This document shows, one piece after another, positions 1-64,000 of a stretch of 64,000 bases of DNA. The position numbers and the translations under genes are program-made. Every line of letters begins with the position of its first letter. The stretch's first letter is position 1. The notes under the pieces were generated by a model. That model was given only the letters and a program-made list of their open reading frames with translations. It did no database searches and was not told the DNA's origin. The stretch comes from Thermofilaceae archaeon (GTDB lineage: Archaea > Thermoproteota > Thermoprotei > Thermofilales > Thermofilaceae), in contig JANXEW010000002.1 in assembly GCA_025057995.1 (NCBI GenBank), positions 124,001 to 188,000 on the forward strand, in the 5' to 3' direction.

Positions 1-2037
1 AACGTTAAAGGAGGCGACGACGTGGTTGATAAGGTTAGAAAGTGTTGGTCCAGCCTTTTCACCCCGAGAGCGATATTCTATAGAGAGAGTAAAGGGTTCG
101 CCCATGATAGGGTCCTCATAAGCGTCGCTGTTCAGAAGATGGTCAATTCAAGGTCTGCTGGCGTCATGTTTACCATACATCCTGTAACAGGTGAACAGAA
201 CAAGATAGTGATCGAGGGCTCTTGGGGTCTAGGCGAGTCAGTTGTATCCGGTAAAGTGACTCCCGACGAATGGGTTGTCGATAAGAACACGTTGCAGATA
301 CTTGAGAGGCGAGTTGCAGAGAAAGCTAGAGAGCTTGTTCGAGATCCGCAATCAGGACGAAACCTAGAGAAGGAGGTTGAACCGGAGAGAAGAACATCCC
401 CCTGTTTGAATGACGAAGAGGTACGCCGGCTATCGGAGCTAGCCGTAGTAATAGAGAAACATTACGGTAGGCCGATGGATATCGAATGGGCAATTGATAG
501 AGACTTAAAGTTTCCTGAGAATGTGTTTATAGTACAAGCCAGACCCGAGACCGTTTGGAGTGCCAAACAAGCGGAAGCTAAGCAGGCAGAGGTTAAGGCT
601 GTACGTCTAACAGAAGCTAAAGCTGTCGTTAAGGGACTGCCTGCAAGTCCAGGTGTAGCATATGGTACGGCTAAAGTATGCTTGACGTTGGAGGATGCTA
701 AAAAGATGATGCAGAAAGGCGACCTGCTCGTAACTAAGATGACAGATCCCGATTGGGTTCCATACATGAGGCTTGCAGCTGCTATCGTGACAGATGAGGG
801 AGGAACGACAGCCCACGCCGCAATAGTCAGCAGAGAGCTGGGCATCCCATGCATCGTAGGTACAAGAGAGGCCACTAAGCTAATGGAGACAGGGAAGAAT
901 TACACAGTTGATTCAAGAGCTGGAGTTGTCTATGAAGGTTATATTGAGGAACTTTTAGGTAAAAAGGAAGAGAAGCCAGCGGTGGCAGTTTCCGCTCCCA
1001 TGGAGATTTTTGTTAAACCTATAACAGCTACGAAGATCTACATGAACTTGGGTGTTCCTGAGAAGATCTATGACTACAAAGATCTGCCTTTCGACGGAAT
1101 AGGTTTAATGCGGGTTGAGTTCATTATGGCTAGCTACGTGGGAGATCATCCCCTCTACTTGCTTGAAACAGGGAAAAGTGATGTGCTCATTGATAAGATG
1201 GCTGAAGGTATAGCGATGGTAGCCAGAGAAATCTATCCAAGACCCATAGTTGTTAGGTTCAGTGACTTCAAGACAAATGAGTACAGGCAGTTGAAGGGCG
1301 GCGAGAAGTATGAGCCACACGAGGACAACCCAATGCTTGGTTGGCGTGGTGTCAGCAGATACATTAGTCCACAATACGAGAAGGCTTTCAAACTGGAGGT
1401 TAAGGCGATAAGGAAAGTTAGGGATGAAATGGGGCTCGGTAACGTATGGGTCATGGCACCTTTCGTCAGAACTCTTTGGGAAGCTGAAAAGTTTGTAAGG
1501 TTACTAAGAGAAGAGGGTCTCGAAAGCGGTAGAGACTTCAAGATATGGGCTATGGCAGAAGTACCCAGTATAATATTCTTAGCCGAAGAGTTCTCTAGAT
1601 ATTTCGATGGCTTCAGTATAGGAAGCAATGACTTGACGCAGTTGACTTTAGGCACCGATAGAGACAGCGCAATTCTACCGAAGATCGATTCCAGATACTT
1701 TGACGAAAGGGATCCAGCTGTAAAGACCGCTATCGCAATGCTTATCGAAAAGGCTCATAACTCTCCGTACGGTTACAGAACGGTTAGCATATGTGGACAA
1801 GCCCCTTCAGTCTACCCAGAGTTTACAGAGTTCCTTGTTAGACAAGGCATAGATAGCGTTAGCGTAAATCCTGATGTAGTAGCGAGAACTAGAGAACTAG
1901 TGTCGGGAATTGAGAGAAGGATACTCATAGAGAAGTCCATAGGTATAGATCGCAGCGATGACGAATTAGGTTGGCCCATGCGAAGACCCCGAAGGGGTTT
2001 GCCAAACATTTGGGCTCGCCGAGTTGACGAAATTTAA
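1..2037 (+). CDS. ppsA: Phosphoenolpyruvate synthase, 5'-truncated by window edge
   Basis: Reading frame is open from base 1 ([12 protein letters not shown]...); central phosphohistidine motif [22 protein letters not shown] and C-terminal PEP-utilising domain ([26 protein letters not shown]). Confidence 0.95.
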
Positions 2038-2045
2038 AGTATTAT

Positions 2046-2074
2046 ATCAATATTTTTATTTATTTTTTCTTACT
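2046..2074 (+). terminator. Poly-T archaeal-type terminator after ppsA
   Basis: T-rich run tcaatatttttatttattttttcttactt just after the ppsA stop. Confidence 0.45.
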
Positions 2075-2113
2075 TAAATACTAAATTATAGTTATCATCT
2101 GTCATGCGTGAAA

Positions 2114-2121
2114 CTTAAATA
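2114..2121 (+). promoter_or_regulatory. Putative TATA box of the rpoH-rpoB operon
   Basis: cttaaata 26-33 nt upstream of the rpoH ATG (2147). Confidence 0.5.
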
Positions 2122-2146
2122 CTCTACCCTCACTGCCTCGTGAGCT

Positions 2147-2392
2147 ATGGGTACGCGTAAAATTAACATTCTAGAGCATGAATTGGTTCCCCAGCATATA
2201 CTTTTGAGTGAAGAAGAATCGGTTAAGCTTCTTAAAAGGATGGGTGTTTCAAAGAGACAGTTACCCTGGATTCTGGCTTCGGACCCTGTGGCTAAGGCCT
2301 TGGGTGCTAAACCTGGAGATGTGATCATGGTGGTACGAAAAAGCCCTACAGCTGGGTTGGCTGTAGCATACAGATATGTCGTTAGGGGGTGA
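2147..2392 (+). CDS. rpoH: DNA-directed RNA polymerase subunit H
   Basis: 81 aa with HELVPQHILLSEEE...LPWILASDPVAKALGAKPGDVIMVVRKSPTAG; directly upstream of rpoB. Confidence 0.95.
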   Translation: MGTRKINILEHELVPQHILLSEEESVKLLKRMGVSKRQLPWILASDPVAKALGAKPGDVIMVVRKSPTAGLAVAYRYVVRG

Positions 2393-2396
2393 TTCA

Positions 2397-5300
2397 ATGG
2401 GCGAAGCATCCATAAAATATGGTAAAGAAGAGGCTTGGGTGTTAATTGAAGCATTTATAAAGGAGCATGGCCTAGTTAGACAACATTTAGATTCTTATAA
2501 CAAGTTTGTCGAAAAGACTTTACAAGAGATAGTCGATGAGATGAGGGTTGTGGAATCAGGGATACCTGGACTTAAAGTTCTTCTTGGTAAGGTATCTGTC
2601 GAAAGTCCTAGAGTGAAGGAGGCAGATGGTTCAGAAAGCGCCATACTCCCTATGGAAGCTCGTGTGAGAAATCTGACATATTCCGCTCCAATTCTTTTGG
2701 AAATGATGCTTGTGGAGGAGGAGGAGAAGGATCGGGCAAATGTCTATATTGGAGATTTACCGATTATGGTGAAATCTGCTAAATGTCCTTTGTCCAAGAT
2801 GAGCGAAGAGGATCAAGTGAAGGCTGGCGAGGACCCGAGCGATCCTGGAGGGTACTTTATCATTAATGGTTCAGAAAGGGTTCTAATTGTACAGGAGGAT
2901 TTAGCGGTAAACCGGGTTCTTGTAGATTACGGATCAGCTGGCGGCTCAGTTACTCACGTCGCGAAGGTATTCTCTTCAACGGCGGCCTACAGAATACCCA
3001 TAACAGTGGAAAGGACGAGAGACGGACAAATTCATGTTTCGTTTCCTTCTGTCCCTACTAAAATACCTCTGATGGTTATGATGCGAGCTCTAGGGCTTGA
3101 AAGTGACCGTGACATAGTTAACGCTATAACAAGCGATTCCGAAATACTTAACGAGCTTTATCCTACATTACTGGAGCAGAGCCGTATAGCGCCTACAGTA
3201 GAGGAAGCTCTAGATTACATAGGAGCTAGAGTTGCAGTGGGTCAACCTAAGGAAGTTAGACTTGAGCGGGCTCAACAGGTTATTGATCAGTATTTCCTTC
3301 CGCATATCGGACTTAAACCGGAGAACAGGGTCGAGAAAGCATACTTCCTCGGTCAGATGGTTGAAAAGCTTTTGGAGCTGGCGATCGGGAGAAGGGGTCC
3401 AGACGATAAGGATCATCTAGCTAACAAGCGTTTCAAGTTAGCGGGTGATTTAATGGCTTCAGTTTTCCGCCAAGCGTTCAGGCAGTTTGTAAAAGATTTA
3501 GGTTATCAATTAGAGAAGAACCGGAGCAAGAGTAGAGAAGTGAACTTGTTTACGCTGGCAAGAGCCGATGTTATAACAGACAAACTTAGAAACGCTCTTG
3601 CGACCGGCAACTGGCCCGGAGGACGCACTGGGGTTAGCCAGATACTTGATCGAACAAACTACCTGTCAACTGTAAGCCACCTTAGAAGGGTCGTCTCACC
3701 CTTGAGTAGGACGCAGCCACACTTCGAAGCAAGAGAACTTCATTCCACCCAGTGGGGGATGTTATGTCCTGTTGAGAGCCCGGAAGGACAAAACTGTGGT
3801 CTTGTGAAGAATCTTGCTCTACTCGCTGTTATCTCGATTGGTATTGAGGAGGAAGGGATACTTCACCTCTTGATCAATAAACTGGGAGTAATCCCTATAA
3901 AAGAAGCTCGTGAAAGGGGATTAAGCGGAAGTAAAGTATTCCTAAACATGAGGCTAGTAGGTGTTCATGAAAATGGTAGTGAGCTTGTAAAAATTCTCAG
4001 AGAGTTAAGAAGGCAGGGTAAGCTTCATCACGAAGTAAATGTAGCTCATTACAAGAATGAATTCATAGATGAAGTTTACGTAAATTGTGATGGGGGTAGG
4101 ATTAGGAGACCTCTTCTCGTCGTAGAAAAGGGGCAGTTGAAACTTAAGCCTAGTCACATAGAAAAAATCAGGAATGGTGAGTGGTCTTGGAGCGATCTAG
4201 TTAAGAGAGGTATAGTAGAGTATCTTGACGCTGAAGAAGAAGAAAATGTGCTTATAGCGGAAAACCTTGAGAGCATAGCACCAGAAACCACGCACTTGGA
4301 AATTTCCCCAGCGGCGATCCTAGGTATAGTGGGTTCTATAATACCGTATCCGGAGTACAACCAGTCACCCCGCAACAGCTATGAGGCCGCAATGGCTAAA
4401 CAGGCGCTTGGTTTCTCTACAGCCAACTTCCTTCACAGAATGGATCCGAGGATGCACTTCCTTCATTATCCTCAGAAGGCGCTCGTGCGTACGAAAATAT
4501 TTGATCTTATAGGTTTGGATAATAGACCTTTTGGGCAGAATATGATAGTAGCCGTTTTGACGGGCGGGGGGTACAATATTCAAGACGCTCTCGTGATAAA
4601 CAAAGCAGCAATTGAAAGAGGACTTGCTCGCTCAACTTTCTTTAGAACTTATGAAACCGTAGAAATGAAATACCCTGGTGGGCAGGAGGATAAAATAGAG
4701 GTCCCATCAGAGGACGTCATGGGTTATCGTTCAAAAGAGGCGTACGTAAAGCTTGACTTAAAGGATGGTATAGCTTTTCCAGAATCCGAGGTTAGAGGTG
4801 GGGAGGTGATAATTGGTAAATCTAGTCCTCCTCGATTCATGAGCAGCTTCTTTGAGTATAGAGCAAGTACTAGAAGGAGGGATACCTCAATAAGTATTAG
4901 GCCTAATGAAACTGGCATCGTTGACAGAGTAATCATGGCTGAGGACTCGGACGGCAATCGTTTAGTTAAGGTTAGAGTTAGGGATCCTCGTATTCCTGAG
5001 CTTGGCGATAAATTTGCCTCCAGGCATGGGCAAAAAGGTGTACTAGGGTTAATTCTCCCAACTGAAGACATGCCGTTTACAGAAGAGGGCGTAGTACCCG
5101 ATGTACTGATCAACCCTCACGCTATACCTTCGAGGATGACCGTTGGGCAGCTTCTTGAAGCAATAGCTGGTAAAGTCGCCTCGCTTTCCGGGGATCTTGT
5201 TGACGCTACAGCATTTGAGGGTGTATCCGAGCAACAGTTGCGGGAGATGCTTATCAAATTCGGTTTTAGAAGCGATGGCAAAGAAGTCTTTTACAGCGGT

Positions 5301-5750
5301 GTTACAGGTGAACTGCTTGAAGCTGAAGTTTTCATCGGTGTCGTCTATTACCAGAAGCTTCACCATATGGTTGCCGATAAAATACACGCGAGGGCAAGAG
5401 GGCGTGTCCAGATTCTTACGAGGCAGCCAACCGAGGGTAGAGCTAGAGAAGGAGGTCTTAGGTTCGGTGAGATGGAGAAAGACTGTCTAGTTGGACACGG
5501 TGCGTCTATACTATTGAGGGAAAGGCTTTTTGAATCATCTGATAGGGCACTCATATTCATGTGTGGAAACTGTGGTTTCATGGGTTGGCATGATGCTAGA
5601 AGAAACGAGCTGCTGTGTCCAGTATGCAGAGAGAAAGGGGAGCTTCATCCCATCCATGTTTCGTATGCTTTCAAGCTTCTATTGCAAGAGTTGATGAGCT
5701 TGGGTATAGCGCCAAGGTTAATCTTAAAAGATAAGGTAGAGGTGTTTTAG
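2397..5750 (+). CDS. rpoB: DNA-directed RNA polymerase subunit B (unsplit)
   Basis: About 1117 aa; motifs GGYFIINGSERVLI, ESPEGQNCGLVKNLAL, GDKFASRHGQKGV, C-terminal zinc motif CGNCG...CPVC. ATG at 2397 preferred over the ORF-track start because of a preceding GGGGTGA. Confidence 0.96.
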   Translation: MGEASIKYGKEEAWVLIEAFIKEHGLVRQHLDSYNKFVEKTLQEIVDEMRVVESGIPGLKVLLGKVSVESPRVKEADGSESAILPMEARVRNLTYSAPILLEMMLVEEEEKDRANVYIGDLPIMVKSAKCPLSKMSEEDQVKAGEDPSDPGGYFIINGSERVLIVQEDLAVNRVLVDYGSAGGSVTHVAKVFSSTAAYRIPITVERTRDGQIHVSFPSVPTKIPLMVMMRALGLESDRDIVNAITSDSEILNELYPTLLEQSRIAPTVEEALDYIGARVAVGQPKEVRLERAQQVIDQYFLPHIGLKPENRVEKAYFLGQMVEKLLELAIGRRGPDDKDHLANKRFKLAGDLMASVFRQAFRQFVKDLGYQLEKNRSKSREVNLFTLARADVITDKLRNALATGNWPGGRTGVSQILDRTNYLSTVSHLRRVVSPLSRTQPHFEARELHSTQWGMLCPVESPEGQNCGLVKNLALLAVISIGIEEEGILHLLINKLGVIPIKEARERGLSGSKVFLNMRLVGVHENGSELVKILRELRRQGKLHHEVNVAHYKNEFIDEVYVNCDGGRIRRPLLVVEKGQLKLKPSHIEKIRNGEWSWSDLVKRGIVEYLDAEEEENVLIAENLESIAPETTHLEISPAAILGIVGSIIPYPEYNQSPRNSYEAAMAKQALGFSTANFLHRMDPRMHFLHYPQKALVRTKIFDLIGLDNRPFGQNMIVAVLTGGGYNIQDALVINKAAIERGLARSTFFRTYETVEMKYPGGQEDKIEVPSEDVMGYRSKEAYVKLDLKDGIAFPESEVRGGEVIIGKSSPPRFMSSFFEYRASTRRRDTSISIRPNETGIVDRVIMAEDSDGNRLVKVRVRDPRIPELGDKFASRHGQKGVLGLILPTEDMPFTEEGVVPDVLINPHAIPSRMTVGQLLEAIAGKVASLSGDLVDATAFEGVSEQQLREMLIKFGFRSDGKEVFYSGVTGELLEAEVFIGVVYYQKLHHMVADKIHARARGRVQILTRQPTEGRAREGGLRFGEMEKDCLVGHGASILLRERLFESSDRALIFMCGNCGFMGWHDARRNELLCPVCREKGELHPIHVSYAFKLLLQELMSLGIAPRLILKDKVEVF

Positions 5751-5751
5751 A

Positions 5752-9635
<3,884 letters not shown>

Positions 9636-9757
9636 GGTAAAGCATGTGGTTAATTGACAGGCACGCTAAATTTATAGGCTACGAAAAAGGTGCCTCAGCC
9701 GATGGCCGCTCTGCTTGAGAGCGCTCCCGCTTTGGAAAAACTATGTAAGGTGATTCC

Positions 9758-10063
9758 GTGGATATAGTCAGAGAAATCCGAACGGCGGTAAAAACAGGGA
9801 AGGTTGCGATAGGGTCTAAAGAAACCATAAACACTGTAATAAATGGCAATGCTAGGCTAGTTATTATATCATCGAATATACCTCAAACGGTAAGAAGAGA
9901 CATAGAAAGGTACTGTAAGCTATCTAAGACTCCCCTCTACGAGTACCCAGGAACTTCATGGGATCTTGGCGCCGCCTGCAATAAACCCTTTATGGTGTCT
10001 GCATTGGCTGTACTTGAACCTGGCGAAAGCGGCATACTCTATTTAGTGAAAGGTGGAGATTGA
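9758..10063 (+). CDS. rpl30e: Ribosomal protein L30e
   Basis: 101 aa; TGKVAIGSKETINTVINGNARLVIISSN, position after rpoA2. Confidence 0.93.
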   Translation: MDIVREIRTAVKTGKVAIGSKETINTVINGNARLVIISSNIPQTVRRDIERYCKLSKTPLYEYPGTSWDLGAACNKPFMVSALAVLEPGESGILYLVKGGD

Positions 10064-10494
10064 TGTCCGGGATAAAATTGACAGAGAGTGAACTTCAACT
10101 AATTTCCCTTTTCGAAGCTGTTACTCAGGTTGAGGCCTTGGACTGTATATTAGATGATGAGAGCAATAGGTTAATCTTTGTGGTAAGACGTGGCTCAGCT
10201 GGTAAAGCGATAGGCAGCAATGGAGCTAACGCTAAAATGCTTAGAAAGTTGCTGAAGCGAGACGTTGAAATCGTGGAGGAGGGAGCAACTCTAGAAGATT
10301 TAATTCGTTCAGCGCTTTTTCCAGCATCCATAAAGGGGATAAGTGTCTCGGAAGGCGGCAATGGTAACAAGGTCGCCTTGGTGGAAGTGTCAGCTGAACA
10401 TAAGGGGTTGGCTATTGGAAAGGGGGGTCGCAACATAAAGAGAGCGAAGTTACTGGCTAAAAGGTACTTTAACACCGATGTGATTCTAAAGTAG
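10063..10494 (+). CDS. nusA: NusA-like KH-domain transcription factor
   Basis: KH motifs GKAIGSNGANAKMLRKLL and GLAIGKGGRNIKRAKLLAKRYF; between L30e and S12 as in other archaea. Confidence 0.92.
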   Translation: MSGIKLTESELQLISLFEAVTQVEALDCILDDESNRLIFVVRRGSAGKAIGSNGANAKMLRKLLKRDVEIVEEGATLEDLIRSALFPASIKGISVSEGGNGNKVALVEVSAEHKGLAIGKGGRNIKRAKLLAKRYFNTDVILK

Positions 10495-10535
10495 CTAGAG
10501 TTTCTTCGCAGCGGCAGATGGGGTACTGAGTGAAA

Positions 10536-10545
10536 AATTTTAAAA
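10536..10545 (+). promoter_or_regulatory. Putative TATA box of rps12
   Basis: aattttaaaa about 23-32 nt upstream of the ATG at 10568. Confidence 0.5.
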
Positions 10546-10567
10546 GGCGTGTTCTCTCTCACCCGGC

Positions 10568-11011
10568 ATGCCTGGTTCCAAGTCGCCAAAAGGGTTGTTT
10601 GCAGCCAGAGGGTTGATTGAAAAGCGTAAAAGACTTAGGTGGAAAAATACAGAGTATAAAGCCAGGATATTGAAAATAAAGGAGCGTTTTGACCCTCTGG
10701 AAGGCGCTCCAATGGCTAGAGGGATAGTAATTGAAAAGGTGGGAGTGGAGAGCAGACAGCCCAATAGTGCTGTACGTAAGTGTGTTAGAGTACAGTTAAT
10801 TAAAAACGGGAAAGTTGTCACGGCTTTCTTGCCTGGCGACGGCTCTTTGTTGTTTGTGAACGAGCACGATGAGGTAGTAATCGAGAGGATTGGTGGTCCA
10901 GAAGGTAGAGCATACGGAGATTTGCCGGGCGTAAGATTCAAAGTGATAAAAGTCAACGGAGTTTCCCTAATAGAGTTGTTAAGAGGCAAGAAGCAGAAGC
11001 CGACTCGCTAG
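10568..11011 (+). CDS. rps12: Ribosomal protein S12
   Basis: 147 aa; [47 protein letters not shown]. Confidence 0.97.
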
Positions 11012-11021
11012 GGGTCTAGCC

Positions 11022-11873
11022 TTGCAAGAGGTAAGCATAACTCCCAGGAAAATAGAGGAAAACTATTGTGAATTCTTGCTTAGCGAGGTAACACCTGCTG
11101 TTGCTAACGCTATAAGGCGGACGCTTATATCAGACGTGCCTATGCTGGCTATAGATGACGTCATGATAGTTGAGAATACTTCTGTGCTATTCGATGAAAT
11201 AATAGCGCATCGTTTAGCATTGATACCGTTAAAAGTCGATGAAAACACTTTTGAAGCGCTCCTTGAATGTTATGAAGAGGGTAAGAGAGATGAATGTATT
11301 GCTTCCCTCATCATGGAGATTGATGCAGAAAAACCCCTTATGGTTTATTCAGGGCATTTAAAATTCGGAGGCTTCGTTAGCGGGGTTAATATGCCTTCTA
11401 AAGTCAGCATAGCCCCTGTCTCCGATATCATACCGATAGTCAAACTTAACGCTGGGCAGAGGCTCGTACTAGAAGCGTACGCTAAAATGGGTGTAGGCAA
11501 AGAGCACGCTAAATGGCAACCAGTGTCGGTTGCAGCTTACAAGTACTACCCTAAAATCACAATCTTAGAAGACGAGTGCGATGAAGAGTGCGAGAGATGC
11601 GTCGCGTCCTGTCCAAGAGGTGTTCTTGAGTGTAGAGACGGAAAGATTCGGGTTGTTGAAGACAAAATAGAGGATTGTACAATGTGTAGGGCATGTGAGG
11701 AAGCATGCAGCGGTAAGGTAAAAGTATCCGGTGATGACAGAAAGTTCATATTTAAGGTAGAAGGGATCGGTGTACTGCCTGCGAGTATGCTAGTCGAGAT
11801 AGCTTTGCGTAGAGTTATCTCGAGGATACGGCGCTTTGAAAACGCGATTCAACAGCTATTAAATGCATCGTAA
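11022..11873 (+). CDS. rpoD: DNA-directed RNA polymerase subunit D with ferredoxin-like domain
   Basis: TTG start; PAVANAIRRTLISDVPMLAIDDV; inserted cysteine motifs CDEECERCVASCPRG and CTMCRACEEACSG. Confidence 0.95.
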   Translation: MQEVSITPRKIEENYCEFLLSEVTPAVANAIRRTLISDVPMLAIDDVMIVENTSVLFDEIIAHRLALIPLKVDENTFEALLECYEEGKRDECIASLIMEIDAEKPLMVYSGHLKFGGFVSGVNMPSKVSIAPVSDIIPIVKLNAGQRLVLEAYAKMGVGKEHAKWQPVSVAAYKYYPKITILEDECDEECERCVASCPRGVLECRDGKIRVVEDKIEDCTMCRACEEACSGKVKVSGDDRKFIFKVEGIGVLPASMLVEIALRRVISRIRRFENAIQQLLNAS

Positions 11874-11914
11874 CATGAAAAACTTATCAAGGCTACTTTA
11901 CCGGGTTTGACGCT

Positions 11915-12280
11915 ATGAAGAGGATTGTAAGCACCAACATTCATCTAAGAAGGTTACTACATTTCTTGAGGAAAAGAGCTAAGGAAAACAGGGCACCGAT
12001 ATGGCTCAGGGTTGCCGAGCTTCTTGAAAGACCTACGAGGATTCGACCGGAGGTGAACCTGAGCATGATTAATAGGTACACGAACGAAGGTGACGTAGTT
12101 GTCGTCCCGGGTAAAGTACTCGGTAGCGGTGTTCTTGATCATAAAGTAACCGTAGCTGCCTATATGTTTAGTAAGCAAGCCCGTATGAAGATAGAAACTG
12201 TCGGAGGGAGAGCCATCAGTATACCCCAGCTCGTTGAACAGAACCCGAAGGGCAGCGGAGTGAAGATACTGTGTGGGTGA
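11915..12280 (+). CDS. rpl18e: Ribosomal protein L18e
   Basis: 121 aa; VNLSMINRYTNEGDVVVVPGKVLGSGVLDHKVTVAAYMFS. Confidence 0.95.
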   Translation: MKRIVSTNIHLRRLLHFLRKRAKENRAPIWLRVAELLERPTRIRPEVNLSMINRYTNEGDVVVVPGKVLGSGVLDHKVTVAAYMFSKQARMKIETVGGRAISIPQLVEQNPKGSGVKILCG

Positions 12281-12328
12281 AAAGGCTTAAGTTATCTATG
12301 GCTTAAGGATTGCGAATATCTGGCGGCG

Positions 12329-12787
12329 GTGGACGTGATGGAGGATAAGTGTTATAGTGTGGTAGATGCATCGGGTCTGGTAGCGGGCAGACTGGCGAGC
12401 CTTGTAGCTAAGCGATTACTAAGAGGTGAAAGGATTATAATCGTAAATGCTGAAAAAGCTATTATTACCGGGAAGAGGCAACGCGTCGTGGAGTGGTATA
12501 TGAAGAGGGTTTCTGAGTGGAGAACGCACTATAATCCAGAGAGGAAGGGTCCAAAGATTCCAAGGCGTCCAGATTTAATGCTTAAGCGAATGGTGAAGAA
12601 TATGTTGCCTTACAAGAAGCCAAGAGGTCGGGAAGCATTAAAACGTCTTCGAGTGTACATGGGCGTGCCCCAGGAGTACGCTAACGTAGACAAGTTAGTT
12701 CCAAAAGAAGCTGCATTACAAAACGAAAAAGTTCAATATGTGACGTTAGCCGAGCTATCTAAGCTTGTGGGTGGTAGCCATGGTTAG
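12329..12787 (+). CDS. rpl13: Ribosomal protein L13
   Basis: DASGLVAGRLASLVAKRLLRGERIIIVNAEKAIITGKR; GTG start. Confidence 0.96.
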   Translation: MDVMEDKCYSVVDASGLVAGRLASLVAKRLLRGERIIIVNAEKAIITGKRQRVVEWYMKRVSEWRTHYNPERKGPKIPRRPDLMLKRMVKNMLPYKKPRGREALKRLRVYMGVPQEYANVDKLVPKEAALQNEKVQYVTLAELSKLVGGSHG

Positions 12788-13184
12788 AGTTGTGATAGCT
12801 TCAGCTCGGAGAAAAACTGCAAGAGCCAGGGCCATGGTAAAGGAGGGTAAAGGTAGGGTCTTCGTAAATGGGGTGCCTATAGAAGTGCTGGAACCGGAGC
12901 TTGTGAGACTAAAGATACTAGAACCTGTACTCATGGCAGGAGAGGAGATAATCGGCAAAGTAGATATATACGCTGAAGCCGAAGGAGGTGGAATAATGAG
13001 TCAAGCGTCAGCGCTACGAACATCGATAGCTAGGGCTCTTGTAGAATGGAGTAACTCAGATGCTCTAGTGGATCTATACCGCAAGTATGATAGACACTTG
13101 CTAGTAGAAGATCCGAGGCAAGCTGAACCTAAAAAGCCGGGAGGTAGATCAGCCCGTTCTAAAAGGCAAAAAAGTTACCGTTAG
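12780..13184 (+). CDS. rps9: Ribosomal protein S9
   Basis: MVRVVIASARRKTARARAMVKEGKGRVFVNG; C-terminal SARSKRQKSYR; overlaps the L13 stop. Confidence 0.96.
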   Translation: MVRVVIASARRKTARARAMVKEGKGRVFVNGVPIEVLEPELVRLKILEPVLMAGEEIIGKVDIYAEAEGGGIMSQASALRTSIARALVEWSNSDALVDLYRKYDRHLLVEDPRQAEPKKPGGRSARSKRQKSYR

Positions 13185-13264
13185 CTTTTAACTGTATAAC
13201 ACCACGACTCGTGCAATTGTCTAGGCCTCAAGTCGAGCCATAAATGTATAGTAACTGAATGGCC

Positions 13265-13468
13265 TTAAGGAGTGTACTTTTCATACTTTAGGACGGTCTC
13301 TATGAGGTCTACATGCGACAATAACATTCTTCTACAACAATAACGTCTAATACCGAGATCGTCAAGAACTTTGGCTGGTTGCTCTCCACGAGCTATTCTT
13401 TCACTAAACTTAGACCATTTATCGCCTATTAATGCTCCACACGTGAAGCATCTAACCGGTATTATCAC
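13265..13468 (-). CDS. rpoN: DNA-directed RNA polymerase subunit N
   Basis: 67 aa; [18 protein letters not shown] and [17 protein letters not shown] zinc motif. Confidence 0.96.
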
Positions 13469-13517
13469 AGATAAGCCTTAGGGGGAGTTTTTTATACGTT
13501 TTTCCCTCTACTATCTA

Positions 13518-14114
13518 CTATGATGTCTCCTGTGAAGCGAGTTTCCTTATTTCCTCCTCTAGACGGGAAATCCTGTTTTTAGCTCTAATTAAAACTTCGT
13601 TTATTCTTTCAACAAAGTGTGGTATCATCTCCTCCTTTAAAAGAGGTCTCCCCTTCAACCTTAAAGGACACTCGATCTTATCTGATGCAGTTACTTCAAC
13701 GATAATTCGATCCCCTATCCACAGGATTCCACTGTGTTTTAGACCAGCTTTACGTGAAGCCTCTAAAAGGTTGAGCGAGCAGTTCAGATCACGACATGCG
13801 ATGTGGAGTATAGGTCCTTGAACAGAGAGCCATAGATCACTGTGCTTGGAAGCCGACAAGGTTTGTTTAAGCTCCCACTCTTCTATGGGTCTATGCCATT
13901 TGCTTAAAACAATCATTTTGAACTTTTCCCCGGGTAAGTGAGTGGCAGCTAACTGGATCCTACCGCTACAGCTGCTCGTTGAGTAGTAACCCTGTAGTGA
14001 GTTAATCAAGGATAATAGAGGGATCAAATCCGGATCTACCAACCCCGTTTCAATAGCGCGTAATAGAGATCTTAGTGCCCTAAACCTTTCGCGTTGAAAC
14101 ACTGTATCACACAA
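13518..14114 (-). CDS. taw3: tRNA wybutosine-synthesis methyltransferase Taw3 (TYW3 family)
   Basis: YYSTSSCSGRIQL...W.WL..QGPILHIACRDL motifs typical of TYW3. Confidence 0.88.
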   Translation of the reverse strand: MCDTVFQRERFRALRSLLRAIETGLVDPDLIPLLSLINSLQGYYSTSSCSGRIQLAATHLPGEKFKMIVLSKWHRPIEEWELKQTLSASKHSDLWLSVQGPILHIACRDLNCSLNLLEASRKAGLKHSGILWIGDRIIVEVTASDKIECPLRLKGRPLLKEEMIPHFVERINEVLIRAKNRISRLEEEIRKLASQETS

Positions 14115-14191
14115 ATCTCTCCCCTTTTCTTCGATAAAATCGTTATAGCGTTTTCGCTTTTTCGAAAGAAATTGTATAGAAGTACATCACC

Positions 14192-15685
14192 TTACAAGTG
14201 TGGACGAATTCTCGAAGCCAGCCTCCAAATCTCCCCTTCTGCTCGACGAACCGAAACTACCTTCTCAGCTTTCTCTTTTTTCGGCAGTCTTAGCCGCTGC
14301 ATACTATGTCTTTGTAGATTCTCAAGAATCTTCTCTTCTTCCAGAATTCTCGTGCTATAATTACCTGAAACGAATGCCCTGTTATTTAAGACTGCATGAA
14401 GCAGGACCATGTTAGTTGATACTCCTTCAATCATTGTCTCTTCGATGGCTAGAGCGAGCCTCCTCCTAGCCTCTTCTCTAGTTATACCCCAGCTCGTGAC
14501 CTTCATGATTAACGGATCATAGTAGAATGGGACTTCAGCCCCTTCATAATATCCAGAATCAACTCTTATCCAAGGTCCCGATGGCTCTCTGTATACCGTC
14601 AACTTACCGGGGGATGGAGCGAAGTTGTTTGACGGATCTTCAGCGTATACTCTAGCCTCTATAGCGCTCCCCCTCATTTTAATGTCTTCTTGTTTAAAAC
14701 TAACTCCCTCACCAGCTGCTATGTAAATTTGTTCACGGACGATGTCAACACCAGTAATCATTTCGGTCACCGGGTGTTCGACCTGTATTCTGGAGTTTAC
14801 TTCAAGAAGGTAAAAGTTAGCATTGGAGGGGTCGAATAGGAATTCAAAGGTTCCGGCGTTAACGTACCTGCAAGCATCGGCAGCTTTTAGAGCTATTGAG
14901 AGTAAATGTTCACGCAACTCAGGGGAGAGAGCTGGCGATGGAGCTTCTTCTATCAATTTCTGAAATCTCCTCTGCACGGAGCATTCCCTTTCAAAAAGGT
15001 GGAAAACTTTCCCCTTTCCATCGCCTAGAATCTGTACCTCTATGTGTCGAGCTTTTGGTAGGTACTTCTCCAAGTATACTTCAAACTTTCCGAAGGTCTT
15101 GCCAGCGAGTTCACTGGCTTCTTTCAAGGATTTGGTAAGCTCTTCCTCATTTGATGCAATTTTCATGCCGATGCCTCCACCCCCTCCCGCAGGCTTAACG
15201 ATCACTGGAAACCCTAGTTCCTCAGCTACGCTAATCGCATCTCTGCTGTTTACGGCACTATATGTGCCGGGTACGACTGGCACTCCAGCGTTAGCAAAAA
15301 ACCTTCTGGCACCAAGCTTGTCGCCCACGAGCCTTTGTACGTTGGGTGGTGGACCTATGAACACTACCCCCTCCTCTCGTAATCTTTCAGCAAAATCCGC
15401 GCGTTGAGATAGGAAACCGTATCCTGGATGGACGGCTTCAGCCCCCGTCTTTTTTGTCGCGTAAATTATTGCGTCTATATTCAAGTAACTTTCCTCTGGA
15501 TCCGCCCCTCCAATCCATACCGATTCATCAGCTATCATAGCATGCAATGATTTTTCGTCTGCGCTCGAGTAAACTGCTACAGTTGTAATACCTAGAGCTT
15601 TCGCACTTCTAGCAACTCTAACAGCGATCTCTCCCCTGTTTGCGATAAGAATCTTGCGGAAAGGAGGTTCCACATGAACCTTCAT
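14192..15685 (-). CDS. accC: Biotin carboxylase (acetyl/propionyl-CoA or pyruvate carboxylase subunit A)
   Basis: 497 aa; KILIANRGEIAVRVARSAKALGI, HPGYGFLSQ, KPAGGGGGIGMKI, EVNSRIQVEHPVTEMITGVD. Confidence 0.95.
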   Translation of the reverse strand: MKVHVEPPFRKILIANRGEIAVRVARSAKALGITTVAVYSSADEKSLHAMIADESVWIGGADPEESYLNIDAIIYATKKTGAEAVHPGYGFLSQRADFAERLREEGVVFIGPPPNVQRLVGDKLGARRFFANAGVPVVPGTYSAVNSRDAISVAEELGFPVIVKPAGGGGGIGMKIASNEEELTKSLKEASELAGKTFGKFEVYLEKYLPKARHIEVQILGDGKGKVFHLFERECSVQRRFQKLIEEAPSPALSPELREHLLSIALKAADACRYVNAGTFEFLFDPSNANFYLLEVNSRIQVEHPVTEMITGVDIVREQIYIAAGEGVSFKQEDIKMRGSAIEARVYAEDPSNNFAPSPGKLTVYREPSGPWIRVDSGYYEGAEVPFYYDPLIMKVTSWGITREEARRRLALAIEETMIEGVSTNMVLLHAVLNNRAFVSGNYSTRILEEEKILENLQRHSMQRLRLPKKEKAEKVVSVRRAEGEIWRLASRIRPHL

Positions 15686-15714
15686 GGGTACTTCTTATTA
15701 AGGGATGTTAGCAT

Positions 15715-16272
15715 CTATTTCGTCTGTTTCCTACTTGTTATTCTGTGTACAAGTTCAACCAATCTATGAGGAACGTCGTTACGGTTACTTTCCGTTACTA
15801 CAATTAACGTGTAGTCCTTGCGCTCAAGTACTTCCTTGCCGAAGGCACTGAGCTCAGCCTTAGCGTGAATAGTGGCTATGACGGGCTTTGAAGAGTCTAA
15901 GGCACTTCTAACTGCTCTCTTAAAAGATGTAGATAGCAGTTCCATAGGACCTATCTCATCAATAATTACAACATCCGCGCTGTTTAAAGCAGTTAGAATA
16001 GCTCCTACTCCGAGTCTGTCAAGTTCGTCGACGAGGACCACGTACTTGCCCACTCGTGGTCGCCCCTCTCCAACTCGCGCTAGATAAGCCTCTTCGCCTG
16101 TCATAAGGTCGATCATGATGAAACCTACACGTGTCCCTTCTCTTCTCTCCTCTCGGGAGATAAAACCTCCGATCACAAGCCCTGTACTTCTCAAATGATG
16201 AACTGCACGTAATACGGCAGTTGTCTTGCCGATGCCAGGGCGCCCTGTCACGAGAATGTTTTTTTCTCTCAC
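15715..16272 (-). CDS. THEP1-type nucleoside-triphosphatase
   Basis: Walker A GRPGIGKTT, GGFISREERREGTRVGF, Walker B VVIIDEIGPMEL. Confidence 0.9.
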   Translation of the reverse strand: MREKNILVTGRPGIGKTTAVLRAVHHLRSTGLVIGGFISREERREGTRVGFIMIDLMTGEEAYLARVGEGRPRVGKYVVLVDELDRLGVGAILTALNSADVVIIDEIGPMELLSTSFKRAVRSALDSSKPVIATIHAKAELSAFGKEVLERKDYTLIVVTESNRNDVPHRLVELVHRITSRKQTK

Positions 16273-16760
16273 AGAAACCTCTCTAGCAACGAGAGGTTAA
16301 ATTCACTACGTAGTGTGTCGAACTTTTCTCCCTCGTCCGGAGTGTATGCTATTAGCACGACTGTTAGAGGGTTTGACAGCTGAAGCTGCCTAACCAGTGT
16401 CCTGTCGAGGTCTGCTGCGGCTTTCTCGCTTCTAACGGCTACCGTTCGTCCGTCTACGAACCTGCTCCGTCTTACGACAAGTGATCGCTCATCTGTGAAA
16501 GTCATTTGAACGCTGCCTTGGGCTCTTATAATCTCTACTAATTCATGACTAATCAAAAATATTAGGATGCGGGTATCGTCGTTTGCCGCTAACCTCTTAA
16601 AGTGATCTGATAGATGAGCTGCTCCTTTATCAGCGTTAACCGCTATGATACAGTCGCCCTTCACTGTAAGCGTAGATTCCCTTGTAACCTCGAATGTGGA
16701 TGTGTGTGTAGCCTTAATAAGCGGATGTCCAACTGCCTTAACTCGGTCAACTACGATCAT
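16269..16760 (-). CDS. DUF371 family protein
   Basis: GHPLIKATHTSTFEVTRESTLTVKGDCIIAVNADKGA; start at the ATGA overlap with the PCMT stop preferred over the longer ORF. Confidence 0.82.
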   Translation of the reverse strand: MIVVDRVKAVGHPLIKATHTSTFEVTRESTLTVKGDCIIAVNADKGAAHLSDHFKRLAANDDTRILIFLISHELVEIIRAQGSVQMTFTDERSLVVRRSRFVDGRTVAVRSEKAAADLDRTLVRQLQLSNPLTVVLIAYTPDEGEKFDTLRSEFNLSLLERFL

Positions 16761-17422
16761 TCGTAACCGTACCTGCCTCTCAACGCCACGAAGACGCAAT
16801 ATGTAACGGGCTTGGTGCGAACCTCTCCCCCCTTTTTCTTAATACTAAGCAACAATTGGTGCCATCGTGAACCCACTGGGATTACCATGACCCCTTCCTC
16901 ATCAAGCTGCTCAATCAACGGAGATGGGGTGGCTGGTGCCGCCGCTGTAACGATGATCTTTTTAAACCTAAAGCCCTGCCTTATGGGGGCTCCGGCGCTA
17001 CCATCTGCTACCACGATGTTGACACGGTCATAGTAGCCTGAACGCCTCAGGTTCTCCAATGCAAAGCTCGCGAGACACTTGATTATTTCAAGTGTGAGCA
17101 CTATCCCCTCTATTTTCTCTCCCGTTGGAGAAACTATCTCAGCGCATAGAGCGGCATGATAACCGCTACCAGTACCAACTTCGAGGACACTGTCCCCCTT
17201 CTCAATTGCCGCCGCTTCACACATTATAGCGCACATGTGGGGAGCAGATATAGTTTGCCCCTCCGGTATTGGCAAGGGGTGATCCTCGTACGCCTCATCC
17301 CTATATTCTACCGGGACAAACTCTTCCCGTGGGACAGAGAGAAGAGCTCTTTTCACTTGCGGGGTTTTCACGATCCCCTCAAGCTCTAATAGCTCCACCA
17401 GTTTTTGCCGTTTCCACTCCAC
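16757..17422 (-). CDS. pcm: Protein-L-isoaspartate O-methyltransferase
   Basis: PQVKRALLSVPREEFVP..., EGQTISAPHMCAIMCEAA, VLEVGTGSGYHAALCAE. Confidence 0.94.
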   Translation of the reverse strand: MEWKRQKLVELLELEGIVKTPQVKRALLSVPREEFVPVEYRDEAYEDHPLPIPEGQTISAPHMCAIMCEAAAIEKGDSVLEVGTGSGYHAALCAEIVSPTGEKIEGIVLTLEIIKCLASFALENLRRSGYYDRVNIVVADGSAGAPIRQGFRFKKIIVTAAAPATPSPLIEQLDEEGVMVIPVGSRWHQLLLSIKKKGGEVRTKPVTYCVFVALRGRYGYE

Positions 17423-17569
17423 GACTCTCAGTTTACATGAATTAGACCAGGTTTTCTTGTTTTCGTTTGCATCGTATACGATCCCGCATCAGTCTACCTT
17501 AACAGAGGAGCTGAATTAACATGGTAGCGTTTTTAAAGTTGATTAAATTGGGGAGAGAGAGTGATAAAA

Positions 17570-17860
17570 ATGGTCAAAATTTTCGATGTTGGAAGAATAT
17601 GCGTTAAGATAGCCGGAAGGGAAGCTGGCAGGAAGTGTGTGATAGTAGACATAATCGACGATAACTTCGTAGTAGTTGCTGGACCTAAGAGTCTTACCGG
17701 TGTAAAGAGACGAAGGGTTAATGTTAAACACTTAGAGCCCACCCCCTATAAGATAGACATCTCCAAGGGGGCCAGTGACGAAGATATTATTTCTGCTCTT
17801 CAAAAGGCTGGTTTAACGGATGAAATGAAGCAACTGCTTAAACCAGTAATTAAAACATGA
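17570..17860 (+). CDS. rpl14e: Ribosomal protein L14e
   Basis: [56 protein letters not shown]; next to cbf5. Confidence 0.92.
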
Positions 17861-18867
17861 TAGGACCATCGCGCTCAACCAGCCGAGAAGTTTTCGTAAG
17901 GGATGAAGAACCTCTTTCTCAGTACGGTAAAAGACCTGAAGAGCGCAACGTGGAAGAGCTGATCGAGTACGGCGTTATTAACTTGGATAAACCAGCTGGC
18001 CCCTCTAGCCATGAAGTAGTAGCGTGGTTAAGGAAGCTTGTAGGAATCGGGAAAGTGGCTCATGCTGGCACTTTAGATCCAAAGGTTACAGGTGTTTTAC
18101 CGATTCTACTTAACCGGTCTATAAAGGTCGTTCCGTACCTATTAGCTGAAGACAAAGAATACGTCGGAGTTCTCAGGTTGCATGGTGATGTCTCTGAGGA
18201 GGATATAAGAAGAGCTGTTTCAATGTTCAAAGGATCTGTATATCAAAGACCCCCTCTTCGCTCAGCAGTCAAAAGGGTGGTAAGAGTGCGGAAGATATAC
18301 GATGTAAAGGTGCTCGAGGTCTCAGGTAGGGACGTCCTTTTCTGGATGTGGTGTGAAGCAGGAACATACGTCAGAAAGTTCTGCCACGACGTGGGTCTGA
18401 TCCTTGGGGTAGGTGCCCATATGCAGGAGCTTAGGAGAATCAGAAGTGGCAGTCTGAAGGAGGAAGAATCGGTAACTCTACACGATGTCGTTGATGCCTT
18501 TTCTTTCTGGAAAGAGGAGGGTGATGAAACTTTCATAAGGCGTGTAATAACCCCCGTTGAGAAAGTTGTCGAGCATTTGCCTCGGGTTGTTGTGCGCGAC
18601 AGCTCAGTTGATGCTATAGCCCGAGGTGCAATGCTAGCAGTGCCAGGGATTTTGGCTGTAGATGCTGGCATAAAGGTTGACGATGTTGTAGCTATATTCA
18701 CGAAAAAGAATGAGCTAGTGGCAATAGGGAAGGCTTTAATGAGAAGTGAGCAAATGATAACGGCGAAGAAGGGCGAAGCGATAAAGCCCGAGAGCGTACT
18801 CATGAAACCAGGCACATACCCAAGCCTTTGGCACGGCAAGAAGAAGGTTAGCGAAAAACCCACATAA
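17857..18867 (+). CDS. cbf5: rRNA/tRNA pseudouridine synthase Cbf5 (TruB family with PUA domain)
   Basis: [20 protein letters not shown]...[19 protein letters not shown]-terminal PUA region. Confidence 0.95.
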
Positions 18868-18903
18868 CCTTTATAGCACCCGCGTAACCAATCTCGAAGA
18901 TAA

Positions 18904-19002
18904 GCCGGGGTGGCCGAGTGGACCAAGGCGTCGGCCTGGAGCTAGTCTAGAGAGCCGATACCTCTCTGGGGTGCCCGGGTTCGAATCCCGGCCCCGGCGC
19001 CA
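18904..19002 (+). tRNA. tRNA-Ser(GGA) with 11-nt intron and encoded CCA
   Basis: Acceptor GCCGGGG/CCCCGGC + G + CCA; anticodon stem TCGGC/GCCGA around CTGGAG-[CTAGTCTAGAG]-A (anticodon GGA at 18938-18940; putative intron 18942-18952); long variable arm ACCTC-TCT-GGGGT; T-arm CCGGG-TTCGAAT-CCCGG. Confidence 0.93.
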
Positions 19003-19464
19003 TCCACTTTCATTATTTAAAATAAAACATTGATTCTAAACTAATTTAGGAGAATTGTGTTATATGTCTGAAGAGCTTAAGAGCTGCAAATTATAATATC
19101 TGTTAACGAGATAAAAGTAGAATCACGAGTAAATGATCAGTTCGCTTTGCTTTTTTCTATTTTTCTGGTATAGACGCTAATGCCATAAAAACACCATCGA
19201 TAAGTCTTTCGATTGTTTGGATGTTTATGAAGAGGCATATAAAGGGAAAGAGTGTTCTCACATCCATCTCCTAATGTGTTCACGGAATATTTGTAAAGCT
19301 GATAAAAGTAAGCGTAGAGATCACTTTCCATAATTCACATCCTAAGCTTTTCACACCCTTTAGTACCAAGTTGAATATCTGGTTTAGTATCCTGCGTAGA
19401 GTACTCCAATAAAATCTGAGGTTCTCAAGACACCGGTTTAAAGCTATAGAGGGGAAGCAGAAGG

Positions 19465-19474
19465 GTTAAAAATA
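19465..19474 (+). promoter_or_regulatory. Putative TATA box upstream of rps13
   Basis: gttaaaaata, about 26-35 nt upstream of the ATG at 19500. Confidence 0.5.
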
Positions 19475-19499
19475 CATACGTATCTGCCCTCTGGCTCAT

Positions 19500-19952
19500 A
19501 TGGCTGATAAGGAGTTTAGGTACATTGTTAGAATAGCTGATAGAGATCTCCCCGGCGATAAAAATATCGTGTATGCTCTAGCTTTGCTCAAGGGAATCGG
19601 GGTTAACACAGCTTATGCGTTATGCCGTAAACTAGGGATTGATACTGCTCGAAAACTCGGATCATTAACAGAGGAAGAGATCTCCATGATCAATGAAGCG
19701 GTTAGAGAGCTTCACAAGTTGAACTTGCCACCTTGGCTTTACAACAGGAGACGTGATCCGGTTTACGGCACTGATCGTCACTTTGTCGGTGCTGACCTTG
19801 TCCTTGCTGTCAAAAGTGATATAGAGTTTATGAAGGAGATAAAAAGTTGGAGGGGTATTAGACACATGTTGGGTCTTAAAGTGAGGGGGCAGCGCACGAG
19901 AACTACGGGGAGAACCGGAATTACTATCGGTGTTAAACGATCGAAGAGCTAG
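19500..19952 (+). CDS. rps13: Ribosomal protein S13
   Basis: 150 aa; YIVRIADRDLPGDKNIVYALALLKGIGVNTAYALCR; RGQRTRTTGRTG. Confidence 0.96.
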   Translation: MADKEFRYIVRIADRDLPGDKNIVYALALLKGIGVNTAYALCRKLGIDTARKLGSLTEEEISMINEAVRELHKLNLPPWLYNRRRDPVYGTDRHFVGADLVLAVKSDIEFMKEIKSWRGIRHMLGLKVRGQRTRTTGRTGITIGVKRSKS

Positions 19953-20011
19953 CGATTCGAGCATGCCAGCAGGAATATTCACGCTAGTTTACCCTTTAAA
20001 GATAGAGAAGA

Positions 20012-20019
20012 ATTTAAAA
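20012..20019 (+). promoter_or_regulatory. Putative TATA box of rps4
   Basis: atttaaaa about 23-30 nt upstream of the ATG at 20042. Confidence 0.45.
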
Positions 20020-20041
20020 CCACGACGTACGCGGGACAGCG

Positions 20042-20551
20042 ATGGGCGATCCTAAGAAGCCTCGAAAGAAATGGGAAGCCCCCACTCATCCATGGCGCAG
20101 AGATGTGCTACAACAAGAGCTTGAGCTTTTAGGCAAGTATGGGTTACGTAATAAAAAAGAACTATGGATAGCTAAAAGTATACTCAGACGTTTCAGGGTG
20201 AGAGCGAGAAAGCTCCTCTCCCTACCTGAGGGTGAAAGGGAGTTTCTGGCGAAGCCGCTTATTAATAGGCTATATCACTTGGGGTTATTAGCCAGCCCAG
20301 ACTCATCGCTAAACGATGTGCTTCGCCTTACAGTAGAGGACGTACTGGAGCGAAGATTACAAACATTAGTCTACAAAAGAGGTTTAGCGAACTCGCTTTT
20401 TCAAGCACGTCAATTAATTGTACACGGGCATGTAACCATCAACAGTAGGAAGGTCCGAAGTCCTGGCTATATCGTTTCGCGAGAAGAGGAACATAGTCTG
20501 GGGCTGCACCCCAACTCCCCTCTTGCAAGAGTTGAACGGCAGTCTGCATAA
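20042..20551 (+). CDS. rps4: Ribosomal protein S4
   Basis: [40 protein letters not shown]4 domain [25 protein letters not shown]. Confidence 0.96.
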
Positions 20552-20585
20552 GTTTAAAATATATTCCACTAGGGGCGTATTCACG

Positions 20586-21029
20586 ATGTCTGAGGAAGGG
20601 AGTTTCAGGGAAGATCAAAGTGAAACATCACGGCCGGAAACAACTAAGAGTGACGTAGGCATAGCATGGATATATGCAAGCTATAACAACACTATTATAC
20701 ATATCACAGACCTAAGCGGGGCTGAAACTATCGCAATAGTTTCTGGAGGCATGATAGCCAAAGCAGATAGGGACAAGCCGAGCCCCTGGGCAGCTATGCA
20801 AGCGGCGGCACGAGCAGCGAGAATAGCGATTGAAAAGGGGATACGCGTCGTTCACGTTAAAGTGAAAGCGCCTGGCGGCTATGGTCCGAAAACTCCAGGA
20901 CCTGGAGCGGGACCCGCTATTCGGGCATTAGTTAGAGCCGGGCTGATAGTTGATAGAGTTGAAGACGTGACACCGCTACCCACCGATAGTATCAGAAAAC
21001 CTGGGGGTAGAAGAGGAAGGCGTGTTTGA
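20586..21029 (+). CDS. rps11: Ribosomal protein S11
   Basis: [50 protein letters not shown] at 20586 preferred. Confidence 0.96.
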
Positions 21030-21040
21030 GAACAACACAG

Positions 21041-21814
21041 CTATCGAGTAAGAAAACCCAGAACCTCGTCCACTGTCTGGGGATCTAGTTTCTCGTACCT
21101 TTCCGTAGAACCTACATCGTACCAAAAAGCTTCGCTTAAGTAACCTTCTATTCTGTATCCCAGCTTGATGAGCGTAGGAACGAGATCGCGCATTATATCC
21201 GCTTCACCTTTCGTGTCGATAAAGTCTTTCAAATATCTAATTGAATCTGTTTTTAAAGCAAGCACACCTATTACTACAGGTTTACCTAAAGGTGGCTTCT
21301 CAAATAGCTCTACTATCCGTGATCCCTCAACTTTTGCCACTCCAACACTTACTGTGTAATTTGTCGAAAGGGCTAGGGTGGCTGCCGCCTCCGAGTTCAT
21401 ATGCATCTTTAGCATTTCTGTTAGGTTAATGTTTGTCAATATATCGCCGTAATAGACGAGCACATCACTGTACCCTTCCAAAACGCCTTTCTCATACGCG
21501 TTTAACATCGCACCGCCGTTACCTCTATAGTTCGGATTATCTCGTACGTACTCAAGTTTCACTCCAAAGCGGCTTCCATCATCAAAGTAGTTCATTATCT
21601 GTTCGGCTTTATAATTTACAAGCAATGCTATCTCCGTTATATTGTGGTACTTTAACAAGCGCACCACGTACTCGAGTAAAGGTTTCTGTTTAGAACCAAC
21701 GGGAATCATGGTTTTCTGAAAGTAGTAGGTTAAGGGTCTAAGGCGCGAGCCCGCACCACCGCAAAGAACTGCGGCTTTAACTTTAATCATATGACTATCA
21801 AAGGTAATGATCAT
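21041..21814 (-). CDS. Sugar-phosphate nucleotidyltransferase
   Basis: KAAVLCGGAGSRLRPLTYYFQKTMIPVGSKQKPLLEYVV signature, 257 aa, no hexapeptide domain. Confidence 0.9.
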   Translation of the reverse strand: MIITFDSHMIKVKAAVLCGGAGSRLRPLTYYFQKTMIPVGSKQKPLLEYVVRLLKYHNITEIALLVNYKAEQIMNYFDDGSRFGVKLEYVRDNPNYRGNGGAMLNAYEKGVLEGYSDVLVYYGDILTNINLTEMLKMHMNSEAAATLALSTNYTVSVGVAKVEGSRIVELFEKPPLGKPVVIGVLALKTDSIRYLKDFIDTKGEADIMRDLVPTLIKLGYRIEGYLSEAFWYDVGSTERYEKLDPQTVDEVLGFLTR

Positions 21815-21880
21815 AATAATATTTTTCGCTACCGTGAAGGTAATTAGAGAAGGGTTTTAAGGGGTGCTAGAAAGCCCTAC

Positions 21881-23194
21881 TTGATGAACGAGGAATACAT
21901 TATTGAAAACGATTTTACGATAACACTTGTAAAGGGAAGATGGATATTAGACTCTAGAGGCAACCCCACTGTTGAAGCAGATGTCGCGACAGCCGGAGGA
22001 GGCGTAGGTACGGCAGCTGTACCTGCGGGCGCCTCTAAGGGTGTACACGAAGCCCTTGAGCTTAGGGACGGAGGTAGAAAGTTCCAGGGAAAAGGGGTTG
22101 AAAAGGCTGTCTCTAATATCAACGAGATTATATCGAGGAAGATTATAGGAATGGATTCTCGAAATCAGGAAACTATAGACAGGACGATGCTTGAACTTGA
22201 TGGTACGCATAATAAGTCGAAACTTGGAGCAAATTCCATTCTAGCTGTCTCGCTAGCTACGGCAAAAGCAGCTGCTGATACGTATGGTATGCCCCTATTC
22301 CAGTATCTAGGAGGTAAACTTGCTCGAATTCTTCCCACACCTTTAATGAATGTAATAAATGGAGGAAAGCATGCTGGCAATGAACTAAGCATACAAGAGT
22401 TTATGATAGTTCCAGTGGGAGCTGACAAGTTCTCTGATGCTTTAACCATAGCCTGCGAAGTTTATTATAGCCTTAGGGATGTCTTGATAAACAATTATGG
22501 AAAAAGCTCTGTAAACGTAGGAGATGAAGGTGGTTTTGCTCCTCCCATGAAGGAGAGTAAGGAAGCCCTTAAAGCTCTTGAAGAATCTATCAAGAGAGCT
22601 GGGTACACTGTCGGAAGCGATGTTGCACTGGCTCTCGATGCTGCAGCTTCTAGCTTTTTCTCTGATGGGTACTATAGCATCGATAAAAGAAAGCTGACGA
22701 GGGAGGAGTTGATGGATTACTACATACAGCTCATCGATGAGTATCCCATAGTCTCAATAGAGGATCCCCTCCACGAAGATGATTTTGAAGGCTTCAGCAC
22801 CATAACTGCAAAGTTGAAAACAAAAGGGATACAAGTTGTAGGAGACGACATATTCGTCACAAACGTGAAGAGGTTAGCTAAGGGTATCAAAATGAATGCT
22901 GGCAACGCGCTCCTACTTAAGGTGAATCAAATAGGTACTCTTACAGAAGCCTTAGAAGCAGCCTTCATGTCGCATAGAAGCGGCTGGAATGTGATTGTTT
23001 CACATCGCAGTGGTGAAACAGAGGATACAACGATCTCTCACTTAGCCGTAGCACTAGGTTGTGGTCAGATAAAAACAGGGGCTCCGGCTAGGGGGGAGAG
23101 AACGGCAAAGTACAATGAGCTGCTGAGAATCGAGGAATATTTATCAGGCGAGGCCCTTTACCTCGGGCTTAAAGCCTTAAAGAAAGGGTACTAG
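21881..23194 (+). CDS. eno: Enolase
   Basis: RWILDSRGNPTVEADV, SGAPARGERTAKYNELLRIEE-type C-terminus, SIEDPLHEDD. Confidence 0.97.
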   Translation: MMNEEYIIENDFTITLVKGRWILDSRGNPTVEADVATAGGGVGTAAVPAGASKGVHEALELRDGGRKFQGKGVEKAVSNINEIISRKIIGMDSRNQETIDRTMLELDGTHNKSKLGANSILAVSLATAKAAADTYGMPLFQYLGGKLARILPTPLMNVINGGKHAGNELSIQEFMIVPVGADKFSDALTIACEVYYSLRDVLINNYGKSSVNVGDEGGFAPPMKESKEALKALEESIKRAGYTVGSDVALALDAAASSFFSDGYYSIDKRKLTREELMDYYIQLIDEYPIVSIEDPLHEDDFEGFSTITAKLKTKGIQVVGDDIFVTNVKRLAKGIKMNAGNALLLKVNQIGTLTEALEAAFMSHRSGWNVIVSHRSGETEDTTISHLAVALGCGQIKTGAPARGERTAKYNELLRIEEYLSGEALYLGLKALKKGY

Positions 23195-23205
23195 CTTTAT
23201 TAACT

Positions 23206-24030
23206 ATGAATTTTAAAAATTATTTTTTGAACAGGTTTTCAGCCTTTATCCTTGATTGTGATGGCGTCATCTGGAAGGGTAGTCACGTAATTCCCGGAGC
23301 ACGGGAAGTGATTAACATCCTAAGAGAGAATGGGAAGCTTGTACTTTTTGTCACTAACAACGCTTCCCTGTCTCGAAGAACCTACGCTGAAAAAATGCGT
23401 TCGCTGGGCTTTGATGTCGATCCTAAGGAGATTTATTGCAGCAGCTATGTGACCGCCATGTTGTTGAGCGGTAAAGTGGAGAGAGTTTACGTAATAGGGG
23501 AGGAGGGTTTGGTTGAGGAGCTTGAGCTAGCAGGGCTGAAGTCTGTCGATTCAGATAAGGCGGAATGCGTCGTCGTCGGACTGGATCGCGGTCTAACCTA
23601 TAGTAAGCTTTCAAAAGCGTTAGCGTGCCTATTACGCGGTGCCCTATTCGTGGCGACAAATAGAGACCCCACCCTGCCCACTGAGAGTGGATTAGCCCTT
23701 GGAGCCGGAGCTATTGTTGCGGCACTGGAAGCGGCTTCAGGCAGAAGCGTTGACCTCGTAGCGGGGAAACCGTTTCCCTTTATGTTCGAGTTAGCGTTAA
23801 AGGATTGGAATCTTGAGGCATCTAAAACGCTTGTTGTCGGCGATAGGCTTGATACCGATGTGGTAGGCGCCAAGCGGGCTGGACTAGTTAGTGCTCTAGT
23901 GCTCTCAGGTGTTACATCGCTAGATGAAGTACAGTCAGCGAAAGTTTCTCCTGACTTCGTTCTCCGCTCGATAACGGACCTTGTGAGCTTGGACCTGGGG
24001 CATAACTATCGCGCCATCCGCTCCTCTTAA
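23206..24030 (+). CDS. HAD-superfamily hydrolase (NagD / p-nitrophenyl phosphatase-like)
   Basis: FILDCDGVIWKGSHVIPGAREVI, VTNNASLSRRTYAEKM, VVGDRLDTDVVGAKRAG. Confidence 0.9.
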   Translation: MNFKNYFLNRFSAFILDCDGVIWKGSHVIPGAREVINILRENGKLVLFVTNNASLSRRTYAEKMRSLGFDVDPKEIYCSSYVTAMLLSGKVERVYVIGEEGLVEELELAGLKSVDSDKAECVVVGLDRGLTYSKLSKALACLLRGALFVATNRDPTLPTESGLALGAGAIVAALEAASGRSVDLVAGKPFPFMFELALKDWNLEASKTLVVGDRLDTDVVGAKRAGLVSALVLSGVTSLDEVQSAKVSPDFVLRSITDLVSLDLGHNYRAIRSS

Positions 24031-24588
24031 CACGAGGGCTTCGTCACGCAGATATAGCAACCCTACGTATGCGGCTGTTACAGCATCAAGTTCATCTCCA
24101 CTCATACTTGGATATAACCCCTTGATGCCTAGCTTCTCTAAACCTTCCCTAAGCGCCTTTAAGCCTCTAGACTTTCTCGGTATACCCAGCATGTCCTGAG
24201 CTCCACCTGGGTAAACCTCGATGACCATGAATCCCATAGAGCACAATAAGTCGTTTAATCGCATTCCTCTGGTAGTGAGGCGTCGCATCGGACCTAATGT
24301 AACGGGAAAGAATCTTATACCTAGGGAAATAAGTTGCTTATCGCATTCTCTCAGATGTGGCCCTTCTCTGTCCTCTATGTTTTTACGTCCCAGAGGGATG
24401 GATAGAGGAGCGTCGATAGCTACCACGTTAGGGTTATTTTCTCTAACTGATTCCAAGATTTCTTCATCACTGTAAGCTACTATTGTTCTGGCAGTTAGTT
24501 CACTATCGAGAACGCAGATGCCAGTAGGTCGACGCGGGCTTCCGGCAAGGTCTACGCCGAGGACGATCACAGACCCTCTAGTATCCAC
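23935..24588 (-). CDS. DUF429 family protein (start uncertain, 24570 or 24588)
   Basis: VLGVDLAGSPRRPTGICVLD, VVAIDAPLSIPLG, DELDAVTAAYVGLLYL; 3' end overlaps the convergent HAD gene. Confidence 0.78.
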   Translation of the reverse strand: MDTRGSVIVLGVDLAGSPRRPTGICVLDSELTARTIVAYSDEEILESVRENNPNVVAIDAPLSIPLGRKNIEDREGPHLRECDKQLISLGIRFFPVTLGPMRRLTTRGMRLNDLLCSMGFMVIEVYPGGAQDMLGIPRKSRGLKALREGLEKLGIKGLYPSMSGDELDAVTAAYVGLLYLRDEALVLRGADGAIVMPQVQAHKVRYRAENEVRRNFR

Positions 24589-25945
24589 TACTTTTAGTTT
24601 CTTTGATAAGCGTTTGTAGTTCTCTGGAGAGTTTGTCAACTGCTTCATCGGCCCCCTCCACTGACTCAGCAGAGAGTTGTAGGGCATCGGGATCAGCTTC
24701 TACGTTAACCCAGACGTTACCCACTCTAACTCTTAACCCCCTAATAGTCAAGAAGTACGAATCTATCTTCCTCATCTTCAATCGATTTAATAGCCTCAGA
24801 TAGTCAACCCCCTCTAGGCGAACCGTGGAGTGAATGAGCCTACGCTCGGGTAGAGCCCCTCTAAGTTCCGATAAACTTTCTCCAGTTTTAGCTAAAAGCT
24901 CAATAGTCTTCAGCATAGCTAAAATTCCGTCCGGAGCTGTTGAAAACTCAGTAAAAATAATTTCATTTCCACACGTTGCAACAAGGTGGGATCCGGAACG
25001 CCGAGCAACTCTCACCAAGTCGTGTCTAGATCCTCTCACTCTGATAATTTTTGCTCCTGTTCTCTTTGCGATTTCATCCTCGACAGTCATCATCGCCTCC
25101 GAGACGACGACTCGGGTGCCCGCCGGCATTCCTATCAGTAAGACTCCGAGTAGTTCCTCGCTTGAGAGCGGAACTCCCTCGTCGTCAATCAAAAGGACTC
25201 GCGTAGCATCAGCGCATAGAACTGTGCTTACAACCGCATCTGAAGCCTTGACCATCTCACGAAGTACAGCAACGGAGCGAGGACTCGGCATATGAGTTAC
25301 TGGACCCCTGAGAGGTGGTCTATGAGAGTTCAATAAAATTCCTTCAACTCCAACCTCGGATAGAAGATTAGGTAAAACCTCGGAGGAGGGACCGAAGTTC
25401 GTGTCGCAAACAACTCTAAACCGCTTCCCCGCTATGGCGTGAACATCCACGTAACTAACAACTGCAGCTGTGTAAATATCGTGAATATATTCCGCGTACG
25501 TGACCCAGCCAATAGACGTTGGAAGGCTGCGAACAATCCTTCTTGATCTAGCTCTCTCGACTAGCTCTTCAATTCTCTCCCTAGAGTACTCAATACCCTG
25601 CGTGTCAAATACCTTCACAGCAATACCGTCTCTCTCCCACGGGCTTACCGTGAACTGAATACCAGCTTTAGCTCCGAGGCGCTTTATTGCGAACACAAGC
25701 TCCGGTGTAGTTGCAGCGTGAAAATCCATTACGGTTACCCCGGTTGACATTAATCCTGCTGAAAAAGCCCTTTTCAGCATCCTTGAAGGCGGGTAGTTAT
25801 CTCGTGCGGTGACTACTAAGGACCCTTCACCAAGCATGGTGCCCAAGGCACTACCAAGCTCAGCAGCTATGTCGGGAACTAGCGATTGGTTAGCTATTCC
25901 GAGTATCTGTCCCTCCTCCAACACTAGCTCCGAGCTCAATATCAA
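24578..25945 (-). CDS. Phosphoglucomutase/phosphomannomutase family protein
   Basis: 455 aa; LVVTARDNYPPSRMLKRAFSAGLMSTGVTVMDFHAATTPELVFAIKRLGAKAGIQFT in the N-terminal PGM/PMM region; catalytic Ser loop appears as TARDNYPPS. Confidence 0.8.
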   Translation of the reverse strand: MILSSELVLEEGQILGIANQSLVPDIAAELGSALGTMLGEGSLVVTARDNYPPSRMLKRAFSAGLMSTGVTVMDFHAATTPELVFAIKRLGAKAGIQFTVSPWERDGIAVKVFDTQGIEYSRERIEELVERARSRRIVRSLPTSIGWVTYAEYIHDIYTAAVVSYVDVHAIAGKRFRVVCDTNFGPSSEVLPNLLSEVGVEGILLNSHRPPLRGPVTHMPSPRSVAVLREMVKASDAVVSTVLCADATRVLLIDDEGVPLSSEELLGVLLIGMPAGTRVVVSEAMMTVEDEIAKRTGAKIIRVRGSRHDLVRVARRSGSHLVATCGNEIIFTEFSTAPDGILAMLKTIELLAKTGESLSELRGALPERRLIHSTVRLEGVDYLRLLNRLKMRKIDSYFLTIRGLRVRVGNVWVNVEADPDALQLSAESVEGADEAVDKLSRELQTLIKETKSSGY

Positions 25946-27083
25946 CCACCCTCCTATGGATTTCCCTCTTAATTATCTGACCAAAAACATTTGCTCTTGA
26001 ATGTAGTAGTACACCATCCTCTACAATTGAACGATTGACGCAAGAACCCCCTTCTATTCTAACTGAGCTACCTATTATACTATCGCTGATTGTGCTGTTC
26101 TCGCCTATCTCCACTTTCTCCATAACAACGCTGTTAGCTACGACGGCTTTTTCACCCACAGTAGAGCCGTTTCCAATGATAGCATAAGGCCCAACCACGG
26201 CATCTGCTTCGATCACTACGTCGGCCCCTAGAGCAGCAGGTGGTTTAATGATGCCTCTGATATCTTTTACAGCTTCGAGCCAGATGCCGCGGTTGTTTAT
26301 GCCCGGCGGTTGAAGCGGAAAGGCTAGTCCCTCTAGGACGTCCATGTTGGCTTGGAAGTACGTGAAAGGTAAGCCCATGTCGATCCAGTAGTGGTGGTCG
26401 GCTATCCAGCCGTAGACAGTGTACCCCTCTTCTATCAGGTAGGGAAATACGTGTCTGCCGAAATCGAGTAAGTGTGGATTTTCGTCAAGTACATCGAGAA
26501 GTTCGTATGATATTGCGTAGATTCCCATGTTCGCGAGGTTGGTGTAATTGTACCTAGCATGTAAAGCGCTTAGTGCGATGCTGGCTATGTATAGCTCGAG
26601 GCTTCTCGGCTTTTCAACGAAACAACTTATGGTATCTCTGCTAGATACAAAGGCCAACCCGTAGTGGCAAGGGCTGTCAACGCTTCTAAGGGCTACCGTT
26701 GCTACACCCTTTTTCCTCTTGTGAGTATTCCAGAACTCCGCTATGTCGCAGTTCGTGATGATGTCACCCATTAAAACAATAAAGTCATCGTCAAGTAGGT
26801 GTCTAATCCTGCGTACGGAATCCGCTGTATCCAGTGCCTTGAAGACGAGAGGCTCAACCTCTATCGCGTGGGGAATACGTTTAATGTGTTCTGCAAGCAT
26901 TTGTCCTAGATAGTCCAGTAACACGTAAACTTTTTCGACTACACCGCTAAGCTCAAGTAAATCGATCGCGTAATCTATCACTGGCTTATTTGCAACAGGC
27001 ATTAAAGGTTTGGGTCTATGAATCGTGAAAGGTCTTAGGCGAGTACCCTGCCCGCCAGCTAAGATAACGGCGGTTACAGGCAT
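25890..27083 (-). CDS. NDP-sugar pyrophosphorylase with C-terminal left-handed beta-helix
   Basis: AVILAGGQGTRLRPFTIHRPKPLMPVANKPVIDYAI; C-terminal hexapeptide-like repeats IGNGSTVGEKAVVANSVVMEKVEIGENSTISDSIIG. Confidence 0.92.
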   Translation of the reverse strand: MPVTAVILAGGQGTRLRPFTIHRPKPLMPVANKPVIDYAIDLLELSGVVEKVYVLLDYLGQMLAEHIKRIPHAIEVEPLVFKALDTADSVRRIRHLLDDDFIVLMGDIITNCDIAEFWNTHKRKKGVATVALRSVDSPCHYGLAFVSSRDTISCFVEKPRSLELYIASIALSALHARYNYTNLANMGIYAISYELLDVLDENPHLLDFGRHVFPYLIEEGYTVYGWIADHHYWIDMGLPFTYFQANMDVLEGLAFPLQPPGINNRGIWLEAVKDIRGIIKPPAALGADVVIEADAVVGPYAIIGNGSTVGEKAVVANSVVMEKVEIGENSTISDSIIGSSVRIEGGSCVNRSIVEDGVLLHSRANVFGQIIKREIHRRVVDIELGASVGGGTDTRNS

Positions 27084-27112
27084 ATTAATCGACGGGAGTT
27101 TTATTACGTGCG

Positions 27113-27535
27113 CTAAGATATACCTTTCGTATCGTCCACTCGCAAAGCCTCGGCAAGCATCCGAGAGATAGCTTCCCCCTCATCCGGTTTTAACGCCCGT
27201 CTCCCGCTTACCCCATGAGTATAGAAAGGTATCACGTGGAAGTGCACGTGGAAGACAACTTGACCAGCCGCCGAACCATTATTCTGAACTACTCTTACAC
27301 CACTAGCCCCTAAGGACCTCAATTGAGCAGCTGCTACTGCCTTGACGACTCGTATAATCTCTGCAAGTAAGTCATCCGGTACTTCAAGAAGATCTCTATA
27401 ATGCGTAAGAGGCGTTACAAGAGTGTGACCTTTCTCAACAGGATAAATGTCGAGGAAAGCGATCACCCGTTGAGATCGGTAGATGAAGTAGGCTGGAGCG
27501 GAACCAGCAGCTATTTCGCAGAATACGCACGCCAT
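27113..27535 (-). CDS. HIT family protein
   Basis: CVFCEIAAGSAPAYFIYRSQRVIAFLDIYPVEKGHTLVTP; HIT motif VVFHVHFHVIPF. Confidence 0.94.
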   Translation of the reverse strand: MACVFCEIAAGSAPAYFIYRSQRVIAFLDIYPVEKGHTLVTPLTHYRDLLEVPDDLLAEIIRVVKAVAAAQLRSLGASGVRVVQNNGSAAGQVVFHVHFHVIPFYTHGVSGRRALKPDEGEAISRMLAEALRVDDTKGIS

Positions 27536-27640
27536 ACGAGACCAGTTTTTAAGGCACTATATTTTGTTGTCGAGGTCTGACAGTACTATAACTTCATCCA
27601 CGGTTATCGGAAAATTTTTCTTTACCTTGACGAAAGGTAC

Positions 27641-28168
27641 TTGATGAAGCCCATAGGACCAGGCGACAAAGCTCCGGACGAGGTGTACGTCGTAATAGAA
27701 ATTCCTCAGGGTGGTAGCGTAAAATATGAAATGGATAAGGAGAGCGGCGTGTTGTTCGTGGATCGGATCTTATACACCTCCATGGTGTACCCCTTCAACT
27801 ATGGTTTCATTCCAGGCACTTTAGAGGAGGACGAGGACCCTGTAGACGTGCTTGTTGTTAGCCATGACCCTCTAATTCCAGGCTCTGTGATACTGTGTAA
27901 GCCTGTAGGCGTCTTGCTGACGAGGGATGAGAAAGGCGCTGATGCAAAGGTTGTAGCAGTTCCAGCTTCAAAAATCGATCCCCGTTTTATGGGCGTAGAC
28001 GATGTAGCACAACTCCCTGAAGCCCTTAGGCGAAAGATAGAACACTTCTTTGAACATTACAAGGAGTTAGAACCAGGTAAATGGGTGAAGGTAGAAGGGT
28101 GGTTCAACAGAGAGGAAGCACGAAGACGCATTAGACAAGCTATCGAAAGGTACAAAACCCATCAGTAG
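27641..28168 (+). CDS. ppa: Inorganic pyrophosphatase
   Basis: [45 protein letters not shown]. Confidence 0.97.
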
Positions 28169-28185
28169 CGGGTCTTTTTCGGTGG

Positions 28186-28194
28186 GTTTAAATA
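28186..28194 (+). promoter_or_regulatory. Putative TATA box
   Basis: gtttaaata about 30 nt upstream of the ATG at 28224. Confidence 0.5.
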
Positions 28195-28223
28195 CAGATT
28201 ATGCCATCCATTAACGATTAGTC

Positions 28224-28631
28224 ATGGGAGAGAGTCACTCAGCTAGGTCGTTCGTAACCAACTTGGAGCAATGGGTTGAGACACAGAAACTAGTGCTTTC
28301 CTCAATGTTTAGAATTGAAGACCGATTAAAAGAGTCTGACAGATTGGAATTAATACTTGCCACTAGGATGGCGTTTAGGCACATGATTAGGACTCTTGAA
28401 GCTTTCGACAGATGGCTTCAAGATCCGCTTATAGTTGGGCACATGCCTCGTGAAATGCTGGAGCAAGTTCAGAGAAAATCTTGGGAGTTGATGAAGCAGC
28501 TTTTAGAACTCGATATCGATCACACTTCCCAATTTAAGGAGTACTTTAACAAGTTAGCTAAGGAAGGTAAGTTGAATCCACTATTGACTGCGCAAGGAGG
28601 CGAGGAGAGGCGTGTACCCGGGGTCTTTTAG
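28224..28631 (+). CDS. Conserved archaeal protein, probably DUF2153 family
   Basis: 135 aa helical; LKESDRLELILATRMAFRHMIRTLEAFDRWLQDPLI. Confidence 0.65.
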   Translation: MGESHSARSFVTNLEQWVETQKLVLSSMFRIEDRLKESDRLELILATRMAFRHMIRTLEAFDRWLQDPLIVGHMPREMLEQVQRKSWELMKQLLELDIDHTSQFKEYFNKLAKEGKLNPLLTAQGGEERRVPGVF

Positions 28632-28683
28632 TGTCCACACAGGTGTGTAACCCTTTAAAGGCAGTAAAATACTGCCCTATTAG

Positions 28684-30885
<2,202 letters not shown>

Positions 30886-30890
30886 GAACT

Positions 30891-31112
30891 ATGTCACTGT
30901 TAACGCATATAATACTAGCCGAGCTGTTGCGACGAGGGGCTACGACAGAACGCGAGCTTTACGAAAGCGTGAAAAAAGCACTTGAACCCTATGGAATAGA
31001 CATTTCTCGAAGTGAGTTCAGTAAATTAATTATGACGTTAGAGCTGAGGGGTTACATCCGGGTTGAGGGTGCGCGAAAGATTGTTCAACTGATTTCAAGA
31101 AACATAGGCTAG
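30891..31112 (+). CDS. Small putative winged-helix protein
   Basis: 73 aa immediately after cdc48; helical with LELRGYIRVEGARKIVQL wing-like end. Confidence 0.6.
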   Translation: MSLLTHIILAELLRRGATTERELYESVKKALEPYGIDISRSEFSKLIMTLELRGYIRVEGARKIVQLISRNIG

Positions 31113-31180
31113 ATCAAGAGCATAATTCAAAGCACTAATCCTTTTAAGAGTGTACGTTTTTTAAGTCATAGGGTGATAAT

Positions 31181-32218
31181 TTGGGGGTTCCTCTAAAGGA
31201 AATAGTTGCACCAGTTAGAGTCGAAATTGACTTGGATAGCTTAGCTAGTAAGGTTATCGTTTTGGATGCTTACAACGCTCTTTATCAATTTCTAACTACT
31301 ATTAGGCAACCAGATGGAACCCCTTTAATGGACGCTTATGGTAGGGTAACTAGTCACTTAAACGGGCTTTTCTACAGAACAGTCAGCCTACTTGAACGAG
31401 GTGTGAAACCCATATACGTCTTTGATGGTAAACCGCCCGAGCTTAAAGCTGTTGAATTAGAGAGAAGGATGAAGGTTAGAGAAGAAGCTGAGCGGAGATA
31501 CATTGAAGCTCTTGAGCGAGGCGAATTGGAGGAAGCCCGAGTATATGCGCAGCAGGCTTCCCGCCTTAGTGCTTCAATGGTGGATGATGCAAAAAAACTT
31601 CTTGACTTTATGGGTATTCCATGGGTTCAAGCGCCTGCAGAGGGGGAAGCACAGGCTGCGTACATGGTACGTAAAGGTAACGCATGGGCTTCAGCCAGCC
31701 AAGATTATGACTCACTTCTATACGGCACTCCCCGACTTGTACGTAACCTTGCTATAACTGGGCGGCGGAAATTACCTAGAAAGGATGAGTACATCGAGGT
31801 TAAACCAGAAATTATTGAACTGCAAAAACTTCTCGAGTACTACGGGATAACTAGGGAACAACTCATCATCTTAGGACTCCTTCTAGGGACCGACTATAAC
31901 CCTGGCGGCGTTAAGGGTATAGGTTCAAAAAGAGCGTTAAAACTAGTTAAAGAGCTTTCGAACCTCGATACGTTAATCAGGACGGTAGATTGGAGTTTTC
32001 CTGTTGAAGCAGAGCAGATCTTTAAACTTTTCATCGAGCCTGAGGTTTCGGATGACTACATAATAGAATGGAGGTCTCCTGACGAGAACGGCTTGATCGA
32101 GTTTCTCTGTGGAGAACATCAGTTCTCGCGGGAACGCGTGTCAAATGCTCTAGAAAGGCTGAGGAAAGCTTACCATACAGTTTTCAGGCAATCTACGCTA
32201 GAATCGTGGTTTGACTAA
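31181..32218 (+). CDS. fen: Flap endonuclease 1
   Basis: TTG start preceded by gggtgat; MGVPLKEI, YVFDGKPPELKAVELERRMKVREEAE, QAPAEGEAQAAYM, GTDYNPGGVKGIG. Confidence 0.96.
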   Translation: MGVPLKEIVAPVRVEIDLDSLASKVIVLDAYNALYQFLTTIRQPDGTPLMDAYGRVTSHLNGLFYRTVSLLERGVKPIYVFDGKPPELKAVELERRMKVREEAERRYIEALERGELEEARVYAQQASRLSASMVDDAKKLLDFMGIPWVQAPAEGEAQAAYMVRKGNAWASASQDYDSLLYGTPRLVRNLAITGRRKLPRKDEYIEVKPEIIELQKLLEYYGITREQLIILGLLLGTDYNPGGVKGIGSKRALKLVKELSNLDTLIRTVDWSFPVEAEQIFKLFIEPEVSDDYIIEWRSPDENGLIEFLCGEHQFSRERVSNALERLRKAYHTVFRQSTLESWFD

Positions 32219-32495
32219 GATGGAGTTAGATCACCCGCTTGAGAAGCTGTTTAGAGGTTCAAGGAAAACTTTACGAGTACTGCGTGTACTAGCTTTAGCT
32301 CATAAACCCATGAGCAAGTATTCAATAGAAGCTCAAGCTGCTGTTTACGACACCGAAAAACTTCTCGCACATTTAGTGGATATAGGTGTAGTAAAGGTCA
32401 TCGATGGGCACATAAAAAGGTACACGTTAAACCAAGAGAACTCGGTTGTTAATGCTGTTTTAAGGTTAATGAAGGACGTAGGTTACCTTGAATGA
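32211..32495 (+). CDS. Hypothetical protein, putative winged helix
   Basis: 94 aa, overlaps the fen stop by 8 nt; helix-turn-helix-like KTLRVLRVLALAHKPMSKYSIEAQAAVYDTEKLLAHLVDIGVVKVI. Confidence 0.65.
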   Translation: MTKMELDHPLEKLFRGSRKTLRVLRVLALAHKPMSKYSIEAQAAVYDTEKLLAHLVDIGVVKVIDGHIKRYTLNQENSVVNAVLRLMKDVGYLE

Positions 32496-33631
32496 CCCAC
32501 TAAGTATTTCCTGAGATCTAATGTAGGTACTGTCACCGCCAGCGGGATTGGTAGAATCCCTAGAGCCACTGCATGAAAGGCATAAGTAATAAGGTAAGAA
32601 TATTCGAGTTTATTGAGGACAGCTAATCCATGGCATCCAAGGGCTTCCAAAGACGTTGCAACTAAAAGGCTCAAAGCTATCCACTTTGTGACACGTCCCC
32701 CTCTAACGGCTGAGGCGGCAACCCAAGCGAGGGTAGTCACCAAATAAGCTCCAAGAATCAACAAAGGCTTTCCTAGCCACTGGATATACACTACATGGGT
32801 GAATACTGTTCTAACAACTGCAAGTCCTCCGGTTAGTGTTAGAAGCAGTGAAAGCGCTATAACCCTTTTCCCTACAAGGGCTGATATTCCCGTTAAAAGA
32901 ACCCCAGCTACAAGCATCGAAGCGGCATAGAGTATAGTGGTCAACTCTTTAAGCCACGCTACCTGTTTATTAATATACAGCTCCGGGTTCCCTACGGACC
33001 AGAGGCTGATTATACTATATAATGTAAATAGAAATGCTGTTAATTCTCCACTTCTCTTTACTAACCAGCTTCGACTCAAATGTTTATGAACCTTTTGACC
33101 AACACTTTGAGCTGTTAGGCCAAACAGTAAAAAGGGCGAGGAGGCACCTATAGAAAAAGCTACAGCGTTGACAATGGAACTGTGTGGATCTAAAGCTGCT
33201 TTGGCGACTAACGCAAGTACAGGTCCTGCTGCGCAAGGCGCAGCTAGCAACGCGAAGAAAACACCCAGTATAGCAGCTCCCAGAGTATCAAACCTAGTGA
33301 CATGAGGGGATAGTCTAGAAAAAAGGATTCCAATATCCTTGCTGGGTGTTAACTGTGCAACAGCTACAGCCAGGAAAATCGTAGCTACAATAATGGCTGT
33401 GTCTGAAGGAGATAATCCTAGCTGCGTGATGAGAACTTGTCCAGCTTTAGAAGCAATGTACGCGTAAGCTGTTAAACTACATGACAAAGATAAAGCAAAA
33501 GCCAATATTAGCCGAGACGAAGCAGTTGGTCTCCTGGTAATGTACGTCAAGTAAGCTGGAAGTACGGGAAAAAGGCATGGTGTGAAAGATACTAGAAGAC
33601 CTGCTGCCAGCATTGTCGCGAAATCTATCAC
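32483..33631 (-). CDS. CcdA/DsbD-type thiol-disulfide transmembrane protein
   Basis: 382 aa polytopic; FTPCLFPVLPAYLTY and LAAPCAAGPVLALVAKAA cysteine motifs. Confidence 0.85.
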   Translation of the reverse strand: MIDFATMLAAGLLVSFTPCLFPVLPAYLTYITRRPTASSRLILAFALSLSCSLTAYAYIASKAGQVLITQLGLSPSDTAIIVATIFLAVAVAQLTPSKDIGILFSRLSPHVTRFDTLGAAILGVFFALLAAPCAAGPVLALVAKAALDPHSSIVNAVAFSIGASSPFLLFGLTAQSVGQKVHKHLSRSWLVKRSGELTAFLFTLYSIISLWSVGNPELYINKQVAWLKELTTILYAASMLVAGVLLTGISALVGKRVIALSLLLTLTGGLAVVRTVFTHVVYIQWLGKPLLILGAYLVTTLAWVAASAVRGGRVTKWIALSLLVATSLEALGCHGLAVLNKLEYSYLITYAFHAVALGILPIPLAVTVPTLDLRKYLVGHSR

Positions 33632-33636
33632 GTTTA

Positions 33637-35367
33637 TCAGCTTGCATCCCCCCGACCCTTCACCCTGCTCAAGAGAAATGCTGTTAATGCAAGTGCTACA
33701 ATAAGGAGCGAGATTACTACATAAAATAATCCTCCGCCTGTTCTTACGTTTAAAGCCAATATTCTTTCTATTTTTATTCCTCTGCTGCTCACCACAATCG
33801 GTATGAAGTAACGCCCAGGGGAAACTCTCTCGTCTACAACAACGGTCAAAGTCGACATTGTCCGCCCGCCCGGTGGCAAGTTCATGATCCTGGATGGTTC
33901 CGCCTCTACTCTAACCCCCTCTATGGGCTGTCCGGCCGTGTCAACAGCTACAAGGTCCAGAGGAATTTGTCCATCGTTTTCTAGTAGGAGCTGAACAACC
34001 GTCGAGGATCCTGCAGTGACCTCCACCTCCCAGTTCTGCGTTAAGATGTTTATGGAGGGTCTACCTAAGATGTTTATCCCCAGCTCTAGCACAGCGCTGC
34101 TATTGATGCCCTTCGCTCGTAAACTTAGAGATATGGCTGAGGGTGGAGTTGTGCGTGGCACATCTACCTGAAGTAACACCTTTTGTGATGTTCGAGGAGG
34201 AAGCCGGATTGCAGTTACTGTATTTCCTAATTCATCTTTGATGCTCCACGTAAAGCCTGAAGGCAACCCTGTTACCTCGAATATTGTCATAGACGTTTTC
34301 GTTCCCTCGTTAGATACTGTTACGGTCACTGCAGTACTCTCTCCAGGGTAAACGTTGACCACAGGGGTTGGGGTTTCCATAGTTAGGTAGTCGTAACCTG
34401 CTATAACGTTGATTGAAAGCGTAGATCTGGATGCTATGTCAAGGGCCTGTGCGCTTATCGTCACATCATATCTACCAGGCAATGCGCCCTCAGGGATGCG
34501 GATCAGCAGAGTTGCAGTTATCGTTTCACCAGGGTCGAGGCGTAGCGAGCTTGCTTCTACATTATCCACCATTAATAAAGCCTTCCAACCCCGAGGAGCT
34601 GTGATAGAGATATTTACGATACAAGCAACGGGAAGATTATTGCGAATTCTTACAGGCGTTTGTACAGTGCCGCCAGCGAACGAAGCTACTTCGGGGTAAA
34701 GCACCTGTGTAAACCCCCAATCCTTTGCCGTCGCTTCTACGATAACTGTTTGAATTTTGCTTATGTTCGCGTAGAGGAATCCCACAGTAATGTTGACTGG
34801 ACCCAGAGCGTTACCGGGAACGTGTATTCGCAACTTAAAAGTCCTACGCTGGCCTGGAGATAACATTATACTTTTTGCGACGAAACCGAGCTCACTTATT
34901 AACTCAGAGCTCCAACTAGGAGGTGCGTCAACTAATATTTTTACCTCCTCAAGAAAAGCCCCCGCGTTCTCTACGCTGAGTGGAAGCTCAACGGTATCTC
35001 CCTGGTTTATTACAATGTGCGTAGCGTCCGTTATCACTTTTATCGCGTATCCGAGCTTAAGGCGTCCAATGTTTATAGTTCCACCCGAAAGCAGGTCAAG
35101 CCGGAGAGTTATCTTCTCGTACCCTCTTTTGTACACTACGATCTCGTATGTTCCAGTGCTGGGTAGTGGAAAAGAGAAATAGCCGTTAGGTAGAGTTGAT
35201 GTAGAACCTATAAAGGAGCCAGACCTGTATGCCTCTACAATGACCCCCCCTAGGGGGATACCTTCAAAGTCCTCAACTACTCCGATCATCGTAACAACCT
35301 GTGCTTTACAAGTAGGAAGAAGAGCGAATACCATCATTGCGACGATAACCAGCAACGACATCTTCAC
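33637..35367 (-). CDS. Secreted, C-terminally membrane-anchored multi-domain beta protein (CarboxypepD-like N-term plus NEW3/CARDB-like repeats)
   Basis: N-terminal signal; GVVEDFEGIPLGGVIVEAYRSGSFIGSTSTLPNGYFSFPLPSTGTYEIVVYKRGY; repeated V.N.G and P.G.Y.I..S units; C-terminal TM then RVKGRGDAS. Confidence 0.75.
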   Translation of the reverse strand: MKMSLLVIVAMMVFALLPTCKAQVVTMIGVVEDFEGIPLGGVIVEAYRSGSFIGSTSTLPNGYFSFPLPSTGTYEIVVYKRGYEKITLRLDLLSGGTINIGRLKLGYAIKVITDATHIVINQGDTVELPLSVENAGAFLEEVKILVDAPPSWSSELISELGFVAKSIMLSPGQRRTFKLRIHVPGNALGPVNITVGFLYANISKIQTVIVEATAKDWGFTQVLYPEVASFAGGTVQTPVRIRNNLPVACIVNISITAPRGWKALLMVDNVEASSLRLDPGETITATLLIRIPEGALPGRYDVTISAQALDIASRSTLSINVIAGYDYLTMETPTPVVNVYPGESTAVTVTVSNEGTKTSMTIFEVTGLPSGFTWSIKDELGNTVTAIRLPPRTSQKVLLQVDVPRTTPPSAISLSLRAKGINSSAVLELGINILGRPSINILTQNWEVEVTAGSSTVVQLLLENDGQIPLDLVAVDTAGQPIEGVRVEAEPSRIMNLPPGGRTMSTLTVVVDERVSPGRYFIPIVVSSRGIKIERILALNVRTGGGLFYVVISLLIVALALTAFLLSRVKGRGDAS

Positions 35368-35399
35368 GTTACTGCCTACCTCGCAACAGTTTAAGTAGA

Positions 35400-36986
35400 T
35401 TATCGTTCCACATTATCGAGTGAGCTTAAAATATCTTTGAAAATCTTGTAATCTTCAAACACTCTAAGCCTCATCGGTAGTTTAACTTTACTCCAGGGAT
35501 GCTCCTCATCTAGCTTCAGTTCATTTACATACTTATCAACAGGAGTTTGCGTATACTCGACTGCTTTCCTCCACCCACCAAGCCCTCCCCCGTTTTCAGC
35601 CCATTCCAGGATTAGCTTTGTAAGCTCTCTCCCCCCTCTAGCAAGAACACATTGAACATATGCCCACGCCGGCTTAAAAAGTCTCACCTCTGCCGCATCA
35701 CCTACTTCCCTCCTTAGCTTTCTCATCTTACTTTTAATGCTGTCAGGCTTCTCCATACTAAACCATTGCATTGGAGTTTGCGGCTTAGGTACAAACACGT
35801 TAACGCTGAGTTTAAGCCTGTGTCTTCCTCGGTAGCCAGTTGCCTCTGAAAGCTCCTTAACCAGTCTAGCAATGCTTTCGATATCTTCTTTTTTCTCACC
35901 TGGTAATCCGATCATAAAATACAGCTTAAGAGACTTAAAACCAAGTTTAACTGCTTCTCTGCCAACTTCGATTAGCCGTTCCTTAAAAAACGGTTTTCCT
36001 ATTGCTAGCGACGTCCTGTAGCAAGTGGTCTCAGGCGCAAGAACTAAGGTTCGTTGTCCACTTTTAGCTAAGAGATACAATCTTTCGCTGTTGAGAGCGT
36101 CTAAGCGTAGGGAGGGGAATGAGAATTCATACTTTTCTGCTACGAACGTTTCTAGCAACTTATCGATTTCCCGGTGGTCAAGCAACGACAACGAGATTAA
36201 AGTCAGGTGACGGCTACCATTGCCTTCAAACCCCTTTTCAGCTAACCACGTAATATCTTCCACAGGCCGGTCGCGTTTTGGCGTAAAGATCCATCCCTCC
36301 ATACAGAAGCGACACCCTCTAACACAACCGCGGGAGACCTCTATCATCGTCGTTCTGCGCCACTCTCCATTAGCAGGCTGAAACTGTGCTGCTGGGTGAA
36401 AATCGAGATAAAGGTTATCCGAGTAGTTGAAAATAATTTCTTCTTCATCTTTACGCGAGGGAACGTAGAATCCAGCCTCTGGCTCCAGACTATCCAAGAA
36501 AGCTCGCTTATTATCATAGTATAGGAAAACTTTCTCCATCAACTCGGGCAGAGTGCTCTCTATTTCACCGACTACTAGTACGTCAGCGATTTCGCAGAGG
36601 GGCTCCGGGTTGGCAATAACAGGTGGTCCACCAACCACGACGACCTGTTTTCGTTTCTCAGCTAGCGGCGGAACACCGCCAGATTGTAGAAGCCTGACAA
36701 TGTTGACGTAGTCTGGCTCATAGTGAACTGAGAAAATTATTAACCTGAAATTCTTTAAAGGTTGACGGCTTTCTAAGCTTACTGGAGCCGGCTCTTCGCC
36801 CTTAATCTTTTTTAAAACGAATCTCTCAGCCATTATCTCATCGAAGGAATTAAGGTAAAAGTACAACATTTGAATCGATAAGCTCCTCACTGCAGCTTCA
36901 TAGAGGGAGGGGTAGGCTATAGCTACGCCTAGGCGTCCTTTCTTGTATGGTTTTCTGATAACGTTGATCTCATTTACATACTCCAT
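35400..36986 (-). CDS. Radical SAM protein with N-terminal B12-binding-like domain
   Basis: 528 aa; VSRGCVRGCRFCMEGWIFTPKR cluster motif; VVVGGPPVIANPEPLCEIADVLVVGEIE. Confidence 0.9.
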   Translation of the reverse strand: MEYVNEINVIRKPYKKGRLGVAIAYPSLYEAAVRSLSIQMLYFYLNSFDEIMAERFVLKKIKGEEPAPVSLESRQPLKNFRLIIFSVHYEPDYVNIVRLLQSGGVPPLAEKRKQVVVVGGPPVIANPEPLCEIADVLVVGEIESTLPELMEKVFLYYDNKRAFLDSLEPEAGFYVPSRKDEEEIIFNYSDNLYLDFHPAAQFQPANGEWRRTTMIEVSRGCVRGCRFCMEGWIFTPKRDRPVEDITWLAEKGFEGNGSRHLTLISLSLLDHREIDKLLETFVAEKYEFSFPSLRLDALNSERLYLLAKSGQRTLVLAPETTCYRTSLAIGKPFFKERLIEVGREAVKLGFKSLKLYFMIGLPGEKKEDIESIARLVKELSEATGYRGRHRLKLSVNVFVPKPQTPMQWFSMEKPDSIKSKMRKLRREVGDAAEVRLFKPAWAYVQCVLARGGRELTKLILEWAENGGGLGGWRKAVEYTQTPVDKYVNELKLDEEHPWSKVKLPMRLRVFEDYKIFKDILSSLDNVER

Positions 36987-37259
36987 GACTCTCGCCCTGT
37001 TTTATAAGTCGCTTCTCCCATTCTTAAGACCTTGTGTCGAAAGGCTTCTATTGCCAGAAGTCTTTCTAAATGCTTAGTTTCCTGTTGTTATCCTAGTGTC
37101 TTAAACCACTATATTTTCAATTACAACAGTGGCTTGGACTTCGTTTAAAGTTAGGACTCTGAAGGTGCAACTATAACGCTTGTCACGCGGAGGACGCTGG
37201 GGCTTTATTAAGGATCTGAGAAATGGGATACAATACATTGCGGCTTAAAGGGATTTCTT

Positions 37260-38258
37260 ATGCGCAACTGTTATAGTCCCCCCCTCTCTACAAGACCGGT
37301 GGAAAGCTTAGAGCTGGGTAAAATCGAGCTCTATCCTCTAGCCGATGAGAGCTTGGGGGTTCGTTCGATGGCACTCGGCGTTAGAACTCCTGATACGACC
37401 GTCCTGCTTGATGCTGGGGTATCACTGGCACCCCGACGTTTTGGACTACCTCCCCACCCCCAGGAGTTTAAAGCCGCTAGAGAGGCTCGGCGGAGGATCA
37501 TTGAGTTCGCCAGGCGTAGTGATATAATTACAGTCAGCCACTACCATTTAGACCACTATACTCCAAGTTTCACGAGCTACTATGAGTGGAGTGGGAGAGA
37601 TGCTTTTGAGCGTATTTATAGTGGGAAAACAGTTTTAGTTAAGAAACCTGATACAAGTATAAGTTTCAACCAGAGACGCCGGGCATCGGTACTCTTAAAG
37701 GAGTTAAAGGAACTCGGCTGCAAAGTGGTAAACGCAGATGGAACGACCGTTGTTCACGGTACAACGGTAATAAGTGCGTATACTTATTCACATGGTTTGG
37801 GAGAACCTATAGGCGAGGTTTTAGTGTTCTCTGTCAACTTCGAAAATAAAAGGATAGTTTATGCTCCGGATGTACAGGGTCCAATGATCGAGGCCGATGT
37901 TAAGAGAATAGTCTCACTCACCCCTTCACTTTTAATCGTAGGGGGTCCCCCACTCTATCTCGAAGGCTTTAAGATTGATAAAGAAAGTGTAGAGAAGGGC
38001 TTGGACAACCTAGCCTTACTTACTCTCGTGGCTAGAGTTGTTGTAAGTCATCATATGTTGCGTGAATTAAACTGGAGGAAAAGAGCCAGCGAAAAGGGGG
38101 TATGGGCCACGTCAACTTACGCTGAGATTATTGGCACAGGGGAACAGTTACTTGAAGCACAAAGGCGGAAGCTATTTGAAGAAGATCCCCCCTCGCCCGC
38201 TTTCTTCAGATGGTTAAACAAATTGAAACAGGGAGAGCTGGTACCACCTCCTTTTTGA
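37260..38258 (+). CDS. UPF0282 family metallo-beta-lactamase-fold protein
   Basis: ITVSHYHLDHYTPSF, FNQRRRA, VVSHHMLR. Confidence 0.85.
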   Translation: MRNCYSPPLSTRPVESLELGKIELYPLADESLGVRSMALGVRTPDTTVLLDAGVSLAPRRFGLPPHPQEFKAAREARRRIIEFARRSDIITVSHYHLDHYTPSFTSYYEWSGRDAFERIYSGKTVLVKKPDTSISFNQRRRASVLLKELKELGCKVVNADGTTVVHGTTVISAYTYSHGLGEPIGEVLVFSVNFENKRIVYAPDVQGPMIEADVKRIVSLTPSLLIVGGPPLYLEGFKIDKESVEKGLDNLALLTLVARVVVSHHMLRELNWRKRASEKGVWATSTYAEIIGTGEQLLEAQRRKLFEEDPPSPAFFRWLNKLKQGELVPPPF

Positions 38259-38303
38259 AACGGAAGGATTAAAGGGAGGTAGAAACAGGTCGCTTTGAGC
38301 GGG

Positions 38304-39671
38304 ATGTGGAGCATTTTGTACTATCTCAGGAATGACGCTGCAAAACTCAAGTGGTCTCAGAGGGTTCGAGGCTCCGACGAGGGGTTAGTGGATAAGGCCC
38401 TCGAGCTTGATACCGAATGGAGGCGCCTTAAGTCTCACATGGACAAACTTAGACATGAGAGAAATCAAATGGCAGCAAAAATTGGCAAAGCGTCGCTTAA
38501 TGAGCGAACGAAGTTGATAGAAGAGGCAAAACGCCTAGATCGAGAGCTGGAAGAAGCGGAGAAGAGGTTGACAGAAGTTGAAGAGGCTAGGGAACGCGTG
38601 CTCCTCTCTATACCTAACATTGTCCATGAGAGTGTTCCAGTAGGTACGAGTGACGAGGACAACGTTCCCATTAGGGTCTTCGGGAGACCAAAGGTTTGGA
38701 GGGGCTACCTTGAGAGTTTCCTTCAGCAGGTGAAGGGTTTCAACGTTGAGTATGAGTTGATAGATTGGAGACCTGTAGGACACGCCGACTTGAGTGAGGA
38801 ATCCGGCTTTGTGGACACGGTTAGGGCAAGCAAGGTAGCTGGAGCGCGGTTCTACTATATGTTCGATGACCTAGTGTGGTTAGATCTAGCGTTGGTAATG
38901 TGGGCGCTAGATATACTCTCAAGTAAGGGCTTCAAGATAGTTATACCTCCCTACATGCTACGTAGAAAACTTCTCGAAGGGGTGACTAGTTTCTCAGATT
39001 TCGAAGACATGATATACAAGGTGGAAGGCGAAGACCTCTACCTGGTAGCGACAGCTGAACACCCTCTGGCAGCCCTCCATTCAGGGGAGACTTTGCCGAA
39101 AGACGAGCTACCCTTACTTTATGCTGGCTTAAGCCCTTGCTTTAGGAAGGAGGCTGGAGCACATGGTAAGGATACCAAGGGGATATTCAGGGTTCACCAA
39201 TTTACCAAGGTTGAACAGTTCATCTATTGTCTCCCTGAAGAATCTTGGGAGTGGCATGAGACGCTCATTAGAAACGCGGAAGAAATGTTTCAGAAGCTAG
39301 AAATTCCGTACAGAGTCGTGAACGTTTGCTCAGGGGACTTAGGTGTCGTAGCGGCTAAAAAGTACGACCTTGAAGCTTGGATGCCGGCTCAAGGCAAGTT
39401 TAGGGAGATGGTGTCCTGCAGCAACACTACAGACTACCAGTCCTACAGGCTAGGGGTGAGGTACGCTAGGGCGCGCGGGGCACCAGCTGAGGGCTACGTC
39501 CATACTCTCAACTCAACGGCTATAGCTACTTCAAGGACCATTACAGCGATCCTGGAGAACAACCAGGAGCCCGATGGAGTCGTTAGAATACCGAAGATAC
39601 TTAAAAAGTATCTCGAGCTCTTTGAGAAAGCTCCTAAAGATCATATAGAACCTAGGAAAGTTAAAAGTTGA
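38304..39671 (+). CDS. serS: Seryl-tRNA synthetase
   Basis: MWSILYYLRND start; N-terminal coiled-coil arm; FRKEAGAHGKDTKGIFRVHQFTKVEQF; EMVSCSNTTDYQSYRLGVRYA. Confidence 0.95.
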   Translation: MWSILYYLRNDAAKLKWSQRVRGSDEGLVDKALELDTEWRRLKSHMDKLRHERNQMAAKIGKASLNERTKLIEEAKRLDRELEEAEKRLTEVEEARERVLLSIPNIVHESVPVGTSDEDNVPIRVFGRPKVWRGYLESFLQQVKGFNVEYELIDWRPVGHADLSEESGFVDTVRASKVAGARFYYMFDDLVWLDLALVMWALDILSSKGFKIVIPPYMLRRKLLEGVTSFSDFEDMIYKVEGEDLYLVATAEHPLAALHSGETLPKDELPLLYAGLSPCFRKEAGAHGKDTKGIFRVHQFTKVEQFIYCLPEESWEWHETLIRNAEEMFQKLEIPYRVVNVCSGDLGVVAAKKYDLEAWMPAQGKFREMVSCSNTTDYQSYRLGVRYARARGAPAEGYVHTLNSTAIATSRTITAILENNQEPDGVVRIPKILKKYLELFEKAPKDHIEPRKVKS

Positions 39672-39719
39672 TAAAGATCAAGAAAGGAACAGTTACTTTT
39701 TAGTAAATGTTGTGAACAT

Positions 39720-40811
39720 TCATGGTAACTTTAACCCACGAAATTCCACCCACTCCCGCAGCTTACCCCCAATCACCACCGGCACTCTCCTGATCTCCCC
39801 GATGTTTCGTGCTCCTGTTAGGAAAAGGGCCCTGCGCAACCCTTCCATGACCCTCCTAACATAGTTTAGCACTCCCTCGTACCCTCCTTCGAACGCTGCA
39901 CGTAGAACTGGATAAGCGAAGCCGCAAGTATCCGCCCCCAACCTAAGAGCCTTAGCTGCGTCAATACCGTTCCTTAACCCTCCTGTCGCCACAATCGCGA
40001 GTTTCCCCGAGGCGTTCCTCACTTCAATTATGCTGGCCGCAGTCGGTATACCCCATTCTGCGAAATCTTCAGATAGTCGCAGAAGCATGCGATCCCCCTT
40101 AGCGAGAGCGCGCGCCCCTTCGATGCGAGCAAATGATGTTCCACCCGCTCCGCCAACATCGACACCGTAAATCCCCATAGTAGCCAAGATTTCGGCAACC
40201 TCCCTGCTTACACCAGCCCCCGTCTCCTTTACTATGACGGGAACGGGAGACTGTTTAACCAGAAGCTCAAGTTGCTTAATGAGCCCAGCGTACTTAGCTT
40301 CCCCCTCAATCTGTAGAGCCTCTTGCAGAGGATTGAGATGTACTGCTATCGCGTCCGCGTCCACCATGTCAACGAGGACTCCCATTGTATCAGAGCTCAA
40401 CCCCTCTACCAGCTGGCTTGCTCCTATGTTCGCTATTACCGGAACACTAACAGCCACCTCGCGTACGATGCTAAACGTCTCCATCACCTCAGGAGCCTCT
40501 AAGGCTACTCTCTGGCTTCCCACGCCGAGCGCCACACCCAGTTCTTCCGCCGCCATCGCGAACATCTTGTTGAGCTTTTTCGCTAGGTTGGTGCCCCCGG
40601 TCATACCAGCTATCAGCAGGGGGGCTCGCAGCTTAAAACCTAGAAACTCGGAGGTGAGTGAAACTTGTGAAAGGTCTATCTCTGGTAAGGCATTATGAAC
40701 TAACTCTACACATTCTAGCCAAGTAGTCTTCGATGCAAACTGAGAATCCGGTTGCAACGAGTAGAAAATGTGATCATCTTTCCTAGGCGCATGTCTTGAA
40801 CCCTTACTCAC
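39720..40811 (-). CDS. fni: Isopentenyl-diphosphate delta-isomerase type 2
   Basis: LLIAGMTGGTNLAKKLN, GVGSQR, VKETGAGVSREVAEIL, GVDVGGAGGTSFARIE. Confidence 0.95.
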   Translation of the reverse strand: MSKGSRHAPRKDDHIFYSLQPDSQFASKTTWLECVELVHNALPEIDLSQVSLTSEFLGFKLRAPLLIAGMTGGTNLAKKLNKMFAMAAEELGVALGVGSQRVALEAPEVMETFSIVREVAVSVPVIANIGASQLVEGLSSDTMGVLVDMVDADAIAVHLNPLQEALQIEGEAKYAGLIKQLELLVKQSPVPVIVKETGAGVSREVAEILATMGIYGVDVGGAGGTSFARIEGARALAKGDRMLLRLSEDFAEWGIPTAASIIEVRNASGKLAIVATGGLRNGIDAAKALRLGADTCGFAYPVLRAAFEGGYEGVLNYVRRVMEGLRRALFLTGARNIGEIRRVPVVIGGKLREWVEFRGLKLP

Positions 40812-40814
40812 TTC

Positions 40815-41675
40815 CTAACCCCTGTAGAATGCTATGCTAGCGTATCCCACCACTGACGAATAATCCCCGGTGACGTCGCCTGAATTAGCGTATTTTAGAA
40901 GCTTGGATGATGAGGGAGTCAAGTCTCTAGCAACAGTCACCAGCGTCATGATAGCTCCGATACCGCATGCTGAAACATCTTTCTCGATCACCACGTCATA
41001 GAAACCTCCATCATCCAACCTTAGAATGGCATCTATAGCAGCCTTGTCTTTTTCGACAGCCCTACTAGCCTCCTCGTAATGCGTAAAGTCACTGCTGGCG
41101 ATAACGTAAGCTTTCACCCCCATTTCTGTAAGCACTCTAGAGATCGAGTGTCCTAGCCTTCTTGAAACTTCAAGGTTCTGAAGGTACATCGATATTGGGA
41201 CTATCTTAACCCCTTCGCCAAACGTATATTGGAGGAAGGGTAGCTGAACCTCGAGGGAGTGTTCATACTTGTGCGCCCCCTCGTCAAAAGCTACGACCCC
41301 GCTCCACTCAACCAACCTCTTAGCCAGTTCCTTGTCTACTTCAAGAACCCCGAGAGGGGTTTCCCATGCATCAGCCTCGCTGATGGCGACAGGTAAACCT
41401 ATACCGTGATGATTAGGACCTAACAGTACAACAGTCTCAGGTATACCGCCGTTAGCTAACTCAAAGTAACCGTAGGCAGCAACGTAGCCGGAATAAACGT
41501 AGCCTGCATGAGGTGCTACTATGCCTATAACTTTCCCCGTGTAGCTTGGCGCGCGCGGTTTGCCTCCAGGCCCCTTCAAGAAAGCCTCGTCCAGTTGCTT
41601 TAAAAGACGTTCTCTGCCAGATTCATAGAAAAGGCCAGCCACAACAGGCCGCCTAACCTTCATCACGGGCACCAA
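40815..41675 (-). CDS. Memo family protein (AmmeMemoRadiSam protein B homolog)
   Basis: RRPVVAGLFYESGRERLLKQLDEAF, IVAPHAGYVYSGYVAAYGY, SDFTHYE. Confidence 0.94.
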   Translation of the reverse strand: MVPVMKVRRPVVAGLFYESGRERLLKQLDEAFLKGPGGKPRAPSYTGKVIGIVAPHAGYVYSGYVAAYGYFELANGGIPETVVLLGPNHHGIGLPVAISEADAWETPLGVLEVDKELAKRLVEWSGVVAFDEGAHKYEHSLEVQLPFLQYTFGEGVKIVPISMYLQNLEVSRRLGHSISRVLTEMGVKAYVIASSDFTHYEEASRAVEKDKAAIDAILRLDDGGFYDVVIEKDVSACGIGAIMTLVTVARDLTPSSSKLLKYANSGDVTGDYSSVVGYASIAFYRG

Positions 41676-41676
41676 C

Positions 41677-42348
41677 CTATATTATCTCGCCCGTTAATAG
41701 AACTTTAGCTTCAAAGTCCTCAGGCGGTACTGGCAACTCACCCATCGGGGGTATTTCACCCCTCTCTCTCAATACTTGTCGGGCCAGTAACCAGTACAGG
41801 AGCGCTAGAGCCTTTCGACCGCGGTTGTTTGACGGGATCGCAAGGTCTATGAACTCCAGAGGGCTATCCGTGTCACAGAAAGCTACGACGGGTATACCTA
41901 TTTTCGCCGCCTCGCTTATAGGTTGAGTGTCTACACGAGGATCTGTCGCTATTAGTAAGCTAGCTTCAACGTAGCTTGAGAGCTTAGGGTTAGTTAAAGC
42001 TCCGGGCGGGAACCTACCTGTGATAGGTGTGCACCCGGTGAATGCGCAGAACCTCTGAACTGGTCTGAAACCATACTGCCTGGCGGAGACGACTACTACA
42101 CGAGACGGTTCGTAGCGGGAGATGAAGCGAGCGGCTATTCTCAGCCTCTTATCGGTCTCCTGTACATCGAGGAGGTATAGTCCATCTGGGCGGACGCCGT
42201 AAATGAAACGTTTCATGAGGGAACTCTTCATTCTAGTCCCTATCCTAACGCCGGCCGCAAGGTAAATCTCTAGGGGAATTAGTAGCTCGACTTCCTTCAA
42301 TTCTTCCCGTATTCGCGCTACATCTTTTGCTCTCTCCTCTTCAGCCAC
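41677..42348 (-). CDS. rps2: Ribosomal protein S2
   Basis: LAAGVRIGTRMKSSLMKRFIYGVRPDGLYLLDVQETDKRL, FPPGALTNP, PVVAFCDTDSPLEFIDLAIPSNNRG. Confidence 0.96.
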   Translation of the reverse strand: MAEEERAKDVARIREELKEVELLIPLEIYLAAGVRIGTRMKSSLMKRFIYGVRPDGLYLLDVQETDKRLRIAARFISRYEPSRVVVVSARQYGFRPVQRFCAFTGCTPITGRFPPGALTNPKLSSYVEASLLIATDPRVDTQPISEAAKIGIPVVAFCDTDSPLEFIDLAIPSNNRGRKALALLYWLLARQVLRERGEIPPMGELPVPPEDFEAKVLLTGEII

Positions 42349-42371
42349 GCTCAGCGCCTTAGTCTCTCACC

Positions 42372-43061
42372 TTATAAACCCTCTCTCGCTGCAAGTAACT
42401 TCACGTACCCCCTTTCAACTAGTATGAAGGTATCAGAAGGCGGTCTCCAGTAAGGAGCTCCGTATACCCACGTCCCTCTCCAGCTGCCCGTGTTAGCTAC
42501 CTTTGCCTCATAGTCTATGCCGGGGATGTGGGTATGACCCATTATTAACCACCAGCTTTGCGGTAAGCGTAGCTTCTCTCTCAGCCTTTTCTCTAAGTAC
42601 AGCTTGGTTCCAAACAACGTAGCCGTAGTGTTTACAATAAAAGCGTGTGCGCCGTTACGCATGGCTAGGTCGCCGTGAGTTAAAAAAGCGCGCAATCCGC
42701 CTAGCTGTGCTACTAAGGCGCTCGGGTAAACGTGGACGCGAACCTGTCCGAGATCAAAGAACATCTCATGATCGAGCAGAGGGTCGTGGCTAGAGCGGCT
42801 TACCACATAGTATACATCAACCCCTTTAACTTGCTTAAAGGCTGTCGATAAAGCACGCTCGAGCGTCAGCTTGTCCATATTAGTGTGAAGTTTGTCGAAA
42901 AGATCGCCCAATACAATTAGCGAAGCCCCTTCTTTTGCAGCTAAGTATGCGATATTCCTTACTTTGCATGAACCGCACCCGCAATGAATGTCGGAAACCA
43001 AGAGAGCTGGCTCATCGATGAAGGCAACACCGTATTGCACGCCAAGCCGGAGGAATTTCAA
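42372..43061 (-). CDS. Metallophosphoesterase
   Basis: ALLVSDIHCGCG, LIVLGDLFDKLH, FLTHGDLAM, LIMGHTHIPG. Confidence 0.88.
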   Translation of the reverse strand: MKFLRLGVQYGVAFIDEPALLVSDIHCGCGSCKVRNIAYLAAKEGASLIVLGDLFDKLHTNMDKLTLERALSTAFKQVKGVDVYYVVSRSSHDPLLDHEMFFDLGQVRVHVYPSALVAQLGGLRAFLTHGDLAMRNGAHAFIVNTTATLFGTKLYLEKRLREKLRLPQSWWLIMGHTHIPGIDYEAKVANTGSWRGTWVYGAPYWRPPSDTFILVERGYVKLLAAREGL

Positions 43062-43117
43062 TGAAAAACTTTACCAGCGATCCGTGCACCTTATAAGCCT
43101 GAAATCGAGAACTAAAC

Positions 43118-44650
43118 GTGCTCTTAAGGATCGCCGGGATCATGATAGGGTTGATGTTGCTGACTTTAGCTAGTGTAAGCGGGCTTGCCGAACCCTCGAC
43201 GTTAAAGTGTATAATACAGGTATCTAAAAGTGGGAACGCTACAGTGACCTTCGTTTTCTCTTCTGATGTTGAGGGCGTCTTCTACACATACCTTCCTCGC
43301 TTTGAAGAATGGAATTACACAGTCTGGAGCGGGGTTTTGACCAAGAAAAGTGTAGTTAACAGCAGTGCTTATTTTTATTATAACGTAAGCTTTGAGTACA
43401 GCTTAGGCTCCTCTAGGGAATTTGGATTGAATATAACGTATAGGTTCCCTTACGCGTCGCTTTACACTGCTGAAAGAGGTTGGTTTATGACCCCTTTGCT
43501 GAGTGCACCCCCTGGTACCCGGATATCGGTTACGGCATTTATTGAAGGTTTAGGTAGGATCATGGATGTGTCACTCAACGGTAATCCGGTCTCCTACGCT
43601 CTCGACGATGGCGTCTTAAGGGTTTCGATCCCTCCTCTATCAACGGCTGAAGGTCTTCGAGTAACAGTGGACTATAAGCCTGCTGAGCCCCCGGATGAAA
43701 TCGAAGTAGAGAGGGAGGTTAACGGGGTATTAATCAGGGTTAGAGCCGCAGATCACTACAAGGGTCTCGCTCACAGGATAGTCGGTATTACTGGGGAGTT
43801 TCTGCCAAGGCTTAAAGAAACCTTCGGTTTTAGTTTAAATATTGTTGAGTATAGGTTCTTCTTGCCTACGAGGATGGATTTAAGCGCTTTGGGTTACGTT
43901 ATGGGGGAGGATATTAACGCGGGGGGAGAAGGTCCTATATACCTAAACCTCGCACTTGTCCGATTCAGGGAAGGGTACATGGAGACCACAATTATACATG
44001 AGCTTATCCACAAGGCTTTAGGGGCTTTAGGTCTGCCGGCTAACACAGAGCTACGCTGGGTCCACGAGGGCATAGCACAATACGCTTCGGTGAAGATAGC
44101 TGAGCTACAGGGTGTGGACGTCAGTGACTTAAAGTCCTCTTTGGAGGACTCAGCTACAGCTTTTAGAACCGGTCTATTGAAACCGGGGTTCGTCGGAAGG
44201 TGGAACCCTTCAGGCAATGAAGCGGTCTACTACTCCGCCTCCTACTATATTATTTCGACGCTGGCTGAGGAACGCGGGGGGTTAAGCTTCTTGAAAAAAT
44301 TCGCAAACGTTATCAGGAATAAGGGTGGAATTAAGACAAACCAGGAGCTCGTGGAAGCCTTGAGCTCAGCTGCAGGGGAAGATTTAGTACCAATTTTCAG
44401 GGATTGGGGTTTCGAAGTTTCCTCTTCTAAAGTCGAAATACCCGTTACGAGCTATCGGCTCGTTGTAGCAATAGCAACTGTCGTCATTGTAGCTGCGGTA
44501 ATCTTTTCACTAGCTGTGATAATGAGGAGAAGTAGTAAGGCGCGCTGCCCATACTGTTATGCCGAAGTCACTAAGGATATGAGTTACTGTCCATACTGTG
44601 GGTACCTACTTAAGCCTAGGGAAGTTGGGGGACAAGTACTGAGCGACTAA
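43118..44650 (+). CDS. Secreted/membrane gluzincin-like metallopeptidase with C-terminal cytosolic zinc ribbon
   Basis: Signal-like N-term; TTIIHELIHKALG (HExxH), WVHEGIAQY; TM near the C-terminus followed by CPYCYAEVTKDMSYCPYCGYLL. Confidence 0.82.
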   Translation: MLLRIAGIMIGLMLLTLASVSGLAEPSTLKCIIQVSKSGNATVTFVFSSDVEGVFYTYLPRFEEWNYTVWSGVLTKKSVVNSSAYFYYNVSFEYSLGSSREFGLNITYRFPYASLYTAERGWFMTPLLSAPPGTRISVTAFIEGLGRIMDVSLNGNPVSYALDDGVLRVSIPPLSTAEGLRVTVDYKPAEPPDEIEVEREVNGVLIRVRAADHYKGLAHRIVGITGEFLPRLKETFGFSLNIVEYRFFLPTRMDLSALGYVMGEDINAGGEGPIYLNLALVRFREGYMETTIIHELIHKALGALGLPANTELRWVHEGIAQYASVKIAELQGVDVSDLKSSLEDSATAFRTGLLKPGFVGRWNPSGNEAVYYSASYYIISTLAEERGGLSFLKKFANVIRNKGGIKTNQELVEALSSAAGEDLVPIFRDWGFEVSSSKVEIPVTSYRLVVAIATVVIVAAVIFSLAVIMRRSSKARCPYCYAEVTKDMSYCPYCGYLLKPREVGGQVLSD

Positions 44651-46038
44651 TCTTTATCCTGTACATAGTGTTCACCTTTAAGCGCTTTCTCCAGGGCTCT
44701 CCTGGCTTCCCAACCTAGGTAAAAGGCGTGTTCAGGCGTCAGCAACGACGCTAGGGGCTTCAAATCATCATAGCTCTCCACTGTGAACTTTGTGGAGAGA
44801 CTGCCCTTAGGTGTCCTATGTTCTATATCCAATTTTTTATCCTGGACGCTTATGAGGAAATCGCCGCGAGGGTCTCGAGTAAATGTGGATAAGGCAGGAT
44901 AGTGTTCATGAACTAGATCCCATGCCCTCGCCCAGTCGTGCTCGTATATGTGTGCTGAACAACTAATAAGCGTTACCACCCCCGTCTCCAACTGTAGCCG
45001 TTTTGCGATCAGCTCTGCTAGCTTCAACTGCCCCCAAGCATTGAGAGGCCACGCTGTGTAAACATCGTTACTCCTAAGGTAGACCGTGTGATTGTAGTAC
45101 CCTTGAGAAATATCGCCTTGAATCACAATTATGCAAGGAGGTTCACGGCTATGGGAGTCCTCTCCATGGCTCCAAAGGACGACTACTGCTCTCCTCGTTT
45201 CAGGGAACTCTTTCAGTTTATGGATAAGTTCGGTCAACTGGTCGTTGGCATGTGGATGACTCCTTAGTCTCTCTCCATAAGTGTATGAAACACCTTCCGG
45301 CTTCCTCGGCTCTAGTAGGGAATTAAAATGGCTGGTAAAATCCTTCTCTGGAAAGTAGCGAAGAAGCTCTGGTTCAAGAACAATTTCCCTGCCGTACACG
45401 TTAAAAACTGTAACTAGATTTAGGAGTTGCTTCTGCCTTTCCCCATACTCGCTGTCCTTCACTATCCCAAGCGACAATACTGCGTAAACAGCTTTCACCC
45501 AAGCTCTCAGCAATGACTCCTCACTCACTACTTGACCACTCACCGGCATGGGCCAGCCTTCAACCGGCGTTTCTCTCAACTCCAGGGTTAGAGGTTTTCT
45601 AAACGTGGGAGACGTATCGTAATATCGTTCAATAGCCTCTAGCAAGACTCTCCATTCGCCTCTCCTGAAAGAATCCCTTAAGTCTACTATTCTTACGGTC
45701 TCAAGCAAAGGTTTCAGTTGCTCGAAAGTCCAGAGTAGCTTCAAGCCTGGTGGAGGGTTTCTATCGCGGAAAAGCTCGATCAAGGCCTCACCACTCTCGG
45801 AGAGATCGGCTCCAAACACTAGTAGGGTGTTTATCTGAGGTCTCTCAGCTAAGGTGTGTAAAAGGTAGTTGATCCCGTAGGCTGTATAGAGGGTTCCGAC
45901 GGCGTGAACCTTCATTGCCACACCCGAGGCTTTAAGCTTATTCAATACAGTTTCTTTCCTAGTCCATAGAGTAACAATCGCTACGTTCGAAGTCTCATTG
46001 ATGAACTCAACGTCTTTCCGAACCACGTATAGGATCAA
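44647..46038 (-). CDS. thyA: Thymidylate synthase (methanogen-type ThyA) with N-terminal MtrA/DUF4346-like domain
   Basis: C-term EPPCIIVIQGDISQGYYNHTVYLRSNDVYTAWPLNAWGQLKLAELIAKRL...SCSAHIYEHDW; N-term VAIVTLWTRKETVLNKLKASGVAMKVHAVGTLYTAYGINYLLHTLAERPQINTLLVFGADLSESG resembles MtrA. Confidence 0.85.
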   Translation of the reverse strand: MILYVVRKDVEFINETSNVAIVTLWTRKETVLNKLKASGVAMKVHAVGTLYTAYGINYLLHTLAERPQINTLLVFGADLSESGEALIELFRDRNPPPGLKLLWTFEQLKPLLETVRIVDLRDSFRRGEWRVLLEAIERYYDTSPTFRKPLTLELRETPVEGWPMPVSGQVVSEESLLRAWVKAVYAVLSLGIVKDSEYGERQKQLLNLVTVFNVYGREIVLEPELLRYFPEKDFTSHFNSLLEPRKPEGVSYTYGERLRSHPHANDQLTELIHKLKEFPETRRAVVVLWSHGEDSHSREPPCIIVIQGDISQGYYNHTVYLRSNDVYTAWPLNAWGQLKLAELIAKRLQLETGVVTLISCSAHIYEHDWARAWDLVHEHYPALSTFTRDPRGDFLISVQDKKLDIEHRTPKGSLSTKFTVESYDDLKPLASLLTPEHAFYLGWEARRALEKALKGEHYVQDKD

Positions 46039-46129
46039 GAGCTCCGATGTTTAGCAAGCGGCGTAAAACTTGGGGGAATTACGTGCGTATGCTGAAGATT
46101 TGTAGGAGCGTATAACGACGAATAAGGTG

Positions 46130-46966
46130 TTAAAGTAAGTTAGTTGAATTCACGCTTAAAGTATAACTTAAAATTATGTGGCGTGCATGTTCACTTTTGG
46201 GATCCCTGATAACTTCCTCAAAACCCCCCTCTTCTACGATAGAGCCTTTATGGAGTATAACAACCCTATCAGCCAGATACTGAGCCACGGGCAGGTCATG
46301 TGTTACGGTTATCATTGTACAGTCGAGCCTTTCTTGAATAGAGTTGAGCAAGGAGATGATTTGGGCTTGCGTTGACACATCTAGAGCTGAGGTGGGCTCA
46401 TCTAACAGAATCATCTCGGGGTCGTGAACGATAGACCTCGCTATCAGCACCCTCTGCATCATACCCCCGCTGAGCTGAGAAGGATAGTAATTCAAAACGC
46501 TCTCATGGAGTTGTACCATTTTGAATGCTTCACTCACACGCTCGACTCTTTCTTTTTCAGAAAACTTAGATCGCTCGAGAGGCTCCATAACGATATCCAC
46601 AACCTTCAAACGGGGGTTCAGCGACCTGAAGGGATCCTGTGGCACGTAACCGATCTTGTGTGTAATCCGCCACCTATCCCTTTTCGGCATATTGTAAATG
46701 TTCTGACCCAGGACCCACACTTCGCCGCTAACCGGCTGTAGGAGACCCAGCATAACTTTAAGTAACGTGGTTTTCCCCGACCCACTTTCACCTATTATAG
46801 CAACCCTCTCTCCGTCACGGATTCGAAGACTCACTTCGTTCAGTACTTGTACATACTTTCGCCTAATAGACTTAAACCCTTCAATCGTATAGTATCCAGC
46901 ATTTACCTTCTTCAATTCAACATGCATGCTGTCATTCGTAGAGCCAACATGCCACATGACGTTCAC
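46130..46966 (-). CDS. Oligopeptide/dipeptide ABC transporter ATP-binding protein (OppF/DppF-like)
   Basis: Walker A GESGSGKTT, signature LSGGMMQRVLIARSI, Walker B ILLDEPTSALD. Confidence 0.94.
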   Translation of the reverse strand: MNVMWHVGSTNDSMHVELKKVNAGYYTIEGFKSIRRKYVQVLNEVSLRIRDGERVAIIGESGSGKTTLLKVMLGLLQPVSGEVWVLGQNIYNMPKRDRWRITHKIGYVPQDPFRSLNPRLKVVDIVMEPLERSKFSEKERVERVSEAFKMVQLHESVLNYYPSQLSGGMMQRVLIARSIVHDPEMILLDEPTSALDVSTQAQIISLLNSIQERLDCTMITVTHDLPVAQYLADRVVILHKGSIVEEGGFEEVIRDPKSEHARHIILSYTLSVNSTNLL

Positions 46967-47894
46967 CTCCGATGCTCATGAGAGGGGGCATTTTCACAGC
47001 GCATACGGTCAGCCTGCTAGGGCATCGGTTGAAAAATGGACATCCATTGGTAAGCTCACCTGGCTTCGGGGGTTCCCCCAGGAAGGGTTTAAGTTGTTTC
47101 CTCCGATCTAGGCGAGGTGTTGACTCAACTAGCATTAAAGTATAGGGATGGAGAGGCTTCTCTAGTATAGCTCGCGCCCCTCCAACCTCAGCCACCACGC
47201 CAGCATACATCACAGCCATTCGGTCGCATATTGCACCAGCCAACAGCAGGTCGTGTGAGATAAACACAAGTGTAACCCCCGTCTCCCTTCTCAACCTGCT
47301 CAACTCTTCCACTATCTGCAGCCTCAAGTGAGCATCGAGTGCCGAGGTGGGTTCATCAGCTACGAGGATTCGAGCGCCCGTGGATAAAGCTAGAGCTATT
47401 GCAGCCCTTTGTTGCATTCCCCCGCTCAACTCGTGGGGGTAGTCGTCGAGGACGGAGTCCGGGTCAAGTTCGACCATCTGAAGATAGACTTTTGCTCTCT
47501 CCTTAGACTCTCTCTTGTTTAACCCGTAAAGGCTCTTTAAAACGCTGTAGAACTGCTCCTCTATCGTCATGTAAGGGTTAAGGCTGGCACCAGGGCTTTG
47601 TGGCACATACGTAACAACCCTACCTCTGATACCCTCATAGTCACGCGTCTCATCCCGTATAACAGTTCTACCGTTTATGTAAAGCTCGCCCTTTGTCACA
47701 GTATGAGGGGGTAGGATACCCGCTATTGCTCCAGCTATGGTCGACTTTCCCGACCCACTTTCTCCAGCAAGGCAGAACGTTTCACCAGCTTTTACCTCTA
47801 TTGAAACATCCCTCACAGCCCAAAGAACTCCGTCAACCTCCTCGTAACCTACCGAGAGTCCCTTAGAAGCGACGGCTAAAACCACAACTTCCAC
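46932..47894 (-). CDS. Oligopeptide/dipeptide ABC transporter ATP-binding protein (OppD/DppD-like)
   Basis: GESGSGKSTIAGAIAG, LSGGMQQRAAIALALS, oligopeptide C-terminal CPFFNRCPSRLTVC. Confidence 0.94.
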   Translation of the reverse strand: MEVVVLAVASKGLSVGYEEVDGVLWAVRDVSIEVKAGETFCLAGESGSGKSTIAGAIAGILPPHTVTKGELYINGRTVIRDETRDYEGIRGRVVTYVPQSPGASLNPYMTIEEQFYSVLKSLYGLNKRESKERAKVYLQMVELDPDSVLDDYPHELSGGMQQRAAIALALSTGARILVADEPTSALDAHLRLQIVEELSRLRRETGVTLVFISHDLLLAGAICDRMAVMYAGVVAEVGGARAILEKPLHPYTLMLVESTPRLDRRKQLKPFLGEPPKPGELTNGCPFFNRCPSRLTVCAVKMPPLMSIGGERHVACWLYE

Positions 47895-48784
47895 CTCCTG
47901 CGCATCCTTGGGTCAACCTCCTCCCTCAAGCTATCACCAACCATGCTGAAACCCAAAGCCGTCACGAGGATGAACAAGCCGGGAAACATGCTGACCCAAG
48001 GCATCGAAGTTATGTACTTGAATCCATTTTGTACTATGATACCCCAGTCAGGCTCGTCTGGACGTAGCCCAAGCCCAAGGAAGTTTATAGCTGAAGCTTC
48101 GAGTAGGACACTGCCCAAGTCCGTAATAGCTTGGACGAGAACAGCTGGCAAAACGTTCCTGAGCACATGCCTAAAGACTATTATCCTACCCGGTACGCCA
48201 GCCAACTGAGCCAACAGGACGTACTCCATCTCCGCGACGACTCTAGCGTACACGTACGAAGCTCTCGCGTACCATGGCCACCAAGACAGCACGAGGCTGA
48301 CTACCACAACGTGTAAACCCTGCCCTAGAGCAATCCTCAGGGCTAAAGCCAGCACAATAGCTGGGAGGGCAAGGAAAATCTCAGTCGCGTAGTTAAGCAG
48401 GGTCTCGATAGCACCCCTGTAGTAAGCAGCGTAAACGCCCACTAACAATCCCACTCCTAAGCTCGCCCCCGCCACCAACAGAACCTGAAGTAAAGCCAGT
48501 CTAGCCCCCATCAACACACGAGAGAGGACGTCCCTACCCAAGTTATCCGTACCAAAGGGGAACTCTAGGGAAGGAGGTTTTCCCATCCTCTCAGCTGCGT
48601 TAGCTGGAACGATGCCAGCCCCTTCGCTCGGATAGGGGGCTAGATGCTGTCCCATTACAGCTAAAGCAGCTATAAAGAACGTGATAAGAAGCCCTGCTTT
48701 CAAGCGAGCGCTCCTCCTCCACGCTCTCTTAATCAACCCGATCGAGCCCGCTACATTGTTAATCCTTTGTTCGAGAGGGTTCAT
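47876..48784 (-). CDS. Peptide ABC transporter permease (OppC/DppC-like)
   Basis: FPFGTDNLGRDVLSRVLMGARLAL; VLLEASAINFLGLGLRPDEPDWGIIVQNG. Confidence 0.94.
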   Translation of the reverse strand: MNPLEQRINNVAGSIGLIKRAWRRSARLKAGLLITFFIAALAVMGQHLAPYPSEGAGIVPANAAERMGKPPSLEFPFGTDNLGRDVLSRVLMGARLALLQVLLVAGASLGVGLLVGVYAAYYRGAIETLLNYATEIFLALPAIVLALALRIALGQGLHVVVVSLVLSWWPWYARASYVYARVVAEMEYVLLAQLAGVPGRIIVFRHVLRNVLPAVLVQAITDLGSVLLEASAINFLGLGLRPDEPDWGIIVQNGFKYITSMPWVSMFPGLFILVTALGFSMVGDSLREEVDPRMRRRWKLWF

Positions 48785-49806
48785 AGCTTCACCCTCGGGT
48801 CTATCAACGCTTGAGCTACGTCGGCAACCGTGTTAATTATCAGGTAGAAGGTTGCTACAACTATGAGCAAGCCGATAGCCAGCCTGAAGTCGCTGACGCT
48901 GATCGCGTCGAAGAGGAGACGCCCCAGTCCCTCTCTACCGAAAACGTACTCTACCACCATAGCGTCGACGAGACTGTACGCAAAAGCTAAACCGGAAACT
49001 TGAACCAGTCCGGGCAGAGTAGCCCTGAAAGCATACCTCCACACAACAGTCCTCCTCTTTACGCCCCACGCTACGGCTACTCGCACATGCTCCTCAAGCA
49101 GTGCGTCGGCCATCAGGGTTCTCACAATCCTTAAGCAGACGCCCGTGGGATATGCAGCAACAGCTAGAGCTGGCGGTAGCAGTCTAGCTAAAACATCGAA
49201 GAAGATTGGTGCGTTAAGCTGGAGTAAGGCGTCAAGCAAGTATAGACCAGTGAAAATCTGAAAGTTCGTCGCTATCGCCAAGTTCGTGCTAATCCTCCCG
49301 TAGGCGGTGAACCCGTATGGCACTAGCGTGGCAAATATAGCCATACCCAGCCAGAAAGCGGGGGTATTCGCTAAGGCGAGCCCAGAGGTTTGTAGGACAC
49401 CGTCAAGATGACCACCCCGCTTTAAGGCTGAAAAGATGCCGAGAAGGGAGCCTAAGGGTATACCGATAATGTAAGCCATGAAAAGAAGCTCGAGGGTGGC
49501 GGCGAGGTTACGCCAGAGGATACTGTAGACCGGCTGCTTGTACGCAATAGAAAGACCCAGGTCTCCGGTGAAGACCATACGGAGGAAGTTCAACAATTGA
49601 AGGTGCAAGGGTAAATCCAGTCCAAGCTCCTTGCGAGCCAGCTCGACAGCTTTAGCGGCTCCCGGTCCTCTCGGGTTCCCAGCCCACTTTGCAGCAGGAT
49701 CACCGGGCGAGAGAACGAGAATAAGGTAGGATAGGAGGGTAACGCCTGCGAGGACGGCAATACTCCAGAAGAGTCTCCTAAACAGATAGTTAAGACTCAA
49801 CGGCAT
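48781..49806 (-). CDS. Peptide ABC transporter permease (OppB/DppB-like)
   Basis: YLFRRLFWSIAVLAGVTLLSYLILVLSPGDPA; AYSLVDAMVVEYVFGREGLGRLLFDAI. Confidence 0.94.
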   Translation of the reverse strand: MPLSLNYLFRRLFWSIAVLAGVTLLSYLILVLSPGDPAAKWAGNPRGPGAAKAVELARKELGLDLPLHLQLLNFLRMVFTGDLGLSIAYKQPVYSILWRNLAATLELLFMAYIIGIPLGSLLGIFSALKRGGHLDGVLQTSGLALANTPAFWLGMAIFATLVPYGFTAYGRISTNLAIATNFQIFTGLYLLDALLQLNAPIFFDVLARLLPPALAVAAYPTGVCLRIVRTLMADALLEEHVRVAVAWGVKRRTVVWRYAFRATLPGLVQVSGLAFAYSLVDAMVVEYVFGREGLGRLLFDAISVSDFRLAIGLLIVVATFYLIINTVADVAQALIDPRVKL

Positions 49807-49810
49807 CTCG

Positions 49811-51436
49811 CTACTCCTTCACCCTAATGTACTCGAAGCGGATGACGTACATGTAGAGGGGGTTCAAAGCTTCCTCCGGCATCTCAACCCTCCTGCTTAA
49901 AACAAAGGGTCTTACCTCGTCCCAAAGATTTACTGCAACCCCCTCTTCGTAAACGATCTTCTGTGCTCGAGAATATAGCTCCAAGGCGCGCGCGTAGTTG
50001 GAACCCTCTAGTTGATAGGCTTCATCAACTAGCTTGTCGAACTCTGTATTCGCATAGCCAGCCCAGTTCCACTCAGTAGATTCGCTGTGAAGCAAACTGT
50101 AAAGGTAATCATATGGGGAAGGCATAGTCGGCCACCAGTCGCTGATGATAAGGTGAGGCGCTCGCTCAGGGTTACTCCACACCTCTTTACCAGCATCCTT
50201 GACAGCTGTCCAAGCCATGGGCTTAAGCTCTACGTTAACGCCTAGCTCAGCTACGCGGGACTTCAGAAGCTGGGCGAAAGCTTCGTTCTCCTCGTAATCG
50301 GACTGGTAGACGAACTCTATCGTCACGCCGGGTTCGACGCCGGACTCAAGGAGCAGTTTCCTAGCTAGCTCAGGGTTATACTCATATGTGAGTTCATCAA
50401 CGTGCCCAGGGAAACCGTAGGGTATGATGCCGCTGCCCAAACGACCGAAGCCTTTCAGTGCAGTTCTTACAACCTCGCTCCATGGTATCGAGTAGAGGAT
50501 TGCTAGCCTAAACTCTCTAATGTGAGTAGGGTGACGTCGCGTGTTGAAAAGGAGGACATAATTGTGGAATGTCGTTAAGTTGACGATTTTATAGCCTCTA
50601 GCAACTATGTCACCGATGTTGACGCGTGGGACGCTTGATGCTATGTCTATCTCGTTAGCCAACAACCCGTTATACTGGTCCAACGGATCAGTTCTGATCT
50701 TTATAACGACGACGTCCGGTGCTTCAGGGTTGTTTAAAACGCTCCAACCCCACCATTTCTCAAACTTCCTCAATCTAACCTCACTCTCAGGACTGTAGAA
50801 CTCAATAAAGTAGGGACCGGTACCAGCGTCGTTACCTTGATTAAACCATAGCTCTAGATCGGGGTCTAGCGGGTTCTCTACGCCAGCTTCAGCTAGAGTT
50901 GAAGGGCTGAAGATATAAGCTGAGTAACTGGCTGCCGCCATTAGATCCATTCTCTGCGGGTACGACAACTTCAGTCTAACCGTATACTCGTCAACTATTT
51001 CAACTTCCTCTACGGCGTCCCAAATATAGCCGCAACCCCTACCCGTTTGACGGTAAACATCCCTTGCCCTCTCTATCGAGAGTTTTACAGCTGTCGCGTT
51101 GAACGGAGTCCCGTCGTGGAAAACTACGTTGCGCCTAAGCCTGAACTCCCAAACAGTTCCATCCTTGCTTCTCTCCCAACCTTCTGCTAAGACGGGAGTT
51201 ATCGAACCAGTTAACGGATTATACCTTAACAAGGTTTCATAAACGGAACCTAGAATCACAATACCTGTATCGTCTTCTATAGAGGGATCGATACCTGTTA
51301 TCTTGTCGCAATACGCGTATACTATGGTCTTAAGCTTGGGGCGTTCTAGAGTCGGGAGGTAAAAGAGGAAATAGGTGGTTACAACTAGGATCGCTAAGGC
51401 GGCTGCAACCCCTAGTGTCAACCCCCTCCTCATCAA
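49811..51436 (-). CDS. Peptide ABC transporter substrate-binding protein (SBP family 5)
   Basis: N-terminal TM; VYETLLRYNPLTGSITPVLAEGWERSKDGTVWEFRLRRNVVFHDGTPFNATAVKLSIERA. Confidence 0.94.
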   Translation of the reverse strand: MMRRGLTLGVAAALAILVVTTYFLFYLPTLERPKLKTIVYAYCDKITGIDPSIEDDTGIVILGSVYETLLRYNPLTGSITPVLAEGWERSKDGTVWEFRLRRNVVFHDGTPFNATAVKLSIERARDVYRQTGRGCGYIWDAVEEVEIVDEYTVRLKLSYPQRMDLMAAASYSAYIFSPSTLAEAGVENPLDPDLELWFNQGNDAGTGPYFIEFYSPESEVRLRKFEKWWGWSVLNNPEAPDVVVIKIRTDPLDQYNGLLANEIDIASSVPRVNIGDIVARGYKIVNLTTFHNYVLLFNTRRHPTHIREFRLAILYSIPWSEVVRTALKGFGRLGSGIIPYGFPGHVDELTYEYNPELARKLLLESGVEPGVTIEFVYQSDYEENEAFAQLLKSRVAELGVNVELKPMAWTAVKDAGKEVWSNPERAPHLIISDWWPTMPSPYDYLYSLLHSESTEWNWAGYANTEFDKLVDEAYQLEGSNYARALELYSRAQKIVYEEGVAVNLWDEVRPFVLSRRVEMPEEALNPLYMYVIRFEYIRVKE

Positions 51437-51526
51437 CCTGTCACAGGGGGCAGACCCCTCACTTCTTAAACTTTACCCCCTGACGACTCAAGCGTTTAAT
51501 ATTCCCAGGAAGCGGGGCTTAAAACG

Positions 51527-52456
51527 ATGAGAGTCTTTTTAACTGGCGGAGCCGGCTTTATAGGAAGCAATCTCGTGAAAAGATTGGTTAGAGACGGGTA
51601 TGAAGTTGTAGTACTTGACAACTTCGTCACCGGTAGATTAGCAAACGTCGAAGAGGTCGCCGACGCGATCGAAATAGTTAGAGGAGACGTGAGAAATCTC
51701 CACGACGTAGAGAAAGCCGCTAAGGGTGCAGAGGGCGTCGTCCACCTCGCGGCACTTATCGACGTCGCAGAATCTGTAGAGAAGCCGCGCCTATACCTTG
51801 ACGTAAACGTGCAGGGGACTCTGAACGTTCTTGAAGCGGCCCGCCAAGCTGAGGTCTTCATCTTTGCTTCCAGCGCGGCAGTTTACGGCAAACCGGTGAA
51901 GTTGCCTATTTGCGAGAATCACCCTTTGAACCCGCTTTCACCCTACGGGGCTACGAAAGTAGCAGGCGAGGCTCTCGTCGCAGCGTACGCTGCTACACGC
52001 GGTTTTCGTCACGTAATCCTCCGCCTTTTCAACGTATACGGGCCAAATCAGAGCAAAACGTATGCGGGAGTTGTCACAGAGTTTATGCGAAGGACGTTGA
52101 GGGGTGAGCCGCCAATAATATATGGTGACGGAACTCAAACTAGGGACTTTATATTCGTGGACGACGTAGTTGAGTATTTTGCAAGAGCTTTTGCTATCGA
52201 GAAAGTGTCAGGCGTGTACAACGTGGGTTGGGGGAAGGGCGTCAGCATATCAGAGCTTGCCAATGTGGTGACGTTAACGCTCGGTAGACCGGAATTGAAG
52301 CCCGTATATAAGCCGCCTCGTCCAGGCGATGTGAAACACTCTGTAGCAGACGTCTCTAGAGCGTATAGGGACTTCGGTTACCGACCTAAGGTGCAGCTGA
52401 AGGATGGTTTAAAAAGAGTTGCAGACGCGTTAACGTCAAACGCAAAGAATATTTAA
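51527..52456 (+). CDS. galE: NAD-dependent epimerase (UDP-glucose 4-epimerase-like)
   Basis: MRVFLTGGAGFIGSNLVKRLVRDGYEVVVLDNF; YGATKVAGEAL; RLFNVYGPNQ. Confidence 0.9.
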   Translation: MRVFLTGGAGFIGSNLVKRLVRDGYEVVVLDNFVTGRLANVEEVADAIEIVRGDVRNLHDVEKAAKGAEGVVHLAALIDVAESVEKPRLYLDVNVQGTLNVLEAARQAEVFIFASSAAVYGKPVKLPICENHPLNPLSPYGATKVAGEALVAAYAATRGFRHVILRLFNVYGPNQSKTYAGVVTEFMRRTLRGEPPIIYGDGTQTRDFIFVDDVVEYFARAFAIEKVSGVYNVGWGKGVSISELANVVTLTLGRPELKPVYKPPRPGDVKHSVADVSRAYRDFGYRPKVQLKDGLKRVADALTSNAKNI

Positions 52457-52476
52457 CTTATGAACGTGAAGATCGT

Positions 52477-53361
52477 ATGAGACTACTAAAGGCCATCGTT
52501 CTTGCGGCTGGCTTTGGGACACGGCTTCTTCCCTACAGTAAAGAGATGCCGAAAGAGATGCTCCCTCTCTTTTACATCGAAAACAGTAAACCTGTCTTGA
52601 AGCCCATACTCCAGATCGTCTTCGAACAGCTCTACGAGGCCGGTATCCGAGAATTCTGTTTTGTGGTGGGTAGGGGTAAGAGAGCTGTCGAGGATCATTT
52701 TACCCCCGACTGGGATTACGTAGAACTGCTTAAAGAAAAGGGGAAGGAGAGTGAAGCCGGCATGCTTCACCGTTTCTACAAGATGGTAGAGGATTCGCTG
52801 ATAATTTTCGTTAATCAACCAGTTCCGAGAGGTACGGGTGACGCCGTAGCTAGGGCTAAGCGTTTCGCAAGCGATGGCTACTTCCTCGTAGCAGCAGGAG
52901 ATAATATCTTCCTCGGCGAAAACGTAGCTCGAAGCCTAATTCGGTTACACGATGAGCTGAGAGCTGCTATGCTAGCCGGAAAGAGGGTTGACGACCCGAA
53001 AAGGTACGGTGTCCTGGTGGGACGCGAACTGAAGGAGCGTGTAGTGAAGCTGGAAAGGATAATTGAGAAGCCTAGTGAACCGCCGAGTAACTTGGTGAAT
53101 ACTTCCCTCTACCTGCTACCTCCTTCTGTCTTCAAAGCTCTAGATGAGTGTGGTCCAAGCCCTAGGGGTGAGATAGAACTCACTGACGCTGTTCAAAAGC
53201 TCGTTGAATGGGGCGAAGACATATACGTCTACGACGTAGGGGATACCCAATGGGTGGATGTAGGCACGCCCGATACTTACCTTGACGCGGTGCTTCTATC
53301 CCTTAGGCTCTGTAAAGATCAGAAGATGATAAAAAAAGCGAAGGACGACTTAGGCGTATAA
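52477..53361 (+). CDS. galU: UTP-glucose-1-phosphate uridylyltransferase
   Basis: KAIVLAAGFGTRLLPYSKEMPKEMLPLFY, QPVPRGTGDAVARAKRF, RYGVLVGRE. Confidence 0.9.
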   Translation: MRLLKAIVLAAGFGTRLLPYSKEMPKEMLPLFYIENSKPVLKPILQIVFEQLYEAGIREFCFVVGRGKRAVEDHFTPDWDYVELLKEKGKESEAGMLHRFYKMVEDSLIIFVNQPVPRGTGDAVARAKRFASDGYFLVAAGDNIFLGENVARSLIRLHDELRAAMLAGKRVDDPKRYGVLVGRELKERVVKLERIIEKPSEPPSNLVNTSLYLLPPSVFKALDECGPSPRGEIELTDAVQKLVEWGEDIYVYDVGDTQWVDVGTPDTYLDAVLLSLRLCKDQKMIKKAKDDLGV

Positions 53362-53366
53362 GGCTG

Positions 53367-54281
53367 CTAAGGTTGACTGAATGCCGGGTTACTATCCGTA
53401 GGTATATCCTTCATAAGTTCTATTCTCCCCCGGATAAAGCGCGGTAAGTGGAACAAGTACCTGTGTACTTCCTCGTCATAGAAGGCTAAAGCTTCATTCA
53501 TTGAGGTAAGCCGCGCTTTAATTTCCTCCGCTCTAACAAACAGAGGATCTCTGCTTACGCTAGCGAGCACAAACCCCCACAAACTTATGAAGCTCGTAAT
53601 TGGAGCCACGTAGGGGCGAGCGATGGGGAATACCGAGGCAAGCGCGTTTCGTATCATAGCGAAAGTATCAAGAGTGTAACGAAGGGATGTAGCCTGCGTA
53701 ACCACCACTCCGTCTCCACTCAGCCTACGCCGTACAAGCTCGTAAAACTCCTTAGTGTATAAGAGTACTGAGGGCGTGCCCGGAATAGGGTCTGTTAAAT
53801 CAATAATTATGACATCGAACTTTTCATAACCATCTTCTACATATTTCCGCCCGTCTTCAAAAACCAGCTTCAACCGCGGGTCCTCGAAAGCCCCACGATT
53901 CCACTCCGGCATATACCTCTTACACAACTCCACAAGCTCTCTGTCAATATCCACCATGACAACTTGCTCGACGGTGGAGTATCGTAATACCTCTCTAGCC
54001 GTAGCCCCCTCTCCGCCGCCTATGATCAGTACCCTCCTCGGCTCCGGGTGCGTCACCATGGCGGGGTGAACTAGAGCCTCGTGGTAGACGCGTTCATCAT
54101 ACTCGCTGCTCTGAAGTTTCCCGTCAAGGAAAAGACACTTCCCAAACGAGAAGGTTTCAACAATATCAACCTTCTGGAACTTTGTCTCACCTGAGTATAA
54201 CACGCGCTTTACGCCGTGCATGTGAGCTTCAAACGGCTGAACCATCCACTCGACCACAAACCTCCACACTTGTTGAGTCAC
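53367..54281 (-). CDS. speE: Polyamine aminopropyltransferase (spermidine synthase)
   Basis: LYSGETKFQKVDIVETFSFGKCLFLDGKLQSSEYDERVYHEALVHPAM; VLIIGGGEGATAREVLRY; IIIDLTDP. Confidence 0.95.
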   Translation of the reverse strand: MTQQVWRFVVEWMVQPFEAHMHGVKRVLYSGETKFQKVDIVETFSFGKCLFLDGKLQSSEYDERVYHEALVHPAMVTHPEPRRVLIIGGGEGATAREVLRYSTVEQVVMVDIDRELVELCKRYMPEWNRGAFEDPRLKLVFEDGRKYVEDGYEKFDVIIIDLTDPIPGTPSVLLYTKEFYELVRRRLSGDGVVVTQATSLRYTLDTFAMIRNALASVFPIARPYVAPITSFISLWGFVLASVSRDPLFVRAEEIKARLTSMNEALAFYDEEVHRYLFHLPRFIRGRIELMKDIPTDSNPAFSQP

Positions 54282-54317
54282 ACAGCGACGTTAGTGGAAG
54301 AGTATAAATCTTCTTTT

Positions 54318-54719
54318 TCAGTAATCGAAGAGAGGTGGTAAGTCCTTCGCCCTCAACTGAGCTTCCTTGAGCGCGTCGCGATCGGGAGGTTCTAGTCCAA
54401 GCCTCGCTGCAGCTTCTGTAACCATCGAATGCAAGACGTCGAGATGTCTTAAAGGTAGCTCCAGAGGTGTGCACACGCCAGCTTCAACGAGAAGCTCAGC
54501 TAAATCTAGATTACAAACACGGCACAAGTCCGTGATGCGAACTATTTTCAGTAAAACCCCCTCGTCTACACCGACTTCCTCTGCAAGCCTTCTTCGCTCC
54601 CTCTTTGTCAATGCTCTTTCCACGATCTCCCACAAGCTGTGCAACCCAGCCTTTCTTAAAGCCTCTATCTCTTTCCCGCTCAATAGCCTTAGCCTTGAAA
54701 CGTTCAAGGAGTCGTACAC
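54318..54719 (-). CDS. Helix-hairpin-helix protein, probable DUF4332-like
   Basis: 133 aa; LLSGKEIEALRKAGLHSLWEIVERALTKRERRRLAEEVGVDEGVLLKIVRITDLCRVCNLDLAELLVEAGVCTPLEL. Confidence 0.6.
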   Translation of the reverse strand: MYDSLNVSRLRLLSGKEIEALRKAGLHSLWEIVERALTKRERRRLAEEVGVDEGVLLKIVRITDLCRVCNLDLAELLVEAGVCTPLELPLRHLDVLHSMVTEAAARLGLEPPDRDALKEAQLRAKDLPPLFDY

Positions 54720-54918
54720 ACGGCCTCCGATCGAACGGAAACTTAATCCTTTGTGTTAGTAACATTCGAATGGATCCGAGGGTAGCAGTAAACATCTGTC
54801 AAAAGATGGAAAATTGCACATCCCACGTTACTCGTATTAGGGCATCCGTCAGGTAGAAACTTTACTCGAAACGTGTATAGCTTTCCCGTCCCATTGTCAG
54901 ATTTTTGTTGCCTTCCAA

Positions 54919-55510
54919 TTACCTGCCGGAGCAAGTAGGACAAGAGAGGTTTTTCTCTACATTGTATACTCCGTAGATGTTGAGCGCTGAGTTCAGATAG
55001 AGCCGTTTGCTAGCCAGTGGTATTCCTGTCTCTTTCAACCAAGTCTTATTCCAAAAAGTATTCAAGACCTAAAAGGATCTTGACTACTTCTTGTGCCATT
55101 AAGGCACCGATGATAGAGGTTGTAGTGGGTAAAGCTGGGATTTTTGGTCCTGAAAAACAAAGGGAGTTCCGAAACAAGAGATACGCTCGTAGATCAACTT
55201 CATCTCATTCTCGCTCATGTTACAGTTTAAACAAGCTGTGTAATGGGGGGATCACGACCTGTACGTATCCGATAAAATCACTCATGCCCCCGTCTACCAA
55301 AGGTTTTCTATTGCTTACTGCCGCATAGTTTAGTTCAAGTCTTGCAGCAGAATCATCTGGTGATTGTCCATCTCCTTCAGGCGAAGTCTAATGATGTCGC
55401 TTAGCGGGTAAATGCGTTCTTCAATCTAACCATTAAGGAGGACATGCCTATATATTCGTCGGTGTGAGTGAACCTGTTCGTATTAAATCGTCCGAGTTTA
55501 ACGCGCCAAT
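54919..55510 (-). pseudogene. Decayed ThiF/MoeB/E1-like (ubiquitin-activating-type) gene, multiple frameshifts and stops
   Basis: Minus-strand fragments in different frames: RFNTNRFTHTDEYIG; DSAARLELNYAAVSNRKPLVDGGMSDFIGYVQVVIPPLHSLFKL*; NMSENEMKLIYERISCFGTP; SGPKIPALPTTTSIIGALMAQEVVKILLGLEYF; KTWLKETGIPLASKRLYLNSALNIYGVYNVEKNLSCPTCSGR*. Confidence 0.8.
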
Positions 55511-55589
55511 TACCTGAAACTTTATGTTACCTCACCCCTCGACTACCTCACTTTCCAGCACCTGAAGCTGGTGATAAATAGGTTTAGGT

Positions 55590-56180
55590 AGCACGCGTAA
55601 TTTACTGCTGACACTCTCTTAGAGGGATAGTAAAGGTAGGGACCTATTTCAACGTAAACGCTATGGTCGCCATGCCCTATTTAACCGAAGGTGATCACTG
55701 CAGATCGCTTAGGTGAGTTGAATTTTTGTTCCAAAAAGGTTCCGCCCTCGATTACTCGTACGATCCAGCTTTAAACCCCCACCTGTCCGCTTCGACTGTA
55801 ACATCAATGTTCTCACCGGCGTAGACTCTTGTGTCCCCCAGCTTCGCCACAGCCCTATAATTTTTGTAGCCTACGGTGAACACCTCAAGACCCCTTTCTG
55901 CTCTGCTAACAACCTCTACAGCCGGAGCCTCTACAAGATACGTTAGCGGGATGATTCACTTTTCCTACCCCGTTCATCGATAAAGAGTCCCATCCCTGAG
56001 CACGATAGACTCACGCTCTCCTAACCGGACGACTGTGATAAGCGGAGATAGCTTCACATTCGAGAGTCTCTTGACACTAGACGACATAGGATTTAAGAGT
56101 GCAACGGTTTCATTTGTGAAAACTAGATAAATGTCCCTACCCCTTATATAGGGAAAGCTGTGTCAGCCCCTTTCGAATCA
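55590..56180 (-). pseudogene. Remnant of an unidentified beta-rich protein gene, interrupted by stops and frameshifts
   Basis: Minus-strand fragments: RDIYLVFTNETVALLNPMSSSVKRLSNVKLSPLITVVRLGERESIVLRDGTLYR*; LTYLVEAPAVEVVSRAERGLEVFTVGYKNYRAVAKLGDTRVYAGENIDVTVEADRWGFKAGSYE*; SPKRSAVITFG*IGHGDHSVYVEIGPYLYYPSKRVSAVNYA. Confidence 0.6.
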
Positions 56181-56976
56181 TAGCGTGGGTAAGCCCATTC
56201 TCTCAGTGAAAATTGGTGTCGTAGTCTAGAGTTTGAAGAACTAGGGTTTATGAAACAATTCTTAGGAATACATCTGAGCTAGTAAGCTACTTGAGTAGTA
56301 TCTTACCAGGATTTGGTGAGAAATTAAATAATCGTATACATAATGCCATTATATTAGGAAAATAGTAATGTTTTGAAACACTATAAGCTCATAGTTTTAA
56401 TATATCTTTAAAATTCTATTTAAAAAGTCTTACTAAAGTGAATGATTTAATGAACTTTATAAGTAAGGGTTTTCCAATGAAGATTGAACTCGATCGTACG
56501 CTACGAAAATGATATGTTTACTATCAATTCGAAACACAAATTGAAATTTTTACCTTTCAAGTAAAATATTTTTATATTAAACTTTAGCCTATACTGCAAT
56601 ACGCTGGTGCTATAAAATTCGATCTCAGTTGAGTTTCAGGTGAGTTTCAGCAACAACGAGGAATAGTTAAGCTGTGTTTTTAATATGGTCTAGGTATTTA
56701 ATTCACATATCCTAAATGAAGAAACTTCGTGTGACGATAGTTTTTAATACTGTATTAAAGGATACGGCTCACCTGTGCTCTAGTAACCTAACCAATACTT
56801 AGTTGAGTAACTTGCAGGCTAAAACGTAGAAGAGTTCGAACCCATCCCGAGTAATCTATGGTAACTGATCCTTTGAGAGTCGAAGGAAAAGGAAGATGTC
56901 ACTGTACTGGTACGGTAGAGTAAACATTTCTTATATGAGGCAAAGTATTTGAAACCCCCTTTATCAACGTATCAAG

Positions 56977-57261
56977 ATGACGCGGGATCAAGCAATAGGA
57001 GCAGCTTTAATGGTTGGTTCTCTAGCTGGCATCGCGATCTACGGCTGGCTCCTTCTTACCTTCACTACCGTTATCCTCCAGCTTACTGCATTCGTTGCAG
57101 TGGCTGGGGTTTTGGGAATTCTAGCTTGGATAGGCTACACTTTAGCTACGACGCCACCGCCGAAACCGATAGAGGAAATAGAGAAGGAGATAGAAGAAGA
57201 ACTTAAGAAGCTAGAAGAAGAAGCTAAAAAAGAGTCTTCAAGTAACGTTCAGGAGACGTAA
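56977..57261 (+). CDS. Small membrane protein: two hydrophobic segments plus charged cytosolic tail
   Basis: 94 aa; MTRDQAIGAALMVGSLAGIAIYGWLLLTFTTVILQLTAFVAVAGVLGILAWIGY then E/K-rich EEIEKEIEEELKKLEEEAKKE; 2 nt before the next ORF. Confidence 0.8.
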   Translation: MTRDQAIGAALMVGSLAGIAIYGWLLLTFTTVILQLTAFVAVAGVLGILAWIGYTLATTPPPKPIEEIEKEIEEELKKLEEEAKKESSSNVQET

Positions 57262-57263
57262 AA

Positions 57264-58940
57264 ATGAACTTCTATGAAAAAACGTTATTTTTCCTTTTCG
57301 CTGCTCTAGTTGGAGCTACAGTAGCGCTAGCCCAGCCAAGGCTCACAGTCGCAACAGACTCCAGCTTCTACGAGCCGGGAAGTAAGGTAACTGTGAGAAT
57401 TAGTGGTCCTCCGCAAGCCCCCCTAGGGCTAGAGGTCAGAGGTCCGAAAGGCGAGTTAGTTGTTCTACGGCAGCTCACTTTGGACGCTAGAGGAGTTGCG
57501 ATTTTCGCTTTTACCCTTGACCCCCAATGTAGAGAGGGGATCTACACGATTTACGTGGCTACGCCGGGCGCAGCTGCCAGCACAACCTTTGAGGTTGTCA
57601 CACGACCTTCGCCGATAATACTCATAGCCCCACCCGGTCAAGCCCTCATCGGGAAACAGGTTAACGTTCTCTGCTTCATATATCCGGGACTGCAAGTCAA
57701 GGTATCCGCCTATTCTAGGCAACATGGAGGAGATTGGATGCCCTTAGGCGAATACGAATCAAATTCCAGCGGATGGCTCATAATATATCTCACCCCGGCT
57801 AGCGAAGGAACCTACGAATTAAAAGTGGAGTTCCCCGGCACGCATGAGTACGGTCCAGCCTCAGCTATTGCAAGATTTAAAGCCGTTAAAACTGCGCCCG
57901 ACTGGAAGGTTGAAGCCCCACCAGTAAAATGGCTTGGGGAAACGCTTACCATCACTTGTGAAGGTTACGACGCTGTTATAGCTAGGACTATAGCTGGAGA
58001 GAAAACCTTCAAGTGTGGCGCTAAAGTGAAACTAGACACGCCAGGTCCATGGCTCTTCTATCCAGCTAAAGGCGATACGATGGGAACGCCTAGCATTATG
58101 ATGGTGAAAGCTAAGCTCAATACAACAGTGAAAGCTCCAACCGAAGTCGGTGTTAATGAACCTTTCTCGCTAGTGGCTAGCTTTACGCCGCCAGCGCCGG
58201 CTGTACGGGTTAACTTCGTGGACGCTGAAGGAACTGTTTTAGCAACAACGTTTTCAAAAGTAAACGGCACCGCTTTTGCACGAGCTTCAATAAGAAAGGC
58301 CGGCGAATACACTGTTAAAGCGATTCCACTTCCAACAAGTGTTTTCGAAATGGGTGAGTCTACTCCAGCGACTATCCGTGTGCTAGGTGAGAAACTACAC
58401 GTACAGTTAGTCGTTCTCGATGCTGCTGGAAGAAGGTTATACAACTCAGTTGTCGAAGTCTCAGGGGCGAGGTTTGACGCCCCTATGGGTGTAACAGATT
58501 TCACGGTTCGAGTAGGTGTGTACGATGTGAAAGTCTACTGGCGCGGCCTCCTAGTGTACGCATCAAGATTGACGTTGGAAGAACATAACGTAACGATCAA
58601 GGTTCCCCTTTATGACTTGAAAATCACAGTAGTCGACTTCCTAGGTAGACCAGCTGTAGGAGAGTTGGTAGAGCTCTACAATAACACTGAAAGGTTGGCG
58701 GTGGGCTCAGCGGGCGAGAACGGGCAACTCACCTTTATTAGAGTGCCAGTAGGAGCTTATACAGTTAAAGCTGGCGATGCCTCAAAAACGATCTCCGTAC
58801 CCGAGGATAGCGAAGTTAAACTCGTCCTCCCCCCTCCCTCCTGGCTGATTATTCTTGTAGTTTTTGTCATAGTACTTGTTATAATTATCCTAACAGCTCG
58901 TTTACATGCAAAAGTAACAATACGAAGGATCAAAAGTTAA
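57264..58940 (+). CDS. Secreted multi-domain Ig/macroglobulin-like surface protein with C-terminal TM anchor
   Basis: 558 aa; signal peptide-like N-term; RLTVATDSSFYEPGSKVTVRISGPPQAPLGLEVRGPKGELVVLRQLTLDARGVAIFAFTL...; C-term WLIILVVFVIVLVIIILTARLHAKVTIRRIKS. Confidence 0.85.
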   Translation: MNFYEKTLFFLFAALVGATVALAQPRLTVATDSSFYEPGSKVTVRISGPPQAPLGLEVRGPKGELVVLRQLTLDARGVAIFAFTLDPQCREGIYTIYVATPGAAASTTFEVVTRPSPIILIAPPGQALIGKQVNVLCFIYPGLQVKVSAYSRQHGGDWMPLGEYESNSSGWLIIYLTPASEGTYELKVEFPGTHEYGPASAIARFKAVKTAPDWKVEAPPVKWLGETLTITCEGYDAVIARTIAGEKTFKCGAKVKLDTPGPWLFYPAKGDTMGTPSIMMVKAKLNTTVKAPTEVGVNEPFSLVASFTPPAPAVRVNFVDAEGTVLATTFSKVNGTAFARASIRKAGEYTVKAIPLPTSVFEMGESTPATIRVLGEKLHVQLVVLDAAGRRLYNSVVEVSGARFDAPMGVTDFTVRVGVYDVKVYWRGLLVYASRLTLEEHNVTIKVPLYDLKITVVDFLGRPAVGELVELYNNTERLAVGSAGENGQLTFIRVPVGAYTVKAGDASKTISVPEDSEVKLVLPPPSWLIILVVFVIVLVIIILTARLHAKVTIRRIKS

Positions 58941-58953
58941 AAAATTATTTCTC

Positions 58954-60162
58954 TTAATTAGCTCGCTTTCTAGCCTTAAGAACGTAGCCTCCAGCAAACC
59001 CTGCTACAAGGCCTAACACTAGTAGGATTACAGCTATCGTAGTTGCAGTATTAGCTTGAGAAACAGCGCTAGTTAGCTGGCGTTCTAGTTCGGCGTTCTG
59101 AGATCTCAACAGCTGGTTCTCTGCTGTAAACCGTTCAATCTCCCTACGCGCAGCCGAGAGAGCATCCTCCGACTCTTTTAAGTCCCGCCTTAACTTCGTG
59201 TTCTCTCCCTCAAGCAAATCAACCAACCCCTCTAGCTCCTTAATTCTACTCAAAGTTGCGTTCAACTTACCTTCCGCTTCGCTCAGTTTACTGCTCAAAC
59301 CTTCTACCCTTTCCTCGAGTTGAATAGTATCGAGAAGTCTTCTAACCGCTAGAAGGATTTTAGAAACTAAGTCTATACTTTCAAGAGAATCGTCTACGTA
59401 ACTCGGGGAGACTTCACTTAAAGTATCGTCGGTTAGATCGAGCAATGCTAGAACTAGGCTGTCACTAGTAGAGTTCCTTAGCTTGTTCGAGAACCCTCGT
59501 AAAGCGTCGACGGAGCGCTCAAAAGCTAGCCTGATCAACTGATTCGTCCTACTTAAGGCACTTGAAGCCAAGCTGTTTGCAGCGTTAAAATCACCGGCGG
59601 CATACTTGGCTTCCCCCTCCCGCAGAGTAGCGTTGATTTCAGCGATGCCTCTTGAAACATCTAGAATGACACTTTCAAGACCGAGAGGCTGTAGTGACGA
59701 ATTCAAGCTTAAGAACACTCGAAGCAGTAGTTGAAGTCTACTCTTTGCACTGCTCAATGCGGCAGCGGCTGCAGTCTCTGGAGTTGGACCTGGGGGCGGA
59801 GAAGGAGGTGGAGCGGGGGCACCCGCTTCTACTTCAAAAGTAGTTGAGGTAGACTCACCGCCACCAGCAACATAGACCTTGTACGTACCGGTTCTACCTT
59901 GAGACGGTATGGTGAAACTAAAGGAAGCTTTCCCAACAGAGTCCGTAGTCACCTGCTTAACAGCGATAAGAGCATCAGTTGGATCGGTCACCTGAACCCC
60001 ATATACGGTGTTAGGTCTACCCTGAATCGATAAAGTAACGGTCTCACCGAGACGGTACGTTCCCTTGTCGGTCGAAACACTTAACGGGCTAGAGGCCGCT
60101 ACTAGAAACAGGATTGCTGCAGCCATAAAGACAAGGCTTATTGCACGCTTAGCCCTCATCAA
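58954..60162 (-). CDS. Secreted protein: N-terminal beta-sandwich-like domain, long coiled coil, C-terminal TM anchor
   Basis: 402 aa; LSVSTDKGTYRLGETVTLSIQGRPNTVYGVQVTDPTDALIAVKQV...; coiled coil LSEAEGKLNATLSRIKELEGLVDLLEGENTKLRRDLKESEDALSAARREIE; TM TTIAVILLVLGLVAGFAGGYVLKARKRAN. Confidence 0.85.
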   Translation of the reverse strand: MMRAKRAISLVFMAAAILFLVAASSPLSVSTDKGTYRLGETVTLSIQGRPNTVYGVQVTDPTDALIAVKQVTTDSVGKASFSFTIPSQGRTGTYKVYVAGGGESTSTTFEVEAGAPAPPPSPPPGPTPETAAAAALSSAKSRLQLLLRVFLSLNSSLQPLGLESVILDVSRGIAEINATLREGEAKYAAGDFNAANSLASSALSRTNQLIRLAFERSVDALRGFSNKLRNSTSDSLVLALLDLTDDTLSEVSPSYVDDSLESIDLVSKILLAVRRLLDTIQLEERVEGLSSKLSEAEGKLNATLSRIKELEGLVDLLEGENTKLRRDLKESEDALSAARREIERFTAENQLLRSQNAELERQLTSAVSQANTATTIAVILLVLGLVAGFAGGYVLKARKRAN

Positions 60163-60262
60163 CCAGCATCAAGTCTCTACAGTATTTAAGTAGTGCGGTA
60201 GGTCAGTTAAAGATAATAAAAAACTATTTAAAGATAATAAAAGCAAAAAATTTTCTATCTTT

Positions 60263-60715
60263 CTATTTTTTCTGTTTTCTTACTGCTACAATAGCGGCAG
60301 CCGTTAGAACAAATAGAGTTACAGCAGTTAACAAGAGCGGAGATAGATCCTTGACAGCTTCACCGCCCACAAGTGAGGTAACCCTAAAGCTAGCCGGTGT
60401 TGCGGGCGCACCGCTGGTCTCACAGGAGACATAAACGAGATAGGTACCAAAGCCAGCTGTAGAAGGTATCTGCCACGACGTACTCCCCGTACCAGTCGGC
60501 GTTAAGGTAATCTCCCTAGCTAAGACAACGTTATTAAAGGGATCCCGAATTTCGATACCACACTTTTCTCCTGAAGCACCTCCCCCTATAGAGATGGTTA
60601 CAATACCGCCTGGAGTAAGAGTAGCTGGAGTCACTGTAACCGTTGGCTGAGCCAATCCGAGCAAAACGACGAACATCGCCGCCGTTAAAAGTAATTTAGC
60701 CTTCATCCCCCTCAC
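60263..60715 (-). CDS. Short secreted single-domain paralog with C-terminal TM
   Basis: 150 aa; PTVTVTPATLTPGGIVTISIGGGASGEKCGIEIRDPFNNVVLAREITLTPTGTGSTSWQIPSTAGFGTYLVYVSC; TM LLLTAVTLFVLTAAAIVAVRKQKK. Confidence 0.82.
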   Translation of the reverse strand: MRGMKAKLLLTAAMFVVLLGLAQPTVTVTPATLTPGGIVTISIGGGASGEKCGIEIRDPFNNVVLAREITLTPTGTGSTSWQIPSTAGFGTYLVYVSCETSGAPATPASFRVTSLVGGEAVKDLSPLLLTAVTLFVLTAAAIVAVRKQKK

Positions 60716-61167
60716 CCTGTTACAGTTATAGAAGTTGTTCTAGCCGGTGCTAATGGAGTCCAGGCAGCACCCTTTTCAGATGGAAAACCGTTCCACACGT
60801 AAACTTCGATTCCGTACGTGCCGATAGGATCTGTGAGCCTGATCCCTATACCTCCACCAAAGCTTTTTGTTTCACCAGCAGATATTTTAGTCCTCGTCAT
60901 CAAAAGCCCTAACATGCTGGGACCATGCCATAAAGTAATAATTTGCAGATAATCGAGAGGAAACTGGGCATAATAGTATGCTGCGGGAGCTGATACTTCC
61001 GTCTCAATCACTGCTATCTCTCCCCGTCTAAAGGAAGTTTTAGGAACTCCGGTGTAGTCCTTTGTTTCAACCTTAGTGATTGTTAACGGGTAAGTCGCTT
61101 GTGTTAATGTTAACAGTGGTATCAGGGTTAATACTAAGATAAAAGCTGGTTTTTTCACTTCTTTCAT
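60712..61167 (-). CDS. Short secreted beta protein, signal peptide but no C-terminal anchor
   Basis: 151 aa; FILVLTLIPLLTLTQA signal; 4-nt stop/start overlap with the downstream gene (60712-60715). Confidence 0.78.
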   Translation of the reverse strand: MKEVKKPAFILVLTLIPLLTLTQATYPLTITKVETKDYTGVPKTSFRRGEIAVIETEVSAPAAYYYAQFPLDYLQIITLWHGPSMLGLLMTRTKISAGETKSFGGGIGIRLTDPIGTYGIEVYVWNGFPSEKGAAWTPLAPARTTSITVTG

Positions 61168-62133
61168 CGTTAAACTATAGGCTAAGCCTTATAAAAGATT
61201 ATCCTTTCTCTAAAAACTAGAATTTCTGTAGTAAGCGTGATACAAAATACTAAGAGTCGAAACGTTGGAGTGATTTAATGTCAGCATGACAAGTATTATT
61301 ATAACTTCCTCCGCTGACCCTAAGTTCAATAAGTTGATAGAATATTTTCAAAGTTGAAAGTTGTAGACTCAAATATTAGAACAAAGGTTGGAAGGGTAAC
61401 TGGATGAGCCCTTAAGTACTAATTTTTAAAGTAAAAGGTTAAATGAAAAGAAAAATCCTACGATGCTACTTATAATTGTCACATATTTTTTAGCTCATAT
61501 TCGTTAGATTAATCCCAAAGTAGGTAGTCTGTAACTTAAAAATTATCGTAGTAACTGTAGGTATCTTTATCTGCGAAAGTAGCCCTAGAGAGTGAAATAT
61601 GATGGAAGAACTTTTGATAAGAATAAGTTATAAAATTTATTATTTTTCGTTAGCTCTTTCAGAGTCATAATGAAACTTTCTGAATAGCTGTCAGACGACA
61701 CATGTTTGATATGTTAAATTTTCACTAGAAAAGGGGTGTTCTTTATAATACTTTAAGAGGCAGAACTCGCACATGTTTCAAGGATTTTAGATCTTGGTCT
61801 ATTTACTTTACGAGGTCTCAGCCAAAGGAGTCAACGCCATCGGCTAATTCTAAAATTGTTGATCAATCTTTATTATCAAAACTCTAAACTTCGGTAAAAC
61901 ATGAATAGATTATGTTAATATGGAATTATGTTAACTAAGACAAAACTCTTAAGACGATAGCGATCGGTGTACTTTTACTAAATATGAGATTGTAAATACC
62001 ATCTCTCTTAGTGCTTTCAGGTAAAAGTTGGGGAAAGAAGTGACTAGCGCCGTGCATCTCCTTGCTTATGATCTGTGAAAAGTGATGACTTCTTTATTCC
62101 TGCAGCCTTTTGTTCGATTGAATTTTTTAAAGC

Positions 62134-62607
62134 TTGTCACTAAGGAGCAGTGGTGGTACTTTGAAAACTAGTGGTAGGTCTCGTGTCCTTTTTTCCTTGT
62201 ACGTGACTAGTTTAATTCTTTCTTCAGTTTGGGTTTTACGCGAATATAGACTCGTAACGCTAGGGTACGAGGTTCTCTGGGCCGGTGCTTCATCGGTAAA
62301 TCCACTTTATGATAGCTTTCTTAACCCTCTTGTTTTTCTCGATTGTAAACTCGAGGGGGATAGCATTGTCATGCGTATTTTAAGGACGTATTCGCAACCG
62401 GGTAGAGAAAACGTCACAATTTTCATAAAGCTTCAACTATTTAACGGCGAGACCGTGAAGATGGGAGCGTGGAAAAATGTTGCGTTGGGTGAAATAATCC
62501 AGTTATCATTTCCACTGGATTTCAACGCTGGGCAAGTGATTAGCTATAGAGTTGAGATTTACTTGGAAGAGAAGCTTGTGTTAGCAGAGGAGAAGCTACT
62601 ATGGTAG
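62134..62607 (+). CDS. Hypothetical protein with one N-terminal TM
   Basis: 157 aa; RVLFSLYVTSLILSSVWVLREYRLVTLGYEVLWAG; stop overlaps the next start; start codon uncertain. Confidence 0.65.
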   Translation: MSLRSSGGTLKTSGRSRVLFSLYVTSLILSSVWVLREYRLVTLGYEVLWAGASSVNPLYDSFLNPLVFLDCKLEGDSIVMRILRTYSQPGRENVTIFIKLQLFNGETVKMGAWKNVALGEIIQLSFPLDFNAGQVISYRVEIYLEEKLVLAEEKLLW

Positions 62608-64000
62608 GTGCTATCAAAAAAGTATCGGTTAAGTCCTTAATGAGTTGTTTTACAAACCTACTTTTCCTTTTCTCGCTTGGGTTCTCGGCCCTTTTAATGT
62701 GGGTATCTCTTTTGTCGATCCGAGGCTTTGCCTGTCCAGTCTTTGAAGGGAAGTTAGTTTCTAAAACTATCTTCGTGCCGCTGGGTTTAGCCGGGGCTAT
62801 TGTATGGTCTTTCGCGTTATTCACCGCTTCTATAGGCTTAAAGCGGTCCATCGGCTTGCTTCTAGTGATCGCTGCTCCTTTAGCTCTGTTCGTTTCGCTC
62901 TGGGTTGATAACCCTTTACCTCTCATAATTGCGACGTTTGCGCTCCTCGCATGTTGGCTGAGTATCCACCCTAGTTATCTTACCACCGCTCTCTTAGTTG
63001 GGATTTGTGTTATAGAATCCCTGGTTATAACATACTTAATGTTTCGGGCGATAGGTTTACCAACACCTCTATCTGCTGCATTGCCGTTTCATTTCTCTCT
63101 CTACTGTTTTGTAGCCCCAATTTTACCGCCTATTGTTATGCTATCCTTCTTCTCTCTCTTTCTACTCCCGTTACTGAGAGGGATGCCACAGAAATCTAGT
63201 TCTCTCCGCTTTGAGTCTAAAGCGACTACTCTTTTTTCACTATTAGTGAGTTTTATGCTTTGGCTTGTGCTCTACTCTCCTAGCCTGAACCCGGGCCCGA
63301 GACTAGTTGGTGTCGACTCAAGGATACGTTATTACCCTCATGCAATGATACTACTTGAGGAAGGACCTTCAGCTGTACTACGCATCGGTTACGATAGGCC
63401 TCTCTCTTATACAATCCTTCTATGGCTTGCAAGTTGGCTGGGACCTTTCGAAGCTGTGAAATTGCTCCCTCTTCTCTCACTATTATTCTATGTAGTTTCA
63501 TGTTATATCGCCGCTAAGGAGCTTTGGGGTAAGCATGTCGCTAGTCTAGCATCGTTGCTAGCCCCCTTCACGTACACGGCCACGGCTGGGCTTTATGGAG
63601 GTCTCTTTAACAACTGGTTCTCCCTATCATTAGCTTTGCTTGCAAGCGCAGCTCTCGCAAAATGGCAGAAAACCGGAAAGATTTTGTGGTCAATTATCTA
63701 CCTGTTTCTGCTAGCATCGTCTGTAGCTTCCCACGTTTACATGGGAGTTGTGACCTCCTTTGTTTTCACTGTCACACTGTTACTACAGCTCGTGAGAGGT
63801 CCCAAGCGCTCCAGGATCGCCTCGCTACTGTTAATCCAGCTTGTTCTCTTTACAATTGGGGTCAACTTTGCTGATAAGATCATCGAGAGCACCGGACAGC
63901 GCTTGCTACCTTCAAAGATAGTGCAGGATCTTGTTAACGCATGGTTAAGGACATCAGCTAAACGCCCTCTCTTCTCAGCGGTTTGGTGGGATGACTTCAG
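62601..64000 (+). CDS. Large polytopic membrane protein, candidate GT-C-type glycosyltransferase, truncated by window edge
   Basis: Open from ATG 62601 to the window end without a stop (about 466 codons), absent from the ORF track; MVGAIKKVSVKSLMSCFTNLLFLFSLGF...VGVDSRIRYYPHAMILLEEGPSAVLRIGYDRPLSYTILLWLASWLG... Confidence 0.8.
   Translation, partial: MVGAIKKVSVKSLMSCFTNLLFLFSLGFSALLMWVSLLSIRGFACPVFEGKLVSKTIFVPLGLAGAIVWSFALFTASIGLKRSIGLLLVIAAPLALFVSLWVDNPLPLIIATFALLACWLSIHPSYLTTALLVGICVIESLVITYLMFRAIGLPTPLSAALPFHFSLYCFVAPILPPIVMLSFFSLFLLPLLRGMPQKSSSLRFESKATTLFSLLVSFMLWLVLYSPSLNPGPRLVGVDSRIRYYPHAMILLEEGPSAVLRIGYDRPLSYTILLWLASWLGPFEAVKLLPLLSLLFYVVSCYIAAKELWGKHVASLASLLAPFTYTATAGLYGGLFNNWFSLSLALLASAALAKWQKTGKILWSIIYLFLLASSVASHVYMGVVTSFVFTVTLLLQLVRGPKRSRIASLLLIQLVLFTIGVNFADKIIESTGQRLLPSKIVQDLVNAWLRTSAKRPLFSAVWWDDF

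Follow-up and report, generated by a model that had tools for sequence, protein, structure and literature searches.

A candidate SlaB-type membrane-attachment cassette with a stand-alone putative docking domain in a Thermofilaceae archaeon

Introduction

The SlaA/SlaB S-layer is an already known kind of two-component surface coat and is the closest described system to the locus reported here. Published SlaB forms trimers and is built of three sandwich domains, a helix of 132 residues and a C-terminal transmembrane (TM) segment; for Sulfolobus, a model proposes contact between the C-terminal D6 domains of SlaA and the N-terminal Ig-like domains of SlaB (PMC10903991). Silencing of slaB has been carried out in Saccharolobus. 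A 2017 review described the link between SlaA and SlaB as unclear and reported no SlaA homologue outside Sulfolobales (PMC5744192). Nitrosopumilus maritimus has a SlaB homologue, and Nitrosocosmicus is without both an S-layer protein and slaB (PMC11153153, PMC11559005). Domain 10 of the N. maritimus protein NmSLP is unresolved in the available structures, and its role in anchoring the S-layer is a speculation of the authors (PMC11153153).

Here, we analyse a window of 64,000 nucleotides (contig C22:124001-188000) from a 1.8-Mb, 91%-complete genome of a Thermofilaceae archaeon. The window contains five neighbouring genes for surface proteins, which a first-pass annotation made from the sequence alone had read as one module.

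Results

The five genes form two linked operons

The positions and lengths given for the five ORFs in the first-pass annotation (94, 558, 402, 150 and 151 aa) are correct (Table 1). The 558-aa and 402-aa genes are convergent and separated by a gap of 13 bp, and the 151-aa and 150-aa genes overlap by 4 bp and are therefore probably co-translated. The TATA-like element CTTTTATAAG lies 21-30 nt 5' of the start codon of the 151-aa gene, which suggests a leaderless transcript. A second TATA-like stretch, TACTTAAATA, is located 5' of the 402-aa gene and suggests that this gene has a promoter of its own; its translation could begin equally well at an ATG at 60159. According to hydropathy, the 558-, 402- and 150-aa proteins end in a TM segment and the 94-aa protein has two, and the 151-aa protein has a signal peptide only.

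Table 1. Features of the locus in window coordinates; parts of proteins are listed from the N-terminus
Feature	Position	Strand	Parts and remarks	Basis
94-aa two-TM protein	56977..57261	+	WIGYTLATTPPPKPIEEIEKE motif conserved; tail E/K-rich; upstream gene of 558-aa operon	alignment
558-aa membrane-anchored surface protein	57264..58940	+	second operon; signal peptide, MG2 head, Ig-like middle domain, transthyretin-like C-terminal domains, TM	Pfam MG2 and orthologues
MG2 head of 558-aa protein	57345-57596	+		
402-aa SlaB-like stalk	58954..60162	-	signal peptide, MG2 head, Pro-rich linker, helical bundle, long coiled coil, TM, basic tail	Pfam MG2, PDB profile match, NCBIfam, AlphaFold/Foldseek
MG2 head of 402-aa protein	59827-60081	-		
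Coiled coil of 402-aa protein	~59038-59397	-		
TM of 402-aa protein	~58978-59049	-		
TATA-like stretch TACTTAAATA	60183..60192	-	5' of 402-aa gene	consensus match only
150-aa short membrane anchor	60263..60715	-	signal peptide, MG2 head, C-terminal TM	Pfam MG2 below cut-off; similarity to 402 and 558
MG2 head of 150-aa protein	~60380-60643	-		
TM of 150-aa protein	~60281-60349	-		
151-aa secreted protein without anchor	60712..61167	-	stand-alone putative docking domain; mature part ~60715-61089	
TATA-like element CTTTTATAAG	61188..61197	-	5' of 151-aa gene	consensus match only
157-aa protein	62134..62607	+	N-terminal TM; upstream of polytopic-protein gene; kept in G014 and G002	
582-aa polytopic membrane protein	62601..63998	+	start portion in window	

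Co-conservation in relatives, on which the first-pass annotation had staked its module, was found for the minus-strand genes. The order 151-150-402 recurs in G003, a same-genus genome that matches a Thermofilum sp. MAG (locus L227), and 151-402 recurs in G014. A contig scan with a narrower alignment yielded three relatives. This cassette is patchy within the family, and G001, G002 and the majority of Thermofilum genomes are without it. The grouping of all five genes, by comparison, breaks down: the 94-558 pair is present without the other three genes in G002 and G006, and these two genomes together with G014 rule out a single module. The five genes are two linked operons, and the 94-558 pair, which sits near speE, is inherited separately. 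Orthologues of the 558-aa protein were found in G002 (64%), G003 (56%) and G006 (37%). Only 261 bp separate the 558-aa and 157-aa genes in G002, so that the minus-strand trio is cleanly absent there; G003 has both the pair and the trio, on separate contigs, with the break falling between the two.

The 94-aa gene is present in 344 of 398 phylum genomes and is therefore not specific to the module. It lies within 17 kb of the best dock gene (see below) in all seven genomes where the two share a contig (7/7), adjoins dock/anchor clusters in G129, G094 and G264, and forms a cluster with a dock gene and an MG2-anchor gene in a Brockarchaeota MAG and others. The gene for the 582-aa polytopic protein, which gave no match in a family search, is likewise co-located with dock/anchor genes in G014, G264, G195, G135 and G094.

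Three proteins share an MG2-type head

The N-terminal unit that had been noticed in the 558-, 402- and 150-aa proteins is not a chance resemblance. With the 402-aa protein as query, a genome-wide search retrieved the 558-aa protein (E 1e-17), the 150-aa protein (E 1.4e-7) and one paralogue elsewhere (C3; E 9e-15), and the unit occurs at only four places in the whole genome. All three proteins match one Pfam family, MG2 (PF01835); relative to its curated cut-off of 32.8 bits, the 402-aa protein scores above (39.0) and the 558- and 150-aa proteins just below (28.6 and 25.5). Other Pfam matches of the 558-aa protein are Big_3_5, at 27.9 bits and below cut-off, and a weak CarboxypepD_reg.

AlphaFold models were built from window and related-locus sequences in shallow alignments (8 and 4 rows). 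For the 402-aa protein, AlphaFold2 (8 sequences) gave a model with a mean pLDDT of 82 and a pTM of 0.41, the latter leaving its domain arrangement uncertain. In this model, an MG2-like sandwich (residues 28-112) is followed by a Pro-rich linker, a helical bundle and a helix spanning residues 256-401 (146 residues, TM included), and hydropathy places the TM near residue 369. The best Foldseek match of the head is the MG2 domain of human alpha-2-macroglobulin (PDB 2P9R; 1.7 A, TMt 0.79), with 32% identity over the aligned part. The shared N-terminal domain is an MG2-type beta-sandwich. The suggestion that one beta-sandwich unit runs through the set holds for the 558-, 402- and 150-aa proteins and fails for the 151-aa protein, which has a different, remotely related Ig-like beta-sandwich.

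The 402-aa protein is a distant relative of SlaB

A profile of four 402-aa orthologues (G000, G003, G014 and G024) was compared with all PDB sequences. The best match was SlaB of Sulfolobus acidocaldarius (8QOX_B; E 1.2e-12), to which both the head (i-E 5.8e-5) and the stalk with the TM (i-E 4.4e-8) contribute, although the stalk half could partly reflect coiled-coil composition. That SlaB is the best solved relative of the family, matched in both parts, supports the earlier reading of an S-layer stalk. The NCBIfam SlaB model (NF040788) also matches residues 10-111 of the 402-aa protein (8e-6), the 558-aa protein (4e-4) and, over two stretches, the G024 orthologue of the 402-aa protein (4e-15). 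The first-pass statement that no known system of this exact composition could be recognised is not supported, as this model already matches, if weakly. With 25 bits against a SlaB equivalog cut-off of 700 bits, the 402-aa protein is a distant relative of SlaB on sequence grounds and no SlaB equivalog; the model was built from Metallosphaera, and the missed cut-off therefore excludes a close orthologue only.

SlaB and the 402-aa protein are alike in having a signal peptide, an MG2-like N-terminal head, a long coiled-coil helix and a C-terminal TM. Compared with SlaB, the 402-aa protein exhibits two differences. Two to three consecutive sandwiches before the coiled coil are not seen; AlphaFold2 predicts one sandwich and then a helical bundle ahead of the 146-residue helix, whereas SlaB has three sandwiches. 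In addition, no SlaA-like gene was recognised beside the 402-aa gene: a free putative docking domain stands there instead, and the gene upstream in the SlaA position encodes only the domain that is known from the ends of lattice proteins. A counterpart of 437 aa in locus L229 consists, by alignment, of the MG2 head, an extra segment, the coiled coil and the TM.

The 151-aa protein corresponds to the last domain of S-layer proteins

Neither Pfam nor NCBIfam returned a match for the 151-aa protein. Its AlphaFold model is an Ig-like sandwich of high confidence, with pLDDT mostly >93 across the domain. A profile of its family (A2; 7 sequences from related genomes) has one significant match in the PDB, residues 1648-1732 of NmSLP (8C8K; E 4e-4), which form the tenth Ig-like domain (domain 10) and the last of that protein. 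In the reverse direction, a profile of 13 NmSLP-like terminal domains found four matches among 880 ORFs, all in the 151-aa family, and did not find the window's own copy. An hhalign comparison gave 97.8%. A 27-member profile matches NmSLP with E 1.6e-34, a value that is not independent because the profile contains NmSLP-like rows. We refer to this domain as the dock domain.

NmSLP thus resembles the locus in two respects: its last domain belongs to one family with the 151-aa protein, and in both cases the next gene encodes an MG2+TM anchor. Whereas NmSLP carries this domain at the end of a lattice protein of ~1700 aa, the window encodes it as a secreted polypeptide of its own. It is unattached to any lattice protein in the window and also in G003 and G014. 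A truncated lattice gene was rejected as an explanation, since free-standing copies that have a signal peptide of their own are found in G000, G003, G014 and several further families.

The comparison with SlaA itself gave a fainter signal. SlaA/SlaB loci have the gene order SlaA then SlaB, and Metallosphaera-type SlaA (three genomes of one family, with the type inferred from layout and length) resembles the 151-aa protein only at its C-terminus; compared with SlaA, the 151-aa protein is without the lattice part. In sliding windows, the C-terminal windows alone resemble the dock domain (probability 93%), and the best non-terminal window reaches 1.6%. The same C-terminal region shows no resemblance to MG2 (0.3%). 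Generic Ig similarity as the source of the match was controlled for by these sliding windows and the MG2 comparison. The narrower dock profile A4 gives only 5% against the SlaA C-terminus, and we therefore keep the SlaA link as a weak one, limited in sequence to one SlaA type. S. acidocaldarius-type SlaA has no detectable match to the dock domain.

Dock and MG2-anchor genes are paired across Thermoproteota

The dock domain was found in 102 of 398 genomes, spread over the phylum. A close reading of 51 ORFs placed it without exception at the very C-terminus, with 0-15 residues after it, in proteins of ~150-200 aa and of ~600-1770 aa alike. Of the 49 cases with readable downstream sequence, 40 have a next gene whose product bears an MG2 head and, in most cases, a C-terminal TM; the count includes three loci chosen after the pairing was noticed. 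When the comparison is confined to 20 loci fetched before the pairing was recognised, an MG2-headed gene comes next on the same strand for 16/19 dock genes and 3/174 other genes (Fisher p 1e-17). The window follows the same order, with the 151-aa dock gene preceding the MG2-headed 150-aa anchor gene.

SlaB (NCBIfam) is matched by 7/10 downstream anchor genes with values of up to 1.8e-29, and the gene with this best value adjoins one for a 1116-aa protein that ends in the dock domain. In the family whose genomes encode ~1700-aa NmSLP-like proteins, and whose assignment to ammonia-oxidising archaea is inferred from NmSLP, a ~320-aa MG2+TM gene follows 96-120 bp downstream in most cases. The SlaB homologue of N. 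maritimus and the joint absence of the S-layer protein and slaB from Nitrosocosmicus fit this pairing. The phylum-wide pairing also supports the earlier proposal that the unanchored protein works together with the anchored ones. The pseudopilus-like assembly proposed alongside it is not borne out, with no pilin-like feature and no family match. The phylum-wide dock/anchor pair, as well as its split form, appears to be undescribed, judging from a literature search made mostly in freely available papers.

Discussion

We propose that the 151-150-402 operon on the minus strand serves to attach a two-component coat, an S-layer of SlaA/SlaB type or a layer similar to it, to the membrane, and we assign this reading a probability of roughly 0.6. 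The 402-aa protein would be a SlaB-type stalk, with its C-terminal TM in the membrane, its coiled coil crossing the pseudoperiplasm and its MG2 head facing outwards; by analogy with SlaB, the coiled coil is probably oligomeric. The 150-aa protein would be the same kind of anchor on a short stalk, and the 151-aa protein the putative docking domain, which relatives carry as the final domain of S-layer-type proteins. This terminal domain would dock on the MG2 head of the anchor and thereby couple the coat to the membrane. In its free form, the dock may serve as an adaptor that binds MG2 heads and presents its other face towards the coat, which is the option that we favour; it may also act as a cap, or as the inner portion of a coat that has its outer subunit encoded at another locus. 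The coat protein itself, in existence as in identity, is a postulate of this reading; among the genes analysed from this genome, none was recognised as encoding a lattice protein. The 94-558 pair, convergent to the cassette, is a linked operon, separately inherited, for a second MG2-headed surface protein.

An alternative is modular surface display, in which MG2 anchors and the dock domain tether assorted secreted proteins, such as enzymes or binding proteins, in the absence of a lattice. In G004, G008, G023 and G025, the dock domain ends a protein of ~1070-1220 aa, with an MG2-headed protein encoded directly downstream, which suggests that the pair may display other proteins too. This ~1200-aa dock-fused protein shows no similarity to SlaA and no match in Pfam, NCBIfam or the PDB, and its sequence is enzyme-like by eye; as a candidate SlaA or lattice protein, it was rejected. 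G135 and G215 each carry two dock/anchor pairs, and a SlaB homologue in S. islandicus goes with a thermopsin-like protease (PMC6712394). However, in ammonia-oxidising archaea the pair consists of the main S-layer protein and a SlaB homologue (PMC11153153), and the dock domain in the window has no enzyme-like attachment, so that we regard display without a lattice as unlikely for this locus.

It is less probable still that the 151-aa protein binds glycans and links the coat to glycosylated molecules on the cell surface, not to the MG2 head. Its top Foldseek matches are the carbohydrate-binding domains of Wzt O-antigen transporters, but a TM-score of ~0.6 at 15% identity is the generic level for an Ig-like fold. 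N-glycosylation sequons are present in the anchors (four in the 402-aa and five in the 558-aa protein), and the nearby polytopic protein is putatively of a membrane glycosylation type; the gene partner of the dock, however, is consistently an MG2 anchor, even where this is the short 150-aa protein, which has no sequon. A complement-like or alpha-2-macroglobulin-like immune or adhesion module, akin to the archaeal Ig-domain modules of Thermococcales, is very improbable: MG2 is an alpha-2-macroglobulin domain and loci with A2M domains in archaea have been considered as candidates for immunity (PMC8416519), but alpha-2-macroglobulin proper combines several MG domains with a bait region and a thioester, whereas here a single MG domain sits on a membrane stalk, the Pfam A2M bait-region match is below cut-off and falls on the MG2 head itself, Pfam gives no thioester family, the architecture is SlaB-like, and the dock/anchor pair shows conservation, not hypervariability.

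Within the preferred reading of an S-layer attachment cassette, a wider proposal can be made tentatively: docking of a C-terminal Ig-like domain on an MG2 head may be the ancestral fastening of S-layers throughout the phylum, ammonia-oxidising archaea included, and in Thermofilaceae, Brockarchaeota and others the dock may have become a separate adaptor protein. If this is true, a free adaptor could couple different coats to one set of anchors. For uncultured archaea, the pair provides a sequence handle on genes for S-layers and surface display. The phylum-wide pairing of domain 10 with a SlaB-like MG2 anchor gene names both partners and their probable interface, which makes the question of how S-layers outside Sulfolobales are attached to the membrane directly testable.

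Docking domains and MG2-headed proteins in other arrangements

In four genomes, the docking domain forms the end of a large secreted protein (~1070–1220 aa; 53–88% identity among the four) and an MG2-headed anchor gene comes directly after it. This large protein has no match in Pfam, NCBIfam or PDB and reads like a putative surface enzyme. Genomes with NmSLP-like S-layer proteins additionally encode secreted stand-alone dock relatives of ~145–170 aa, which no MG2 anchor adjoins.

In a Brockarchaeota MAG, the short MG2 protein terminates with VPEFP, a hydrophobic stretch and RRK; this tail looks more like an archaeosortase (PEF-CTERM-like) sorting signal than an ordinary TM anchor. For the 452-aa MG2-headed paralogue, which has counterparts in relatives G001, G002, G003 and G006, hydropathy predicts no C-terminal TM. 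Two family members lacking the cassette (G013 and G009) encode ~400-aa proteins whose coiled-coil/TM stalk is similar but whose N-terminal domain is unrelated.

Neighboring membrane proteins

The 94-aa protein, present in 344 of the 398 phylum genomes, carries the strongly conserved motif LQLTAF..WIGYTLATTPPPKPIEEIEKE and belongs to no Pfam family. Its gene recurs near S-layer-type genes.

Dock/anchor genes are co-located with the gene for the 582-aa polytopic protein in five relatives (G014, G264, G195, G135 and G094). The DUF1616 pair and the 229-aa protein encoded after it are also close to dock genes in G014, G208 and G129, and in G014 this trio is followed by MoxR/DUF4350/DUF4129 genes. 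GVD..Y and RP are invariant motifs of the 582-aa protein, which may be a membrane glycosyltransferase.

Coordinates of the features discussed (L###, locus handles)
Feature	Location	Strand
94-aa two-TM protein	window 56977-57261	+
582-aa polytopic membrane protein	window 62601-63998, rest in L089:10602-12350	+
DUF1616 pair and 229-aa two-TM protein	L089:12781-14484, just past window	
452-aa paralogue, MG2 head and helical region	L087:9327-10685 (window genome, G000:C3), locus apart from window	
Short MG2 protein, Brockarchaeota MAG	L228:10374-10832	
~400-aa stalk proteins, G013 and G009	L017:1453-2664, L018:1471-2661	
Small secreted dock relatives	L184:6825-7325, L185:6437-6874	
~1070–1220-aa secreted protein	L083:5527-9030, L084:11967-15623, L085:650-3874, L086:1732-5397
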